Part shown: positions 1 to 64,000 of the stretch, in pieces
Position numbering within the stretch: position 1 is the first letter of the stretch
How the letters are laid out: every line of letters starts with the position of its first letter
Assembly: GCA_016235065.1 (NCBI GenBank)
Contig: JACRMB010000003.1
Location: forward strand, 469,943-533,942
DNA from: Actinomycetota bacterium
Lineage (GTDB): Bacteria; Actinomycetota; Thermoleophilia; BMS3ABIN01
Length of the DNA: 64,000 bases
Direction: 5' to 3'
Made by a program: the position numbers and the translations under genes
Notes under the pieces: generated by a model
Seen by the model: the letters and a program-made list of their open reading frames with translations, nothing else
Told to the model about the DNA's origin: nothing
The model's database searches: none

Positions 1-452
1 GTCCCAAGGGCAGCCTTTCCGGCAGTTTTTCGCCGGAGATGGAGATCGTGCGGGAAGATGGCACGATCCTGGTAAAGAGGCCTACGAACCAGAAGCATCA
101 TCGAGCCCTGCACGGATTGACCAGGACCCTGGTCGCCAACATGGTCGAGGGCGTGACTAAAGGTTTCACTCGCGAGCTGGAGATCAACGGTGTCGGTTAC
201 CGCGCTACGCTCAAGGGCAAGGACCTGGAAGTCCTGGTGGGTAAGTCCCATCCCGAGCTGATCCAGCCGGAGAAGGACACATCTTTCGAAGTGCCAAAGC
301 CGACTCAGGTGATCGTGCACGGCATCGACAAGCAGGTCGTCGGACACCTTGCTGCCAAGATCCGCGCGCTCAGGCCCCCGGAACCCTACAAGGGCAAGGG
401 CATCAAGTACATCGAAGAGCATATACGCAGAAAGGTTGGCAAGAGGGCATAA
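1..452 (+). CDS. rplF: Ribosomal protein L6, 5'-truncated by window edge
   Basis: Large-subunit protein that binds 23S rRNA near the factor-binding site. The reading frame is open from the first bases of the window and reads a [13 protein letters not shown]-type stretch before the first internal ATG at 39, so the true start lies outside. About 150 of roughly 180 residues are present. The second L6 repeat ends in the typical [12 protein letters not shown] motif, followed by a basic tail. It is followed after 2 bp by rplR, the usual spc-operon order. Identification is secure; only the N-terminus is missing. Confidence 0.97.
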
Positions 453-454
453 TC

Positions 455-823
455 ATGGCCAAGACTACGACTGAAATTTTAGCGAGGCAAAAGAAACGGG
501 CACGGCGGCATCGCCGGGTGCGGCTGCGGGTGGTTGGCATGCCGGATCGTCCGCGGATGACTGTATTCCGTTCCAACAAGGGTATATATGCCCAGGTCAT
601 AGACGACCTCGAGGGCAAGACGCTGGTGTCGGCCTCCAGTACTGAGGTCAAGGAATCAGGCCTTAAAAAGGCACAGATGGCGGAAAAGGTCGGCGAACTG
701 CTGGCCGCGAAAGCCAAAGAGAAGAATATCGACAAAGTCGTTTTCGATCGCGGAAGCTACCTGTACCATGGCCGCGTGAAGTCGCTGGCCGAGGGAGCGC
801 GCAAGGGAGGAATCCAGTTCTGA
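455..823 (+). CDS. rplR: Ribosomal protein L18
   Basis: 5S rRNA-binding protein of the large subunit, 122 residues, a normal length. A basic N-terminal segment ([16 protein letters not shown]) is followed by the conserved [20 protein letters not shown] core and a C-terminal [16 protein letters not shown] motif, all typical of bacterial L18. It lies 2 bp after rplF and 1 bp before rpsE, so it is translated as part of the spc polycistron. Nothing unusual is seen. Confidence 0.97.
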
Positions 824-824
824 T

Positions 825-1430
825 ATGGCAGACGCATACGAAAAGATCCAGTTAGGACAGCGGGGACCCGAGCTTCAGGAGAAGGTCGTCGCCATCAATC
901 GCGTCGCCAAGGTCGTCAAGGGCGGCCGCCGGTTCTCGTTCACAGCCCTGGTCGTGGTGGGAGACACCGTCAATCAGGTCGGAGTCGGTTATGGCAAGGC
1001 CAAGGAAGTCCCCCTCGCGATCCAGAAAGCAGTCGAGGACGCGAAGAAGAACTTGTTCCGGGTGCCCAAGCACAAGAACACGATCACACACAAGATAATC
1101 GGCCGCTACGGTGCCGGTCGAGTGATGATGAAACCCGCTTCGCCTGGTACCGGCATCATCGCCGGTGGCGGCGTGCGCGCGGTCATGGAACTCGCCGGTA
1201 TCCACGACGTTCTGGCCAAGTGCCTCGGCACGACCAACCCCATCAATATGGTGCGGGCAAGCGTCGCCGGGCTGGCTGAGCTCAAGGATCCCAAAGAGAT
1301 CGCTAAACTGCGCGGCAAGACTATCGCTGAGGTCCTTGGTGTGGAGAAGGCTGAAGCGAAGCCGGAAACCAAACCTGCGAAGGCCGCTGAAACCAAGACC
1401 GAAGCCGGAGAGCCGGCAACTGAAGCATGA
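825..1430 (+). CDS. rpsE: Ribosomal protein S5
   Basis: Small-subunit protein involved in decoding accuracy. At 201 residues it is longer than the usual ~165. The conserved double-stranded-RNA-binding domain ([22 protein letters not shown]) and the C-terminal S5 domain ([20 protein letters not shown]) are followed by a ~35-residue Ala/Glu/Lys-rich low-complexity tail. Extended S5 tails are known in several high-GC lineages. The stop overlaps the ATG of rpmD (ATGA), implying translational coupling. Confidence 0.97.
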
Positions 1431-1621
1431 GCCAGATCAAGGTAACACAGACAAAAAGCATCATCGGCAGGCGGGCTGACCACCGGCGCACAATGCGCGC
1501 CCTCGGCCTGCGCAAGATGAACCATAGTGTAGTCCACGAAGATTCCCCGCAGATCAGGGGAATGATCCACCAGGTGCGCTACATGGTCGAAGTCGAGGAA
1601 GTCAAAGGGAGCAAGCAGTGA
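1427..1621 (+). CDS. rpmD: Ribosomal protein L30
   Basis: 64-residue large-subunit protein. It shows the L30 pattern: a short strand ([13 protein letters not shown]), then [27 protein letters not shown] and a C-terminal MVEVEEV strand. The ATG overlaps the rpsE stop, and its own stop overlaps the GTG start of rplO, so rpsE-rpmD-rplO are tightly coupled. Bacterial L30 is absent from some phyla but is standard in actinobacterial and firmicute spc operons. Confidence 0.95.
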
Positions 1622-2124
1622 GCCAGGAAGAGAAGACTTCAGAAGAGGGCCAGTATCTGGGCCTCCATAACCTGAGCCCGACGCCGGGCTCGAAGCATGG
1701 GCGCAAGCGCGTAGGCCGGGGCCACGGCAGTGGCCATGGCAAGACCTCGGGCCGCGGCCACAAGGGTTTCAACAGCCGTTCCGGCGGAGGCGTTCGCCCG
1801 GGTTACGAGGGCGGCCAGATGCCTCTCTACATGAGGGTTGGCAAGCTGCGCGGCCCCAACAAGAAGATGAGCATGCCTTTCGGACCGTTTCGCACCTATA
1901 CCACGGGCGTCAACGTCTCTCGACTGGCTGAGAAGTTCGACGCCGGCGCCGAAGTGACTCCGGAAGCGCTGGTGGAGAAGGGCATCATCAAGAACACGAA
2001 GACCCCCGTGAAGATACTCGGTGACGGCGACATCGCCATCGCCCTGACGGTAAAAGCCAACGGTTTCAGCAAGTCGGCTCGCGAGAAGATCGAGGCCGCC
2101 GGCGGCAAGGCGGAGGTCATATAG
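1618..2124 (+). CDS. rplO: Ribosomal protein L15
   Basis: 168-residue large-subunit assembly protein with a GTG start overlapping the rpmD stop. It has a ~15-residue acidic N-terminal extension ahead of the canonical [36 protein letters not shown] block. This block is Gly/Arg/His-rich and threads into 23S rRNA. The globular C-terminal half ends AAGGKAEVI, as expected for the family. It abuts the TTG start of secY with no gap. Confidence 0.96.
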
Positions 2125-3375
<1,251 letters not shown>

Positions 3376-3429
3376 CGCAGGCATGGCTGGCGTTTCAGCC
3401 GGCCTGCCGGAGATGACCGGGACTGGCAA

Positions 3430-4221
3430 TTGATCAACCGCAAGTCTCCAGCACAGATCGAGAAGATCGGCAGGGCGGGTGCGATCGTCGGTGGTTGCCT
3501 GCAGATGCTGAAGGGCATGTGCAGGCCGGGAGCGACCACTGCCGAGCTCGACCGCGCGGCTGAGAAGTTTATCAGGGAGCATGGCGGTATCCCTACTTTC
3601 AAGGGATACAGGGGCTTTCCGGCGACGATATGCGCCTCTCCCAACACGATGGTGGTGCACGGCATACCAGGGGATTACCTGGTGGCCGAGGGCGACATCA
3701 TGAGTCTTGATGTAGGAGTCACCCTGAAGGGCTGGGTGGCGGATGCGGCGCTCACCGTGGAGGTGGGCGACGCCGGCCAGCTGGCGCGGCGGCTGATGGA
3801 GGTCACGGAGGCCTCTCTCGGAAGGGCCATTGCCAAGTGCCGGGTCGGCAACCGCCTGGGAGATGTATCCCACGCGGTGCAGGAATATGTCGAGGCCAAC
3901 GGTTTCGCGGTAGTGAGGTCGCTGGTAGGGCATGGTATCGGCCGTGAGATGCATGAGGAGCCGCAGATCCCCAATTACGGGAATCCGGGCACCGGGCCGG
4001 AACTGCAGGAAGGGATGGTCTTCGCCATCGAGCCGATGGTGAACGCCGGAACCCACAAGGTGACCGTGGGTGACGACCACTGGGCCATCTCGACGGCTGA
4101 CGGCAGCCTGTCCGCTCATTACGAGCACACGGTGGCGATAACCGCCTCCGGACCGCGGATTTTGACCGCCGCTGGCGAGAATGAGGAAAAGGGCTTGGAC
4201 GCAGCCCCGTTACTGTGGTAA
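3430..4221 (+). CDS. map: Methionine aminopeptidase, type I
   Basis: Removes the N-terminal methionine from nascent proteins; a dinuclear metal enzyme. 263 residues from a TTG start. The pita-bread fold signatures are all visible: VVHGIP, two metal Asp residues (in GDIMSLDVG and VADAALT), [17 protein letters not shown], the Glu of IEPMVNAG and the final Glu of HYEHTVAI. It sits between secY and infA as in many spc operons. The last ~20 residues overlap the upstream part of the infA leader. Confidence 0.95.
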
Positions 4222-4258
4222 CATACGCGGTTGGCCGAGACGGCCGCGAACGGAGAAT

Positions 4259-4480
4259 ATGTCACAAAAAGAAGAAGCCATAGAACTAGAGGGAGAGGTC
4301 GTTGAAGCCCTGCCTAACACGATGTTCAGGGTGAAGCTCGACAACGACCATGAAGTTCTGGCGCACATATCGGGCAAGATGCGGATGCACTATATCCGGA
4401 TCCTGCCGGGAGACAGGGTAAAAGTCGAACTTTCGCCCTATGATCTGACCAGAGGAAGGATAACGTACAGGTTCAAGTAG
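4259..4480 (+). CDS. infA: Translation initiation factor IF-1
   Basis: 73-residue S1/OB-fold factor that occupies the ribosomal A site during initiation. The sequence [20 protein letters not shown], then [19 protein letters not shown] and [11 protein letters not shown], is canonical. A longer in-frame extension back to 4181 exists, but the ATG at 4259 has an upstream GGAGA and gives exactly the usual family length. It is followed 2 bp later by rpmJ. Confidence 0.96.
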
Positions 4481-4482
4481 CC

Positions 4483-4596
4483 ATGAAAGTACGCTCATCA
4501 GTAAAACCTATGTGTGAGAAGTGCAAAGTGGTCCGCCGGCACGGTGTCGTGCTGGTGATCTGCACCAATCCCAGGCACAAACAGCGCCAGGGATAA
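4483..4596 (+). CDS. rpmJ: Ribosomal protein L36, zinc-binding form
   Basis: 37-residue protein reading [19 protein letters not shown] and ending NPRHKQRQG. Cys11, Cys14, Cys27 and His32 form the zinc ribbon of the C+ type. It lies between infA and rpsM, the standard position, and uses an ATG 2 bp after the infA stop. Its size and all metal ligands are normal. Confidence 0.97.
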
Positions 4597-4662
4597 TTGC
4601 GGCCGCGGTAGAGGCGCCGACGCGCCGACGCCGCGTGTTATGACTATCTGGAGGTTATTGGT

Positions 4663-5034
4663 TTGGCACGTATCGCCGGAGTAAACATCCCCCGCGAGAA
4701 GCGGGTGGAAATCGGACTCACCTATATTTATGGTGTGGGGCGGTCGACTTCGTGCAAGGTCCTCGACGACCTTGGCATCAGCCGCAACACTTATGTACGC
4801 GACCTCACCGACGAAGAGGTCTCGAAGCTGCGCGAGTATCTGGACAGCAACCTCGTGGTCGAGGGCGACCTGCGCCGCGAGCGTTCACAGAACATCAAGC
4901 GGCTGATGGAGATCGGCTGCTACCGCGGGCTCAGGCATCGCCGCGGCCTGCCGGTCCGGGGCCAGCGCACCAAGACCAACGCCCGCGGCCGCAAGGGACC
5001 GAAGCGCACCGTCGGCGTCAAACGCAAGAAGTAA
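4663..5034 (+). CDS. rpsM: Ribosomal protein S13
   Basis: Small-subunit head protein, 123 residues, contacting the P-site tRNA through its C-terminal tail. It starts at a TTG preceded by a good GGAGG site. The N-terminal [25 protein letters not shown] motif, the helix-hairpin-helix region and the C-terminal [20 protein letters not shown] tail are all conserved. First gene of the alpha-operon part (rpsM-rpsK-rpsD-rpoA-rplQ), 66 bp after rpmJ. Confidence 0.97.
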
Positions 5035-5046
5035 GAAAGGGCAGAG

Positions 5047-5442
5047 ATGGCAGCTCCCAAATCCAAAGCTCGTACACGCCGCAAGGTAAAAAAGAATATT
5101 CCCGTGGGCCAGGCCCATATCAAGACATCGTTCAACAACACGATCGTCACCCTGACTGACAAGGAAGGGAACGTTATCGCCTGGGAGAGTGCCGGTTCCG
5201 CCGGATTCAAGGGCTCCCGCAAGAGCACGCCCTTTGCCGCCCAGGTCACGGCTGATGCCTGTGCCAAGAAGGGCATGGAGCACGGTCTGAAGAAAGTTGA
5301 CGTTTACGTCAAAGGCCCGGGTTCGGGCAGGGAAACCGCCATCCGCTCGCTCCAGGCCGCCGGCCTGGAGGTAATGGGCGTCAAAGACGTTACGCCGATG
5401 CCGCACAACGGCTGCAGGCAGCGCAAGAGACGTAGAGTTTAA
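5047..5442 (+). CDS. rpsK: Ribosomal protein S11
   Basis: Small-subunit platform protein, 131 residues. A Lys/Arg-rich N-terminus is followed by [31 protein letters not shown] and the C-terminal [18 protein letters not shown] signature, which is nearly invariant in bacteria. It follows rpsM by 12 bp and precedes rpsD by 12 bp. Nothing unusual is seen. Confidence 0.97.
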
Positions 5443-5454
5443 GGAGAGCTTCAC

Positions 5455-6075
5455 TTGGCAAAGGACACATCACCAGCCTGCAAACAGTGCCGCCGCGAGG
5501 GTTTGAAACTGTACCTCAAGGGGGAACGTTGCCTGACCGACAGGTGCGCCATCGACCGGCGCTCATACGGTCCCGGCGAACATGGACGCCGCCGGATCAA
5601 GCAAACCGAGTACCTGACCCAGTTGCGCGAGAAGCAGAAAGCGCGCCGTTATTATGGCTTACTGGAAAAACAGTTCCGCAATTATTACGAGCGGGCCAAC
5701 CGCCAGAGCGGCATCACCGGCGAGAACCTGCTCAGGCTGCTCGAAGTGCGTCTCGACAACGTGGTCTACCGGCTTGGCTTCGCGGTATCCCGCCGTCAAT
5801 CGAGGCAGCTGGTGATGCACGGTCATTTCATGGTAAACGGCCACAGGGTGGATATCCCTTCTTATCTGGTCAAACCGGATGATGTAGTAGCCGTCATGGC
5901 CAACTCGTCGGCGAAAGACCTCATCAAGGAAGCCACCGACCTGACCGCTTCGGTATCGCCGTGGCTGCAGGCCGATCACGACAACCTTTCCGGCAAGATT
6001 CTCAAGTATCCGGAACGCGAAGAGATAGATGTTCCGGTGCAGGAACAGTTAATAGTAGAACTGTATTCCAAGTGA
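5455..6075 (+). CDS. rpsD: Ribosomal protein S4, four-cysteine form
   Basis: Primary 16S rRNA-binding assembly protein, 206 residues from a TTG start with an upstream AAGGAG. The N-terminus carries four cysteines in a C-x2-C...C-x4-C arrangement (positions about 9, 12, 26 and 31), the zinc-binding S4 variant; many bacteria have lost these residues. The RNA-binding S4 domain ([31 protein letters not shown]) is intact. In many bacteria S4 autoregulates this operon; no operator was recognised here. Confidence 0.97.
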
Positions 6076-6097
6076 TGCTGTTTGCGAGGCAGGGAGC

Positions 6098-7138
6098 GTG
6101 AGCCCGACGGCCACGATCCAAAACGCCGCGCTTTCAGGCGCGGGTATACAATTTTCAGACATGGAGGACGATTTGCTCACTTTTCAGGTCCCCAAGATCA
6201 CGCACGAACAGGTAGAGGACAACAAGGGCGTATTCGTGGTGGAGCCCCTCGACAGGGGTTTCGGCCACACGTTCGGCAACTCGCTGCGGCGGGTGCTGCT
6301 GTCCTCCCTCGATGGCGCGGCCGTGAGCCTGGTAAAAATAGAAGGTGTCGCCCACGAATTCTCGACCATCGAGGGTGTCAAGGAAGATGTCACCGACATC
6401 GTCCTCAACCTCAAGCGGCTCACCTGCAAGCTACACGGTGAAGAGACCGACGAGCTCGAGGTCACGCTGAACAAGAACGGTCCCGGCGAAGCGACCGGCG
6501 CCGACATCGAGTGCCCCGCGGAGCTGGAGATCGTCAATCCGGACCTGCATATCGCCAACCTTGGCAAGAAGGCCAAGCTGGAGATGACGCTGACCGTCCG
6601 CCGCGGCCGCGGTTATGCTTCGGCTGAGAGCAACAAGGAAGCCGGCGCCGCCATCGGGGTCATACCGATCGATTCGAACTATTCCCCGGTAACCCGGGTC
6701 AATTACGAGGTCAGCCCGGCGCGCGTGGGACAGCGCACGGACTTCGACAGGCTGACCATCGAGATCACGACAGACGGCAGCATCTCGGCGGGCGACGCCC
6801 TGCGCGACGCAGCCGCGATGCTGATCTCTTCGCTACAGATCTTTACCGGCGCGCATGAAGCCGGTGGGCCGGTCGAGGCTCTGGCCGCCGCCGAGTCGGC
6901 GCTGGAGATGCCTTCGTCAGGCGAAGGCAGCGACGATGACATCAACATCGAAGAACTTGAGATCGGCGTCCGCTCTTATAACTGCCTGAAGCGTGAGGGC
7001 ATCCAGACCGTCGCCGACCTGGTCAAGCGCAGCGAGGCCGAGTTGATGAACATCCCCAACTTCGGCAGGAAGAGCATCGAGGAAGTCAAGGAGAACCTGA
7101 GCAAGCTGGGCATGGCCCTGAGGGGTTCGGAGAGCTAG
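6098..7138 (+). CDS. rpoA: RNA polymerase alpha subunit
   Basis: 346 residues. The N-terminal assembly domain ([26 protein letters not shown]) and the C-terminal DNA/activator-binding domain ([24 protein letters not shown] and [14 protein letters not shown]) are both intact and joined by an acidic linker. The GTG at 6098 has a GGGAG site; an ATG at 6161 would remove 21 residues and match shorter homologues, so the exact start is uncertain. It lies between rpsD and rplQ, as is standard. Confidence 0.96.
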
Positions 7139-7205
7139 GCAAACCACGGAACCAGCCGCGGCGCCGGAATGGGTGCGCGGAGGAAACAGTTCGGAGAGCA
7201 GCAAC

Positions 7206-7559
7206 ATGAGACACGCAAAACAGGGAAGAAAACTGGGACTGACGACCGCGCATCGCAAGGCGATGCTGGGGAACATGGTCTGCTCGCTGTTCGAGCACGG
7301 CCGCATCAAGACTACCGTGAGCAAGGCCAAGGAAGCAAAGCCGCTGGCCGAGAAGATGATCACTCTGGGCAAGCGCGGCGATCTGGCCGCCCGCCGGCAG
7401 GCACTAGCCCGTCTGCGCAGTAAGGACGTCGTCCACACGCTCTTCGCCGAGGTAGCGCCCAGGTTCGCCGAGCGGCCGGGCGGATATACCCGCATCATCC
7501 GCATCGGCCCCCGTCAGGGTGACGCCGCGGAGATGGTCTTCCTGGAGCTGGTGGACTGA
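7206..7559 (+). CDS. rplQ: Ribosomal protein L17
   Basis: 117-residue large-subunit protein. The start at 7206 gives [37 protein letters not shown], the canonical N-terminus, and is preceded by GGAGAG; a longer in-frame extension from 7173 has no family support. It ends with EMVFLELVD, typical of L17. Last gene of the ribosomal block, with a strong terminator 50 bp downstream. Confidence 0.97.
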
Positions 7560-7608
7560 TCCACTGAAGCATGGGCTGCAGCGGCAGCCGATCACAGAGC
7601 AGAATCTC

Positions 7609-7633
7609 AAGGCGCCCTTCGGGCGCCTTTTTT
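7609..7633 (+). terminator. Rho-independent terminator of the alpha operon
   Basis: An AAGGCGCCC stem, TTC loop and GGGCGCCTT stem are followed by a run of T. It is placed about 50 bp after the rplQ stop and before the separately transcribed ECF cassette. Confidence 0.9.
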
Positions 7634-7765
7634 GTGGACGATGCTCATGGAGAATTCGCTGCAGGCAATTGTTTTCGACGCAAGGCTCCGCTCGCGGAGC
7701 GTATTTGCGAACCTGGCTTGATACAATCCCAGCCAGGCTCCAAATCACTCACGGGAATGATATCC

Positions 7766-8602
7766 ATGAGCACCAGTATTATCTCACTTGAAGACATCAC
7801 CTATCGCTATCCTCACGCCCCGGAGGAACTGCCGCCGGCGCTCGGCCGCGTGAGTATCGAGGTCGCCGCGGGCGAGTTCGTGGGGCTTGTCGGCGGCAAC
7901 GGTTCCGGCAAATCGACCCTGGCGCGGCTGCTCAACGGCTTGCTGCTCCCATCACAGGGAACCGTGACCGTCGACGGCCTTTCGACCGGCGACCGCGCCA
8001 GCCTGGACAGGATCCGGGAGACTGTCGGCATGGTTTTCCAGAATCCCGAGAGCCAGATCGTCGCCACCAGCGTCGAGGACGACATCGCCTTCGGCCTTGA
8101 GAACCTGGGGCTGCCGGCGGACGAGATCGAGGCGCGGGTCGATGAGATGGCGCGGCGCTTCGGCCTCGAGGATCTACGCGGCAGTGAGCCGCACTGGCTT
8201 TCAGGAGGCCAGAAGCAGCGGACGGTGCTGGCGGGAGTCGTGGCCCTGCGGCCGCAAGTGCTGGTGCTGGACGAGCCGACGTCGATGCTCGACGCCCGTT
8301 CCCAACGGCAGTTCCGGGAGCTTGTAGACGAGCTGTGGCGTGCGGGCACGACGATCATCTACATCACCCAGCTTATGGAGGAAGTGACGGGGGCTCCACG
8401 GATCATCGCCCTGGATTCCGGCCGTGTCGCTTTCGACGGAATCCCCGGGGAGTTTTTCTCCAGCAAGGAGCTGATGTCACTGACCGGGCTGGAGCCGCCC
8501 CTGGGATCTCGCCTGGCTGACCGCGTCCGCGAGCAGGGACACCCTTTGCCCGGCGGGATCCTCACCCTTCCGGAACTGGTGGCGGCCATATGTCGCAGCT
8601 GA
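7766..8602 (+). CDS. ecfA1: ECF transporter ATPase A1
   Basis: ATP-binding subunit of an energy-coupling-factor vitamin/metal transporter, 278 residues from the ATG at 7766. The Walker A motif GGNGSGKST is at residues 43-51, a Q-loop Gln at 92, the signature LSGGQKQR at 145-152 and Walker B VLVLDEP at 165-171. The frame stays open ~190 bp upstream but crosses the terminator, so the later ATG (GGGA ~9 bp upstream; alternative ATG at 7757) is preferred. It overlaps ecfA2. The A1-A2-T order after rplQ is classic for group II ECF systems. Confidence 0.93.
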   Translation: MSTSIISLEDITYRYPHAPEELPPALGRVSIEVAAGEFVGLVGGNGSGKSTLARLLNGLLLPSQGTVTVDGLSTGDRASLDRIRETVGMVFQNPESQIVATSVEDDIAFGLENLGLPADEIEARVDEMARRFGLEDLRGSEPHWLSGGQKQRTVLAGVVALRPQVLVLDEPTSMLDARSQRQFRELVDELWRAGTTIIYITQLMEEVTGAPRIIALDSGRVAFDGIPGEFFSSKELMSLTGLEPPLGSRLADRVREQGHPLPGGILTLPELVAAICRS

Positions 8603-9486
8603 ACCCGGGCTCGCGACTGGAGCTGGAAGGAGTCAACCTGGCCTATAACGCCGGCACGCCTTTCGCCGCGGCCGCGCTCAGCGATGTCACCCTGACGGTG
8701 GAGGCCGGCGAACGGCTCGCCATCACCGGGCCGGTAGGTTCGGGCAAATCCACCCTTCTCGCCGTCCTTGCCGGCGTGCAGCCGCCGGATTCCGGCCGGA
8801 TCATCCACGAGGGCCAGGAGATAAGCGGACGCCGGCAGCCGCCGCCCGGCAGCATCGGCCTAACTTTCCAGAGTCCCGAGAACTGTCTTTTTGGGAAGTC
8901 GGTGCATGATGACGTGGCTTTCTCGCCGCGCCGGCAGGGGCTCGACGAACGGGAAGTGGAGCGGCGAGTCACAGATGCCCTGGCCGCGACCGGGATGCGG
9001 CTCGAGCAGGTGGGCCATCGCAGTCCGTTCTCCCTCAGCACCGGGGAGCAGCGGCGGGTTGCCCTGGCCGGGGTGCTGGCCATGGAGCCTCAGGCGCTGC
9101 TGCTGGACGAACCAACGGCGCACCTGGACCCGGCATCCCGGCGTGAGCTGATCGTCCGTCTGGTGGCTCTCAGCGAGAGCAGCGGCAAGACGATGGTGAT
9201 GGTCGGCCATGACATGGACGAAATCGCCCGCTTCGCCACCCGCGTCGTCATCATCGATGGCGGCCGCAAGGTCGCAGACGGGACACCACACGAGCTGCTG
9301 ACCGATATCGCGCTCCTGGAGGAGCACAGTCTGGACCCTCCCGGGACGGTAGTGCTCTGCGACCTGCTGCAAAAAGCTTCAGGGAAACCGGTGGCAGCCG
9401 TTATCGACGAGCAGCAGGCGCTCGAGCTCCTGCTCGAAATGGCCGGAGCGGAAGGAAACGGGGGTGGCACGCATGCAGGTCAGTAA
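8590..9486 (+). CDS. ecfA2: ECF transporter ATPase A2
   Basis: Second ATPase of the ECF heterodimer, 298 residues. The Walker A motif GPVGSGKST is at residues 47-55, the signature LSTGEQRR at 149-156 and Walker B LLLDEP at 170-175. The C-terminal ~50 residues extend beyond the nucleotide-binding domain, as in EcfA proteins, where this region dimerises. The start overlaps ecfA1 by 13 bp and the end overlaps ecfT by 23 bp, so the three are co-translated. Confidence 0.93.
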   Translation: MSQLNPGSRLELEGVNLAYNAGTPFAAAALSDVTLTVEAGERLAITGPVGSGKSTLLAVLAGVQPPDSGRIIHEGQEISGRRQPPPGSIGLTFQSPENCLFGKSVHDDVAFSPRRQGLDEREVERRVTDALAATGMRLEQVGHRSPFSLSTGEQRRVALAGVLAMEPQALLLDEPTAHLDPASRRELIVRLVALSESSGKTMVMVGHDMDEIARFATRVVIIDGGRKVADGTPHELLTDIALLEEHSLDPPGTVVLCDLLQKASGKPVAAVIDEQQALELLLEMAGAEGNGGGTHAGQ

Positions 9487-10282
9487 CATGATAACCGCCC
9501 AGTATTATCCGGGGACATCGCCGCTTCACGCGGTGGACCCCCGCTCGAAGATCGTCGCCGCTTTCGCCTATGTGATCGCGCTGTTCCTGCTCGACACCTT
9601 CAGCGCCCTGGCAGTGATGGCCCTGGGCCTGGCCGCCGGCATCGCGTTGGCCGGAGTGCCGCCAGCATGGCTCTGGCGTAGCGCCCGGCCGATCCTTTTC
9701 CTGATCGTCTTCACCGCGTTCTTCCAGGTGCTCCTGGGCGGCGGCACGGTCATCTGGGAACTGGGGCCGTTTCAGGTCTATCGCGAGGGAATCGTCAACA
9801 CCGGCTTTCTGGCGGCTCGGCTGCTTCTGCTGGTCCTGTCAGGTTCGATCCTGACTTTCACCACGCCGCCGGTCCTGCTCACCGATGCCATGGGACGGTT
9901 GATGTCGCCGCTGGCGAAGCTCAGGCTGCCGGTTTACGAACTGGCGCTGATGATGACTATCGCCCTGCGGTTCATCCCCACCCTGGTGATGGAAGTAGAC
10001 CGCATCATCAAGGCCCAGAAAGCGCGCGGGGCCCTGACCGGGGGCGGGCCGGTTGCCAGGGCGCGGAGTATAATGCCGGTACTGGTGCCCCTGTTCGTCA
10101 TGAGTTTCCGCCACGCCGACGAACTGGCGGCGGCGATGGAATCCCGCTGCTGGCGTGGTGGCAGGGGCCGGACGGTGCGGCGCAAGCTGGCCATGGGCCG
10201 TGGCGACGTGGTCTTCGGCCTGGTGGTGCTGGCAGTGCTGGCGGCGTCACTTTGGCTTGGAAGGTTCACGGATGTCTGGTAA
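9464..10282 (+). CDS. ecfT: ECF transporter transmembrane subunit T
   Basis: Membrane coupling subunit, 272 residues, with about five to six hydrophobic helices. It carries the two XRX coupling-helix motifs that contact the ATPases: KARGA near residue 187 and ESRCW near residue 226 (the second is usually ARG rather than SRC). No substrate-binding S component lies beside it, so the module is likely shared; the only S component in the window is BioY at 35444-36064. GTG start; an ATG at 9473 is an alternative. Confidence 0.92.
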   Translation: MARMQVSNMITAQYYPGTSPLHAVDPRSKIVAAFAYVIALFLLDTFSALAVMALGLAAGIALAGVPPAWLWRSARPILFLIVFTAFFQVLLGGGTVIWELGPFQVYREGIVNTGFLAARLLLLVLSGSILTFTTPPVLLTDAMGRLMSPLAKLRLPVYELALMMTIALRFIPTLVMEVDRIIKAQKARGALTGGGPVARARSIMPVLVPLFVMSFRHADELAAAMESRCWRGGRGRTVRRKLAMGRGDVVFGLVVLAVLAASLWLGRFTDVW

Positions 10283-10333
10283 GGATCCTGTGAAGGAATC
10301 CCTGGCCGAAGGCAGCTCCGCTGAAGGGACGAT

Positions 10334-11173
10334 ATGACGACGGTCAGGCTTGACATCGAATATGACGGCACCGGTTTTGCCGGCTGGGCCAAACAACCCG
10401 GCCTGCCAAGCATCGAGGCCTCACTCGAGGAAGTGTTGGCTCAGATTCTACAGCAGCCTGTGACGCTCTCAGTCGCCGGCCGCACCGACGCCGGCGTGCA
10501 CGCGCGCGGCCAGGTGGTCAGCTTCAATCTTGAGGAGAAGCCAGGCTATGCAGGTAGCCGGGCAGACGACAGGCAGATAGGTGAGGGCGATGGAGAGGAT
10601 GCGGGTGAGGCTGTCCTGGCCGTCGACCCGGGGAAACTCCGCCGCTCCGCCAACAAGCTTCTGCCGCCATCGATTGCCATCTGCCGCGTGAGCGAGGCGC
10701 CCCCGGGATTCGATGCCCGCTTCAGCGCCCTTTCGCGCAGCTATGCCTACAGCGTCCTCAACCGGGAATATCCATCGCCCTTCCGTGGCCGCTTCGTCCA
10801 TTATTATGCCGGCAGGCTCGATCTGGCTCTGCTCGAAGAAGCTGCCGCGCTCATTCTCGGACGTCACGACTTCACCGCCTTCACTCCGACGGTTACCGAG
10901 CACGATGACTTCTCCCGTGAGATCACCCGTTCCGAGTGGCTTCAGGAGGATGGCCTGCTGGTCTACCGCATCACTGCCGCCGGATTCCTGCGCAACATGG
11001 TCCGGGTGCTCGTGGGAACCATGCTGGAGATCGGCCGCGGCTACCGTCCGCTGACTGAACTGCCGCAGCTTCTGACAGGAGCCTCCCGTCCCGATGCCGG
11101 AAAAACCGCTCCACCACAGGGATTATGCCTCGAAAAAGTCGAATATCCTTCCGAAAACCCAGGTCAGCCCTAA
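10334..11173 (+). CDS. truA: tRNA pseudouridine synthase A
   Basis: Makes pseudouridine at positions 38-40 of the tRNA anticodon arm. The catalytic Asp52 lies in AGRTDAGVHARGQV. Later motifs SRSYAYSVLN, GRHDFTAF and ITAAGFLRNMVRVLVGTMLEIGRG are intact. An insertion of ~25 acidic/Gly-rich residues (about 66-92) interrupts the domain between the catalytic loop and the LPPSIAI segment, making the protein 279 residues rather than the usual ~250. It follows ecfT by 51 bp, as in many Gram-positive genomes. Confidence 0.94.
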   Translation: MTTVRLDIEYDGTGFAGWAKQPGLPSIEASLEEVLAQILQQPVTLSVAGRTDAGVHARGQVVSFNLEEKPGYAGSRADDRQIGEGDGEDAGEAVLAVDPGKLRRSANKLLPPSIAICRVSEAPPGFDARFSALSRSYAYSVLNREYPSPFRGRFVHYYAGRLDLALLEEAAALILGRHDFTAFTPTVTEHDDFSREITRSEWLQEDGLLVYRITAAGFLRNMVRVLVGTMLEIGRGYRPLTELPQLLTGASRPDAGKTAPPQGLCLEKVEYPSENPGQP

Positions 11174-11203
11174 AAGTCCCAGAGAATTTCAGGCTTCCAA
11201 CTA

Positions 11204-11232
11204 TTGCAAGGTTTACAAAACCGGCATATAGT
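11204..11232 (+). promoter_or_regulatory. Probable vegetative sigma-70-type promoter
   Basis: A -35 box TTGCAA (11204-11209), a 17-bp spacer and a -10 box TATAGT (11227-11232) lie in an AT-rich intergenic stretch. It is well placed to transcribe the small membrane protein at 11318 and the lipoprotein behind it. Confidence 0.6.
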
Positions 11233-11317
11233 TAAAAATACTTTTCGCAGGAGAAAATCGCTGGATGGCGGAAAGTAAGCCAGGTATCGCCACAAAAGCG
11301 TGACGGTGGAGGCAAAT

Positions 11318-11419
11318 ATGGAGAGACTGACTCACCTAGGTTCGTTCTTCATACTCGCTTTGTGGCTGTTGCTGAGCTGGGTCCTCATGGGCCTGGGACT
11401 TTACTGGGCACTCTCTTAA
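11318..11419 (+). CDS. 33-residue single-pass membrane protein
   Basis: Short ORF with a good GGTGGAGG ribosome site 5-10 bp before the ATG. Residues ~8-30 form one continuous hydrophobic helix (FFILALWLLLSWVLMGLGLYW) after a short MERLTHLG head. It is preceded by a clear promoter at 11204-11232 and followed closely by a lipoprotein gene. The function is unknown; such one-helix proteins often assist larger membrane complexes. The call rests on ribosome site, promoter and helix, not on homology. Confidence 0.55.
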   Translation: MERLTHLGSFFILALWLLLSWVLMGLGLYWALS

Positions 11420-11480
11420 GCACGCGTTGTCAGCCGGCCATGGAGGAATAGCAGGAGAATCACGGGGCGCCGCCCTGCGG

Positions 11481-12575
11481 ATGGTTTTCGCTCGCGCAGT
11501 AACGGCTGCCGCCGTTTTTCTGCTCGCGCTGACCCTTACACTGATCCTGCTTTTTTTATCAGGCTGCGGCGGCGATGATTCCGGCCAGTCCGGTTCGACT
11601 TCAGCCGATGCTTCTTCAGGTTCCACTTCATCCCGCCCCACGACTCCCACCCGCACCATCGATGCCGGCGAACGGCTGTCGCTCGATTCCAGCCCGCCCG
11701 CCCAGCCGGTTCGCCTGGTCTTCATCCATCATTCCGTGGGTGAGAACTGGCTGGATGACTCCCAGGGCGGCCTGGCCGCGGCCTTGATGCAGAATAACTA
11801 CTACGTCAGTGACACCAACTACGGCTGGGGCCCGCCCGATGCGGACTCAGGCTTCGAGAACATCGGCGACCACACCGACATCGGCTACTGGTACAACTGG
11901 TTCGCCGGGCCGAACAGTCCCACATACATGAAAGCGCTTTACGCGGAAAGCGGTCAGAACACCGCCGCGCCCTACTCGCGGCTGGCGTCAGACCCCGGCG
12001 GCGAGAACGAGATCGTCATGTTCAAGTCCTGCTTCCCCAACTCGAACCTCGGGGGCAGTCCCGGCGATCCACCGGCCGAAGGCCAGAATCTTCTGCGCGG
12101 CCAGGGTTCCGGGGAGGCGGTACACACGGTCCAGAACGCCAAGGGTATCTACAACGACCTGCTGGAAGGATTCGCCACTGAACAGGACAAGCTGTTCATC
12201 GTGGTCACGGCGCCGCCGCTGATCGAATCGGAGACGACGCCGGAAGCCGCCGCCAACGCCCGCGCCTTCAACCGCTGGCTGGTGAACGACTGGCTGGAGG
12301 ATTATCCCTATCAGAATGTGGCCGTCTTCGATTTCTACAATGTCCTGACCTCGAACGGCGGCAGCCCTGAAGTTAACGATTCAGGCAGGAGCTCCGGCAA
12401 CCACCATCGCTACTCTCCGGAGCTTGAAGCCATCGAATATGTCACGGGACAGGGAAGCGACTTCTCCGCCTACGGGTCAGGTGACAGCCATCCGACGGCG
12501 GCAGGCGGGCAGAAGGCCACCGACGAGTTCATCGAGATGCTGAACATCAGCTACCACGCCTGGAAAAGCGGGTAG
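11481..12575 (+). CDS. SGNH-hydrolase-like lipoprotein
   Basis: Predicted lipoprotein: hydrophobic signal helix, lipobox LSGC about 30 residues in, then a ~45-residue Ser/Thr/Gly-rich spacer. The folded domain opens with LVFIHHSVGENW, a plausible nucleophile-Ser strand, and ends with GDSHPTAAGGQKATDEF, which resembles the Asp-x-His block V of SGNH/GDSL hydrolases. This suggests an exported esterase or glycan deacetylase, but substrate is unknown. The start is uncertain: ATG at 11481 has a weak ribosome site, while a TTG at 11427 would add 18 residues and could be coupled to the small ORF before it. Confidence 0.7.
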   Translation: MVFARAVTAAAVFLLALTLTLILLFLSGCGGDDSGQSGSTSADASSGSTSSRPTTPTRTIDAGERLSLDSSPPAQPVRLVFIHHSVGENWLDDSQGGLAAALMQNNYYVSDTNYGWGPPDADSGFENIGDHTDIGYWYNWFAGPNSPTYMKALYAESGQNTAAPYSRLASDPGGENEIVMFKSCFPNSNLGGSPGDPPAEGQNLLRGQGSGEAVHTVQNAKGIYNDLLEGFATEQDKLFIVVTAPPLIESETTPEAAANARAFNRWLVNDWLEDYPYQNVAVFDFYNVLTSNGGSPEVNDSGRSSGNHHRYSPELEAIEYVTGQGSDFSAYGSGDSHPTAAGGQKATDEFIEMLNISYHAWKSG

Positions 12576-12669
12576 GACCGGCTGGCTGGACCGGAATAGC
12601 GGGCGGGCCAGAATATTCGGAAAACTGACCGGGCGAGCGGACCGGCGGCCATCGACTTCCCCGAAAAGA

Positions 12670-13371
12670 CTAGATCCAGTAAACCGGGTACTTCCTGCCG
12701 GCTAAGTTATTGATCAGTAACGCGACCAGCAGAAGAATAATAGCGCCGGCTCCCACCGGCACCACCGGATAGAGCCATCCCAGATCGTGGACCTGCTGGC
12801 CGCCGATGACCGCGATCAGCGCGGTCGCGCCACCGGGTGGATGGACGGTGTTGGTCGCCAGCATAACCGCGACTGCAACCGAGACCGCCACCGCCGCCGC
12901 CAGCCAGAGCGTTCCCCCCAGCAACTCCCAGGCGGTGACACCGACGAGTGCCGAGAGGACGTGGCCGCCGATCAGGTTCCGTGGCTGGGCGAATGGGCTC
13001 TTCACGGCTCCATAGATCAAAACGGCGGAGGCGCCGAACGACCCAATGATCAGGGTAAGGTCCCGGGGCTCGAAGAAATACGACGAAAGCCAGGCACAGA
13101 GGCCGATCCCCAGCAGCGCTCCCAGCGAAGACCAGAGGATCTCGGTCAGCCCCACAGCCGGCGGTGCCTTGGCTTCACTTTTGGTCTGAGGAGCCAGAAG
13201 GGCTTCCGCCGCCGGGCAGACCGTCGATCCCGTCAGCCTCTTGCTCGCCCGTTGCAGCGCGAGGCCGTAGATCAGCCTCAGGTCCTCGTCCGTCACATCA
13301 ACGTATGACTTGAGGTCCCTCTGAGCATCGCGTATGTCATCATCGATGATGATCAGGTCAGACTTGTCCAC
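12670..13371 (-). CDS. HPP family integral membrane protein
   Basis: 233 residues: a ~75-residue soluble N-terminal region followed by about five membrane helices. The family motif HPPGGATALIAV lies in the fourth helix, after a GSFGASAVLIYG segment. HPP proteins are widespread; some cyanobacterial and plastid members transport nitrite, but the substrate of most bacterial members is unknown. It is transcribed alone, opposite to its plus-strand neighbour. A four-copy 22-bp tandem repeat lies directly upstream. Confidence 0.85.
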   Translation of the reverse strand: MDKSDLIIIDDDIRDAQRDLKSYVDVTDEDLRLIYGLALQRASKRLTGSTVCPAAEALLAPQTKSEAKAPPAVGLTEILWSSLGALLGIGLCAWLSSYFFEPRDLTLIIGSFGASAVLIYGAVKSPFAQPRNLIGGHVLSALVGVTAWELLGGTLWLAAAVAVSVAVAVMLATNTVHPPGGATALIAVIGGQQVHDLGWLYPVVPVGAGAIILLLVALLINNLAGRKYPVYWI

Positions 13372-13401
13372 TGGACTTCCTTACTATCGGATATCAAAGA
13401 T

Positions 13402-13488
13402 GCGGCATCGATCAACAGACATCGCGGCATCGATCAACGGACATCGCGGCAACGATCAAAAGACATCGATGCATCGATAAACGATCTC
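13402..13488. repeat. Four tandem 22-bp repeats upstream of HPP gene
   Basis: Units begin at 13402, 13424, 13446 and 13468. The first three are near-identical around GCGGCATCGATCAAC-GACATC; the fourth is degenerate and 21 bp long. Two helical turns per unit would place any bound protein on the same DNA face. The array fills the gap between the HPP start and the 3' end of the preceding lipoprotein gene. Confidence 0.85.
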
Positions 13489-13497
13489 GAGGCACTA

Positions 13498-14313
13498 TCA
13501 GCAGTTATCGCAGGGTCTGACGATCTCTAAGGCCTTGCCCCAGTCGCTGAAGACGAATTTCTGCTCCAGATTCTCTCCCCGCTGCTGGCTGGAGCTTTTG
13601 ATCAGCATCTGGTCGATCAGGCGGCTGTCAGCGTTTATCCAGAAATCCACGGTCACAACTGCCGACTTCAACGCTTCGAACTCCTTCAGCTGTGCTGGAT
13701 CGTTTGTTGTCTTCATGAGTCCGGTCGCCAGCAACGGCATGTCCACGTCAACCTGCACGTGGTAGGTCTTCTTGCCATCGGAAAGGGTCTCCTGGCCGAA
13801 ATTACGCGAGCTGCGGGCGAAGTCGAGGTAGCTGGTGATCATTTGGGCTTCCGGAGGCAGCGAAGGAGAAGCGCCGGTCTTCCAGGCGCCGCCGGTGGCT
13901 TCCGAGCGGATGAATGTCTGGCCGTCGGTGACGATGACATCCGTGCTCGCCGGCGCAGCGTTCAGATAGTCACGGGTCACCATCTGGACCTTGTCAGGAA
14001 ACAGGATATCGCCTTCGGCGCGGGAGCTGGCGGCCTGGCCATCGATGGATCCGGTGGTCTGCCCGGTGAAATGGACGCCCAGGTTGGCAGCGGTCTTGAC
14101 CTTGACCGCCTGGCTGGCGTCGCGCAGGAGCTCGCTGGTCGATTCGGGTGAGGTGGAATAGGTGCGCGTGGGAGGGGCCTGATCGGGCTGCCAGATCGGG
14201 TAGGTCCTGGTCTCCCGGTCATTGCATCCGGCAGCTGCAGTCACTGAAAGCATCAGGCTGAAAATAATCAGCAGCATCGCTGTATGCCGCGAGCGCGCGC
14301 CCAACCTAATCAT
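13498..14313 (-). CDS. LprG/LppX-like lipoprotein
   Basis: 271 residues: signal helix, lipobox AAGC near residue 30, then a domain resembling the LppX/LprAFG (DUF1396) and LolA half-barrel fold that carries lipids or glycolipids in actinobacterial envelopes. Supporting strands include TTGSIDG, EGDILFPDKVQMVTRDYL and VDFWINADSRLIDQM. The C-terminus ends in CDNC, a possible metal or disulfide pair. It overlaps the upstream ArsR-type regulator by 8 bp, so the two form one unit and are probably co-regulated. Confidence 0.7.
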   Translation of the reverse strand: MIRLGARSRHTAMLLIIFSLMLSVTAAAGCNDRETRTYPIWQPDQAPPTRTYSTSPESTSELLRDASQAVKVKTAANLGVHFTGQTTGSIDGQAASSRAEGDILFPDKVQMVTRDYLNAAPASTDVIVTDGQTFIRSEATGGAWKTGASPSLPPEAQMITSYLDFARSSRNFGQETLSDGKKTYHVQVDVDMPLLATGLMKTTNDPAQLKEFEALKSAVVTVDFWINADSRLIDQMLIKSSSQQRGENLEQKFVFSDWGKALEIVRPCDNC

Positions 14314-14767
14314 CTTCGATCTGGAATCGGGACAGGTAGTCGTTGCAGCAGCGCTGCAGCCATTGCCGGTTGACCGCGTAATAGACGGATTGGCCTACGC
14401 GCCGGTCTTCAACCAGCCCGGCCTGCCTGAGGACGCCGAGGTGGTGGGACATGGTCGGTTGTGAGATGCCGAAGCGCCTCACAAGCTCGCTGACGCGGGT
14501 TTCTCCATCTTCCTGCAGAGACAGCAGTATCTTCTGCCGGGATTCGTCTGAAAGGGCCTTGAAAACGGCCACGAGCGTCTTGTAATCACAGCAGGATCCT
14601 CTCTGGCTGTCCCCAGGGACCAGGTCAACAGCAGCGTCTGTGTATTCGTTATTTCCTGTCCTGTTTCTGTTCATCGCACCATCAGGGTCATATCCATGAT
14701 TCTGCCCAGGATAGCAGCAGTTATGCACCTGTCGCCGCATTTTCCACCAGGAGTCTAATGTATACAT
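14306..14767 (-). CDS. ArsR-family transcriptional regulator
   Basis: 153 residues (a start at 14674 would give 122). The winged-helix domain is clear: FKALSDESRQKILLSLQEDGETRVSELVRRFGISQPTMSHHLGVLRQAGLVEDRRVGQSVYYAV. Two CC pairs flank it, one just before helix 1 (SCCDYK) and one after the wing (RCCNDY). The classical ELCVC metal site of helix 3 is absent, so a different Cys-based metal or redox site is plausible. It is divergent from the LysR gene at 14891 and shares its promoter region. Confidence 0.87.
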   Translation of the reverse strand: MYTLDSWWKMRRQVHNCCYPGQNHGYDPDGAMNRNRTGNNEYTDAAVDLVPGDSQRGSCCDYKTLVAVFKALSDESRQKILLSLQEDGETRVSELVRRFGISQPTMSHHLGVLRQAGLVEDRRVGQSVYYAVNRQWLQRCCNDYLSRFQIEDD

Positions 14768-14890
14768 TTATATTCTTCAATATATTTTCCTGCTCAGCAG
14801 TTCACTGGGGATGATACCTGTATGCAGTATGATAAGATATTCCAATAGTACCTATTAACAAGGTACCGACCTGAAGAAGGCGGCCAGGAT

Positions 14891-15805
14891 TTGGATCTTA
14901 CCAAACTGAGGACATTCTGCTCCATCGCCCGCAAGGGCAATTTCTCCGCGGTGGCGGAAGACCTGTTCATGTCCCAGTCGGCCGTCAGTCAGCAGATCCA
15001 GGCCCTTGAGCGGCGGTATGGCGTGGTGCTCTTCGACCGTGGCAGCAAGGGAGCGACCCTGACAGAGCCGGGCCGCATACTCTTTGAGAAGGCCCAGCGG
15101 ATCCTTGAGATCGAGGACGAGATCAACCACGAGTTCGACGACCTGCGTGGCCTCAAGGGCGGCGAGCTGCATGTCGGCGCCAGCACCACGGTCGGTAACT
15201 ACCTGATGCCTTTTTATCTGGGGGAATTCAAGCAGCGCTATCCGGAGGTCAAAGTCTCCCTGATCGTTGAGAATACTCGGATAATCGAGGACCAGCTGCT
15301 CGCCGGCCTGTTCCCTCTGGCAGTCGTCGAGCACGATGTTCAGAATCCGTCACTGGTCCGCGAGCCCATAGAGAAAGACGAGCTGGTACTGATCGTCAGC
15401 CCGAAGCACCGATGGGCCGAGCGGGAATCAGTCACCAAGGACGAATTGATGGAAGAGCCGTTCATAACGCGGGAACTTGGCTCAGGAACTCGTGAGGTGA
15501 TCGAGGAATCGCTTGCCAAGGAAGGGATCCCCAAGCTCAACGTAGGCATGGAACTCGGCAATTCATCGGCGATCAAGACCGCGGTTGCGGCCGGCCTGGG
15601 CGTATCGATCCTCTCCCGCCGCGCCGTCCACGCCCAGCTGGAGAGCCGCATGCTCAAACAGATCGCCATCAAGGATGTGGCCCTGGTGCGTGATTTCTAC
15701 CTGATCACGGTCGCTGAGCGCTACAATTCGCCTGCTTCCGTGAAATTTCGCGAACTGCTGGTTACTGGCGGCGGTTCGACGGGACTCGTGCCCGAACTTT
15801 CCTGA
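14891..15805 (+). CDS. LysR-family transcriptional regulator
   Basis: 304 residues from a TTG start preceded by GAAGGCGG. The N-terminal helix-turn-helix (FSAVAEDLFMSQSAVSQQIQALERRYGVVLFDR) and the linker helix are followed by a periplasmic-binding-protein-like effector domain (GELHVGASTTVGNYLMPFYLGEF). The overall pattern is closest to the CysB/CbbR type, which sense small anions or metabolites. It is divergent from the ArsR gene. The target is unknown; the following gene, hppA, is 295 bp away. Confidence 0.9.
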   Translation: MDLTKLRTFCSIARKGNFSAVAEDLFMSQSAVSQQIQALERRYGVVLFDRGSKGATLTEPGRILFEKAQRILEIEDEINHEFDDLRGLKGGELHVGASTTVGNYLMPFYLGEFKQRYPEVKVSLIVENTRIIEDQLLAGLFPLAVVEHDVQNPSLVREPIEKDELVLIVSPKHRWAERESVTKDELMEEPFITRELGSGTREVIEESLAKEGIPKLNVGMELGNSSAIKTAVAAGLGVSILSRRAVHAQLESRMLKQIAIKDVALVRDFYLITVAERYNSPASVKFRELLVTGGGSTGLVPELS

Positions 15806-16100
15806 GCCTTTTTCCAAGGCTTGGCCTGGCATTTCCTGATTTCACCTGCTGCTGCCGGCAGCGCCTCGATCCGTCTCCTCCTTCGCATATCGCCCGGTAT
15901 TATGCAATACCCGGCACCTATTGGTTTATCTGATACGCCTTATCCGTAATCCGGAACATTATTCCCCCCCGCGTCTTTATCTTTCCCCGTCAATCTGATA
16001 TAAATTTCGCCGGTCTTAAAGTGTTTTGCGCTTCTCCTTTATACAGGCGAGGGCGCCAATTCTATCCGGGGGTACTCCCGAGAGAAAGGAGTGGAGGTTT
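15806..16100. other. Intergenic leader upstream of hppA
   Basis: 295 bp between the LysR gene and the pyrophosphatase. A GATATAAAT block near 15990 is a possible -10 element without a convincing -35. A small CGGGGGTACTCCCG hairpin lies just before the AAAGGAG ribosome site. No other gene is seen. Confidence 0.5.
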
Positions 16101-18200
16101 TTGCATAATTTTTTATTGGATAACGGGGTGTATCTCGCCATAGGTTGCGGCCTGGCTGCAATCGTCTATGGCATTGTGTACATCATGTGGATCCTCAAGC
16201 TTCCTGCAGGTAACGAGAAGATGCAGGAGATTGCGGGTGCGATCCAGGAGGGAGCCAAGGCGTATCTTAACCGGCAGACGCAGTACGTAGCCATCGTGGC
16301 TGTTGTGCTGTTCGCGCTGCTCACCCTGGCGATCGACTGGCAGACTGGTCTGGCGTTTCTGATCGGCGCCGTCCTGTCGGCTGCGACTGGCTGGATCGGC
16401 ATGATGATCTCGGTGCGGGCGAACGTCCGTACCGCGGAAGCTGCCAGGGGCGGACTCAAGCCTGCCATGAACGTCGCCTTTCGCGGTGGTTCCATAACGG
16501 GTCTTCTTGTAGTCGGCCTGGCGCTTCTGGGAGTGGCTGGTTTTTATGCTGTCTTCCCGGATAACGTCAAGTTCCTAATCGGTCTCGGTTTCGGAGGCAG
16601 CCTCATCAGTGTCTTCGGTCGCCTGGGCGGCGGCATCTACACCAAGGCCGCGGATGTTGGCGCCGACCTGGTAGGTAAGGTCGAAGCCGGCATTCCCGAG
16701 GATGATCCGCGTAACCCGGCCGTGATCGCTGACAACGTCGGCGACAACGTCGGTGACTGCGCCGGCATGGCAGCTGACCTATTCGAGACCTACGCGGTAA
16801 CCGCCGTGGCGGTCATGCTGCTGGGTTCGCTGCGTTTCGGAGTCAATAACAAAGAGGCTCTGATCCTGCCGCTGGTCATGGGTGGCGTCTCAATCATCGC
16901 CTCCATCATCGGTACTTTCTTCGTCAGGGTCGGCAAGAGCGAGAACATCATGGGTGCTCTCTACAAAGGCCTGATCGCTGCTGGAGTCCTTTCACTGGGC
17001 GCCTTCTACGGAGTCATCTACTGGGTCACCAACAATAAGGGTCTTACAACTCTGAAAGACGAAGTGACCAAAAAGACCGAAACCTATTCGGTCGGCAATC
17101 TTCTGGTGTGCGCGGCAGTTGGCCTTGTGGTCACCGGTGCCATCGTCATCATCACGGAGTATTACACCGCCACCAAGTACAAGCCGGTCAAGCACATCGC
17201 TGAAGCTTCGCAGACTGGCTCAGCCACTAACATCATCGCCGGCCTTGCGGTCAGCATGAAGTCCACGGCACTACCGGTTCTCGTCATCGGCGCCGGCATC
17301 CTGGTCGCCAACTGGCAGGCAGGCATCTACGGAATCGCCATCGCCGTCATGGCTCAGCTGTCCATGACCGGTATTATCGTCGCCATCGACGCCTACGGGC
17401 CGATCACCGACAACGCCGGCGGCATCGCCGAGATGGCGGACCTGCCGGAAGAGGTACGCGGCATCACCGATCCGCTGGATGTGGTTGGCAACACCACCAA
17501 GGCTGTCACCAAGGGTTACGCGATCGGTTCCGCCGGTCTGGCCGCACTGGTGCTCTTTGCTTCCTACACCCAGGACCTGCATGAGGGCCTGTTGAAGGAG
17601 CACAAGATAGTCGAGTATGCATTCAACCTCTCCGAGCCGGCAATCATCGTCGGTCTCTTCGTCGGAGGTCTGCTGCCGTTCATCTTCGCGGCGCTCTGCA
17701 TGGAAGCCGTGGGTAGCGCTGGCGGCATGGTGGTCGAGGAAGTGCGCCGCCAGTTCCGTGAGATTCCCGGCATCATGGAAGGAACAGGCAAGCCCGAGTA
17801 CGGCCGCTGCGTCGATATCGTCACCAAGGCCGCGCTCCGCAAGATGATGCTTCCGGCCCTTATACCGCTCACCGCGCCGCTGATCGTCGGTCTGGTGCCG
17901 AAGTACCTGGGCAACGAGACGCTCAGCTATGAACTGCTGGGCGGCATGCTTGTGGGCAGTATCGTCACTGGTATCTTCCTGGCCATCTCGATGACCAGTG
18001 GTGGTGGCGCCTGGGATAACGCCAAGAAGCTCATCGAGGACGGCGTTTACGGTGGTAAGGGCTCGCCTGCTCACGCGGCTGCCGTTACCGGCGACACCGT
18101 CGGCGATCCCTACAAGGATACAGCCGGCCCCGCCATCAACCCGATGATCAAGGTCGTCAACATCGTGGCCCTTCTGATCGTCCCGCTGCTGGTCAAGTAA
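16101..18200 (+). CDS. hppA: Proton-pumping membrane pyrophosphatase, K+-independent type
   Basis: Couples PPi hydrolysis to H+ export; 699 residues with ~16 membrane segments. The catalytic loop [22 protein letters not shown] followed by [20 protein letters not shown] is intact. Near residue 467 the sequence is GNTTKA: Lys here, instead of Ala, marks the K+-independent H+-pumping subfamily. The TTG at 16101 with AAAGGAG 9 bp upstream is preferred over an in-frame extension back to 16026. A strong terminator follows at 18243. Confidence 0.95.
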
Positions 18201-18242
18201 CAACGCGTAATAGAGCGCTCCGGCGCCTGAATAGCAGGAAAA

Positions 18243-18270
18243 AGGGGCGGGCCTTCGGCCCGCCCCTTAT
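18243..18270 (+). terminator. Terminator after hppA
   Basis: A perfect AGGGGCGGGCC / GGCCCGCCCCT stem with a TTC loop, followed by TTAT. It lies ~45 bp after the hppA stop. Confidence 0.8.
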
Positions 18271-18359
18271 GCATTGAAAAACCAGACCGGCGCCAGTCAG
18301 ATAAAACCGGGCTCAGGTCTTGAATTGTGAATCCAGATAGACTTTGATTAGCAGGTACC

Positions 18360-18536
18360 ATGATTGAAAACACTAAAAAGCTTTTGAGCCTGATCATCCT
18401 CCTGATGGGTATTGCCATCTTTGTGAGGTCGATCGCGGTCGCGGGGACGATCTCCCTGACCGCGGGTGTGGTCGCCGGCCTGGCGTTCACGGCGTACGGA
18501 GCAGTCCGTCTGTACTACTCCTGGGGCAAGCACTAG
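18360..18536 (+). CDS. 58-residue two-helix membrane protein
   Basis: ATG at 18360 with AGGT nearby. Residues ~8-23 (LLSLIILLMGIAIFVR) and ~27-50 (AGTISLTAGVVAGLAFTAYGAVRLYY) are two membrane helices. The stop abuts the ATG of the APC permease with no gap, so the two are co-transcribed and probably co-translated. It could be a small accessory subunit of that transporter. No family was recognised. Confidence 0.65.
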   Translation: MIENTKKLLSLIILLMGIAIFVRSIAVAGTISLTAGVVAGLAFTAYGAVRLYYSWGKH

Positions 18537-20534
18537 ATGGCGCGCCGCCGTTTTCGCAAGGTCTACCAGCTGCAGCGGGTGCTCGGCTGGCAGGCGCTGT
18601 ACTCGACAGCCTACGGCAATGTCGGGTCCTCGATCTATTATGCTCTCGGTGTCGTCGCGGCATACGCCCTCGGCCTTTCTCCGGTAGTTTTCATGATGGC
18701 AGGTTTACTGTTTGCGCTGACATCTTTCTCCTACGCCGAGGCGACGGCAGCAGTTCCTGAAGCCGGCGGCTCTTCCAGTTTCGCCCGCCGCAGCTTCAAC
18801 GAACTGGCCAGCTTCGGCGCCGGCTGGGCGCTGACGCTTGATTACATCATCACCATCGCCATCTCCGCGTTCTTTGTGCCGAATTATCTGGCCACATTCT
18901 TCCCAATACTCAAGGAATGGCCGTTCAACAGCATCGGCGGGGTGATCGTCATCCTGTTGCTGATCGTCATGAACATCATCGGCGTCAAGGAATCGTCAGG
19001 GCTCAATATCCTGCTGGCGGTCATGGACCTGGTCACTCAGCTGCTACTGGCGGTCGTCGGCTTCTTCCTGCTGCTGAGCCCGGAGACACTTGTCAGCAAC
19101 GTCCACTGGGGGGTTGCACCGACATGGAGCAACCTGATTTATGGCATCTCGATCGCCATGGTCGCCTACACCGGCATCGAGACCGTCTCCAACCTGGCTG
19201 AGGAGGCCAAGAAGCCTCATCGCGACGTTCCCAAGTCGATCATGCTGGTATTGGTCACGGTACTCGCCATGTACGCCGCCATCTCAGTGATCGCGCTCAG
19301 CGTGATGCCCGTCCACGAAGTCCTGGCGACTAATGACTCGCCGCCGTACGAGATCTCAGCCGTCTTTAATGACGAGGGGCAGGCTATCGATGAGGATGGC
19401 CAGGTGGTCTCCGAAGAAGGAAAGAACCGGGTCTGGGTCACCGATCTCTCCCAGAAATGGCTGGAAGATCCGATCATGGGCATCGTCAAGGACTCTGATC
19501 GCGGCCTGGCGAGCCACTGGCCCCTTGTGGCAAAGATCATGGCGGGCTGGGTCGGCATCCTGGCAGCGACGATCCTGCTGATCGCGACCAACGCCGGCAT
19601 CCTCGGCATCTCGCGGCTTTCGTATTCCATGGGTCAGCACAAGCAGCTGCCGCCTGTCTTCAACAAGGTGCACAGTCGGTTCCATACGCCCTATACGGCG
19701 ATAATCTTTTACAGCCTTGTTGCGGCGGTGCTCATCATTCCCGGACGGGTTGACCTCCTGGCAGACCTGTATAGTTTCGGAGCCATGATCTCCTTCACCA
19801 TCGCCCATATCTCCGTGGTCGCTCTACGATTCAAGGAACCATACCTGGGAAGGCCCTACAAGGCTCCGTTCAACATCCAGCATGGCGAGGTATCCATACC
19901 GGTGACTGCCATCATCGGCGGGATCGGGACTTTTACCGTCTGGCTGATCGTGGTCTTTACCCACGAGTGGGGCCGTTACGTGGGTTTCGGCTGGATGATC
20001 CTGGGATTCATAATGTACTATTTCTACCGGCGCTCCCAGTCGCTTTCGCTGACGGAGACGGTCAAGATAGAGGCCGCGCCGATCACCTTCCCGGATGTGG
20101 AGTACAATAATATCCTCATCCCCATCGTAGGCACGAAGATCTCACGTGAAGCCATGGTCATGGCCTGTGAGCTGGCCGCGGAGGAGAAGTCATCGATTGA
20201 GGCACTGGTCGTCATCGAGGTGCCGATGAACCTGCCACTGGAGTCCATACTTCCTGATGAGATGCAGCGGGCTGAGGCGCTTCTGGAGGAAGCCAAAGAG
20301 CTGGCCGAGGAATATGCAGTGCCGCTCTTCCCGAAGATCGTCGCCGGCCGTGTCGCCGGGCGCACTATCGTCGAGGAGGCGATCGCAGCCAAGTCGCAGA
20401 TCGTCATGCTGGGGACCGAACGCACCAGGCGCACGGGTGAGCGCTTCTTCGGCAGTACGGTGGAATACGTCCTGCGCAAGGCACCATGCAAGGTTTTGGT
20501 TGTTTCCGGGGAAAAGAATCTTGATCAGGGATAA
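18537..20534 (+). CDS. APC-superfamily permease fused to a UspA domain
   Basis: 665 residues. Residues ~20-500 form an APC transporter with about 12 membrane helices (GNVGSSIYYALGVVAAYALG; AYTGIETVSNLAEEAKKPHRDVPKS). Residues ~520-660 form a cytoplasmic universal-stress-protein domain ending in the ATP-binding pattern GTERTRRTGERFFGSTVEYVLRKAPCKVLVV. One external loop (about residues 265-320) is unusually long and acidic. Substrate could be amino acids. K+ is an alternative, since KimA-type K+ importers are APC proteins and two RCK proteins follow directly. Confidence 0.88.
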   Translation: MARRRFRKVYQLQRVLGWQALYSTAYGNVGSSIYYALGVVAAYALGLSPVVFMMAGLLFALTSFSYAEATAAVPEAGGSSSFARRSFNELASFGAGWALTLDYIITIAISAFFVPNYLATFFPILKEWPFNSIGGVIVILLLIVMNIIGVKESSGLNILLAVMDLVTQLLLAVVGFFLLLSPETLVSNVHWGVAPTWSNLIYGISIAMVAYTGIETVSNLAEEAKKPHRDVPKSIMLVLVTVLAMYAAISVIALSVMPVHEVLATNDSPPYEISAVFNDEGQAIDEDGQVVSEEGKNRVWVTDLSQKWLEDPIMGIVKDSDRGLASHWPLVAKIMAGWVGILAATILLIATNAGILGISRLSYSMGQHKQLPPVFNKVHSRFHTPYTAIIFYSLVAAVLIIPGRVDLLADLYSFGAMISFTIAHISVVALRFKEPYLGRPYKAPFNIQHGEVSIPVTAIIGGIGTFTVWLIVVFTHEWGRYVGFGWMILGFIMYYFYRRSQSLSLTETVKIEAAPITFPDVEYNNILIPIVGTKISREAMVMACELAAEEKSSIEALVVIEVPMNLPLESILPDEMQRAEALLEEAKELAEEYAVPLFPKIVAGRVAGRTIVEEAIAAKSQIVMLGTERTRRTGERFFGSTVEYVLRKAPCKVLVVSGEKNLDQG

Positions 20535-20608
20535 ATCCGGAAACCGAGGGAACTGTTCCATTTAAATCAACTCAAGCGCCAAATGATGAAATGACCAGAG
20601 GTGAGGAT

Positions 20609-21025
20609 ATGTATGTTGTCATAGTAGGGTGCGGCAGGGTCGGTTCGGCGCTGGCCCTCGGTCTGATAGAAGAAGGGCACAAGGTAGCCGTCGTCGACGA
20701 GGACGAAGACGCCCTCCTGCGGCTCGGCGAGCACTTCCCGGGTGATTTCGTCCATGGGGTCGGAATCGATATCAAGGCCCTGCAGCGCGTCCATACCGAG
20801 AACGCCGACGCTTTCGTCGCGGCCACTGATGGAGATAACACCAACCTGGTGGCAGCTCAACTGGCAAAAGAGCGTTTCGGCGTGAAATGCGTGGTCACCA
20901 GGGTCTACGATCCCCATCGGGCAAAGTTCTTCAAGGAGCAGATGGGCATCCGCACGATCTGCCCGACTGCCGACACAATCAACCTCCTGGCCACCGCGGT
21001 CAGGACCTGCGAGGTGAATCCCTGA
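20609..21025 (+). CDS. RCK/TrkA-N domain protein, single domain
   Basis: 138 residues comprising only a Rossmann TrkA-N domain: GCGRVGSALALGLIEEGHKVAVVDEDEDALLRL, the nucleotide-binding GxGxxG plus an acidic end to strand 2. The ATG at 20609 with a GAGGTGAGG site is preferred to an upstream one at 20591. RCK proteins gate K+ channels and transporters in response to NAD(H), ATP or c-di-AMP. Its stop overlaps the ATG of the next RCK gene. No TrkH/TrkG pore is present nearby, so the likely partner is the adjacent APC permease. Confidence 0.88.
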   Translation: MYVVIVGCGRVGSALALGLIEEGHKVAVVDEDEDALLRLGEHFPGDFVHGVGIDIKALQRVHTENADAFVAATDGDNTNLVAAQLAKERFGVKCVVTRVYDPHRAKFFKEQMGIRTICPTADTINLLATAVRTCEVNP

Positions 21026-21684
21026 TGTTCGTAGTTATCGCGGGAGGGGGAAAAGTAGGCCGTACCCTGGCGCGCATCCTCATGTCCAGGGATAACGAAG
21101 TCATGATGATCGAGCAGGACCGCCGCCGCTACCAGCGACTTACCCAGGAATTCGAGGAAGTGGTCATGTACGGCGACGCCACCGAGATCTTCAACCTGGA
21201 GCGGGCCGGTATCGAGCGCGCCGATGTGGTCGCGGCTGTCACCGGCGACGATGAGGACAACATCATCATCTGCCAGGTAGCCAGCCACAAGTTCAAGGTT
21301 GCCAAGTCCATCGCCAGGGTCAACAATCCCGAGAACCAGGAAGCATTCGATGTGCTGGGGGTGGCGCCGACCGTGTCGGCCACCAATTCGCTGCTGTCAC
21401 TCATCGAGCATGAGATGCCGGCTCACCGCCTGGTGCACCTGCTCAATCTCAAGAAGGAGAATCTGGAGATCGTCGAGGTGATGGTCGAGGATGGCTCACC
21501 GCTGGCGGCCAAGCGCATCGAGGAGATCTCGCTGCCTGCCGGCGTGCTGCTGATCTCGATCCTGCGGGATAGCAAGGCTCTGATCCCCCAGGGCTCTACC
21601 GAGCTGCTGGTCGGCGATCAGATACTGGCCATACTCGAGCCCGGAAGGGAAGCGGAGCTCACCGAGCTGTTCCTGAGCGGCTGA
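21025..21684 (+). CDS. RCK protein with TrkA-N and TrkA-C domains
   Basis: 219 residues. The TrkA-N Rossmann domain (AGGGKVGRTLARILMSRDNEVMMIEQD) occupies residues 1-~125, followed by a TrkA-C ligand-binding domain (EVMVEDGSPLAAKRIEEISLPAGVLLISILRD ... LLVGDQILAILEPG). It overlaps the preceding single-domain RCK gene by the A of ATG, so the two are translated together and may form a hetero-oligomeric ring. Context suggests regulation of the upstream permease. Confidence 0.88.
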   Translation: MFVVIAGGGKVGRTLARILMSRDNEVMMIEQDRRRYQRLTQEFEEVVMYGDATEIFNLERAGIERADVVAAVTGDDEDNIIICQVASHKFKVAKSIARVNNPENQEAFDVLGVAPTVSATNSLLSLIEHEMPAHRLVHLLNLKKENLEIVEVMVEDGSPLAAKRIEEISLPAGVLLISILRDSKALIPQGSTELLVGDQILAILEPGREAELTELFLSG

Positions 21685-21901
21685 GATTATAGCCGCCTGT
21701 CCCGCGTCCGACGACCTGCCTCTTATTCTCAACGATGAATCCATGAGCGGCCATACCGTCATCGTGACCAAAATCACATCAACTTTTGAGGGTGGTCATG
21801 CTTGCCTGCCGTGCTGGCGGGTAGACTTTTAATTAGCATAGCAGGCAGGCGCGGCGGCGTAACGGGCGCGGCGCATCATGAAAATACGGGAAGGAGGGGA
21901 G

Positions 21902-22126
21902 ATGGCGGAAATTTCGGAGATCACTGAGGTCGACGGCGAAACCATCATCGGAGACGTAGTCGAGAGGCTCCCTGGAGGCGCGGACGTAATCGAGAAATAT
22001 TTCGGTAACGGTTGCTTCACCTGTCCGGGCATCCGTATGGAATCGATTAATTTCGGCGCCACTATGCATGGGGTGAACGCCGAGGAGGTCGTAGCGGATC
22101 TGAAGGCGCTGCTGAACGAAGGATAA
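21902..22126 (+). CDS. DUF1858 protein
   Basis: 74 residues from an ATG with a near-perfect GGAGGGG site. It carries the DUF1858 signature: TIIGDVVERLPGGADVIEKYFGNGCFTCPGIRMESI, with the C-x2-C pair, then a helix-forming tail. DUF1858 domains occur alone or fused to hybrid-cluster, YtfE/DUF542 and NO-related proteins; the molecular role is not established. It is followed by a terminator and by the convergent heme-copper-oxidase-like gene. Confidence 0.88.
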   Translation: MAEISEITEVDGETIIGDVVERLPGGADVIEKYFGNGCFTCPGIRMESINFGATMHGVNAEEVVADLKALLNEG

Positions 22127-22251
22127 TATCATCTGGCGCCAGGCTGATCGCGAGATCGGGTATAACCGGGGACAACTGATCGAACAGGGATATCAGAGCG
22201 GAAGTCCTTGAGTCAAAGCGGAAGTCCTCAATTGAGAGATAGGGAAACAGA

Positions 22252-22277
22252 AGGGACCGGCCTTCCGGCCGGTCCCT
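22252..22277 (+). terminator. Terminator between DUF1858 gene and convergent neighbour
   Basis: An AAGGGACCGGCC / GGCCGGTCCCTT stem with a four-base loop, symmetrical enough to serve both converging transcripts. Just upstream, a 12-bp direct repeat AGCGGAAGTCCT occurs twice (near 22197 and 22217). Confidence 0.8.
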
Positions 22278-22366
22278 TCTTCCTGTCTGATCCCTGAATG
22301 ACCTGCCTCAAGTATTCCTGAAGCGTGCCTTTTCCTGAAGTCTTTCGGTTCTGTCCGCCAGACCGC

Positions 22367-22837
22367 CTATTCTTTATCCGGTGCCTTGCGGGCCGGCACG
22401 ACTGGAGTCGGAGCGGGCAGCGCTCCGGAAATCGTCATCCACATGTTCCAGGCAAAAAGGACGGCGCCGAGCGCATACAGTGCCCCGAACGGTGCGACTC
22501 CATATCGCATCAGGTCTGCCGATGAAGACGACCAGGCTGCGGCCAGCAGGGTAACAAACATGCCCACCAGGCCGGCTATGTTCAGCCAGAGCTGAACGGT
22601 CGACATACTCTCGTTGTGGAGAGGCCGTCCGCTGAAACGGGGCAGGATATGGTAACCGACGCCGAAGATCAGCATCATCACAGCACCCAGCAGGTTCACA
22701 TGAGCATGGGCGCTGGTGATGAATTGCGGCGCATCCGCCTTGGGCAGCACCTGCAGTGCCATCAATACCCCAAGGATGACTCCAGAAGCCAGCGATAGCA
22801 GGCTCGTCTTGATAAAACCGATCACTGTCGGGCTCAT
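22367..22837 (-). CDS. Short heme-copper-oxidase subunit I-like membrane protein
   Basis: 156 residues with four hydrophobic helices. The segment FITSAHAHVNLLGAVMMLIFGVGYHILPRFSGRPL resembles the helix II region of cbb3-type oxidase/NO-reductase subunit I, where a His in an AHAH-type context ligates heme; the histidines are present. The protein is only about a third of a real subunit I, so it cannot contain the binuclear centre. It ends with a Pro/Ala-rich tail. Probably co-transcribed with the Cys-rich gene 91 bp upstream. Confidence 0.75.
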   Translation of the reverse strand: MSPTVIGFIKTSLLSLASGVILGVLMALQVLPKADAPQFITSAHAHVNLLGAVMMLIFGVGYHILPRFSGRPLHNESMSTVQLWLNIAGLVGMFVTLLAAAWSSSSADLMRYGVAPFGALYALGAVLFAWNMWMTISGALPAPTPVVPARKAPDKE

Positions 22838-22928
22838 CAGACCCCCTTCGTGTCAGGGTTTTTTGCCCGGTTTCAGGGCCTGGTTTTGATAACCGCGCCG
22901 CCGGAACCGGCAACGCATCGAAACAGCG

Positions 22929-23069
22929 CTAATGGGCGCCGTGTATCAGCATGGGAAGGCAATGCACGCAGACCCATGTCTGCGAGTCTTCCTTCACGCA
23001 CGACAGCAGGACCTTCTGGCCGCTGGTGGCGCCGCATTCCATACACTTGGCAGTTGTCTCGTCGCTCAT
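22929..23069 (-). CDS. 46-residue cysteine-rich protein
   Basis: Strong AAGGGAG site before the ATG. Cys9-x2-Cys12 and Cys34-x2-Cys37 (CMEC and CVHC) plus Cys24 suggest a zinc ribbon or a small Fe-S/redox fold. It lies between the Crp/Fnr regulator and the oxidase-like membrane protein on the same strand. No named family was recognised. Confidence 0.65.
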   Translation of the reverse strand: MSDETTAKCMECGATSGQKVLLSCVKEDSQTWVCVHCLPMLIHGAH

Positions 23070-23298
23070 GGTTCTCCCTTGATCGTACTTTGACGGAAAC
23101 AGGCGGTCGCTGGATTCAGGTTATTATCCCTGGTTCACTCCCCGCTCCCACAGAGGTTTTCGCAAACCGGCCATATTCTCCTGTATATGGCCCGCCAGGA
23201 ACCGGGGTTCGAACCGCCTCTATTAATGATGATATCCGCGAGGGGAGGTATCGAAGATGAGTACCGTCAAGGAAGTGTGTGACCTTCGTCACTGGAAG

Positions 23299-23320
23299 AA
23301 CCTGCCTTCGCAGGTTGCGC
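23299..23320 (-). terminator. Possible terminator after the Crp/Fnr gene
   Basis: An inverted repeat of the form AACCTGC / GCAGGTT lies ~30 bp downstream of the regulator stop on the minus strand. It is followed by a short pyrimidine stretch rather than a clean T-run. Confidence 0.4.
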
Positions 23321-23347
23321 TGGCGCTCGTATGCCGGTTCTCAGCTG

Positions 23348-24037
23348 CTATCTGGCCCAGGCGCGCAGGCGTTCCGGGTCAGTTATGGTCAGCCGCCGCC
23401 GGTCGACCACGATCATCCCCTCACGCTCCATCTTTTTGAGCTCGCGGGTGATCGTCTCCCGTGAAGTACCGACGATATCGGCCAGCTCCTGGCGCGACAG
23501 CGGCAACTCGATCAGCAGGCCGGCCTCGGACTCGGTCCCGTATTCGGAGGCTAGCTTGACCAGAAGGCCTGCCAGCCGGTGCGGCACCTGCTTGAAGGAA
23601 AGGTCGCGGACCAGCTCCATTGACTGTCGCAGCCTCTGGCCCAGAACCCTGATGATCTTGAGGGCCACCTCAGGGTGCCGCCGCACCAGTGCCTGGAAAT
23701 CCTCACTGCGGATGAGGTATATCTCTGAATCAGCCATTGTCGCCGCGGAAGCCGGGTATGGTCCGCCGTCGAACGCCGGCACGTCGCCGAATATCTGTCC
23801 ATCTCCCAGGATCGACAGAACCTGCTCGCGTCCCTCGGGGCCGGTCTTGTAGATCTTGACTCGTCCGGACTTGACCAGGTAGAAGGCTGCAGCGGGGTCG
23901 TTCTCGTGGAAGACGACCGTGTTTTTCTTCAGACGGCGTTTGACCACCTGGGGGATGATGCTGTCCAGCTCCTCGTCGCTCAGATGCGAGAAGATGGGCG
24001 TCTTTTTGAGATAGGATTTTCGGGTGTTTCCGTCCAC
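23348..24037 (-). CDS. Crp/Fnr-family transcriptional regulator
   Basis: 229 residues from a GTG start. The cyclic-nucleotide-binding-like beta-barrel (residues ~15-120; FYLVKSGRVKIYKTGPEGREQVLSILGDGQIFGD) is followed by a dimerisation helix and a winged helix with the recognition segment LSRQELADIVGTSRETITRELKKMEREGMI. No Fnr-type N-terminal cysteine cluster is present, so it is not an oxygen-sensing [4Fe-4S] Fnr; the ligand is unknown. It is divergent from tilS and may control the neighbouring minus-strand genes. Confidence 0.9.
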   Translation of the reverse strand: MDGNTRKSYLKKTPIFSHLSDEELDSIIPQVVKRRLKKNTVVFHENDPAAAFYLVKSGRVKIYKTGPEGREQVLSILGDGQIFGDVPAFDGGPYPASAATMADSEIYLIRSEDFQALVRRHPEVALKIIRVLGQRLRQSMELVRDLSFKQVPHRLAGLLVKLASEYGTESEAGLLIELPLSRQELADIVGTSRETITRELKKMEREGMIVVDRRRLTITDPERLRAWAR

Positions 24038-24155
24038 GGCTCCATTCTACCCATTTGATGGCGGCCACAAAAGTGCCGTGGCGCAGGCGGCTGGCCACGA
24101 CCGCCGCCGTTATCGCGGACATCCCGTCCGTGGCTACTGTAAAAGCTCTGCTATA

Positions 24156-25625
24156 ATGTCCACGAGTTCCAACCGGCCGCTGGGGGTGTCTTCAGGGCTG
24201 ATGCAAAAACCTTCTTCTTCATCTTCAGGCAAGGAATCGACAGGCGGATCCCTGGTGGATCGCGTCGGCGCTTTCGTCCGGGAAAAAAACCTCATCACCG
24301 CTAACGACCGCGTGCTTTGCATGGTCTCCGGCGGAGCCGATTCCGTGACGATGCTGCAGCTGCTGTACGCTCTTTCAGGTTCGGAACAGCCGGAGTCTCC
24401 ACAGGGTTTCACAATAGGCATCTGCCATGTCAACTACGGCCGCCGGGGAGACGCCAGCAACGCCGACGAAACATTCGTGCGCAGCCTCGGCGACGAGCTT
24501 GGCATTCCCGTACACGTCATCCGCGCACCGCTGGAGCAGCGCTCGAATTTCCAGGCCTGGGCCCGCGATTTCCGCTATCTGGCGGCCCAGAACCTATGCC
24601 GCTGGCAGGGCTACACCCGTATCGCCGTCGCCCATAACAAGGACGACCGTGTCGAGACTTTCATCTACCGGCTGATCTCCTACTCCGGCAGGCGCTCCCT
24701 GGTAGTGATGCCGCCCCGGCGCAGCCGGGTAATCCGCCCGCTATTGTTCCTGACCGCCCGGGAGATCCGCCAGTTCTGTAAAGAAAACGGATTCGACTGG
24801 CGCGAAGATGATTCCAACCAGTCCCTCGATTACGCCCGCAACCAGATCCGTCAGCGGGTGCTGCCGCGCCTGGAAGAGATCCGCCCTGATTTCCGCGAAA
24901 GGATCAGCGATACCCTGGCGCTGCTCGAAGACGAGGACGAAGTGCTGGATTCCGTGACCGACGAAGCCTGGCAGAACGCCTATATCGATCACGAGGGCGT
25001 GAGTAGTCTCAAGGCATCCGAGCTGTCGCTGATGCCGAGAGCCATCGCCCGCCTGGTGATCCGCCGCTGGCTCGGCTGCTCCGGAAGGCAGCTTCGGATC
25101 TCTCGCCGCCTGCTGGATTCCATAGTCGACCTTTGCGCGGTCTCCAGCGGCACCAGCATCGTGTCCCTAGCCGATGGCCTGCAGGTGGAACGTCAATACG
25201 ATAGACTACTCCTGGCCCCGGCCGGCCCTGGCGCCGGTTCTCCAGAACAGGTGGAGCTGCCGGTTCCCGGAAGGGCAAGCTTCGGCTCTTACGAGCTGGA
25301 AGCTGTCGAGTCTCCGTCCTGGGAGCTGGATTCTGGCGGACCGTTCCAGGTGACCGTCTGCGCAGACGGCATCAACCGGCCACTCATCGTGAGAGCGTGG
25401 CTTCCTGGCGACAGGTTTGCGCCCCTGGGGTTTCAGGGAAACAAGAGTATCCAGGACCTTTTCACGGATGAAAAAGTGCCCCGCGGCGAACGTGCGGGGG
25501 TACCTATTGTCACAGATGGTGACGACATAGTCTGGGTCTGCGGCCTGAGGGTGGCGGACGCTTACAGGGTGACAAACGCAAGTGAGCGCCTGGTGGGGCT
25601 CAAGGTCTCCAGGAGGAAAGATTGA
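24156..25625 (+). CDS. tilS: tRNA(Ile)-lysidine synthetase
   Basis: Converts cytidine to lysidine at the wobble base of tRNA-Ile(CAU), letting it read AUA. The PP-loop SGGADS is followed by ICHVNYGRRGDASNADETF and AVAHNKDDRVETFIYRL, then substrate-binding and C-terminal domains. 489 residues from the ATG at 24156; an ATG at 24201 is possible, because a TATAAT at 24152-24157 overlaps the first start. The upstream in-frame extension to 24024 lacks family support. It heads the tilS-hpt-ftsH-fol order common in bacteria. Confidence 0.93.
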   Translation: MSTSSNRPLGVSSGLMQKPSSSSSGKESTGGSLVDRVGAFVREKNLITANDRVLCMVSGGADSVTMLQLLYALSGSEQPESPQGFTIGICHVNYGRRGDASNADETFVRSLGDELGIPVHVIRAPLEQRSNFQAWARDFRYLAAQNLCRWQGYTRIAVAHNKDDRVETFIYRLISYSGRRSLVVMPPRRSRVIRPLLFLTAREIRQFCKENGFDWREDDSNQSLDYARNQIRQRVLPRLEEIRPDFRERISDTLALLEDEDEVLDSVTDEAWQNAYIDHEGVSSLKASELSLMPRAIARLVIRRWLGCSGRQLRISRRLLDSIVDLCAVSSGTSIVSLADGLQVERQYDRLLLAPAGPGAGSPEQVELPVPGRASFGSYELEAVESPSWELDSGGPFQVTVCADGINRPLIVRAWLPGDRFAPLGFQGNKSIQDLFTDEKVPRGERAGVPIVTDGDDIVWVCGLRVADAYRVTNASERLVGLKVSRRKD

Positions 25626-26155
25626 CAATAGAACTCGGCGAGACGATTCTCAGCGAAAAAGAGATCCGCGCCCGCGTAACGGAACTTGCGGCGATGATCT
25701 CAGCGGATTATGCGGACAAGGAACCTCTCCTCGTCTGTGTCCTCAAGGGCGCAGTCTTCTTCATGGCTGACCTGGTGCGGGAACTCACAGTTCCAAGCGA
25801 GCTCGACTTCATGGCCGTTTCCAGTTATGGGTCTGCCACCGACTCCTCGGGCGTCGTCAGGATCCTGAAGGATCTCGACGCCAACATCGAGGGGCGTAAC
25901 GTCATCATCATCGAAGACATCATCGATTCCGGGCTGACGCTCAGTTACCTTCGCAAGAACCTGCGCTCCCGCAATCCGGCCAGCGTCGAGGTCTGCTCCC
26001 TGCTCACCAAGCCGTCGCGCCGCAAGGTAGATATTGCCTGTAAATACGTAGGTTTTGAGGTGCCGGACAAGTTTGTGGTCGGCTACGGACTCGATTACAT
26101 GGAGAATTATCGCAATCTCAGGTATATAGCGGTGCTGGCCGAGGAAGTTTCTTGA
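25622..26155 (+). CDS. hpt: Hypoxanthine phosphoribosyltransferase
   Basis: Salvages hypoxanthine/guanine with PRPP; 177 residues. The PRPP-binding loop VIIIEDIIDSGLTLSYL, the LKGAVFFMADLVREL segment and the VDIACKYVGFEVPDKFVVGYGLDY end are diagnostic. The TTG start overlaps the tilS stop by 4 bp. The tilS-hpt-ftsH arrangement is widely conserved. Confidence 0.95.
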   Translation: MTIELGETILSEKEIRARVTELAAMISADYADKEPLLVCVLKGAVFFMADLVRELTVPSELDFMAVSSYGSATDSSGVVRILKDLDANIEGRNVIIIEDIIDSGLTLSYLRKNLRSRNPASVEVCSLLTKPSRRKVDIACKYVGFEVPDKFVVGYGLDYMENYRNLRYIAVLAEEVS

Positions 26156-26251
26156 TAAAAGGCGCCAGCAAGCGGCGGTTTTCCACCGCTACGCCAGTTC
26201 AAATATGCGATAATGGATGGAACCATGCGCATAGAAAGGAACTGATATAAA

Positions 26252-28204
<1,953 letters not shown>

Positions 28205-28208
28205 GTCC

Positions 28209-28772
28209 ATGGACCTGGACAAGATCAATCAGGGCGTCAGACTGATCCTCGAGGGTGTCGGCGAGGACGCCGGACGCGAAGGCCTGATAGAAACGCCAGC
28301 GCGCGTGGCCGCGATGTACGAAGATGTCTTCTCGGGTCTCGATACCGATCCGACCTCAGTCATCACCACGATGCCCGCAGACCGACACCAGGAGATGGTG
28401 CTGCTCAAGGACATCTCCTTCTTCTCCATGTGTGAACATCACCTGCTGCCGTTCTTCGGCAAGGCCCATGTAGCCTATATCCCCAGCGAGGGCGGCCTCA
28501 TCACCGGGCTCTCCAAACTGGCGACACTGGTTCAGGTGGTTGCCAGGCGGCCGCAGCTGCAGGAGCGCATGACCTCCACCATCGCCGACGCCATGGTCGA
28601 CGCACTCGACCCCCTGGGCGTGCTGGTGCTGGTCCAGGCAGAGCATCTTTGCATGTCCATGCGGGGCATCCGCTCCACAGCCCAGACCGTGACCTCCGCC
28701 GTCCGTGGCATATTCCGCACCAACGCGGCAACCCGCGCCGAAGTATTGGCGATGATCAACGCCAAGGAGTAA
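28209..28772 (+). CDS. folE: GTP cyclohydrolase I
   Basis: First step of folate/tetrahydropterin synthesis; 187 residues from the ATG at 28209, 4 bp after ftsH. Zinc ligands and active site are visible in [22 protein letters not shown] and [11 protein letters not shown]. The next positions read [13 protein letters not shown], where the usual sequence is RKPGSxTVTSAxRG; the K-P-G triplet contacts the substrate in many FolE proteins, so this is a small deviation worth noting. The stop overlaps the folP ATG. Confidence 0.92.
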
Positions 28773-29623
28773 TGGAGTCTCCGTCCGGCAGTCCCGCAGG
28801 CAGGAAATCTTCTCAGGGTAGTGGCAGCAGGCCCTGGACGGTCATGGGCATCCTCAACGTCACCCCCGATTCCTTCCACGATGGTGGACGCTACCTCAAC
28901 TATGTCCTGGCGGTGACGCGTGCCCGTGAGATGGCGGCCGCGGGCGCTGGCATCATCGATGTCGGCGGCGAATCCACGCGCCCCGGCGCCCAGCCCGTCG
29001 CCGCCGAAGAAGAGCTGAAGCGGGTAACGCCGGTCATCGAAGCCCTGTCCGCCGACCCGGGCATCCCCATCTCCATCGACACAAGCAAGGCCTCAGTAGC
29101 CCGGGCTGCCCTCGAAGCCGGCGCCACCATGATCAACGATGTGACCGCCCTGCGGGGAGATCCGGAGATGGCCACGGTGGCAGCCGCGGCTGCCTGCCCC
29201 ATCTGCCTGATGCACATGCAGGGCGAGCCCCGGACCATGCAGGAGAATCCGCAATATGATGATGTTGTCGCTGATATAATCCAGTTCTTCAAAGAGAGGG
29301 TCGACTTCGCGGTCAGCAGGGGGATAAAACGGGAGAACATCATCCTCGACCCCGGCATCGGTTTCGGCAAGACCCTCGGGCATAATCTGGAGATACTGCG
29401 GCGGCTGGACGAGCTCGGCGCCCTGGGATTGCCGCTTCTCATCGGTGTTTCCCGAAAGCGGTTTATAGGTATGATCATGAATGATGAGGAAACCGGCCAG
29501 CGACTGCCGGGGACCATCGCCGCCAACCTGATGGCGTTCGAAAGGGGCGCCAGCATCTTCAGGGTGCACGATGTCGCCGAGAATTTTCAGGCGCTCAAAG
29601 TCGCGGCCGCGATCGCGGGTTAA
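28772..29623 (+). CDS. folP: Dihydropteroate synthase
   Basis: Condenses pABA with hydroxymethyl-dihydropterin pyrophosphate. 283 residues from an ATG that overlaps the folE stop (TAATG) with AAGGAG upstream. Signatures: MGILNVTPDSFHDGGRY, IIDVGGESTRPGA, SIDTSKASVARAALEAGATMINDVTA and ILDPGIGFGKT. A ~20-residue Ser/Gly-rich N-terminus precedes the barrel. Part of a compact folE-folP-folB-folK operon. Confidence 0.95.
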   Translation: MESPSGSPAGRKSSQGSGSRPWTVMGILNVTPDSFHDGGRYLNYVLAVTRAREMAAAGAGIIDVGGESTRPGAQPVAAEEELKRVTPVIEALSADPGIPISIDTSKASVARAALEAGATMINDVTALRGDPEMATVAAAAACPICLMHMQGEPRTMQENPQYDDVVADIIQFFKERVDFAVSRGIKRENIILDPGIGFGKTLGHNLEILRRLDELGALGLPLLIGVSRKRFIGMIMNDEETGQRLPGTIAANLMAFERGASIFRVHDVAENFQALKVAAAIAG

Positions 29624-29648
29624 CTGAAACACTCGATTCTGGAATGGC

Positions 29649-30074
29649 GTGAATAACCAGTCAAATAATCTTGAAGTCAATATCGACGGCCTCGAGGTCT
29701 TCGCCCATCATGGCCTGCTTCCCGAGGAACGGGAGCATGGTCAGCTTTTTCGTTTTGACATCCGCATGACCCTGACCGAATGCGAGGCCTGCGACAGCGA
29801 CGACATCTCCACCACCGTCGACTACGCTGCGGTCATCGACCGGCTGGTGGCTACCGCCACCTCAAAGTCCTATTCCCTGCTTGAAAAACTGGCTGCGGTC
29901 CTCGCAGAAATGGTGCTGGGTGAGTTCCCCGTGGTCGACCGGGTCTGGGTCCGCGTCACCAAACCCTCACCGCCGATACCTCATTCCGTCGACGGGGTTT
30001 CGGTCTCGCTGGAGCGGGTCCGTGGCGCTCACGGCTCAGCAGCAACAGACCCTTCATCCTGTGGGAGGGACTGA
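29649..30074 (+). CDS. folB: Dihydroneopterin aldolase
   Basis: Cleaves dihydroneopterin to hydroxymethyl-dihydropterin and glycolaldehyde; 141 residues from a GTG. The core GLEVFAHHGLLPEEREHGQLFRFDI and the YAAVIDRLVATATSKSYSLLEKLAAVLAE stretch (with the Glu and Lys catalytic region) are typical. A ~20-residue polar C-terminal tail exceeds the usual length of ~120. Its stop overlaps the folK start (TGATG). Confidence 0.94.
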   Translation: MNNQSNNLEVNIDGLEVFAHHGLLPEEREHGQLFRFDIRMTLTECEACDSDDISTTVDYAAVIDRLVATATSKSYSLLEKLAAVLAEMVLGEFPVVDRVWVRVTKPSPPIPHSVDGVSVSLERVRGAHGSAATDPSSCGRD

Positions 30075-30598
30075 TGGCCGACTCCTGGCTCTCCCTCGGC
30101 TGCAACCTCGGTGACTGCCGCGCCAGCCTGGCGGCGGCGCTCTCACGGCTGGACGCCCATCCGGAGGTGAGTGTCACCCGTGTCTCATCGGTATATATCA
30201 CCGAGCCGGTCGGAGGCATCGAGCAGCCGACATTCCTCAACATCGCCGCGGCGCTGGAGACAGAACTCTCGTCGCACGGCCTTCACGCTGTCTGCCGCGA
30301 GATCGAGCATGAACTCGGCGGCCGCGAAGGCCGTCAGCCCATGGGTCCCCGCGCCATCGATGTTGACATACTTATGTACGAGCGATTAGAAATAGCGGAA
30401 GGGGAGCTGAAGCTGCCGCATCCGCGCATGCTGGAACGCGCCTTTGTACTGGTCCCCCTGGCCGAGATCGCCGGCGACGCGATGATGCCTGACGGGACAA
30501 CCGTCGCCCGGGCGCTAGCAGCCTGCGCTGACGATCATGGCGTGGAAAAAGACAGTGTTTCTCCACAACTCGACTGGAAAACCGGCAACAGCCCTTAG
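30074..30598 (+). CDS. folK: HPPK, 6-hydroxymethyl-dihydropterin pyrophosphokinase
   Basis: Transfers pyrophosphate from ATP to the pterin ahead of FolP; 174 residues. It starts SWLSLGCNLGD and contains VYITEPVGGIEQPTFLNIAAALET, the IEHELGGREGRQPMGPRAIDVDIL signature with Mg-binding Asp residues, and LPHPRMLERAFVLVPLAEIA. Last gene of the folate operon; the first start is coupled to folB. Confidence 0.95.
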   Translation: MADSWLSLGCNLGDCRASLAAALSRLDAHPEVSVTRVSSVYITEPVGGIEQPTFLNIAAALETELSSHGLHAVCREIEHELGGREGRQPMGPRAIDVDILMYERLEIAEGELKLPHPRMLERAFVLVPLAEIAGDAMMPDGTTVARALAACADDHGVEKDSVSPQLDWKTGNSP

Positions 30599-30734
30599 TG
30601 ATTTAAGAATGCATAACCTGGCGGCAGACGGTGACGGCGGTCGGGCTGTGGTAGCATCAGGCAGAACGGCGCCAGAACTTCAGAAAGAATTCGTCAACAG
30701 CAAATAAGCATATTGACAGGAGGAACGAGCAATC

Positions 30735-31646
30735 GTGGATTATGGCCCACTTCAGGAAGAGATCCGCAAACTGGCCAAGGCCAGGAACGCGCTGATCATT
30801 GCCCATAACTACCAGCGGGCCGAGGTCCAGGACGCCGCCGATTTCACCGGCGATTCCCTGGAGCTGTCACGCATGGCCGCGAAGACTGACGCCGACATCA
30901 TCCTTTTCTGTGGCGTCGAATTCATGGCCGAGACCGCCCATATCCTCTCGCCCGATAAAAAAGTCCTGCTGGGCGACATCAACGCCGGCTGTCCCATGGC
31001 CGACATGATCACCTCCTACGATCTGAGGAAGCTGAAGGAAGAACACCCCGGCGCTCTTGTGGTCGCCTATGTGAATACCTCAGCCGCGGTCAAGGCCGAG
31101 ACCGACATCTGCTGCACCAGCGCCAACGCGGCCACTGTCGTATCCAACATCCCGGCAGACCGTGAGATCATCTTCGTGCCCGACCGTAACCTGGCCATGT
31201 ACGTGGAGAAAGCGACCGGCCGTGAACTGATCAAGTGGGACGGTTACTGCCCCACCCACGAATACATCACCCCCGAGGTCATCCTCAAGGCGAAGGAGAA
31301 GCATCCCGGGGCGCTGGTCATAGCCCACCCTGAGTGCCTGCCGGAAGTCCAGGATATGGCGGATTCCCTTCAGAGCACTTCGGGAATGATCCGTTTCGCA
31401 AAGGAATCTGACGCGAAGTCGTTCATCATCGCCACTGAGATGGGGCTCAACTACCGCCTGCAGAAGGAGAATCCAGGCAAGGAGTTCATCTCGCCGACGA
31501 AGAAGGCTATCTGTCCTAATATGAAGCTGACGACCCTGCAGAAGGCTTTTGACACCCTGCATGAAGAGCGGTATGAGATCAGGGTGGACGAGGACATCCG
31601 CCTCCGCGCACTCAAGGCGGTCGAGGCGATGGTCTCCTACACATAA
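30735..31646 (+). CDS. nadA: Quinolinate synthase A
   Basis: [4Fe-4S] enzyme making quinolinate from iminoaspartate and DHAP in NAD synthesis; 303 residues from a GTG with AGGAGG upstream. The three cluster cysteines are in GDINAGCPMADM, the TDICCTSANA segment and KKAICPNMKL. Motifs AHNYQRAEVQDAADFTGDSLEL and VIAHPECLPEVQ are conserved. It is followed by nadB and nadC after a 133-bp gap with its own promoter-like elements. Confidence 0.96.
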   Translation: MDYGPLQEEIRKLAKARNALIIAHNYQRAEVQDAADFTGDSLELSRMAAKTDADIILFCGVEFMAETAHILSPDKKVLLGDINAGCPMADMITSYDLRKLKEEHPGALVVAYVNTSAAVKAETDICCTSANAATVVSNIPADREIIFVPDRNLAMYVEKATGRELIKWDGYCPTHEYITPEVILKAKEKHPGALVIAHPECLPEVQDMADSLQSTSGMIRFAKESDAKSFIIATEMGLNYRLQKENPGKEFISPTKKAICPNMKLTTLQKAFDTLHEERYEIRVDEDIRLRALKAVEAMVSYT

Positions 31647-31720
31647 AAGCCCGAATCGTTCCAATGATCATCGGCTGGAGATTCGCCGATGGCGTCACTT
31701 CAAAGGCCGCGGGGGATAGC

Positions 31721-31744
31721 ATCCCGACCTAATCGGGATATAAT
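31721..31744 (+). promoter_or_regulatory. Palindrome overlapping a -10 box before nadB
   Basis: ATCCCGA-N5-TCGGGAT, a perfect 7-bp inverted repeat (31721-31739), runs directly into TATAAT (31739-31744). No good -35 box is seen. The position fits a repressor operator on the nadB promoter; the regulator is unknown. Confidence 0.55.
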
Positions 31745-31750
31745 CTCCCC

Positions 31751-31780
31751 ATGACCCAGCACTCTGACTCCCAAGACTGA
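31751..31780 (+). CDS. Putative 9-residue leaderless upstream ORF
   Basis: Reads MTQHSDSQD and stops at TGATG, overlapping the nadB ATG. Its ATG lies 7 bp after the TATAAT box, so transcripts would begin at or next to it. It has no ribosome site, and neither does nadB, which suggests nadB is translated by coupling to this mini-ORF. This is inferred from layout only. Confidence 0.35.
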   Translation: MTQHSDSQD

Positions 31781-33420
31781 TGTCGCGACCGTATCTGCTT
31801 GCTGCCACCGACTCGGAACCGGCCAAGCGCTTCTATGACGTGATCGTCATCGGCAGCGGCATCGCCGGCCTCACGGCGGCTGTCGGCGCGGCTCGCAAGT
31901 GGAAGGTGGCGCTGATCAGCAAGAGTGTCCTGCGCGACACCACCACCTTCCTCGCCCAGGGCGGCATCGCTGCGGCGCTTGGCGAGCAGGACTCACCCCA
32001 GCTTCATTTCGAAGACACCATCCGCGCCGGCGCCGGCCTCTGCAAGGAGGAAGCGGTCAACATCCTCGTGAACGAAGGTCCGGCTCGGGTGCGTGAACTC
32101 ACCGAGATCTGCCCCAAGTTCGATCGCGCCGGCGGCGACCTGGTGCTGGGCGCCGAAGGCGCCCATTCGGTTCCCCGCATCGCCCACGCCGGCGGCGACG
32201 CCACCGGCTCCGAAGTCGCCAGCGCCCTGGCCCAGGCCATGGAATCCGGCAGCCGGGTGCAGGTGCTGGAGAACGAGTTCGTAGTGGATCTGCTCACCAA
32301 CGGCGGCCACTGCATCGGGGCGGTGTCCCTGAATCTCACGACCGGAGCTTTCACACTCAACTTCGCCACGGCCACGGTGCTGGCCACCGGCGGTTCGGGC
32401 CAGGTCTACTCGCTGACCACTAATCCGAAGGTCGCCACGGGCGACGGCATGGCCATGGCTTATCGCGCCGGCGCCTCCATCGGCGACATGGAGTTCGTCC
32501 AGTTCCATCCGACCGGCCTATACTCGGACCAGTCGCCGATATTCCTCATAACCGAAGCCCTGCGGGGTGAGGGCGCCTACCTGCTCAACCACAAGGGCGA
32601 ACGCTTCATGATGGGCGTCCATCCGCAGGCTGAGCTCGGCCCGCGGGACATCGTCGTCAAGGAGATGGTGCGGCAGATGCAGGAGTCAGGTCAGGAGTTC
32701 CTCTACCTTGACGCCACCCATCTGGATCCCGGCATGCTCAGGGAACGATTCCCGACGGTATACGAGAACCTTCGCGACAAGGGATATGACCTGTGCTGCG
32801 ACCGGATCCCGGTAGCGCCTGTCTGCCACTATATGGTTGGCGGGGTGGTCACTGATATCTGGGGCCGCAGCACCCTGCCCGGTCTGTACGCCAGCGGGGA
32901 AGTAGCCTGTACGGGAGTCCACGGAGCCAACCGCCTGGCGAGCAACTCGCTGCTCGAAGGACTGGTGTTCAGCGACCGTATCGTCCGCGACCTGGATAAA
33001 TATATCACCTCCATGGAGGAGGAAGTCCGGCGTCTGCACATCGATCTGCCGGGACCGGCCCGGGAAGGCAACAAGCCCGAAGATGTGATCGAGGGGCTTC
33101 GCCGCCTGCAGAAGACCATGACTGCCAACGTCGGCACCGTTCGCAGCGAAGAAGGCCTGATGGCCGCTCATGAGGAACTCAAGGCGCTTCATAACTCGCT
33201 CAAGTCCCCGGGAGCCGATCCGGACGAGTATGAGCTTTTCAACCTGCTGACCGTAGCCATCCACATCGTCAAGGCAGCCCTGCTCAGGCAGGAGAGTCGC
33301 GGTGCTCATCTGAGGGAGGACTTCCCCGAGGCCGACGACGAAAACTGGAAGCATCACATAAACTTCCGCCTCAAGAGTGAAGAAGATGATGACAACGGCC
33401 GCAGAAAAGATCACAGATGA
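31780..33420 (+). CDS. nadB: L-aspartate oxidase
   Basis: FAD enzyme oxidising aspartate to iminoaspartate for NadA; 546 residues. The dinucleotide fold VIVIGSGIAGLTAAVGAA, TTFLAQGGIAAALGEQDSP, ATGGSGQVYSLTTNPKVATGDGMAMAYRAGA and FVQFHPTGLY are canonical, as is the C-terminal helical domain. The last ~15 residues are charged. It overlaps an upstream mini-ORF at its ATG and is followed after 6 bp by nadC. Confidence 0.95.
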   Translation: MSRPYLLAATDSEPAKRFYDVIVIGSGIAGLTAAVGAARKWKVALISKSVLRDTTTFLAQGGIAAALGEQDSPQLHFEDTIRAGAGLCKEEAVNILVNEGPARVRELTEICPKFDRAGGDLVLGAEGAHSVPRIAHAGGDATGSEVASALAQAMESGSRVQVLENEFVVDLLTNGGHCIGAVSLNLTTGAFTLNFATATVLATGGSGQVYSLTTNPKVATGDGMAMAYRAGASIGDMEFVQFHPTGLYSDQSPIFLITEALRGEGAYLLNHKGERFMMGVHPQAELGPRDIVVKEMVRQMQESGQEFLYLDATHLDPGMLRERFPTVYENLRDKGYDLCCDRIPVAPVCHYMVGGVVTDIWGRSTLPGLYASGEVACTGVHGANRLASNSLLEGLVFSDRIVRDLDKYITSMEEEVRRLHIDLPGPAREGNKPEDVIEGLRRLQKTMTANVGTVRSEEGLMAAHEELKALHNSLKSPGADPDEYELFNLLTVAIHIVKAALLRQESRGAHLREDFPEADDENWKHHINFRLKSEEDDDNGRRKDHR

Positions 33421-33426
33421 TGAGCG

Positions 33427-34308
33427 ATGACAATGAATGACGACCCCGGCGCCACGACGGATGCCCTGAAACAGATAGTCGCCATCGCCCTCGAAGAGGA
33501 TCTGGGGTCCGAAGGAGATATAACCTCGAACGCCATCTTCGGTGAAGCCGACACTGGCGCCGCCAGGCTGATCACCCGCGAGACCTGCACGATCTCGGGA
33601 ATGGCCGCGGCCGAGGAGGTCTGCCGGCAGACCGATCCGGCCCTCGTCTGGTTGCCTCTGGTTGGGGACAGCCAGCTGGTACCGGCTGGAGCCGAGGTCG
33701 CCAGGCTCGATGGCAGCATCCGCTCCATACTTGCCGCCGAGCGCACTGTGCTCAATTTCCTGTCGCGGCTTTCGGGCATAGCGACCCTGACTGCTGCCTT
33801 CACGCAGGCAGTCAATGGCACCGGTGCGCGTATAGCTGCTACCCGCAAGACCAGTCCCGGGCTGAGGCTCCTGGAAAAGACTGCCGTGGTCCATGGCGGC
33901 GGCGAGCTTCATCGGATCGGACTCTACGATGCCATTCTGATCAAGGATAACCACATAGCAGCTGCCGGCGGCGTCACAGGCGCGATTGCCGCAGTCAGGA
34001 AAAAGCATGGCCCGGATGTATGGATAGAGATCGAAGCAGACACCCTTTTCCAGTTCAGGGAAGCGCTGGCAGAGGGGGCTGACAGGGTCCTGCTGGACAA
34101 CATGACACCCGGATCGGTAAGTGAATGCGTGGCGGCGGCCGCGGATGCAGAATCACTAAAGCCACGGGGCATCGAGATCGAGGCTTCCGGTGGCATCGAG
34201 TTGAGTGCCGCCAGGGCATTCGCAGAAGCCGGCGCTGACATAATCTCCGTCGGAGCCCTGACGATGGCCGCGCCCGGAATCGATTTCTCGCTGGAGGTCG
34301 TGGAGTGA
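33427..34308 (+). CDS. nadC: Nicotinate-nucleotide pyrophosphorylase
   Basis: Quinolinate phosphoribosyltransferase, 293 residues. Motifs: ALEEDLGSEGDITSNAIF, ERTVLNFLSRLSGIATLT, ATRKTSPGLRLLEKTAVVHGGGELHRIGLYDAILIKDNHI, and EASGGIEL near the C-terminus. It completes the de novo NAD pathway with nadA and nadB. Its stop overlaps the birA GTG by 4 bp. Confidence 0.96.
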   Translation: MTMNDDPGATTDALKQIVAIALEEDLGSEGDITSNAIFGEADTGAARLITRETCTISGMAAAEEVCRQTDPALVWLPLVGDSQLVPAGAEVARLDGSIRSILAAERTVLNFLSRLSGIATLTAAFTQAVNGTGARIAATRKTSPGLRLLEKTAVVHGGGELHRIGLYDAILIKDNHIAAAGGVTGAIAAVRKKHGPDVWIEIEADTLFQFREALAEGADRVLLDNMTPGSVSECVAAAADAESLKPRGIEIEASGGIELSAARAFAEAGADIISVGALTMAAPGIDFSLEVVE

Positions 34309-35282
34309 ATATCGAGTCGCAGGTACTGGCAGAACTCTCCGAAGACCGCTACTCCTCCGGGCAGGCGATCAGCAGGAAGCTGAACATGACCCGCTCGGCG
34401 GTGTGGAAGCATATCGTCAAGCTGCGGGAGCGCGGGTACGTCATCGAAGCCTCCCCCCGGCATGGTTACCGCCTGGCAGGGCGGCCCGACAAGCTGCTGC
34501 CGGCTGAACTAAAGCCGCTGCTGAAGACCAGGTTCGTTGGTGGCCGCATCGTCCATCTGGAGGAGACCGGCTCCACCGCCGACGAGGCACGCAGGCTTAT
34601 CGGCGAGAAAGTGCCTGAAGGCACGGTCGTGATCGCTGAGGGGCAGTCGTCAGGACGGGGCCGTCTTGGCCGGGCATGGCAGACGCCGCCGGGGCAGGCG
34701 GTCGCACTTTCCGTGGTCCTGTATCCGTCGCTCTCGCCGACGCAGGTGCCACTCCTCAGCCTGGCAACCGGGATCGCGGTCAGGAACGCCGTGGAATCGG
34801 TCACCGGCGGCGAGGCCTCGCCCGTGGTCAAATGGCCCAACGATGTCTATCTGAACGGGAAAAAGATCGCCGGAGTCCTGGTGGAGATGGCAGCCGAGCT
34901 CGATCAGGTGAAGTGGGCGATCGACAGCGTCGGCATCAATGTGAACAACTCTTTCGTGGATACGCAACTGGCGGATAGAGCCACCTCTTTGGCCGTAGAG
35001 CTGGGCCGGAAATTCTCCCGTCGCGAGCTGGTTGCCGCGGTGTTGGACGAACTGGAGAGAATCTATTTGAGTTCCCGCACGAAAGCCGGTCTCGAAACGA
35101 TCAGGCGCGATTTTGAAAGACTTGATCTTCTCCAGGGGCAGCGGATCGAGGTTGCGACTCCCGCTGGTACCGTAGAGGGCATAGCCGTGGGTATCGACGC
35201 CGAGGGACGGCTTCTCGTGCGTGAGCCCGGCGGCGGGACCAGCGCCCTCTTCAGTGGCGAAGCCACCCTGTCCGGCACTTGA
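34305..35282 (+). CDS. birA: Biotin-protein ligase / biotin repressor BirA
   Basis: 325 residues. Residues 1-~60 are a winged helix (SSGQAISRKLNMTRSAVWKHIVKLRERGYVIEASPRHGYRL), so this is the DNA-binding bifunctional class. The ligase domain has EGQSSGRGRLGRAWQTPPGQ, VKWPNDVYLNGKKIAGVLVEM and a C-terminal SH3-like domain. It is co-translated with nadC. A matching BirA operator lies 54 bp downstream of the stop, on the bioY promoter. Confidence 0.95.
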   Translation: MNIESQVLAELSEDRYSSGQAISRKLNMTRSAVWKHIVKLRERGYVIEASPRHGYRLAGRPDKLLPAELKPLLKTRFVGGRIVHLEETGSTADEARRLIGEKVPEGTVVIAEGQSSGRGRLGRAWQTPPGQAVALSVVLYPSLSPTQVPLLSLATGIAVRNAVESVTGGEASPVVKWPNDVYLNGKKIAGVLVEMAAELDQVKWAIDSVGINVNNSFVDTQLADRATSLAVELGRKFSRRELVAAVLDELERIYLSSRTKAGLETIRRDFERLDLLQGQRIEVATPAGTVEGIAVGIDAEGRLLVREPGGGTSALFSGEATLSGT

Positions 35283-35335
35283 TGGTGCCAGCGAGGCGAC
35301 GCTCCCTAGCCGCATGACAGCGGCTCATTCGCGTA

Positions 35336-35365
35336 TGTAAACGACATACGCTCATCTGGTTGACA
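35336..35365 (+). promoter_or_regulatory. BirA operator overlapping the bioY promoter
   Basis: TGTAAAC (35336-35342), 16 bp, GTTGACA (35359-35365): a near-perfect match to the known BirA dyad TTGTAAACC-N14/16-GGTTTACAA. The right half-site contains a consensus -35 TTGACA (35360-35365), with TAGATT (35383-35388) 17 bp downstream as the -10. Biotinoyl-AMP-loaded BirA bound here would block bioY transcription. Confidence 0.8.
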
Positions 35366-35443
35366 ATAAAAGACCCGTGATGTAGATTTCTTCAGCTGGC
35401 GCAGTCGCGCCGTTTCATCGAGATACACTACCAAGGAGCATGG

Positions 35444-36064
35444 ATGAGCAAGCTGATGCTGCGTGACCTGATTGCTGTAGCCTTTTTCGCCGCCCTGACC
35501 ACGGTCGGCGCCTGGATCTCTATTCCGCTTCCATTCAGCCCCGTCCCCATAGTCCTGGCTAACCTTTTCGTGCTCCTGTCCGGTGCTATCCTCGGCAAGT
35601 GGCTGGGACCACTCAGCCAGATCGTCTATCTGACTATGGGCATCGCCGGAATCCCGGTGTTCGCCAACCATACGGCCGGCCCATCCGTTATCGCCGGACC
35701 AACCGGTGGCTACCTGATCGGCTATGTGCTGGCTTCGTTCGTGACCGGCCTTCTGGTCGAGTATCTTCCCCGTTTTTCCAGGTCCAGAGCTTACGAATCA
35801 ACCCGTCTCGCCTTCAGTCTCGCATCCGGGGCACTGGTGATATACCTCATCGGCGTTCCCTGGCTGGCAAGGGTTGCGGGCATGGACATCCAGACCGCCC
35901 TGGTCAAGGGTTTTTACCCCTACTTGCCAGGCGATGCGGTAAAGATTATAGTTGGAACAATGCTGTGCCTGAGTCTTATAGCGCAGTTGCCACACATTTG
36001 GAAATGGCCGGCCGGCGACAACGCCGTACGGCAAGCTGCGGCGGAGAATGCCAAGGCGGGGTAG
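35444..36064 (+). CDS. bioY: Biotin ECF transporter S component BioY
   Basis: 206 residues with about six membrane helices. Family signatures: FAALTTVGAWISIPLPFSPVPIVLANLFVLLSGAILG, GIAGIPVF, GPTGGYLIGYVLASFVTG and FYPYLPGDAVKIIVG. BioY binds biotin and in group II systems docks on a shared EcfA1-A2-T module; the only such module here is at 7766-10282. Controlled by the BirA operator/promoter directly upstream. ATG with AGGAGC before it. Confidence 0.95.
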   Translation: MSKLMLRDLIAVAFFAALTTVGAWISIPLPFSPVPIVLANLFVLLSGAILGKWLGPLSQIVYLTMGIAGIPVFANHTAGPSVIAGPTGGYLIGYVLASFVTGLLVEYLPRFSRSRAYESTRLAFSLASGALVIYLIGVPWLARVAGMDIQTALVKGFYPYLPGDAVKIIVGTMLCLSLIAQLPHIWKWPAGDNAVRQAAAENAKAG

Positions 36065-36082
36065 ATTGTCGAGGTAGATATT

Positions 36083-36505
36083 TTGGGGGGCATCAGGCTC
36101 AGGGCGCATCACCTCCTGTGTATCCATGGTTTCAGGGGACAGGGATATTCGCCGCTATTCGTTGCCAACATGGCTCGTCTCGTCCACCGGCTGGAAAACT
36201 CGCCGGAGACTTCGATCCAGTTAGTCGACGGAGCGGACGATGTCTGTTCTGCCTGTCCGCACATGGATCAGGGAAAGTGCAACCGCCCGGATCAACATGT
36301 AGATGAACTGGACCAGCGGGTCAGGACCCAGCTTGGTTTCGACGAAGGTTATTCCTCAAGCTGGTCATCCATTCTTGACGTGATTCGTGATAGAATCGAT
36401 CCGTTCCGGCTGGAGGTCGTCTGCGACGGCTGCCGCTGGCTGGACCTTGATTACTGCACCAACGGCCTTGCCAGTCTCGCTCAAGTCAAGGCCGCTGAAG
36501 AATAG
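36083..36505 (+). CDS. DUF1284 protein, cysteine-rich
   Basis: 140 residues from a TTG start. The family motif GIRLRAHHLLCIHGFRGQGYSPLFVANMARLV opens the protein. Two cysteine clusters follow: CSACPHMDQGKC and CDGCRWLDLDYC, giving seven cysteines suited to an Fe-S cluster or zinc. DUF1284 proteins have no assigned function; some sit near iron-sulfur or cofactor genes. Here it lies between bioY and coaX. Confidence 0.85.
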   Translation: MGGIRLRAHHLLCIHGFRGQGYSPLFVANMARLVHRLENSPETSIQLVDGADDVCSACPHMDQGKCNRPDQHVDELDQRVRTQLGFDEGYSSSWSSILDVIRDRIDPFRLEVVCDGCRWLDLDYCTNGLASLAQVKAAEE

Positions 36506-36565
36506 CAGCTCCGGTTGACGCCGGCTGCAGGCGGCGCTCCTGATCTTCACCGACCAGATCTCACC

Positions 36566-37360
36566 ATGACAACTCTTCTGCTTGCCATCGATATCGGCAA
36601 TACCCATACTGTCGCGGGTCTCTATGACGGCGATAGTCTCGAGGAAAACTGGCGTGTGGCAACGGATGCCCACGCCACCACCGACCAGCTGGCGGCGCTG
36701 TTCTCATCCCTGTTGGGCCTCAGGGGATATGCGTTCGCGGACATCGGCCGGATGATCGTCTCTTCCGTGGTGCCTTCACTGGTCGCCCAGTACCAGGCGG
36801 CTGGCAGGGATTACCTGGGGACCGAGGCGCTGGTCATAGGCCCGGGGCTTAAGACCGGCCTGCCGGTGTTGACTAACAACCCGCATGAGGTCGGTGCGGA
36901 TCGCATCGTCAACGCGGTAGCGGCTCTGGAGATCCTGGGAGGCCCGTGCGTGGTGGTGGATTTCGGCACGGCCACCACATTTTGCGCTATCTCAGGAGCC
37001 GGCGAGTACCTTGGCGGCGCTATCGCGCCGGGTGTCGAGGTCTCGCTGGAGGCATTGACGTCACGGGCGGCGCGCCTTTCACGGATCGACCTGAGCGAAC
37101 CGGAAGCAGTCATCGGCAAGACGACCGCCGCTTCCCTGCGTTCGGGCGTCGTCCTCGGTTTCGCGGGACTCGTGGATGGCATCGTCAAGCGCATGCAGGT
37201 CGAACTGGGTGGCGAAGCGGGCCCGGAAAGCGTGGCCACCATAGCTACCGGCGGCTTCGCCGGACTGATCGTCCCGCACACTGAAACCCTGGACAGGGTG
37301 GACCCTTTATTGACGCTCAAGGGTTTGAAACTGGTCCATGAGAGGAACGAAAGGAATTAA
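36566..37360 (+). CDS. coaX: Type III pantothenate kinase
   Basis: First step of CoA synthesis in the CoaX class (needs a monovalent cation, insensitive to CoA feedback). 264 residues from the ATG at 36566. ASKHA-fold phosphate loops: LLAIDIGNTHTVAGLYD at the N-terminus, the ADRIVNAVAAL motif and VVDFGTATTFCAI. An in-frame TTG at 36515 would add 17 residues of no family resemblance. Often adjacent to birA, as here. Confidence 0.94.
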   Translation: MTTLLLAIDIGNTHTVAGLYDGDSLEENWRVATDAHATTDQLAALFSSLLGLRGYAFADIGRMIVSSVVPSLVAQYQAAGRDYLGTEALVIGPGLKTGLPVLTNNPHEVGADRIVNAVAALEILGGPCVVVDFGTATTFCAISGAGEYLGGAIAPGVEVSLEALTSRAARLSRIDLSEPEAVIGKTTAASLRSGVVLGFAGLVDGIVKRMQVELGGEAGPESVATIATGGFAGLIVPHTETLDRVDPLLTLKGLKLVHERNERN

Positions 37361-37440
37361 TTCCCTGTATACTCAAGAAACCCAGGCCGCCAGCCGACTT
37401 TTTACAGCGCTTCCCCGTTGAACTACCAGGAGCAGAACCG

Positions 37441-38274
37441 ATGAATCCCGATGTAAAGATCTCGGAGACAGAGCCGGAAAAGACTGAAGACAAGCCCCGG
37501 CCGTTCACAATCGCCCATATCTCGGACATGCACTGCGGTTCGCAGTATTTTGTGCCCAACCTGATGGACCGGGCGGTTATCGAGCTGAACGAGCTCAAGC
37601 CCAACGTGGTGGTTGTCACCGGTGACCTCACCAACGAAGGCTTCAAACAGGAATACCTGCTGGCGAAGAGCTATCTGGACAAGATCCAGTGTGAGAACCT
37701 GCTGCTCGTCCCAGGCAATCACGACGCCCGCAATGTCGGTTACGTCCATTTCGAGGAACTGTTCGGTTCACGGCAGGCAGTCTGCCATCGCGACGGCATC
37801 AGTATCGTCGGCGTTGATTCCTCCGAGCCCGACCTCGATCACGGGACCATCGGGCGGCATCGGTATACATGGGTCAAGGAGCAATTCGTCACGCCAGCCA
37901 AATTCCGGATCTTTCTCCTGCATCACCATCTGCTGCCCATTCCCGGAACCGGCCGCGAACGCAACATGGTCTATGACGCTGGAGACACGCTTGAAGTGTT
38001 ACAGGACTGCAATGTCAACCTGGTCCTCAGCGGTCACAAACATGTGCCACACGCCTGGCGCCTGGAGAACATCTTCACGGTCAACGCCGGTACAGTCTGC
38101 ACCCTGCGGCTTCGCGGCAAGGTGAGGCCGTGTTACAACGTCATCGAGATCGATGAGGACGAGGTCACCATCTGGCGGAAGTATCCCTTCCACGATGCCG
38201 ACCAGATCATCAAGTTCAACCCCTCGACTGTGGCTTTCGAAAAATCGGCACGACCAATGAGGGAGGGAAGTTGA
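37441..38274 (+). CDS. Calcineurin-like metallophosphoesterase
   Basis: 277 residues of the CpdA/Icc type. Metal ligands: AHISDMHCG, VVVTGDLTNEG, LLVPGNHDARN, LLHHHLLP and LSGHKHVPH. These enzymes hydrolyse phosphodiesters such as cyclic nucleotides. The stop overlaps the TTG of the cyclic-2,3-diphosphoglycerate synthetase gene, so the two are co-translated; a role in opening the cyclic phosphodiester product is a reasonable guess but not shown by sequence. Confidence 0.88.
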   Translation: MNPDVKISETEPEKTEDKPRPFTIAHISDMHCGSQYFVPNLMDRAVIELNELKPNVVVVTGDLTNEGFKQEYLLAKSYLDKIQCENLLLVPGNHDARNVGYVHFEELFGSRQAVCHRDGISIVGVDSSEPDLDHGTIGRHRYTWVKEQFVTPAKFRIFLLHHHLLPIPGTGRERNMVYDAGDTLEVLQDCNVNLVLSGHKHVPHAWRLENIFTVNAGTVCTLRLRGKVRPCYNVIEIDEDEVTIWRKYPFHDADQIIKFNPSTVAFEKSARPMREGS

Positions 38275-39653
38275 AGCGGGCCATCGCCCTGATCGACGGT
38301 GAGCATTATCCCAATGTGGTCAGGGAGGCGCTGGACGAGGTCTCCAGGATCTACGACCTCACGGCGGCCGTCTTTCTGGGCGGCACCGAGAAGATCGACA
38401 CGTCGCTCGCTGGCGACGCCGAGCAGAACGAGTACGGTGTCCCGGTCTTCCTCCATGAGGATGTCCAGGAGGCATTCAACCTGGCTGTCAGGGAACACCG
38501 GCCCGAGGTAGTTGTTGACTTGAGCGACGAGCCGGTGCTAGGATACAAAGAGCGGTTCCGGTTCGCCAGCTACGCGCTTGCCGCCGGGGCTGAATACCAG
38601 GGCGCAGACTTTACTTTTTCTCCCCCATCTTTCCATACTCTTTCCGCGAAGCCCGCTATTTCCATCATTGGTACTGGAAAGCGAATTGGCAAGACTGCTG
38701 TCAGTGGCTATGTAGCCCGGGAATTATCCGAAGTTTTCAGGCAGAAGGGGAAGAAAGACGGCATCGTCGTGATCGCCATGGGCAGGGGAGGTCCGCCGGA
38801 TCCTGAGGTCATCGCCGGCAGCGAGAGCCGTATCGGCGCCGCTGAACTCCTGGCATACAGCCGCCAGGGAAAACACGCCGCTTCAGACTATTTCGAGGAC
38901 GCGGCGCTCAGCGAAGTGACGACTGTCGGTTGCCGCCGTTGCGGTGGCGGCCTGGCGGGAGCTCCATTTGTCTCCAATGTGGTCGAAGGCGCCAAGGTGG
39001 CAGAGACGTTGCCAGCCGACCTGCTGATATTCGAGGGGAGCGGAGCCGCGCTTCCTCCCATCAGGGTCGAGCGGGCTATCTGCATAGCTGGAGCCGATCA
39101 GCCTTACGACTATCTGCTCGGCTACATGGGTACGTACCGGATGCTGGTCTCCGACCTGGTGATCCTGACCATGTGCGAGGAGCCGCTGGCGAGCCCGGAA
39201 AAGGTCGAAAGTATCATCGCGGGCATCAAGACCCTGAAGCCGGAGATCGAAGTGGTTCCGACTGTCCTCCGGCCCAAACCGGCTGGCGACATCAACGGCA
39301 AGCGGGTGGCGTATTTCACCACGGCACGCGGCCCGGTCGTCGACCACATAAAAGATTTTATCGCCAGCAGTTACGGATGCACGGTGGATTTCGTATCAAC
39401 TGAGCTGGCCGACAGGAAGAAGTTACGCGCCGACCTTGCAGAGCTGAAGGAAGGCGACGTCGACATCTTCCTCACGGAGATCAAGGCAGCGGCGATCGAC
39501 GTGGTCACCGAGGAAGCTGACCGCCGGGGCACGGAAGTGGTCTTTTGCGACAACGTGCCAGTCGAGACAGACGGCCGCGAACGGCTGGCGGATCTGCTTG
39601 CCGGCCTTGCAGAACAGGCGATGGACGATTTCAGGATGGCCCATGGCGGATGA
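38271..39653 (+). CDS. cpgS: Cyclic 2,3-diphosphoglycerate synthetase
   Basis: 460 residues matching the archaeal cDPG synthetase family, which cyclises 2,3-bisphosphoglycerate with ATP. It begins AIALIDGEHYPNVVREALDE and carries a P-loop-like GTGKRIGKT at 134-142, then IVVIAMGRGGPPDPE and a conserved CRRCGGG segment. In methanogens such as Methanothermus fervidus the product is a thermoprotectant and phosphate store. The next gene encodes the enzyme making its substrate, giving strong mutual support. Confidence 0.88.
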   Translation: MKRAIALIDGEHYPNVVREALDEVSRIYDLTAAVFLGGTEKIDTSLAGDAEQNEYGVPVFLHEDVQEAFNLAVREHRPEVVVDLSDEPVLGYKERFRFASYALAAGAEYQGADFTFSPPSFHTLSAKPAISIIGTGKRIGKTAVSGYVARELSEVFRQKGKKDGIVVIAMGRGGPPDPEVIAGSESRIGAAELLAYSRQGKHAASDYFEDAALSEVTTVGCRRCGGGLAGAPFVSNVVEGAKVAETLPADLLIFEGSGAALPPIRVERAICIAGADQPYDYLLGYMGTYRMLVSDLVILTMCEEPLASPEKVESIIAGIKTLKPEIEVVPTVLRPKPAGDINGKRVAYFTTARGPVVDHIKDFIASSYGCTVDFVSTELADRKKLRADLAELKEGDVDIFLTEIKAAAIDVVTEEADRRGTEVVFCDNVPVETDGRERLADLLAGLAEQAMDDFRMAHGG

Positions 39654-40575
39654 ACGCAGGGAACATCCGGATCTTCAGATCGTCGACAGGGACTACGGCA
39701 TTCCTTATTCCAAGGGTCTTATGGCCCAGTCGCTCATGGCGACCGGCCTTCCTCCCGAGCGTTCGTATCATATCGCCCGGGAGATAGAACAGCATCTGAT
39801 CGACAGCGGCGAGTCGAATATCACCCTCGCCAGGCTGAGGGAGATCGCCCAGCAGGTACTGGGTGAGGAAGAAGGGCAGAAGTTCACTGAACGCTACCGC
39901 CGCTGGCGGCAGCTGGGGCAGCTGGAGAAACCGATCATCATCCTGATCGGAGGCGCAACCGGAGTAGGCAAGAGCACGCTGGCGACCCAGGTCGCGCACC
40001 GGCTGGGCATCACGCGGCTCACTTCGTCTGACCTGATCCGCCAGGTGATGAGGGCGTTCTTCTCAGCGGAATTGATGCCGGCGATCCACTACTCCTCGTT
40101 CGACGCGGGGAAGGTTGTGAAGGCGGCTGAGGCTAAAGGGGCCGACCGGGATATAACCGGTTATGTCGAGCAGGTGGAGAAGGTCTGCGTGGGCGTCAAC
40201 GCCATCATCACGCGGGCCATCAACGAGGGAACGCCCATGATCGTGGAGGGCGCCCACCTGGTGCCGGGCTTCCTGAAGGAGGACCTCTGGGAGAACGCGG
40301 TGGTCATCCAGATCGTGCTGGTGGTGGATGACATCGACCGCCACACGGGCCACTTCTACGTGCGCGATCAGGAGACCGGCGGCGTCAGGTCCCTGGAAAA
40401 ATATGTGGAGAGCATGGACAAGATCCGCCGGGTGCAGGATTACCTGGTACAGGCAGCCCGGAAGTCCAAGGTGCCGGTGATCGACAACCAGAACATAGAT
40501 GACGCGGTCAAGACGGTGATGGGGATAGTCCTCGACACCGTGGATAAATACCAGAAAGCTTCAAACCTGAAATAG
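39643..40575 (+). CDS. 2-phosphoglycerate kinase
   Basis: 310 residues. An N-terminal ATP-cone-like domain (about 10-85) is followed by a kinase domain with Walker A GGATGVGKST at 103-112 and RLGITRLTSSDLIRQVMRAFF. Makes 2,3-bisphosphoglycerate from 2-phosphoglycerate, the substrate of the cDPG synthetase encoded just upstream. The ATG at 39643 overlaps that gene by 11 bp. Both genes are characteristic of methanogenic archaea but occur in scattered bacteria. Confidence 0.9.
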   Translation: MADERREHPDLQIVDRDYGIPYSKGLMAQSLMATGLPPERSYHIAREIEQHLIDSGESNITLARLREIAQQVLGEEEGQKFTERYRRWRQLGQLEKPIIILIGGATGVGKSTLATQVAHRLGITRLTSSDLIRQVMRAFFSAELMPAIHYSSFDAGKVVKAAEAKGADRDITGYVEQVEKVCVGVNAIITRAINEGTPMIVEGAHLVPGFLKEDLWENAVVIQIVLVVDDIDRHTGHFYVRDQETGGVRSLEKYVESMDKIRRVQDYLVQAARKSKVPVIDNQNIDDAVKTVMGIVLDTVDKYQKASNLK

Positions 40576-40585
40576 GAGAGTATGG

Positions 40586-41236
40586 ATGGAACTGTTTATT
40601 GACACAGCCAACATCGATGACATCAGGGAGATAGCCCATTGGGGCATCCTCTCCGGAGCAACCACCAATCCTACCCTGCTGTCGCGTGAGAGCGGCGATT
40701 ACGACCAGATCATCTGCGAGATCTGCGATCTCGTGGGAGGCCCGGTCAGTGCCGAGGTCATGTCTGAGGACGCCGAGGGTATGGTCGATGAAGCAAAGCG
40801 CCTGGCCGCCCTCAACGACAACGTCGTCATCAAGGTGCCGATGCTTCCGGAAGGCCTCAGGGCCGCCCGCGAACTTTCGAAACTGGAGATCAAGACCAAT
40901 GTCACCCTGGTGTTTTCCGCCAACCAGGCGCTGCTGGCAGCTCGCGCCGGAGCTACCTATGTAAGTCCCTTTGTCGGCAGGCTGGATGACATCGGTCACG
41001 ACTCCAACGCGGTGCTAACAGAGATAGTCGAGGTCTTCACAGTCAACGAATTTTCCACTAAAGTAATAGCGGCTTCCATCCGACACCCACTGCACGTTAC
41101 CCAGGCCGCTCTTCTCGGGTGCGACATCGCCACTATTCCTCCAGCCGTATTCCGCAACATGGTCAAGCACCCGTTGACCGACAGGGGCATAGCCAGTTTC
41201 AAAAAGGACTGGGAGGACGCCCAGTCCCGGGCTTAG
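40586..41236 (+). CDS. tal: Transaldolase, short (TalC/MipB-type)
   Basis: 216 residues, the compact class that includes transaldolases and fructose-6-phosphate aldolase. MELFIDTANIDDIREIAHWGILSGATTNPTLL at the N-terminus, the Schiff-base lysine in NVVIKVPM (about residue 85), and TLVFSANQALLAARAGATYVSPFVGRLDDIG are typical. It lies 10 bp after the 2-phosphoglycerate kinase gene. Sequence alone does not separate transaldolase from aldolase activity. Confidence 0.92.
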   Translation: MELFIDTANIDDIREIAHWGILSGATTNPTLLSRESGDYDQIICEICDLVGGPVSAEVMSEDAEGMVDEAKRLAALNDNVVIKVPMLPEGLRAARELSKLEIKTNVTLVFSANQALLAARAGATYVSPFVGRLDDIGHDSNAVLTEIVEVFTVNEFSTKVIAASIRHPLHVTQAALLGCDIATIPPAVFRNMVKHPLTDRGIASFKKDWEDAQSRA

Positions 41237-41341
41237 GAGGCAGGAATCAATCCAGGTCAAAAGCCATGGCGGCGACGCCGGAAGCTGTGAAGGCATATCA
41301 GATTTAAATCCCACACAAGGAAATGACAAAGTGACACCATC

Positions 41342-42517
41342 ATGGAAATAGTCGAGAATCAGGAAAAGAAAAGCAAGGCGAAGGATGCAGGAGAAGACAG
41401 TGACACCAACGAGGCAGAGGACATGAAAGAAGAGACAAAACAGGGCAAGCCAGCCGCAACTCAATCCAAGGACGAGCGGGCGGCCGGCAAGGATGAGAAC
41501 GTCAAGGTGCGCACAGGCACGCTTGACCTGCTCCCCGACGGTTTCGGCTTCCTGCGTACCCGTGGTTATGTCCAGAGCGATAATGACATCTATGTCTCGC
41601 TCTCACAGATACGGCGGTTCAGCCTCAGGCGCGGTGACGAAGTCACCGGCCAGGTCCGCGAACCCAAGGATAGCGAGAAATACAATGCCCTTCTGAAGAT
41701 CGAGGCAGTGAACGGGCTCAATCCCGATGAAGCCCGCAACCGGCCGAATTTCGACAGGCTGACGCCGCTGTTCCCTTCGGAACGACTGCGACTTGAGACC
41801 ACCCCGACGGAGATCGCGACCCGGGTCATCGATCTGGTGGCGCCGATCGGCAAGGGCCAGCGCGGACTCATAGTCTCGCCACCCAAGGCCGGAAAGACCA
41901 CCATCCTCAAGCAGATGGCCAACAGCATCGTCGAGAACAATCCCGACGTCTACCTGCTTGTCCTGCTCGTGGACGAGCGTCCCGAGGAAGTTACCGACAT
42001 GCAGCGTTCGGTCAAGGGCGAAGTCGTGAGTTCCACCTTCGACCAGCCTTCTGACAACCATGTGCAGGTGGCCGAACTGGTGCTCGACAGGGTCAAGCGC
42101 CTGGTCGAGTCAGGCCGCGATGTCGTGGTCCTGCTCGACAGCATCACAAGGCTCGCACGGGCATATAACCTGACGGCGCCGGCCAGCGGCCGCATCCTTT
42201 CAGGCGGTGTCGATTCCACCGCTCTCTTCCCGCCGAAAAAGTTCTTCGGAGCGGCGCGTAATGTGGAGGAAGGTGGCTCCCTGACTATCCTGGCGACAGC
42301 GCTCGTAGACACCGGCAGCCGTATGGATGAGGTCATTTGAACCCGCAAGGAAGAGTTGCTAATGGAGGATGCAGAAGCGATCCAGGTGTGGAAGGTCCGC
42401 AACGTCCTGCACGCGCTGGATTCAGGTGCGGTGATCGAGCTGCTTATCTCCAAGCTCCGCGACACCAAGACCAACGACCAGTTCCTCAAGGAGATCGCCA
42501 AGAACGCACGTAGTTAG
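41342..42517 (+). pseudogene. rho: Transcription terminator Rho, internal deletion with stop
   Basis: The reading frame runs normally through the RNA-binding domain ([14 protein letters not shown]), Walker [10 protein letters not shown] and Walker [17 protein letters not shown]. It then hits TGA at 42338-42340 straight after GSRMDEVI. The same frame continues to 42517 with the normal Rho C-terminus (TRKEELLMEDAEAIQVWKVRNVLHALDSG). Compared with typical Rho, ~32 residues (96 bp) between these blocks are missing, the part that includes the conserved NRSG/arginine-finger region. The N-terminus also lacks a Rho_N domain, replaced by a charged linker. Either a real lesion or an assembly error. Confidence 0.88.
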
Positions 42518-42556
42518 CATAAATCGTCAAGAACGCAGGCGGTTAGCATAAAGTCT
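42499..42556. repeat. 29-bp tandem duplication at the rho 3' end
   Basis: Two imperfect copies (42499-42527 and 42528-42556) share CAAGAACGCA and GTTAGCATAAA. The first contains the rho stop codon; the second repeats it downstream. A small slippage duplication, next to a gene that has also suffered a deletion. Confidence 0.8.
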
Positions 42557-42563
42557 GAATAAT

Positions 42564-42591
42564 GAAAGCCGGGCCTTGCGGCCCGGCTTTC
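42564..42591 (+). terminator. Terminator after rho
   Basis: An AAAGCCGGGCC / GGCCCGGCTTT stem with a TTGC loop. It closes the phosphoesterase-cpgS-kinase-tal-rho unit. Confidence 0.8.
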
Positions 42592-42619
42592 GACATCGGC
42601 GGGGAGCTATGAAAGTCAA

Positions 42620-42823
42620 TCAAAGGTTGGAGATGTAGGCTCTGCCGCCACCCCTGCCGGTGCCGTCGTCACCCTGCGTGCCACGCCTTGGATGGTCGAA
42701 GCAGCTTCGATAAAGGCGGCAAAGGTAACAGGCACGGGCAAGGTAATCGTCTTTTCTCGACAGGTGGATGAAAGTGCTGCGGAATGACCAGGCATCGCAG
42801 TTGTTCCGGTTGACTTCTGACAT
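42620..42823 (-). CDS. Small hypothetical protein, 67 residues
   Basis: ORF starting MSEVNRNNCDAWSF with a GGGGGC-like ribosome site; an ATG at 42856 would add 11 residues. It contains a CYLC pair and ends GRAYISNL. A competing ORF in another minus frame (42616-42885) is Ser/Thr/Ala-rich and looks like a shadow. It follows the zinc-finger gene at 42911 on the same strand. Possibly real; no homology recognised. Confidence 0.35.
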   Translation of the reverse strand: MSEVNRNNCDAWSFRSTFIHLSRKDDYLARACYLCRLYRSCFDHPRRGTQGDDGTGRGGGRAYISNL

Positions 42824-42910
42824 CGATTGCCCCCGTTCAACGGACTTGTCCGGCACAGGCGCCGCCGGTCCTTCCGTGCTGCCATGCCGCGCAGGACGCG
42901 GTCGCCAGGC

Positions 42911-43225
42911 CTAGAAATCGATTGGAAGGATATGGTCCTTCTGAAGCGCGGTGATGAACTTGTCGGCCTCTTCTTCCATGTTCTTCTTCTGCATGTTGTC
43001 CAGCTCTTTCATGATGGACTCTCGGCCGACTCGCGCGTTCTTGAGAAGCTCGCGGACCGTCTCGCGGTCGACAATGAGCTCACGCTTGCAAAGGCAGTTG
43101 GGGCACAGCATCAGGACTCGCCACTCCATGTCGTTCATCTGGTAGCGCTCCACCGGATAGACCAGGCTGGACCTGCAGAGGGGACAAGTCTGAAGTTCTG
43201 TCTTTTTTCTCTGTAACTCAGTCAT
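42911..43225 (-). CDS. Zinc-finger/coiled-coil protein
   Basis: 104 residues from an ATG with a GAGGAAA site (the frame extends to a TTG at 43348, giving 145). Two C-x2-C knuckles, CPLC and CPNC, flank MEWRVLMLCPNC. A charged helical half ends in NMQKKNMEEEADKFITALQKDHILPIDF. The ...CPNC...NMEEE..F..AL..D.ILP.DF pattern resembles a family of unnamed proteins common in Actinobacteria. Function unknown. Confidence 0.75.
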   Translation of the reverse strand: MTELQRKKTELQTCPLCRSSLVYPVERYQMNDMEWRVLMLCPNCLCKRELIVDRETVRELLKNARVGRESIMKELDNMQKKNMEEEADKFITALQKDHILPIDF

Positions 43226-43428
43226 GATTTCCTCAATCACGCTATCGACGGACTCATTCTCGTCGAAACACACCAGATCGAAAACCTGCCCCTGGGCGAG
43301 GATGATCCTCTGGATAAAATACTCTTTGCTGTCTTTATCGTGAAGCAATCAGTTAATTTTTCGTTTTTCATTTTCCCATCAAGACTTTACGTCTTTGCCC
43401 TAAAAGGATACGCCCTGCAGGAAAGGAG

Positions 43429-43623
43429 ATGCCATCTCTGGTAGGTTTCTCCGCCCTGCCGTTAGCTTTATCGGCAATGGCCATAGTTACCTTAACGACG
43501 GCAAAAAAGGAGGGTCACATGTCCCAGAAAACCCTTTGTTGGCGCGGAGATACGAGGTTCGGAAGGAATAATGAGAGCTGCGCCAAGACCGATCCGCTGC
43601 CTCAAAAACAGGTACAGCAGTAG
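43429..43623 (+). CDS. Small ORF with long structured leader
   Basis: Two in-frame starts are possible. The ATG at 43429 (AGGA 6 bp upstream) gives 64 residues beginning with a hydrophobic stretch. The ATG at 43519 has a very strong AAAAAGGAGGG site and gives 34 polar residues (starting MSQKTLCWRGDTRFG). The ~150 bp before 43519 contains potential stems such as GCCGT/ACGGC. It converges on the gene at 43663. No homology was recognised; it may be a leader peptide rather than a protein gene. Confidence 0.35.
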   Translation: MPSLVGFSALPLALSAMAIVTLTTAKKEGHMSQKTLCWRGDTRFGRNNESCAKTDPLPQKQVQQ

Positions 43624-43662
43624 TCTGAGCGGCACCTGTTCGGAACTGGTGGAGAGAAGGTG

Positions 43663-44178
43663 CTAAGGAAGTATTTCCGGAGCCGCAGTTGTGAAGGTCG
43701 AGGACATATCGCGTTCCAGGCCGATGGCAGATTCTACCTTGATCTCCACGGAGATGGTGCTGCCGGGCCGGGCGTCGACCTGAGCCGTGAAATCATTGCC
43801 ATCGACGCCGCGTTCGTGCAATCTCTGTTCTCCGTTCACAAATACAACCGCGTCATTGATTGAGGAGAATCTGTTCACACGTATATGGATCTGTCCGTCT
43901 ACACTGATTCCTGTAGCGCCGGAACCGGAAGTGATTGAAGCGGTGGGTACGCAGATCATGAGACAGGCAGCCTCCAGGACAACTACGGAAACAAGCATAC
44001 CAGCGAATCTGAGGACTCGCAGATCCCGCTGGCGGAGAATCAGGAGAATAGCATCAAGGATGAAAGCGATGTCATGTCGGAGACGAGAAGACACAGTGCG
44101 CGTCCGCCTCCTGTTGTAATCGCCGGGGCAGGCAGATTCGCCTGAGATATTCATATCAGTGTTCGCGTGGCTATTCAT
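43663..44178 (-). CDS. Single-pass membrane protein, short paralog of the 49632-50705 gene
   Basis: 171 residues: ~55 cytoplasmic residues, one membrane helix (about 57-77), then a ~90-residue external domain. This domain aligns with the N-terminal domain of the 357-residue surface protein: both share a VPT-SI segment, a valine-rich strand (VVFVNG / VAVYAD) and an IGL-R-SSTFTT segment. The protein ends just after that match, so it is a one-domain version. Its promoter is a perfect sigma-54 site at 44478-44492, with a long 5' leader holding a hairpin. Confidence 0.7.
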   Translation of the reverse strand: MNSHANTDMNISGESACPGDYNRRRTRTVSSRLRHDIAFILDAILLILRQRDLRVLRFAGMLVSVVVLEAACLMICVPTASITSGSGATGISVDGQIHIRVNRFSSINDAVVFVNGEQRLHERGVDGNDFTAQVDARPGSTISVEIKVESAIGLERDMSSTFTTAAPEILP

Positions 44179-44287
44179 TCCTGTGACCCTTCCCGTCAGC
44201 GTTGATCAGAATTCGAACATCCTGGAGGTCGGTATATGAAATTGTGATCTTCAAGGGCTACTGTCTATTCACTGGACTCGATCTTCA

Positions 44288-44358
44288 ACTGATGGGCGCC
44301 TGCGATACACCTTTACCATTTTGGGCATCAGGCTAGGTGGCGCAGGCGCCCAGTCAGT
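44288..44358 (-). other. Long inverted repeat in the 5' leader of the 44178 gene
   Basis: ACTGATGGGCGCCTGCG (44288-44304) and its inverted copy (44341-44358) pair over 17 bp with a single bulged base; the inner 11 bp are perfect and the loop is 36 bp. In the sigma-54 transcript it would form a stable hairpin ~110 nt before the start codon. Confidence 0.7.
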
Positions 44359-44477
44359 GAGCCAGGGAGACACCATGTGCCCTGGGAGACGGCCAGCATC
44401 CGTTTCCGGCCTCCCTGGAAGCTTTGGTAATATCGCACGTCACGGCCAGAGCATCGCCCTCGTCATATATGATGGGA

Positions 44478-44492
44478 GCAAGAAGCGTGCCA
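44478..44492 (-). promoter_or_regulatory. Sigma-54 promoter A
   Basis: On the minus strand TGGCACG-CTTC-TTGC, an exact match to the -24/-12 consensus TGGCACG-N4-TTGC. Expected transcription start is near 44466, giving a ~290-nt leader for the gene at 44178. Confidence 0.85.
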
Positions 44493-44654
44493 AAGGTGCC
44501 GATTGGCGGGTGAACGGTTTTTCGATTTGGGGAAAGAAGGTGGTTATTCAGATTTTGCAGGAAGTTTACTGCAGCACTCTCGAGTCTGGGAGAAAGCGCG
44601 AGGAGCTTATTGGTTGATCTGACGAAACAGCGCTTTAGTTTATGACGTGGTCGG

Positions 44655-44670
44655 TGTGGCATATACCGCG
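44655..44670 (-). promoter_or_regulatory. Candidate enhancer (UAS) A
   Basis: Minus-strand CGCGGTATATGCCACA. It shares the half-site ATGCCACA with two other sites, at 47106 and 51098. It lies ~177 bp upstream of promoter A, a normal distance for an NtrC-type activator site. Confidence 0.55.
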
Positions 44671-44678
44671 AAAAGGTA

Positions 44679-44716
44679 CCGGGGGCGCCATGGAATGGCG
44701 CCCCCGGGGTTTTCTT
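44679..44716. terminator. 13-bp perfect hairpin with T-tract
   Basis: CCGGGGGCGCCAT / ATGGCGCCCCCGG with a GGA loop, followed on the plus strand by GGTTTTCTTC. It separates the 3' end of the gene at 44832 from the promoter region of the gene at 44178, and probably stops the minus-strand transcript ~115 bp after its stop codon. Confidence 0.6.
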
Positions 44717-44831
44717 CTATATTTGCTTCTGTATTTCTTACATCTATCTTTGGCACTGACTGTTATTCTTCGTCATCGGGATATGCCCCGCTCAGTCAGT
44801 ACGATTCTCACCTTATGTCAGGCTTCTCACC

Positions 44832-46295
44832 TTAGACCGGATATGTGTAGGAAGTCCCACAGACATCCGCAGCGCTGCCGGTAATACTTACCCTGAAGCT
44901 ACCCACACCTACTGGTATGTTGTACCTGGCCGTGACGTCCATGGTGGCGCCAGCGTTCAGGTCACCGACGGCAAGAGGCATCGCAGTGTTCAGGATAACG
45001 CCATTGGTGTTTGTGCTTCCGGTCATCGCAGTTGCGAAGGCCGTAGTGGCGCCGTTGTTGCTGAACCGCAGAGTAACTGTCAGATCACGAGCGGTGTAGT
45101 CGGCATAACTTGCCCAGTGAGATGACTGGATGCTGACTCCTACGCCTGGCTTACTGCTGACGCAGAGAGTGCCGGTTCCCATACCCAGATTGCCTGTGCC
45201 GTCGCTCACCATTACCTCGATGACGTGCGAACCGGCAGAGAGGCCGGCTGGAGTCGGGCAACTGATGCCGGTTGCGGTGGCGGTGCAACCCATCATGATC
45301 ATTGCTCCATCAACATGGACCATCGCGGTGCCAGCGTTGATGCCGCTGGTCAGGTTCGTGGACAGTGCACCTGTTGGCGCGGGATCTGAGTAAGAAGCCG
45401 TGATGGTAGTCTGATCGGCAGTGATCCCACTGACGAACGGATCAACATCATCGACGACCGTGTAGTGCTTCAGAGTCGCGAGATTCGAATAATCACTGCT
45501 GGTGTTCCCCACCTTGTCCTTGAGAAGGATGGACAGGGTGTTGTCACCGAGATGCAATAACTTCGCCCTGTTCACCTGGCAGGAATAGTGGGTCGGATCG
45601 GTAGCCGAAGGTGATTTGACGCACGATGTATTCGAGATCATGGCCCCCGCAACCCCTGGCGGGACGCTCTCATTCACATGGCTCATCGGAGACCAGCCGC
45701 TTGAAGGGGCCGGATCGGTCAGATCGTAGTCGATGCGAAGAGCGCTCGGGTCGTTCGTGCTTATGCTGTTGAGCTGAGACGTCAGGATAGTGCTGCCGTC
45801 GGCGGGCGAGAGGTTCGAATAGGTCGGAGCCGCGTTATCCACTACTACGGTGACCCAGGTGCGATGCATCGTCGGGTTGCCGGCCAGATCGTCAACATAG
45901 ATATCTATTGGGTGCGTGCCTGGAGTCAGGTCGGCCGCAGTCGCGGTACACTCGACGTGAGTCGCTGTCTGGACCGGGCAGTTCATCAGCATGTTGCTTA
46001 CATCGAGGTGGACCATGACGCTGGCCACGTCGACGCCGCTGCCACCGGTCTCGTCACTGTAATCGGCTTTGATCACCAACGGAGTCGTATTCCCCAGCTG
46101 ATAATAGATCGTCGAGCTGCCGTTGGTGAAGATGGTGCTTCCATCAACGGGAACCACATTGGTGACCACCGGTGCTGTCGTATCCGGATCCGCAGGATAC
46201 GCGGCCACGGCGATGGAGCTTGCCCCAATGGCGAAGATCGCCGCCAGGAAGGCCAGTATAAGAAGATATTTCATCGGTTTATAACGCGCTTGCAT
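44832..46295 (-). CDS. Secreted Ig-like repeat surface protein, 487 residues
   Basis: Start at 46295 with AGGAGG upstream (the frame extends further but without a ribosome site). Signal/anchor helix at about 8-28, then ~450 extracellular residues. Ig-like modules begin at DTTAPVVTNVVPVDGST, VDNAAPTYSNLSPADGST and VDDVDPFVSGI, each with a VMVHLD/AMVHVDG-type strand and isolated Cys pairs. The C-terminal ~100 residues form a beta-rich domain (VSIQSSHWASYADYTARDLTVTLRFSN) ending CGTSYTYPV. No sortase motif or enzymatic site. Second gene of a unit led by the DUF4418 gene. Confidence 0.8.
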   Translation of the reverse strand: MQARYKPMKYLLILAFLAAIFAIGASSIAVAAYPADPDTTAPVVTNVVPVDGSTIFTNGSSTIYYQLGNTTPLVIKADYSDETGGSGVDVASVMVHLDVSNMLMNCPVQTATHVECTATAADLTPGTHPIDIYVDDLAGNPTMHRTWVTVVVDNAAPTYSNLSPADGSTILTSQLNSISTNDPSALRIDYDLTDPAPSSGWSPMSHVNESVPPGVAGAMISNTSCVKSPSATDPTHYSCQVNRAKLLHLGDNTLSILLKDKVGNTSSDYSNLATLKHYTVVDDVDPFVSGITADQTTITASYSDPAPTGALSTNLTSGINAGTAMVHVDGAMIMMGCTATATGISCPTPAGLSAGSHVIEVMVSDGTGNLGMGTGTLCVSSKPGVGVSIQSSHWASYADYTARDLTVTLRFSNNGATTAFATAMTGSTNTNGVILNTAMPLAVGDLNAGATMDVTARYNIPVGVGSFRVSITGSAADVCGTSYTYPV

Positions 46296-46379
46296 GATAT
46301 GGTCTTTCCTCCTTCTCAAGTTCATCCTGTTCGTTGACAAGAGCTTGCTGCTTTGGTCCGGGTCAAGCCTTAATCTTTT

Positions 46380-46421
46380 ACTGCAGTCACTTCGCTTCGG
46401 ACTGCAGTCACTTCGCTTCGG
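46380..46421. repeat. Perfect 21-bp tandem duplication
   Basis: ACTGCAGTCACTTCGCTTCGG occurs twice back to back (46380-46400, 46401-46421). The second copy includes the stop codon of the DUF4418 gene and its last codons; the first lies just after the stop. Exact identity indicates a recent event. Confidence 0.9.
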
Positions 46422-46869
46422 CGGCGTTTTCAGTTGGCGATTCTGGAGCCGAAGAAGATGAGATGCCAAGCCATACGGCTGTCATCATGGCGATGATGCC
46501 CAGTACGATCAGCGAGGGCTTCGCGCCTTTGTTACAGTGCATGTCAGCGTTATGGCAGACAGGGAAGAGCCAGGTCGGTACGAGTATCGCCGCGGCTCCG
46601 GCGCCGGCCAGCACTAATGCCAGCGGTCGCAGAGTCGCGAGGCGGCTGGCGATGATGATGGCGATGCCGATGACGGCGATGATGATGCCGATAAGGAGCG
46701 AAGCCCTATCGGTGTAGTAGCAAGACATGGGCACGGTTTTGCCCATTCCCATGTCCATGCGGACCCCGTAGTATTCACATACGGGGAAGATGTACCGTGG
46801 CGTGATGGCGACGAGTGCTCCCAGGGCGATGACGCCAGCGCCTGCTATGGTCCTTGTGGTGCTGTTCAT
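46408..46869 (-). CDS. DUF4418 membrane protein
   Basis: 153 residues with four membrane helices. Paired external loops contain cysteines: FPVCEYY...MSCYYTDRA and FPVCHNADMHCNKGAKPS, the duplicated PVC-x-C pattern of DUF4418. This family is often encoded with MacB/FtsX-type ABC exporters, and one lies 5 kb upstream. It leads a two-gene unit with the 487-residue surface protein and is preceded by sigma-54 promoter B and an AAGGAGGGA ribosome site. Confidence 0.8.
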   Translation of the reverse strand: MNSTTRTIAGAGVIALGALVAITPRYIFPVCEYYGVRMDMGMGKTVPMSCYYTDRASLLIGIIIAVIGIAIIIASRLATLRPLALVLAGAGAAAILVPTWLFPVCHNADMHCNKGAKPSLIVLGIIAMMTAVWLGISSSSAPESPTENAAEAK

Positions 46870-46933
46870 TGATTCTGATTCCCTCCTTCCGACTTTTCAT
46901 GGTTTGCTGGATGCTGGTTTTATGTAATACGAA

Positions 46934-46948
46934 GCAAGTTTTATGCCA
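46934..46948 (-). promoter_or_regulatory. Sigma-54 promoter B
   Basis: On the minus strand TGGCATAAAACTTGC: invariant GG and GC correctly spaced by 10 bp, one change (C to T) in the -24 element. The flanks (TTGGCA, CTTGCTTC) match promoter C. Predicted start near 46922, ~53 nt before the DUF4418 ATG. Confidence 0.85.
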
Positions 46949-47105
46949 AGTAAACTGTATATTTACATAAAGAGAAAATATGTGTATATGCAGGTCTTTT
47001 GAGTGGCGGTTGGGCCATCATGCTGCCGCCGCGATCGATTCCAGTAAGCGGCAGCGTACGGGTGTGGTCAAATCCTGCAAATGTAATAGGATTTGGCACA
47101 ACAGG

Positions 47106-47121
47106 TGTGGGAAATGCCACA
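47106..47121. promoter_or_regulatory. Candidate enhancer (UAS) B
   Basis: TGTGGGAAATGCCACA, a TGTGG-N6-CCACA perfect inverted repeat, 172 bp upstream of promoter B. A weaker copy (TGTGGTCAAATCCTGC, 47063-47078) lies 43 bp away, four helical turns, as expected for paired activator dimers. Confidence 0.6.
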
Positions 47122-47145
47122 GTTAAAGCCGTAGCTCACCAGGCG

Positions 47146-49626
47146 TCAGTTCGATGATTCAGCGGCGACGATGCCCTCGCCGAAGAGACATCCGGTGCAG
47201 GAGACCTCCACCTTTTTGCCGGGTGCCTGATTCAGGCTGATGGACCGGGCGCCATGTCTCGGGATGCTGAAATATTCGTTATCCGGTTGATCCGGGTCGC
47301 GAAGCAGTTCGTCACCGATCCTGATTTCTACCTGTAGATCCCGTTCGTTGCCATTGCCGATACGAAGGCTGTCTGGCTGGTGGCTGCCGGCGCTTTCCGG
47401 ATTGTCGAAAATGATTCTGTCGCTGATGCGGGAAAGGCCGGTGGCCAGGATCTCAGAGAACGAATCCCCATTGACCTCCTGGAGCTCGGCCAGAAGCGGC
47501 TGGTTGTTGGTGGATACTATTCGGACCGGTCCGCCGCTGGTATCCGATAGCGTTGTTCTGGCTGCCGAATCCGGCTTGATGGAGTACTGCCCCTTGAGGG
47601 ATTCAGGTTGATCGGGATCGCCCACATAGACGTCGACGGCTGCTTCCTCCGTGCCGGCGTTGGCGATCACCAGGGAGGAGCTTCCTTCGCCAGCAGATCG
47701 GGTCTCATACCAGGGCAGCAGCAGTATGGATTCCAGGTCGGTCTCAGCAATCGCCGGTGTCTCGCTTGCTGAGCTGCCGGGTCCTGTGACGCGATGGATC
47801 ACCTCGAGCGGCTGGCCAGAAGGAGAGATTATCTTCAGCGGGCCGCCGGTCGTATCAGGCATCTGGATGGTCTCGCTTCCATTTTCCTCAATCTTCCCCT
47901 GCCATTTGACCTCGCCGCCGAGCAGTACGTTGACTATCGCTCCGCCGGCGCCCTGGTTCCTGATCACGAGCTCATCCCTGAATGGACCAGCGGTCTGCCC
48001 AGAATCGTACCAGGGGAGATAATAGGTGCTGGGAAAACTGACAAAACCAGAGATAATCCAGTTGCCTCCGGCTCCTGACATCGAACTGTAGCTCTGCCAG
48101 TACTCCAGCGTGGTCAATTCCCCGGTGACCAGTGGTGTTGCCGGCGGCCGCGAGGGCGTTGCAGGTTGAGGGACGCTGAAGCCCCAGGCGGACACCTGCT
48201 GGTTACCAGCCATGTCCCTGACTGCCAGCTGAACACTGTGCGGACCGGGGGTGAGACTCTCGGGTGGTGTATAGGAAACCAGGTTGCCGGTCATGGCGGC
48301 TGAGCCAGTGGCGTTTATGCCATCAACGACCAGGTTAAGTGATTCCGGATCGATGCCGCTACCGCCCTCGACAAGCTCCGCGGAAATCATCGGCAGGGCG
48401 ATAGTCGCCCCCGAAGGGGTCTCGTTCTCGATCAGCGGCGCGATGGTGTCGATGGTGAAGTTCCATTCACTTCTGCCCGTGTGCCCGGCGTCATCGATCA
48501 GGGTGACCAGCACCGTATGAGGTCCTTCGGCCAGCTGCGATGGCGGCCGGTAGACGATGCCGTCCGGTGAACATTCGGCATCGGCACTGACATCCGTACC
48601 GTCGAGCATCACCGTTATGGATGAGCTGTCGATGATGCCTGAACCGGCCTGCTGGAAGGTTGCCTGTATCGCCGGCGATGCTGAGGTCTGCCAGCTTCCT
48701 GCATCCGGTACCTGGCCGCTCACGGCGATAGCCGCCGTATCGACTGTGAAGCTCCAGATCTTCGTCGCCCGGTTGCCCAGGACATCCGAGACCTCGACCT
48801 GGACTTCATGCACTCCCTCGGCAAGTGGACCGGAAGCGCAGCTGATGCCGGCCACAGAGGCGGTACAGGCTGAACCCAGGCTGGCCCCGTCGAGGGACAC
48901 GCTGGCTGTGGCCGGATCGATCCCGGTTCCATCCAGGAAAGAGGCGGTGATCGCGACGCTGGCAGAATTGACTGTGCCTGTAGGCTGGGCGCTCGAAATA
49001 ACCGGCGCCGTCGCGTCGACGGTGATGTTCCAGGTTGCGACAGTACAGTTGTAATTGTTGTCGCAGATGAAGGCTTCCAGCTTGTGAGAGCCGTCGGTCA
49101 GCCCGGTTTTATAAAGGGTGATATCCGTGCCAGTTATTATTGTGCCGAACTGGTGCCGGTTATCGATGTGGATCATTGCCGTGCTCGGCTTGATGCCGAC
49201 TGATGGCTCGGGGTCACTGTAGCTGGCGCTGATCGTCAGCGCAGAGCCGGTGACGGCGCCGTTTGCCGGAGAATGCGAAGTTATAACCGGCGGCGTGGTG
49301 TCCGCCATGGTGAAGAGCTGGGCGGAAGCGAAGGCGGCTGGCGCCGTGTCGGAGATCTGCGGCAGCCTGCTCACTATCTCAGGACTCGCGTCAGCAGAGG
49401 CCGGGACCGTTGTATCCGTGTCCGGCTGGGGTGATTCACTCCCGGGATAGACTGAAGACGCCGCGTTGTCGCTGGAAACGGCGGAAACTCCTGAAGTGCC
49501 GCCAGCGTCAGTATCGACCGTGTTCGCGAAAAGAGCAGGCGGAGCGATCGTGGTCAGTAAAGACAGGGCCACGAGCAGGGCCAGGGGTGCAGAAAGGAAA
49601 TTGCGGCGTTTACGAGACATCTTCAT
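47146..49626 (-). CDS. Large secreted surface protein with Ig-like and LPWY-type repeats
   Basis: 826 residues. An N-terminal signal peptide (about 10-35) is followed by a ~75-residue Ser/Thr/Pro-rich linker. Four Ig-like repeats (about 108-480) each start with a D-T/A-xAP-type strand and end in a VDT/VDA linker. Three repeats of another domain follow, opening at YYLPWYDSGQ, LLLPWYETRSA and IIFDNPESAG, each with an LVIRNQG/LVIANAG/LRIGNG strand and the first two with a GGPxxIxS segment. The last repeat ends CTGC. No enzymatic motif. It follows the 357-residue gene by 5 bp; expression from promoter C is expected. Confidence 0.82.
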   Translation of the reverse strand: MKMSRKRRNFLSAPLALLVALSLLTTIAPPALFANTVDTDAGGTSGVSAVSSDNAASSVYPGSESPQPDTDTTVPASADASPEIVSRLPQISDTAPAAFASAQLFTMADTTPPVITSHSPANGAVTGSALTISASYSDPEPSVGIKPSTAMIHIDNRHQFGTIITGTDITLYKTGLTDGSHKLEAFICDNNYNCTVATWNITVDATAPVISSAQPTGTVNSASVAITASFLDGTGIDPATASVSLDGASLGSACTASVAGISCASGPLAEGVHEVQVEVSDVLGNRATKIWSFTVDTAAIAVSGQVPDAGSWQTSASPAIQATFQQAGSGIIDSSSITVMLDGTDVSADAECSPDGIVYRPPSQLAEGPHTVLVTLIDDAGHTGRSEWNFTIDTIAPLIENETPSGATIALPMISAELVEGGSGIDPESLNLVVDGINATGSAAMTGNLVSYTPPESLTPGPHSVQLAVRDMAGNQQVSAWGFSVPQPATPSRPPATPLVTGELTTLEYWQSYSSMSGAGGNWIISGFVSFPSTYYLPWYDSGQTAGPFRDELVIRNQGAGGAIVNVLLGGEVKWQGKIEENGSETIQMPDTTGGPLKIISPSGQPLEVIHRVTGPGSSASETPAIAETDLESILLLPWYETRSAGEGSSSLVIANAGTEEAAVDVYVGDPDQPESLKGQYSIKPDSAARTTLSDTSGGPVRIVSTNNQPLLAELQEVNGDSFSEILATGLSRISDRIIFDNPESAGSHQPDSLRIGNGNERDLQVEIRIGDELLRDPDQPDNEYFSIPRHGARSISLNQAPGKKVEVSCTGCLFGEGIVAAESSN

Positions 49627-49631
49627 CTCTC

Positions 49632-50705
49632 TTATTGCGGTGGCCAGGGGCAGCAGGCAGGCCAGCCCGGAGGTGGCCCGGATCCGCCCGCGGCTCCGCC
49701 GGAATCTGAACCTGAGCCGGATGATCCGCCGGTGGTATAGACGTATCCCCGGTAACCGGAGCTGCCAGTCGAAGAAGTAGCGGATGGATCAGAGCGGAAG
49801 CTGACTGTCATGGATAGCGGCGATTCGAGGAAGCTGCCATCCTCGCCTTCGGCGCTGCCCAGCTTGATCGTGTAATCGCTTGCAGCGTCGAGGCTGGCGC
49901 AGGTGATGACGATCTTCTGCTTCTCGACAGCTATTTCCGGATCGGGAAGGGTTGTCTCCAGGGACGCCCTGACCGCCTCCGGATTTGCGAAAGCCGTGGT
50001 GGAATCGAGTTCTATGCGCGTCTGTCCGTCAACCGTGCCCACACTTCCGTAAAGGGAGATGGGCCGCACTACGGTCGCGCGGACTTCCCTGGATTCCAGC
50101 GTCGCTGAGTCGGCTGCGGTGGCCACGATCTTAAGCAGATGAGTGGCGCCCTGCCTGAACGAGACCGTTGGCGGCAGTGTAGCTTTGGTCGGGTCGTCGG
50201 GATCGATCTCCAGGTCGATGGCGTCACTGCCGTCGAGAGATACAGCAGCCTGGTTCAAAGGTTTATTGAAAGCGAAAGTCAGTGTCGGCTGTGGGGGGAT
50301 CATCTGGCCTGGCTTGAGGCTGGCGCCGTTGACCGAGATATCGGCAACCAGTACTGGTTCCACGGTTGTGAAGGTCGAGGAAAATTCCCGCGTGAGCCCG
50401 ATCGGAGAAGAGATCTTTGCTTCGATTCGCACGCTCTGGCCAGGTTTCAGATCAAAATCACGGCTGAGATCGCCGGTGCCGAGGTTGTATTCCAGGGCCA
50501 GCGGCTCGTCATCGGCGTAAACGGCTACTTTACCGATTGAAGCGAGCGGCGAGGAATCGATTGAAACCGGCTGGCCGAGGGCAACGGCCGCCTGGCTGTC
50601 ATCTGGAACGATGGAAACGGTAGGGACTGCCAGCCAGACGCAGACAAGCAGCGCCACGGAAGCGGCGCCGGAAATAAAAATCACTTTTATACTTTTGTTC
50701 TTCAT
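49632..50705 (-). CDS. Membrane-anchored beta-rich surface protein, 357 residues
   Basis: N-terminal signal/anchor helix (about 8-30), then an Ig-like domain shared with the 171-residue protein at 43663, then two more beta-rich domains (a Big-Ig/SbsA-type module at PQPTLTFAFNKPLNQAAVSLDG and a further VRPISLYGSVG module). The tail is Gly/Ser-rich and ends GPPPGWPACCPWPPQ. First gene of the unit with the 826-residue protein. Transcribed from sigma-54 promoter C with a ~170-nt leader carrying two hairpins. Likely part of the same surface structure. Confidence 0.78.
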   Translation of the reverse strand: MKNKSIKVIFISGAASVALLVCVWLAVPTVSIVPDDSQAAVALGQPVSIDSSPLASIGKVAVYADDEPLALEYNLGTGDLSRDFDLKPGQSVRIEAKISSPIGLTREFSSTFTTVEPVLVADISVNGASLKPGQMIPPQPTLTFAFNKPLNQAAVSLDGSDAIDLEIDPDDPTKATLPPTVSFRQGATHLLKIVATAADSATLESREVRATVVRPISLYGSVGTVDGQTRIELDSTTAFANPEAVRASLETTLPDPEIAVEKQKIVITCASLDAASDYTIKLGSAEGEDGSFLESPLSMTVSFRSDPSATSSTGSSGYRGYVYTTGGSSGSGSDSGGAAGGSGPPPGWPACCPWPPQ

Positions 50706-50719
50706 GTCCTGGGGTCATG

Positions 50720-50758
50720 TTTTCCCGACGAGGTCCCCCAGTGACCCCGTCGGGAAAA
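50720..50758 (-). other. Long hairpin just upstream of the start codon
   Basis: TTTTCCCGACG / CGTCGGGAAAA with further inner pairs (GGTC/GACC) gives about 16 bp and a short loop, ending ~15 nt before the ATG at 50705. A second hairpin (GCCCCGG...CCGGGGC) lies at 50795-50816. Together they could gate translation or stabilise the mRNA. Confidence 0.7.
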
Positions 50759-50886
50759 TTTACTCATAAGAAACTGGGGCTCTCATAATGTCGCGCCCCG
50801 GTTCACCGGCCGGGGCTAAAAACAGCAAAAAACAGTACCCAGACCGAAATGAAGGGAACTGAATGGCTTGCTTGCCTCTATAGGAA

Positions 50887-50901
50887 GCAAGCATCGTGCC
50901 A
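50887..50901 (-). promoter_or_regulatory. Sigma-54 promoter C
   Basis: On the minus strand TGGCACGATGCTTGC, an exact TGGCACG-N4-TTGC match, in the context ATTGGCACGATGCTTGCTTC. Predicted start near 50875, ~170 nt before the gene at 50705. Confidence 0.88.
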
Positions 50902-51097
50902 ATATGGCTACTATCTGGGCATGTGGGAGCCATGCAAAATCATAGATTCGTTAAACAGCCTGCAAATCAAGCTATCGTGAGTATCGAAATGGCTCCAGGA
51001 TCAGCGCAGAGGGACATGAAGAGACGGACAGGCAAAGAAACTGCTGAGACTGGGGGGCAAGTTATGCGGTATCGAATGAGCCTTCTGCTACCCTCTG

Positions 51098-51113
51098 TGT
51101 GGCATATGGCACA
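51098..51113. promoter_or_regulatory. Candidate enhancer (UAS) C
   Basis: TGTGGCATATGGCACA; minus strand TGTGCCATATGCCACA. It shares ATGCCACA with sites A and B, 211 bp upstream of promoter C. The TGTG-N8-CACA spacing also resembles Crp-type operators, so a Crp/Fnr protein is an alternative binder. Confidence 0.55.
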
Positions 51114-51129
51114 GTGGCAGGCAGCTTGG

Positions 51130-51522
51130 CTACTCGTCGAGATTGACGCTGAGGTCGTAAGGGGAGAGATTGTCCACAAGGGCGTTGATGAAGCTGATTC
51201 GCACAAGGCCTTCGGCTTCTGACTTGTTGTAATACCAGATGATATTCGGATTATTGGTGGGGCCGGTGCGATGACTGCGGTCTGGCTGGCCCAGCAGTCC
51301 TTCGACCTGGTCCAGGGTCATGCCCTTCTGGACCTGCTCATACTGGCTCTGGCTGATGCCGGCCTCGGAGCCACATCCAGTGACTATTACCAGCAGGACG
51401 GCCATGATCAGAAGCGCCAGTACCGTTATCACGAGGCCTGCGGCCCGCAGACCGCGTCTGCCTGGGGCTGCCGCATTAATGCCTCTGGGATGGAGTGGCG
51501 TCATTTTACCTCTTTCCGTCAT
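51130..51522 (-). CDS. SmpA/OmlA (BamE)-like lipoprotein
   Basis: 130 residues: basic N-terminus, hydrophobic helix, lipobox VTGC near residue 50, then a small domain with QYEQVQKGMTLDQVEGLLGQPDRS, the BamE/SmpA_OmlA core pattern. In diderms such proteins assist outer-membrane assembly; stand-alone relatives also occur in monoderm lineages with unknown role. Its ATG overlaps the stop of the ABC ATPase, so it belongs to that exporter operon. Confidence 0.8.
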   Translation of the reverse strand: MTERGKMTPLHPRGINAAAPGRRGLRAAGLVITVLALLIMAVLLVIVTGCGSEAGISQSQYEQVQKGMTLDQVEGLLGQPDRSHRTGPTNNPNIIWYYNKSEAEGLVRISFINALVDNLSPYDLSVNLDE

Positions 51523-52202
51523 TCCGTCTCCTCTGAGAGCAGGCCGCGATGCATGCGAAGCATCCGCTGCGCCTGCGAGGCTACCGCACGGGAGTGGGTG
51601 ACTATTACGATTGTGACGCCCTCGCCGTTGATCTTCCTGAAGATATCAAGGATATCCGCCTCGGTATCTTCATCAAGGTCGCCGGTAGGTTCATCAGCCA
51701 GGATCAGCTTCGGCTTGTTCATCAGGGTCCTGGCCAGCGCAACGCGCCGCTGCTCGCCGCCGGAAAGCTGGCCGGGGTATGAATAGGTCCTGTCTTCCAG
51801 GCCGACCAGTCTCAGCAGCTCTATGGCGCGCTCGTGGTTGAGTTCCTTGCTGCTGCCGAATGTCGAAGGCAGCCTGACGTTGTCGAGTGCGTTTAGAGTC
51901 GGGAAGAGGCTGGCGAACTGGAAGGAAAAGCCTATCTTCTCGTTCCGGAGCTGCGACATCTCCTTATCCGAGAGGGTCCAGATGTTGACGTCGTCGATTA
52001 TCACGCGGCCGTCACTGGGCTTGGTCAGTCCACCTATGAGGCTGAGCAGCGTGGTCTTGCCGGAACCCGAGTGACCGACGATGGAGACCATCTGCCCCCG
52101 GGGGATCTCGAGGTCGACCTTTTCCACGGCCTTCACAGTGCTTGGCCCGACCTTGTAAGTCTTGCTTATGTCCTTAAGGACAATCATGGAGTCATCGGGC
52201 AT
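51519..52202 (-). CDS. LolD/MacB-type ABC transporter ATPase
   Basis: 227 residues. Walker A GHSGSGKTT near 43-51, Q-loop FQF, signature LSGGEQRR and Walker B LILADEPTGDLD, with the GDLDEDTEADIL segment typical of the MacB/LolD mechanotransmission family. It pairs with the FtsX-like permease 6 bp upstream. Such pairs extract lipoproteins or export peptides and drugs. Confidence 0.92.
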   Translation of the reverse strand: MPDDSMIVLKDISKTYKVGPSTVKAVEKVDLEIPRGQMVSIVGHSGSGKTTLLSLIGGLTKPSDGRVIIDDVNIWTLSDKEMSQLRNEKIGFSFQFASLFPTLNALDNVRLPSTFGSSKELNHERAIELLRLVGLEDRTYSYPGQLSGGEQRRVALARTLMNKPKLILADEPTGDLDEDTEADILDIFRKINGEGVTIVIVTHSRAVASQAQRMLRMHRGLLSEETE

Positions 52203-52208
52203 TCGCTG

Positions 52209-53411
52209 TCACTCTCCCTGCCTGATGGCGGCGTAAGGCTCCAGCCTGCTGGAGCTGAGCGCCGGGTATAGCGACGCCACGGCGCCGCTGATTATCGCCA
52301 GGAACATGGTGATGATCATGAGTTTGACGAAGGTGAGGATCGGCGGCCACAGATAGGGGATGCCAAGGCTCGAGGTGATGACAGCCTTGAAGATGAACAG
52401 GGCGGCGCCACCGACGAAGATGCCGGCGATCCCTCCGGCGGCGGTCAGGAATACCGCTTCGGTGAGCATGAGGCGGAAGACGAACTGTTTGCTGGAGCCC
52501 ATGGCCCTAAGTAGACCGATCTCCCGCTGGCGCTCATTGACGATCATGGAAAAGATCGCGGCAATGGTCAGAAGTGACATGATCCAGACAATGGCATCTA
52601 CTGCGATGAAGCCCCGTTTGAAGCCGGAGATGCGGTCAGTCACAGAACGGCTGAGTTCGTTGGCGGTGATGACCGTGGTCCCGGGGACGCTGGATTTGAT
52701 CCGCTGCGTGAGCTGGTCGACGTTTGTGCCTTCCGACATCTTGACCAGGACCGATGATATCTGGCCGGGTTTGACGTCTAGTGGCGATTCGGCCACTGAA
52801 GCGGATTCCTGTGCCATCACGTAAGCGGTATCCAGGCTCATGAAGACGCTTTCATCCACGCCCATGCCGGTTGCGTCAAGGACGCCGGCGACGTCGAAAT
52901 CATGACCGTAGAAATGCACCTGCTCGCCCTTGTTGGCGAGGATGAGCGAACCGATTACGACCTCATCCTTGCCCAGGGTTCGCTGCAGGTTGTCCTGCAG
53001 CCAGGGGCTGACGACGAAATCGCTGCCGGGGTCGTAGCCGACCAGCTGCACGTGGCCGGTACAACACTGGGAGGAAACCATGGATTCGATGAAGAGCTGC
53101 GGCGAAGCCTGATCGACTCCGGGAACATTCTTGACCTGGTCGAGGATGCCACCGTCCATATAGAAGCTCGTTGGCGCGCCGGTGATGAGCGCCGCTTGTC
53201 CCGATTCCTGATATCCCTCGGGAACGACCAGCAGGTCGGCGCCGAGACGCTCCATTCCTACTTCCAGACTGCGGTCAACGCTGCCGATCAGCAGGGTCGC
53301 GGAGAACAGGGTGCCCGCAGCCAGACCCACGATGGCTATGGTTACAAAGCTCCGGAACGGCTTACGCCTGAGGTTCTGAGCGGCCAGATAGAGGAGTCCG
53401 AGTCTTTTCAT
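52209..53411 (-). CDS. FtsX/MacB-like ABC permease
   Basis: 400 residues with the MacB layout: one N-terminal membrane helix (about 20-42), a large external domain (about 45-265) and three C-terminal helices with the FtsX core (ERQREIGLLRAMGSSKQFVFRLMLTEAVFLTAAGGIAGIFVGG). The external domain contains a CC pair. It forms an exporter with the next gene. Operon: permease, ATPase, SmpA-like lipoprotein. Confidence 0.92.
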   Translation of the reverse strand: MKRLGLLYLAAQNLRRKPFRSFVTIAIVGLAAGTLFSATLLIGSVDRSLEVGMERLGADLLVVPEGYQESGQAALITGAPTSFYMDGGILDQVKNVPGVDQASPQLFIESMVSSQCCTGHVQLVGYDPGSDFVVSPWLQDNLQRTLGKDEVVIGSLILANKGEQVHFYGHDFDVAGVLDATGMGVDESVFMSLDTAYVMAQESASVAESPLDVKPGQISSVLVKMSEGTNVDQLTQRIKSSVPGTTVITANELSRSVTDRISGFKRGFIAVDAIVWIMSLLTIAAIFSMIVNERQREIGLLRAMGSSKQFVFRLMLTEAVFLTAAGGIAGIFVGGAALFIFKAVITSSLGIPYLWPPILTFVKLMIITMFLAIISGAVASLYPALSSSRLEPYAAIRQGE

Positions 53412-53543
53412 TCGGCTTTCTTCGGCTCTGGGGCAATGAGACTAAAGTGGTTCATAATACTGTTATTCAGAATACCTATGTCAGTTGTCAGGGTCAAGGT
53501 AATCAGGCTTTTGCGAGGATGATCAGGTTCCGGGTCAAGTCGA

Positions 53544-54887
53544 TCACGAGCCAAGCCCGTACTTCTCGATGCGGTAGAGCAGCGTGTGCCGGCTGATGCC
53601 CAGCAGTTCGGCCGCCTTTGTGCGGTTGCCGCCGGTGCGCTCCAGGGCCTGGGCGATCAGCTCGCGTTCAACCTTTTCCAGGGCGACGCCCTCGGCCGGA
53701 AGATTGATAGTCTCGCTGGAGAGTGAAGCGCCTTTCCTGATCTCGGCGGGCAGGTCGTCGGGGCCGATGACCTTGCCGCGGCTCAGGATAGTCGCCCGCT
53801 CGATCGCGTTTTGAAGTTCGCGGACATTACCCGGCCAGTAATAATCTTCCAATAGCCGCATGCCTTCTGCAGAAAGCTCCTTGTCGTTGGAGAAACGGCT
53901 GAGAAAATGCTGGGCCAGCAACTTGATGTCACCACGCCGCTCCCGCAGTGGCGGCAGGTTTATGGGGATAACGTTCAGGCGGTAAAAAAGGTCCTCGCGG
54001 AATTCGCCATCCTTGATCATGGCGGGCAGGTCGCGGTTCGTGGCGCCGATGAGCCGGACGTCGACGTTGATGGTCTTTGAACTTCCCAGCCGTTCGAAAC
54101 TCATCTGCTCGAGTACGCGGAGCAGTTTGACCTGGACCGTCAGGGAGATGTCCCCGATCTCGTCGAGGAACAGGGTGCCGGTATCGGCCAGTTCGAACCG
54201 CCCCGGCTTCGAGTCGTTGGCGCCCGTGAATGCGCCCTTCTCGTAACCGAAGAGTTCACTTTCAAGGAGCGTTTCCGGCAGCGCGGCGCAGCTCAACTGG
54301 ATAAAAGGCTTGCCGTTGCGGTCGCTGTGTTCGTGGAGCGCCCTGGCTCTAAGCTCCTTGCCGGTGCCGCTCTCGCCGTAGACCATCACGTTGGCGTCTG
54401 AGGCCGCCACGCGCGAGACCGTGTCGAGGACATCCTTCATCGCCTGGCTGTCGCCGACGATACCGGAGGTATCGTAGCCGCGGTTGAGTTCGCCGCGAAG
54501 GAAATCAACCTGCTGGACCAGGCTGCCGACTTTCAGCGCCTTGGCTACGGTCAATTTAAGCTCCTCCACGTCGAAGGGCTTGGTCAGGTATTCGGTTGCG
54601 CCGGCTTTCATCGCCTGTACGGCGCTTTCCACATTGCCATGGGCCGTCAGCATGATGACCGGAAGATCCGGATACTCACTCTTGATCTCGCTGAGGGTTG
54701 CCAGTCCGCCCATGCCGGGCATGCGCTGGTCGAGGATCACCAGGTCAGGGACGGCCTCATCGAACGCCTTGAGAGCGTCTTCGCCGGAGGCGGCCTCGTG
54801 CACATCATGGCCTGCCCCTGAAAGGGCGCGGGCTACAACGAAACGCATGTTCTTCTCGTCGTCGACGACCAGTATGTTAGTGGACAT
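53544..54887 (-). CDS. NtrC-family sigma-54-dependent response regulator
   Basis: 447 residues. The receiver domain has Asp9/Asp10, phosphoacceptor Asp53 and Lys103. The AAA+ domain has Walker A GESGTGKE at 171-178, the sigma-54-contacting GAFTGA at 218-223, Walker B LFLDEIGD near 239-246 and the LRERRGDI sensor region. The Fis-type helix-turn-helix is at about 405-447 (NRTKAAELLGISRHTLLYRIEKYGL). All parts needed to activate RpoN are present. The start overlaps the end of the kinase gene by 11 bp. Likely binder of the TGTG-N8-CACA sites. Confidence 0.95.
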   Translation of the reverse strand: MSTNILVVDDEKNMRFVVARALSGAGHDVHEAASGEDALKAFDEAVPDLVILDQRMPGMGGLATLSEIKSEYPDLPVIMLTAHGNVESAVQAMKAGATEYLTKPFDVEELKLTVAKALKVGSLVQQVDFLRGELNRGYDTSGIVGDSQAMKDVLDTVSRVAASDANVMVYGESGTGKELRARALHEHSDRNGKPFIQLSCAALPETLLESELFGYEKGAFTGANDSKPGRFELADTGTLFLDEIGDISLTVQVKLLRVLEQMSFERLGSSKTINVDVRLIGATNRDLPAMIKDGEFREDLFYRLNVIPINLPPLRERRGDIKLLAQHFLSRFSNDKELSAEGMRLLEDYYWPGNVRELQNAIERATILSRGKVIGPDDLPAEIRKGASLSSETINLPAEGVALEKVERELIAQALERTGGNRTKAAELLGISRHTLLYRIEKYGLGS

Positions 54888-56436
54888 CGATATCTTCCTC
54901 CATCGTTTCCAGGATGTTCTCCTCCACAGTCTTGGGCGCCAGTGCCATTTTCTCGTCGACGTCGTTCGTTCGTTTATGGGCCAGCGGCAGACCTACGGTG
55001 AAAGTGCTGCCGGCTCCAGGTTCGCTCTCCGCTGTAATATATCCGTTATGGGCGTCGACTATGCGATGCACGATCGACAGGCCGAGGCCGCTTCCCTCGG
55101 CGCGGGTCGTATGGAAAGGATCAAAGATGCGCTCCTTCTCCGCCGGTGAGATGCCTATGCCGGTGTCCGTGAAGGCGATCCGCAGGTAACCCTCGCGGGT
55201 AGCTGCCGTGATCGTCAGTTTACCGCCGTCGGGCATCGCCTGGATAGCATTTGAGATCAGGTTGACGATTATCTGCTTGAGCCTGTCCTCGTCAGCCCAG
55301 ATATCGGGCAGCCCTTCCGGACTCTCTTCGAGCACTGTGACATCCTGCTGCTTGGCGAACTGCTTGGTCAGAAGGACTACTTCTCCGAGCACCCGGTGGG
55401 CATCCACCGGCCCAAACTGTGACTGAGAAGGTCTACCGAAGTCAAGGAGCGCGTTCACGACCGAGTCGAGGCGGTCGATCTCCTGGGCCATCACGTGCGT
55501 GAGTTCAGCATCCTGACAACCCTGATCCATCTCCTGTTCAAGCATCTGGACGCTAGCCTTGATCACGCCAAGTGGATTGCGGACTTCGTGGGCGACTCCA
55601 GCCACCAGTTCACCAAGTCCTGAGAGCTTGTCGGCTCGAAGGAGCTGTTCGGTGAGATCCTTGACTTCGGTTAGGTCTTCAAGGGTTATGACGATGCCGA
55701 CGGTCTGGCCCCGGCTGCGGTGAGGTGTTATTCGTACAGCCACAGGGATCGGCCTGCCTTCCGACTCAAGCTCGGTCTCCATCGTGGCCCGTGTCTGCTC
55801 GCCTGCCAGCACCAGCTCGGCGGCTCGATTCAGTTCTTCGTGTTTTTCAAAGATTCTGGCCAGAGGGAAGGCTACCAGGTCTTCTTCATGGCGTGTGAGG
55901 ATCTTGCGGGCTTCAGGATTGACGGTGACTATTATCCCGCGCCGGTCGCAGGAGATGACCCCGCTGCTGACGCTGTTGAGGATACTCTCCGTGTAAGCCT
56001 TCATGTGGCGGATGTCGGTCTCACGGTCTTCGATCTCCCGGTTGAGCTTCACGACTTCCTCGTAACGCTGGGCCTGGCGGCGCTTTGCTTCTACGACGGC
56101 GCCCATGATAAGGGCAACCATGTTGTAGAGCAGGACGTCAAAGAAGTTCTCAAGCGCCGCGCTCTCGAACAGGCCGCCCATGGACATGATCGCATGGGGG
56201 ATGAAGAGCGCCGAGACTGACAGTGAAGCCAGAAGGCCGCCCTTGATGCCGAAACGGTAGGCGGCAAAGAGGATGGGGATGTAATACAGGCGCCGCAGCA
56301 GGATGTGGAAGTTCTCATGGGAGATGAACTCGAGATGCAGCGGGTAATAATGGAAGTATGTGATGACTACGATGGCCACAGCGACCAGCACCGCGTCGCG
56401 TATCTGTGACCAGGGTTTGGCTTCAGTATCGCTCAT
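54877..56436 (-). CDS. NtrB-type sensor histidine kinase
   Basis: 519 residues from the ATG that overlaps the rpoN stop (ATGA). Four to five N-terminal membrane helices (to about 115) resemble DUF4118-type sensors. A coiled coil and PAS domain (about 145-255; ILNSVSSGVISCDRRGIIVTVNPEA) follow, then HisKA with His283 in AGVAHEVRNPLG and an HATPase domain (NLISNAIQAMPDGG; DTGIGISPAEKERIFDPFHTT; GSGLGLSI). The C-terminal ~35 residues are charged. It is the cognate kinase of the next gene; the signal is unknown but sensed in or at the membrane. Confidence 0.94.
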   Translation of the reverse strand: MSDTEAKPWSQIRDAVLVAVAIVVITYFHYYPLHLEFISHENFHILLRRLYYIPILFAAYRFGIKGGLLASLSVSALFIPHAIMSMGGLFESAALENFFDVLLYNMVALIMGAVVEAKRRQAQRYEEVVKLNREIEDRETDIRHMKAYTESILNSVSSGVISCDRRGIIVTVNPEARKILTRHEEDLVAFPLARIFEKHEELNRAAELVLAGEQTRATMETELESEGRPIPVAVRITPHRSRGQTVGIVITLEDLTEVKDLTEQLLRADKLSGLGELVAGVAHEVRNPLGVIKASVQMLEQEMDQGCQDAELTHVMAQEIDRLDSVVNALLDFGRPSQSQFGPVDAHRVLGEVVLLTKQFAKQQDVTVLEESPEGLPDIWADEDRLKQIIVNLISNAIQAMPDGGKLTITAATREGYLRIAFTDTGIGISPAEKERIFDPFHTTRAEGSGLGLSIVHRIVDAHNGYITAESEPGAGSTFTVGLPLAHKRTNDVDEKMALAPKTVEENILETMEEDIDVH

Positions 56437-57815
56437 TTGGCCTTCTTGCGCTCCCACGATGCCGGTATCCCCAGGGCTTCGCGGTACTTGGCAACCGTGC
56501 GCCGGGAGATGTCGAGACCGACTTCATGCAGCTTGTCAACCAGCTTCTGGTCTGAAAGCGGGTGGCCTGGATCTTCAGAGTCGATCATCCCCTTCATCCG
56601 CTTCTTTACCGCCGTCGCCGAAAGCCCTTCTCCACAGGAAGTGGCATACCCCGCAGAAAAGAAATAGCGGAACTCGAATATGCCGTACGGGGTGCTCATG
56701 TATTTGCCGAGGATGGCACGGCTTACTGTCGAGGGATGCACCTCGAGCCGGGAAGCTATCTCTTCAAGACCGAGCGGCCGCAGATGTTCCGGCCCCAGGA
56801 TGAAGAAATCCGGCTGGGATTCAGTGATGGCACGGGCAACCTTGGTGACGGTGGTTCGCCGGTGGTCTATATCACGGATAAGCCGTGATGCATCCTGGAT
56901 CTTTTCCTTGACGTACTGGGCCGTCGCCTTGTCGGCGGCGCTGCTGCCGGCTTCAGCCATCTCCTTGTAAAGGCGGCTAAGCCTGAGCGAAGGCAGGATC
57001 TCCCTGTTGGCCAGCACCCGCACCCGGCCGCTACGGTCTGGGCGGGCATAGATGTCCGGGATGATTATGGAAGCCGGCGGGCTGGTATCGAATAGTGAGC
57101 CGGGCGAGGGACAGAGGCTGCGGATCAGTTTGACTGCATGACGGACCCTGGCAGTGGAGACTGACAGGGTCCGGGCGATTTCAGCGTAAGCGCCGCTTGC
57201 CACCTGGGGCAGGAAATCCCGCGCGACGCGGACAGCGGTGTCGCCAGATTCCATCTGCTCCAGCTGATTTGCGAGGCATTCGGCGAGGTTGCGGGCGGCT
57301 ACGCCCGGCGGGTCGAAATGCTGGACGAGGGTGAGCACTTCCTCTATCTCGCTCACAGGCCTGGCGATGGTCTCGGCCAGATCCGCCAGCGGCTCGCGAA
57401 GGTAGCCGTCTTCGTCGAGGCTGCCGATGATGGCCAGTCCGATCCGCCGCTGCCTGTCGTCGAAACTCTCCAGTTCCAGCTGCATGGTCAGATGCTCAGT
57501 AAGGGTGACCGGGCTGGCGGTGAGTTCTCCGGCTGCGGTAGCTTCACCACTACCGGAGTAGCTGCCACCCTCGCTCCGGTGTGTCCCGAGGTAGTCGTCC
57601 CATAATTCCCGCTCGGCTGCGTTGCCGTGCTCCTGGTCCATCTCGGATGGCTCCGGTATCTCCAGAGTCGGGTTCTCGACCAGCTCCTTTTGGATCAGCG
57701 CCTGGAGTTCCTGGGCGCCGAGGCGCAGGATGCTCAGGCTCTGGTAGAGCCTCGGTGAGAGCACCAGTTGCTGGCTTACCGACGGGGATGTCTTCAGGGC
57801 TGGTTTGAGTTCCAT
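56433..57815 (-). CDS. rpoN: RNA polymerase sigma-54 factor
   Basis: 460 residues, all three regions. Region I: Gln-rich activator-interacting helix (SQQLVLSPRLYQSLSILRLGAQELQALIQKELVENPTLE). Region II is acidic and variable. Core-binding region: DEDGYLREPLADLAE and FDPPGVAARNLAECL. C-terminus: HTH RLEVHPSTVSRAILGKYMSTPYGIFEFRYFFS and RpoN box SRRTVAKYRE at about 437-446. Intact. It is directly upstream of, and overlapping, its kinase and activator genes, unlike the usual rpoN-hpf context. Sigma-54 is generally missing from Actinobacteria. Confidence 0.97.
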   Translation of the reverse strand: MELKPALKTSPSVSQQLVLSPRLYQSLSILRLGAQELQALIQKELVENPTLEIPEPSEMDQEHGNAAERELWDDYLGTHRSEGGSYSGSGEATAAGELTASPVTLTEHLTMQLELESFDDRQRRIGLAIIGSLDEDGYLREPLADLAETIARPVSEIEEVLTLVQHFDPPGVAARNLAECLANQLEQMESGDTAVRVARDFLPQVASGAYAEIARTLSVSTARVRHAVKLIRSLCPSPGSLFDTSPPASIIIPDIYARPDRSGRVRVLANREILPSLRLSRLYKEMAEAGSSAADKATAQYVKEKIQDASRLIRDIDHRRTTVTKVARAITESQPDFFILGPEHLRPLGLEEIASRLEVHPSTVSRAILGKYMSTPYGIFEFRYFFSAGYATSCGEGLSATAVKKRMKGMIDSEDPGHPLSDQKLVDKLHEVGLDISRRTVAKYREALGIPASWERKKAK

Positions 57816-57992
57816 GAACGGGCTTTCGGATGCTGGTGCTTAAATCTCAAGCAGTCAGCCCGGAAGTATGGCTGGGGGGAACCTGTACGCATCCGGCTGC
57901 TAGACTGATTTTATATGCTGGTCATAGATTAATAAAGTCAGGATTCAATTGTAAATGCTGGGGGCGTAAAGTGAAACCGCCACACCTATGGC

Positions 57993-58811
57993 TTAATAGT
58001 GGGCCAGGCTGCCATCCCGCTTGGCCCTCCGGACCGCCAGGCGGAAGCAGAACAGGCTGATCGGCAGGGTGACGCAGGAGAATATCACCAGGGCCAGCAG
58101 GTCGCCGCCGACTTCACTGAAGCCGGCGCCCTGGAGCAGCGACAGGCGGATGGCATGCAGCGAGTACGTGATCGGGAACAGGTAGGACAGGCCTTGTAAC
58201 CATTCCGGCAGGACGCTGATGGGATAGTAGACACCGCCCAGTAAGGTAGACGATGTTGACAGCGCGAAAGCGATGGGGTCGCCGCGCTTGAAGACCATGA
58301 TGAAGCTGGCGGAGATGATGCCAAGGCTGGAGAATGCCACGACAGTCAGTATCAATGCCAGGAGGGCCGGGATTATGGCTGCTCCGGCAAAGCTGACTCC
58401 GAAGAAGAGGCCGCCTATCAGCAGATAGATGCCGACTCGCAGCGAGGTGAAGGCAAAGCTCCACTGGGAGGATGACAGGACAATATTGGAAAGACGTGTG
58501 GGGGTCACCAGCATGGCTTCCAGGGTGCCGATCATCTGTTCCGAGCGGATATTGTTGGCGAAGCTGCCAAGCCCGACGGAAAGGAAATTCGAGAAGGCGA
58601 TGCCGATCAGCACGAAAGAGAAATAGTTGCCGCCGTATTCGCTCAGGCTGCTCTGCACTGACGGTGCTTCCCCCAGAAGCTTGGCCACGAAGTAGAACAT
58701 GACCACCGAGAAGAAGATGCTCGCGAACTGCAGGACAAAGGAGAACCGGTAGCTGACTTCCATCAGGAAGTCCTTTTTCAGGAACGCCAGGGGTTTTCTG
58801 AAGGTCAACAT
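57993..58811 (-). CDS. ABC-2 type transporter permease
   Basis: 272 residues with six membrane helices and the ABC-2 pattern: an N-terminal cytoplasmic segment (RKPLAFLKKDFLMEVSYRFSFVLQF), central helices, and GGVYYPISVLPEWLQGLSYLFPITYSLHAIRLSLLQG before the last helix. It forms an exporter with the ATPase 3 bp upstream; the substrate (drug, lipid or polysaccharide) is unknown. Confidence 0.9.
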   Translation of the reverse strand: MLTFRKPLAFLKKDFLMEVSYRFSFVLQFASIFFSVVMFYFVAKLLGEAPSVQSSLSEYGGNYFSFVLIGIAFSNFLSVGLGSFANNIRSEQMIGTLEAMLVTPTRLSNIVLSSSQWSFAFTSLRVGIYLLIGGLFFGVSFAGAAIIPALLALILTVVAFSSLGIISASFIMVFKRGDPIAFALSTSSTLLGGVYYPISVLPEWLQGLSYLFPITYSLHAIRLSLLQGAGFSEVGGDLLALVIFSCVTLPISLFCFRLAVRRAKRDGSLAHY

Positions 58812-58814
58812 GGC

Positions 58815-59630
58815 CTAGATATCCGTTTCCGGGTTCCAGCTGCTTGCAGGCTCGACCATCGACTGCTCCACCAGGTCGCGGAAAAAGTCTGAGAGCGAAG
58901 AATCTCCGGTCAGTTCCTTGACCGGGCCGCTGGCGAGCATGCCACCGTTGTACATGATCCCCACCCGGTCGCAGATCTGCTCGGCTTCAGCCAGGTGATG
59001 GGTGGCGATGACTACGGTCTTGCCGGCTGCCGCCAGCCGGTTGCGGATGAATTCGTGCAGTTGCCAGGCCGCGATAGGGTCGAGTCCCTTTGTCGGTTCA
59101 TCCATGAAGAAGACTTCCGGGTCGGCCAGCAGGCCGCGGGCGAGGCCCATCCGCTGTTTCATTCCCGTGGAATATTCCTGGAATCGGCGGTCGGCGGCAT
59201 CTGACATCTCGACGATCTCGAGGACCTCGCTGATCCGCTTCTGCGCTGTCTTTTTCGAGAGGCCGTGGAGTGCCGCGAAAAAATCGAGGTTCTGACGACC
59301 ACTCAGACGCCAGTAGAAACTGCGTTCCTCGCTGGAGATGAGGGCGATGCGGGATTTCACCTTCGCCTGCTGTCGCGCGAGGTCGAAACCGCAGATGCTG
59401 GCGCTGCCCGAAGTCGGCAGAAGCAGGGTGCAGAGCATCTTGGTTAGCGTAGTCTTGCCGGCGCCGTTCGGCCCCAGCAGTCCGAAGATCTCACCGCGCT
59501 CAATAGACAGGCTGATGTCCCTGACTGCGGTGAATACGGTCTTGTCCAAGGGTCTGCGGGGCGAAGAAAACCCCTTGCGCCTGATAAACTCTTTGGTGAG
59601 GTTATGGGTTTCGAGAACCAGGTCGGCCAT
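58815..59630 (-). CDS. ABC-2 type transporter ATPase
   Basis: 271 residues from the ATG at 59630 (the longer frame has no support and would run into dusB). Walker A GPNGAGKTT, a YSTGMKQRMGLARGLL signature, Walker B VFFMDEPTKGLDP and the switch His in ATHHLAEAEQICD. The N-terminus has a ~20-residue insertion (RRKGFSSPRRPLDKTVF) before strand 3, seen in NatA/CcmA-like exporters. Divergent from dusB with a 16-bp gap, so the two promoters must overlap the coding ends. Confidence 0.92.
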   Translation of the reverse strand: MADLVLETHNLTKEFIRRKGFSSPRRPLDKTVFTAVRDISLSIERGEIFGLLGPNGAGKTTLTKMLCTLLLPTSGSASICGFDLARQQAKVKSRIALISSEERSFYWRLSGRQNLDFFAALHGLSKKTAQKRISEVLEIVEMSDAADRRFQEYSTGMKQRMGLARGLLADPEVFFMDEPTKGLDPIAAWQLHEFIRNRLAAAGKTVVIATHHLAEAEQICDRVGIMYNGGMLASGPVKELTGDSSLSDFFRDLVEQSMVEPASSWNPETDI

Positions 59631-59646
59631 GTGAGGGTATTCTAGC

Positions 59647-60636
59647 ATGACGCATACTACGTCACATATAAACGAACCCTTTAGCGTCGGATCCGTGCAG
59701 CTGCCGAACCGGCTGGTGCAGGCGCCGATGGCGGGTATCAGCGGCCGCGCCTTCCGGCTGCAGGCTCGCCGGTTCGGCGCCGGTCTGCTGACCACGGAGA
59801 TGGTGAGCAGCCACGGTATCCATTTTCACAACCGCCGCACCCAGGCGATGCTGGAGCTTCTTGATGAGGAACACCCGGTGGCGCTACAGCTGTTCGGCAA
59901 CGATCCGGCAGTGATGGCCGAGGCCGCCCGGGCGGCCGAGGCGGCAGGAGCTGACATCATCGACATCAACATGGGCTGCCCTGTGCGCAAGGTCGTCAAG
60001 ACCGGCGCCGGTGTCGCTCTCATGGGGGAGGAGATGCTGGCTTCCCGGATAACTGCCACGGTAAGCGACGCCGTGAGCATCCCGGTGACGGTGAAGATCC
60101 GCTCAGGGTTGAAGCACGAGGTCACGGCTCCGGAATTCGCGAGAAGGATGGAGGCGGCTGGCGCGGCCGCGATCTGCATACATCCGCGCCTGGCGGTCCA
60201 GGGACAGAAAGGCTGGGCGGATCATGCGGTAACCAGGGAGCTGGCGTCGTCGCTGCGAGTGCCTGTGATCGCCAGCGGCGACATCTCCCGGCCGGGCCAG
60301 GCATTGGATCTGGTCGGGAAGGGGTGCGCCGCCGTCATGATAGGCAGGGCTTCACTGGGTAATCCCTGGATCTTCGAGGACCTTCTGGCCGGCCAGGAAC
60401 CTTCCCGCCGCCCGTCCGGGGAAGTCCTTGCGGAGCTGTCCCGTTTCTATCTCGATGTTCTCGCGGAGATGGGTGAAGAGAGGGCGCACAGGTTCATGCG
60501 AAAATTCTACGGCTGGTTCCTGAAGCCGTTCAGGCCGGATGCCCGGTTGAGGGATGGTCTAAGAAGGGCCGCCAGTTTCGATGAGGCGGAACTGCTGATC
60601 CGGGGATTCCTGGCTCAGCGTCCCCGCTGTTCGTAA
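59647..60636 (+). CDS. dus: tRNA-dihydrouridine synthase
   Basis: FMN enzyme reducing specific tRNA uridines; 329 residues. LVQAPMAGISGRAFR at the N-terminus, catalytic Cys in IIDINMGCPVRKVVKTGAG, KIRSG, IHPRLAVQGQKGWADH and IASGDISRPGQA...GCAAVMIGRASLGNPWIF are all DusB-type motifs. A TATTCT box (59638-59643) ends 3 bp before the ATG, so the mRNA may be leaderless. It converges with the coiled-coil gene at 60615, overlapping by 22 bp. Confidence 0.94.
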   Translation: MTHTTSHINEPFSVGSVQLPNRLVQAPMAGISGRAFRLQARRFGAGLLTTEMVSSHGIHFHNRRTQAMLELLDEEHPVALQLFGNDPAVMAEAARAAEAAGADIIDINMGCPVRKVVKTGAGVALMGEEMLASRITATVSDAVSIPVTVKIRSGLKHEVTAPEFARRMEAAGAAAICIHPRLAVQGQKGWADHAVTRELASSLRVPVIASGDISRPGQALDLVGKGCAAVMIGRASLGNPWIFEDLLAGQEPSRRPSGEVLAELSRFYLDVLAEMGEERAHRFMRKFYGWFLKPFRPDARLRDGLRRAASFDEAELLIRGFLAQRPRCS

Positions 60637-61523
60637 AGAGCCGCGGCTTCTGCGTCCAGCGCTTCCTGCCGGGCTTGCAGTTCGGCATATTCCTGCTCCA
60701 GGGGGTCGATCTGTTCCTGCCACCACAGATCGACCGTATTGCCACTGACAGAAGTCGTGAGCAGTTTCTGTTCGAGGCTGACGGCGGCCTGCTGGGCCCG
60801 AGCCTGGTCGCCGGCGCCGGCGGCATCCGCCAGCTGTGCGGCCAGTTGCGCCAGTTCGGCGTTATCCGCCGCGGTTCGTGAAAGCTCAGGCAACACCTCG
60901 AATCCGGTTTGAGCATAGGCCTGATCGAGCTGCTGCTGTAGTTGTGAGAACGACCGGGATACCTGGTCCAGCGACGTCCTGGCTTCTGCAGGGCTGTTCT
61001 GTACCTTGCCCAGGGCGTCCTGGAGCTGGCCGAACAGCCTGTCCATCTCCTGAACCGAATTGAAGATCACCGGTCCCGCGGCATACAGTTGCTGCAACCG
61101 GCCCGCGGTCTCGGCGAGGACTTCGAGCTGCTGCATCCGTAACCCGGCGGTCTCCCGTTTCTTGTCCATGTAGGTTCGGTACCAGTCATCCAGCAGGGGG
61201 AACCCTGCGGCTGTGCCGGCGTCTTCCCTGGCGCTGCTGATCTCTGTCGCCGCCTCTTCAAGCAGGGGGATCATCGATTCGATGGCGCGGTTCGCCTGGC
61301 TGATGCTGTCCAGTGAGGTAAAGCTTTCAGAGCCCAGCCGCCCGACTTCGATCTGGGCCATGATCCCATTGGCATTCCCGACATGGGAGTTCGCGCTCGT
61401 GAGCATCCCGTCGGCCCGCTGTTCCTGCAGCCAGCCGATGCCGAACCAGGAGCCGAGGCCGAGCAGGGCTGCCAGGGCCAGGATTGCCGCGATATGTAAA
61501 AGGCGGTCAGTTATCGAGTACAT
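60615..61523 (-). CDS. Membrane-anchored coiled-coil protein
   Basis: 302 residues. One N-terminal membrane helix (about 9-31) and then almost entirely Ala/Gln/Glu/Leu-rich helix with heptad character (e.g. RLFGQLQDALGKVQNSPAEA). No catalytic motif. Orientation suggests an extracytoplasmic rod. It overlaps the preceding HExxH lipoprotein gene by 17 bp, so the two are co-translated and may act together at the cell surface. No family recognised. Confidence 0.75.
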   Translation of the reverse strand: MYSITDRLLHIAAILALAALLGLGSWFGIGWLQEQRADGMLTSANSHVGNANGIMAQIEVGRLGSESFTSLDSISQANRAIESMIPLLEEAATEISSAREDAGTAAGFPLLDDWYRTYMDKKRETAGLRMQQLEVLAETAGRLQQLYAAGPVIFNSVQEMDRLFGQLQDALGKVQNSPAEARTSLDQVSRSFSQLQQQLDQAYAQTGFEVLPELSRTAADNAELAQLAAQLADAAGAGDQARAQQAAVSLEQKLLTTSVSGNTVDLWWQEQIDPLEQEYAELQARQEALDAEAAALYEQRGR

Positions 61524-62829
61524 AACGGCGCCATTCTTCCTCGAAGTCGTTCCAGCTGATGCCTAGCACGGACCTGAATATCTCGTCCACCAGCATCGAC
61601 TGGTCCAGCTGGTCGTCCTCCCGGCGGCGGAACTCCCGCAGCAGGGCCAGCACTTTCTCGTTGCCATATCTTTCTTCAAGCAGTGCGACCGCCGTGTCGG
61701 CTTCCTCATAGGCCAGAGTGGCGGCGTCGGTTGACAGCAGGGCTGAGAAACCGCCGGGCTCGTAGATGTCTCTGAGGGTCGGGCTGATGGGTCCGCCAGC
61801 ATGCAGCTTTTCATCCAACAGCACGGTATCCTCGATTCCGGCCACATAGTCGGCGAGCCCTTCGACCAGGAAGGGAGGGGTGCGGTTGCCGGTGAGCGGG
61901 AAGAGGGCGATGTGAGTCAGTTCATGGGCGATCATCTTCTGGTTGTATCCGGGATAATCGCCGTCGGTGCTCTGGAAGACCTCGGCATCGATGATGATCT
62001 CTCCGCCCTGGCCGGCGCCCTCGCCCAGCTGGCGGGAAGCGCCACCGGTCCATTCCTGCCATTTGCCCGGAAATGTCTGATCGATCTCCTCGGTGCCTCG
62101 ATAGACTTTGATCGGTACCTTGGGGAGGCTGGTGCCTGGTATGACTTCTTCCAGGCGGGGCATTGAAGCCTCGGCCATCGAGAGCGCCTGCCGGGCTGTC
62201 TCTTCCTGTGGCGACTGGTAGAGCACGATGGCCCGGTCGCCCTCCAGGACTTCGACCTTGCCGAAATCCTCGAAACGGGCGTCCCGCTTTCTGCCGAGCG
62301 CCTGCTCGCCGGCGTCGCCCGAGAGTTTCCAGCCATCTTCACGTTTCACCAGAAAATAAGCGGTGCGCTCAAGGTCAGGTAATTCGGGGAAGCTGCCGCG
62401 CAGTGTATAGGCGGTTGCGACTTTGGCCGCAACGGTCCCCGGTGCGGTCTCCGCCTGGCTCAGCAGGTTCAGGTAATACTGGTCGAAGGGCACCTCGATG
62501 AGCCGGTCAAAACGCTCGAGCTCCTGCTGGACGAAGGCGGGGTTATCCTGGTCGAGGACTCCGGCAAACTTGCCGCGGTCTTTTTCAACGAGAGCCTGGG
62601 AGTATGTTTCCAGCGCCTGCTGGATGCCATCGCCGTTTGCCTCGCCGGCGGTTCCCTCTGGTGCCGCCCAGTCGATGTTGGCCGGAGCTTCAGCAAGGCA
62701 GCCGGCGCACGCTAGGGTGAGCGCCAGGCAGGCTGCGATCACAAAAAGCAGCTGCAGTTTCGGGACCGCTTGGAGCGGGCGGATTGGGCTGCCGAGCCGG
62801 CACGAGCGCCAGGGCGCTACGGATCTCAC
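61507..62829 (-). CDS. HExxH metalloprotease-like lipoprotein
   Basis: 440 residues. Signal helix (about 23-42) with lipobox ACAGC (Cys44). A region at about 65-200 resembles an NTF2-like/SnoaL-type module (ALETYSQALVEKDRGKFAGVL). The C-terminal part has MIAHELTHIALF, an HExxH zinc site, followed by PPFLVEGLADYVAG, whose Glu would be the third gluzincin ligand, as in peptidase MA-like proteins. Likely an exported peptidase. ATGA overlap with the polX stop. Confidence 0.8.
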   Translation of the reverse strand: MRSVAPWRSCRLGSPIRPLQAVPKLQLLFVIAACLALTLACAGCLAEAPANIDWAAPEGTAGEANGDGIQQALETYSQALVEKDRGKFAGVLDQDNPAFVQQELERFDRLIEVPFDQYYLNLLSQAETAPGTVAAKVATAYTLRGSFPELPDLERTAYFLVKREDGWKLSGDAGEQALGRKRDARFEDFGKVEVLEGDRAIVLYQSPQEETARQALSMAEASMPRLEEVIPGTSLPKVPIKVYRGTEEIDQTFPGKWQEWTGGASRQLGEGAGQGGEIIIDAEVFQSTDGDYPGYNQKMIAHELTHIALFPLTGNRTPPFLVEGLADYVAGIEDTVLLDEKLHAGGPISPTLRDIYEPGGFSALLSTDAATLAYEEADTAVALLEERYGNEKVLALLREFRRREDDQLDQSMLVDEIFRSVLGISWNDFEEEWRRYVLDN

Positions 62830-64000
62830 GAGATCCCGGCTTTCGGCTTGAGCAGGAACTTCTCCAGCTGCGAGGCACTCATGGTATTGAGCACGTTTCC
62901 CGGCTCGATCCAGCCTCGCCGGGCTGTGGCGATACCGTACCTGAGCAGGTCGAGGTGAGCTGGCCGATGGGCGTCGCTGTTTATCACGAGTTTCACGCCG
63001 GCGGCCTGGGCTGCACGCGCATGGATATCGTTGAGATCCAGCCGCTGGAAATGCGCGTTTATCTCCAGGGCTGTGCCTGTGCGCGCTGCCGCGGCGATTA
63101 TCTCTTCCATTTCGATCTCATACGGCTCGCGGCGGTTGATCAGCCTGCCGGTAGGATGCCCGATCGATCTGACATAGGGATTCTCCATTGCCGCCTGTAG
63201 CCGCTCCATGATCTGCGCCTTCTCCTGGTTGAATCCGGAGTGGATCGAGACGGTGACGAAGTCGAGCGCTGCCAATGAATCATCCGGAAGGTCAAGAGAG
63301 CAGTCTGACCTGACGTCGACCTCGGCGCTGGCGAACACCCGAAAATCTTCCAGCTCGGCGTTCACCCGGGCTATCTCGGCAAGCTGCTTCTCGAGCCGTT
63401 CCGGGGTAAGGCCCTGCACCATGCCGAGCGACTGGGTGTGATCGGATACGGCGATATAGGCGTAGCCCCGCTCCCGGGCGGCGAGCGCCATCTCCATGAT
63501 CGACGCGTGGCCGTCGCTCCAGTCGGTATGCAGGTGAAGGTCGCCTTTAAGGTCGCCGTCATCGATCAGGTGCGGCAGCCGGCCCTCGGCGGCAGCTTCC
63601 AGCTCGCCGCTGTCTTCGCGCAGCTCGGGAGGGATGTAATCGAGTCCGAGGAAGCTGTAGACCTCTGCCTCAGTGGCGCATTCGTTGACCTTGCCGCTAG
63701 CCGTCTCCTCGACGCCGTACTCGCTGACCTTCAGCCCCATGGATATGGCCCGTTCGCGCAGGGCGATGTTGTGTTCCTTCGAGCCGGTGAAATGCTGCAG
63801 CAGGTTTCCATAGAGGCTGTCGGGGACCACCCGCAGGTCTACCTGCAGGCCCGCGTGGGTGCGCACGGAGCATTTAGTAGGGCCGGTGGCGATGATATCC
63901 GCGACCATCGGCAGTCGGCCGACTGCCTCGGTGAGCGCCTCGGGGTCCGCGGCTGTCGCGATGATGTCCACGTCTTTGACCGTCTCCTTCATCCGCCTGA
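62826..64000 (-). CDS. polX: DNA polymerase/3'-5' exonuclease PolX, 5' end outside window
   Basis: The frame is open to the window edge, so only the C-terminal ~391 residues are present (full PolX is ~570). It starts within the polymerase palm (RRMKETVKDVDIIATA, with catalytic Asp residues; VDLRVVPDSLYGNLLQHFTGSKEHN). The PHP exonuclease domain follows: DLHLHTDWSDGHASIMEMALAA, VSDHTQSLGM, ASAEVDVRSD, VSIHSGF, SIGHPTGRL and INSDAHRP. A repair enzyme filling small gaps. Last coding frame of the window. Confidence 0.95.
   Translation of the reverse strand, partial: RRMKETVKDVDIIATAADPEALTEAVGRLPMVADIIATGPTKCSVRTHAGLQVDLRVVPDSLYGNLLQHFTGSKEHNIALRERAISMGLKVSEYGVEETASGKVNECATEAEVYSFLGLDYIPPELREDSGELEAAAEGRLPHLIDDGDLKGDLHLHTDWSDGHASIMEMALAARERGYAYIAVSDHTQSLGMVQGLTPERLEKQLAEIARVNAELEDFRVFASAEVDVRSDCSLDLPDDSLAALDFVTVSIHSGFNQEKAQIMERLQAAMENPYVRSIGHPTGRLINRREPYEIEMEEIIAAAARTGTALEINAHFQRLDLNDIHARAAQAAGVKLVINSDAHRPAHLDLLRYGIATARRGWIEPGNVLNTMSASQLEKFLLKPKAGIS

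Follow-up and report, generated by a model that had tools for sequence, protein, structure and literature searches.

Does a genome of the Actinomycetota use sigma-54, and are three sequences resembling -24/-12 promoters, found close together on one strand of its DNA, part of such a system? The question arises from a window of 64,000 nucleotides (the whole stretch of DNA analysed here) that belongs to a genome of the class Thermoleophilia. Surveys of the past have it that Actinobacteria lack or 'generally lack' sigma-54 (PMC3162934, PMC3372290); Francke et al. (2011), who describe sigma-54 as the controller of the bacterial exterior, likewise list Actinobacteria as being without a sigma-54 system (PMC3162934). 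A 2025 survey of sigma-54 regulons states that Actinomycetota 'effectively lacks a functional RpoN', with the proposal that high genomic GC keeps sigma-54 from finding its promoters (PMC12316311). No paper on sigma-54 in Thermoleophilia was found in the open-access literature.

The three boxes and their chance expectation

A preliminary description of the window had reported three minus-strand sequences at 44478, 46934 and 50887 (boxes A, B and C in Table 1), two of them exact matches to an 11-position -24/-12 pattern. The coordinates are correct, the exact boxes are those at 44478 and 50887, and the box at 46934 agrees in 9 of 11 positions; the flanks said to be common to B and C (TTGGCA and CTTGCTTC) are found in both. 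The arrangement looked for in a sigma-54 promoter, GG-N10-GC in a TGGCAC-N5-TTGC context, is present. The chance figure of 0.03 exact matches given in that description presupposes equal base frequencies; under a first-order Markov model of the window the mean rises to 0.1, and the simulations (n = 60) produced at most 2 exact matches. When up to 2 mismatches are allowed, matches in the window do not exceed expectation (18 found vs 22.4 expected), so that the boxes alone are suggestive, not conclusive, and the evidence consists of their exactness, position and conservation. Genome-wide statements in this work are pattern searches of the 2.37-Mb genome, in which the exact box occurs 4 times and the reversed pattern 0 times; the 19 genomes of the window's family contain 43 exact boxes in all, many of them in the neighbourhood of rpoN or activator genes, vs 16 matches to the reversed pattern.

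Each box was also said to lie 5' of the first gene of a unit, which is correct for B and C. Box A, placed directly after a strong terminator-like hairpin (44679-44707), is 314 bp upstream of a 171-aa ORF, gA1, but this unit is missing at the junction in three relatives. In those genomes both site A and gA1 are absent, and the Ig gene (in G009 the DUF4418 gene) is directly followed by a gene of 145 aa; tblastn matches of gA1 in relatives are gC1 orthologs with 27-38% identity. Since unit A is absent from the junction in those relatives, A is lineage-specific and is supported by its sequence alone.

Table 1. Features on the minus strand discussed in the text, with positions in the window.
Feature	Position	Strand	Remarks
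rpoN (sigma-54)	56433..57815	-	TIGR02395 405.7 bits; single copy in genome
Sensor histidine kinase	54877..56457	-	membrane part, PAS, HisKA, HATPase
EBP1, NtrC/AtoC-type activator	53544..54887	-	receiver, AAA+ with GAFTGA, Fis-type HTH
MacB/LolC-type ABC permease	52209..53411	-	
LolD-type ABC ATPase	51519..52202	-	
BamE-domain lipoprotein-like protein	51130..51522	-	PF04355
Candidate UAS of C	51081..51113	-	TGTGCCATATGCCACA + half-site GTAGCAGAA; 1 mismatch to TGTGGCATWTGCCACA; 212 bp upstream of -24 box
Box C, -24/-12	50887..50901	-	TGGCACGATGCTTGC; exact, 11/11
Conserved leader element, start of transcript C	50791..50876	-	CCC-UUCnnAUCGGUCU-GGG hairpin inside helix P1, then hairpin P2; 69.5 bits (covariance model)
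Long hairpin just 5' of gC1 start codon	50720..50758	-	TTTTCCCGACGGGGTC..., read from sequence; similar in orthologous leaders
gC1, membrane-anchored tandem Ig-like protein	49632..50705	-	357 aa; first gene of unit C
gC2, secreted Ig-like (Big_13) protein	47146..49626	-	826 aa; second gene of unit C
Candidate UAS of B	47089..47121	-	TGTGGCATTTCCCACA + half-site GTGCCAAA; 1 mismatch; 173 bp upstream of -24 box
Box B, -24/-12	46934..46948	-	TGGCATAAAACTTGC; 9/11
DUF4418 membrane protein	46408..46869	-	153 aa; PF14387 E 9.5e-26; first gene of unit B
Secreted Ig-like protein	44832..46295	-	start ATG 46295; second gene of unit B
Intrinsic terminator-like hairpin	44679..44707	-	13 pairs, 11 GC; between unit B and UAS/box A
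Candidate UAS of A, degenerate	44637..44670	-	CGCGGTATATGCCACA; 3 mismatches; 178 bp upstream of -24 box
Box A, -24/-12	44478..44492	-	TGGCACGCTTCTTGC; exact, 11/11; lineage-specific, without ortholog
gA1, 171-aa ORF	43663..44178	-	partial paralog of the N-terminal half of gC1

Sigma factor, activator and candidate enhancers

The preliminary description saw the boxes but overlooked rpoN, an activator and enhancer sites in the same window, and these strengthen the case far beyond what three boxes can offer. The order of genes on the minus strand is ABC-2 permease, rpoN, kinase, EBP1, MacB/LolC permease, LolD ATPase, BamE-like gene, and then units C, B and A. The RpoN protein belongs to the RpoN family: its AID, CBD and DBD (PF00309, PF04963, PF04552) all score above the Pfam cut-offs, as does TIGR02395 above its own, and it carries the RpoN box in the variant form SRRTVAKYRE (the strict pattern ARRTVAKYRE goes unmatched because S replaces A). 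The criterion of the 2025 survey, AID + CBD + DBD (PMC12316311), is passed at all three Pfam cut-offs.

EBP1 has the receiver Asp, the exact GAFTGA and the Fis-type HTH of NtrC-type activators, with candidate dyad enhancers roughly 100-200 bp upstream of the target promoters, and together with the kinase it forms the probable cognate pair of RpoN. The system shares with AtoSC, ZraSR and NtrBC the kinase-activator pair, the receiver-AAA+(GAFTGA)-Fis HTH architecture, the upstream dyad, the -24/-12 element and sigma-54; unlike in those systems, the activator scores below the NCBIfam equivalog cut-offs for AtoC, NtrC and ZraR (531.6 vs 714, 471.9 vs 558.6 and 440.5 vs 760 bits), the pair adjoins rpoN itself, a DUF4418 protein is targeted along with Ig-like surface proteins, and the host belongs to the Actinomycetota. 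EBP1 would work like AtoC, NtrC and ZraR, and is not classed as one of them.

Alignment of the upstream regions revealed a palindrome, TGTGGCATWTGCCACA, followed about 21 bp further on by a half-site, GTGGCANAA. In the whole genome of 2.37 Mb the palindrome is found with at most 1 mismatch in two places only, one ahead of C and the other ahead of B. In 10 of the 11 relatives compared it stands 174-181 bp upstream of the -24 element of C or of a C-equivalent site (0-4 mismatches); at B the distance is more variable (150-192 bp). Dimers of NtrC-type activators bind one face of the DNA and loop to the promoter; the arrangement of palindrome, half-site and -24 element is the geometry expected for such looping dimers, and suggests that EBP1 may bind there.

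The genome encodes three strong sigma-54 activators, EBP1, EBP2 and EBP3. EBP2 was considered as the activator acting on the palindrome and rejected, as its box, near a TauE permease gene, is without TGTGGCATWTGCCACA. This box, TGGCACGGTTRTTGC, is strongly conserved in at least 6 genomes (L038:6858; G000 C2:20843), and has as neighbours the TauE/SafE permease gene and a universal-stress-type gene. At the EBP3 locus of this genome no box reached the required score.

Conservation among relatives and alternative explanations

According to the preliminary description, upstream regions of orthologous genes should keep the GG-N10-GC spacing if the boxes are promoters. When this was examined, GG-N10-GC was found at C in 9 of the 10 genomes that have gC1, and at B in 10 of the 13 that have the DUF4418 gene (fetched loci), where chance would give about 0.0026 of these sites in 450 bp. 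Conservation at the first gene of the unit is thereby established for C and B, A having no orthologs. The three genomes without box B are G007, G009 and G015. In the former two the DUF4418 gene sits close behind other module genes, with which it may be co-transcribed. In G015, EBP1 is missing and the sole activator is about 41% identical to it; LolC, LolD, BamE, gC1, gC2, DUF4418 and Ig genes are all retained, the upstream regions of the module contain neither box nor palindrome, and an ECF sigma gene is found upstream of the module (L119:2238-2849). Although limited to a single genome, this looks like a natural case of apparent regulatory rewiring, in a small regulon where one relative shows the activator and its DNA sites both lost and an ECF sigma gene as a new neighbour. 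A SurA-like PPIase gene is also present within the G015 module.

Could the boxes nevertheless be a product of chance, with transcription proceeding from ordinary sigma-70-type promoters? We consider this very improbable. The absence of enrichment at up to 2 mismatches would agree with it, as would the existence of weak sigma-70-like sites, one of which lies upstream of C (50966-50939); these sites, however, are near their shuffled expectation (9 vs 6.0), and chance is hard to reconcile with a box and an enhancer kept at fixed spacing in the otherwise diverged DNA of relatives, with a palindrome present at B and C only, and with the adjacency of rpoN and activator genes. It is somewhat easier to imagine, and still improbable, that the promoters are genuine sigma-54 promoters while the palindrome belongs to some other regulator, and EBP2 or EBP3 drives the units: EBP1 is assigned to the palindrome by co-occurrence in a genome with two other activators, and TGTGGCA/TGCCACA is similar to the generic dyads of other regulator families. 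Against this, pairs of palindrome and box track EBP1 in relatives, G015, with another activator and no EBP1, is without them at these genes, and in G012 a perfect palindrome and a box are situated directly behind EBP1.

Least credible of all, to the point of being nearly dismissible, is the idea that the rpoN island came in by contamination, or by foreign insertion only very recently, and does not work as a circuit of this actinobacterium. It draws on the reported general lack of rpoN in Actinomycetota (PMC3162934, PMC12316311), but the island is on a 712-kb contig, and 18 of the family's 19 genomes carry rpoN, their gene order and sites being kept while RpoN identities have fallen to 47-85%. 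None of the 41 other genomes sampled from the class has rpoN, and across the phylum an RpoN DBD above cut-off is found in 17 of 397 sampled genomes. G008, of the same family, encodes a sigma-54 activator (C13:67478) and has two exact boxes, and rpoN was not detected in it, which may reflect an assembly gap or a recent loss.

The reading of the boxes as sigma-54 promoters is supported, strongly so for B and C, which are very probably genuine promoters of one dedicated circuit; A is a probable one, recent and lineage-specific. All the parts of this circuit, the way they are spaced and conserved, and the fact that one relative has lost them together can be seen directly in the genomes. As to how it would operate, the membrane histidine kinase would perceive a signal and phosphorylate EBP1, whose dimers would bind some 175 bp upstream of the promoter, at the palindrome and at the half-site that lies two helical turns from it, and would oligomerise; the DNA would then loop, allowing the GAFTGA-bearing AAA+ domain to melt the sigma-54 closed complex at -24/-12. 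The expected output is a cell-surface programme consisting of membrane-anchored and secreted Ig-domain proteins, the DUF4418 membrane protein and also a lipoprotein and a redox protein with a Tat signal, both expressed from a divergent pair of promoters far away; the LolC/LolD/BamE-like genes, which come after rpoN, kinase and EBP1 on the same strand, probably serve to export or anchor the products. DNA binding by EBP1, transcription, the existence of a signal and the function of the products are all predictions from sequence.

As a mechanism this is canonical sigma-54 of the textbook kind; the novelty lies in meeting it in a phylum said to lack sigma-54, in the surface proteins that are its targets, in the apparent rewiring and possibly in a new leader RNA. 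The family of the window is a clear exception to the absence of RpoN from Actinomycetota. Because it has a complete sigma-54 circuit, with promoters and enhancers under visible selection, the conclusion of the 2025 survey is not valid phylum-wide, and the explanation based on GC content becomes testable.

A distal redox locus and a shared leader RNA

On contig C3 an exact box at 75893 opposes a near-exact box at 75582, and the two flank genes for a lipoprotein-like protein and for a Tat-signal redox protein with a C_GCAxxG_C_C motif and a C-terminal CxxCH (L039:8173-9123). The redox gene is followed by one encoding a 153-aa protein with a C-terminal domain common to the Ig protein of unit B, and then by genes that, judged from their first residues, resemble tatA and tatC. 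This locus is a candidate distal target of the circuit. In this genome its palindromes have 4 mismatches; better ones occur in G001 and in G005, where a palindrome with one mismatch lies between the two boxes. Exported or surface proteins are the common theme of the targets. Secreted, surface and membrane products, together with a Lol-like exporter, fit the description of sigma-54 as governing the bacterial exterior (PMC3162934).

Transcript C and the unlinked distal redox transcript have a leader element in common, in which a CCC-UUCnnAUCGGUCU-GGG hairpin inside a variable helix is followed by a GC-rich hairpin. Strong matches to its covariance model are confined to the family, with one weak match in another family (E 1.8e-4). 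Strong matches are present in 11 of 13 EBP1-bearing genomes and in 0 of 5 near-complete genomes without EBP1; a fragmentary genome (G014) has the leader with EBP1 undetected. Single-sequence folds agree, although their energy z-scores run from -0.7 to -4.4, and there is modest evidence from an arm-swap test of P1 (p about 0.01) and from covariation, where two pairs have changed in both partners, a result matched by 8 of 500 shuffles. RNAalifold recovers two hairpins only from the MAFFT alignment of the leaders, and misses P1 because its arms are unaligned. Searches of the leader and of the whole window matched no Rfam family; weak matches to mir-606 and tp2 were spurious and were not accepted. 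Like riboswitches and other cis-regulatory leaders, the element is a conserved, probably folded 5' leader common to two unlinked transcripts that belong to a single regulon; unlike known riboswitches, it has no Rfam family and its covariation is modest. It appears to be a real conserved element, of unproven structure and function. We would only tentatively propose, with some doubt, a new class of cis-regulatory RNA, 86 nt long and near the predicted sigma-54 start, with a conserved 13-nt loop (UUCnnAUCGGUCU) and a second hairpin; if this were true, the sigma-54 regulon of this actinobacterium, driven by enhancers, would have a further checkpoint after initiation.

Further along transcript C, the loop CUGGGG of the hairpin at 50720-50758 is complementary to CCCCAG directly before the gC1 start, with similar arrangements in G001, G004 and G005; a pseudoknot over the translation start would be possible. 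In a fold search, where TM-scores were low (about 0.33), gC1 showed Ig-like domains akin to those of mycobacterial L,D-transpeptidases; a catalytic domain was not recognised. The end of gC1 (49632-49680) encodes an invariant tail, GPPPGWPxCCPWPPQ/E, behind a variable Gly/Ser linker in orthologs down to 48% identity. Among 399 genomes of the class the tail was found in gC1 orthologs alone, 10 genomes having a single carrier each; it could possibly be a sorting, anchoring or metal site.
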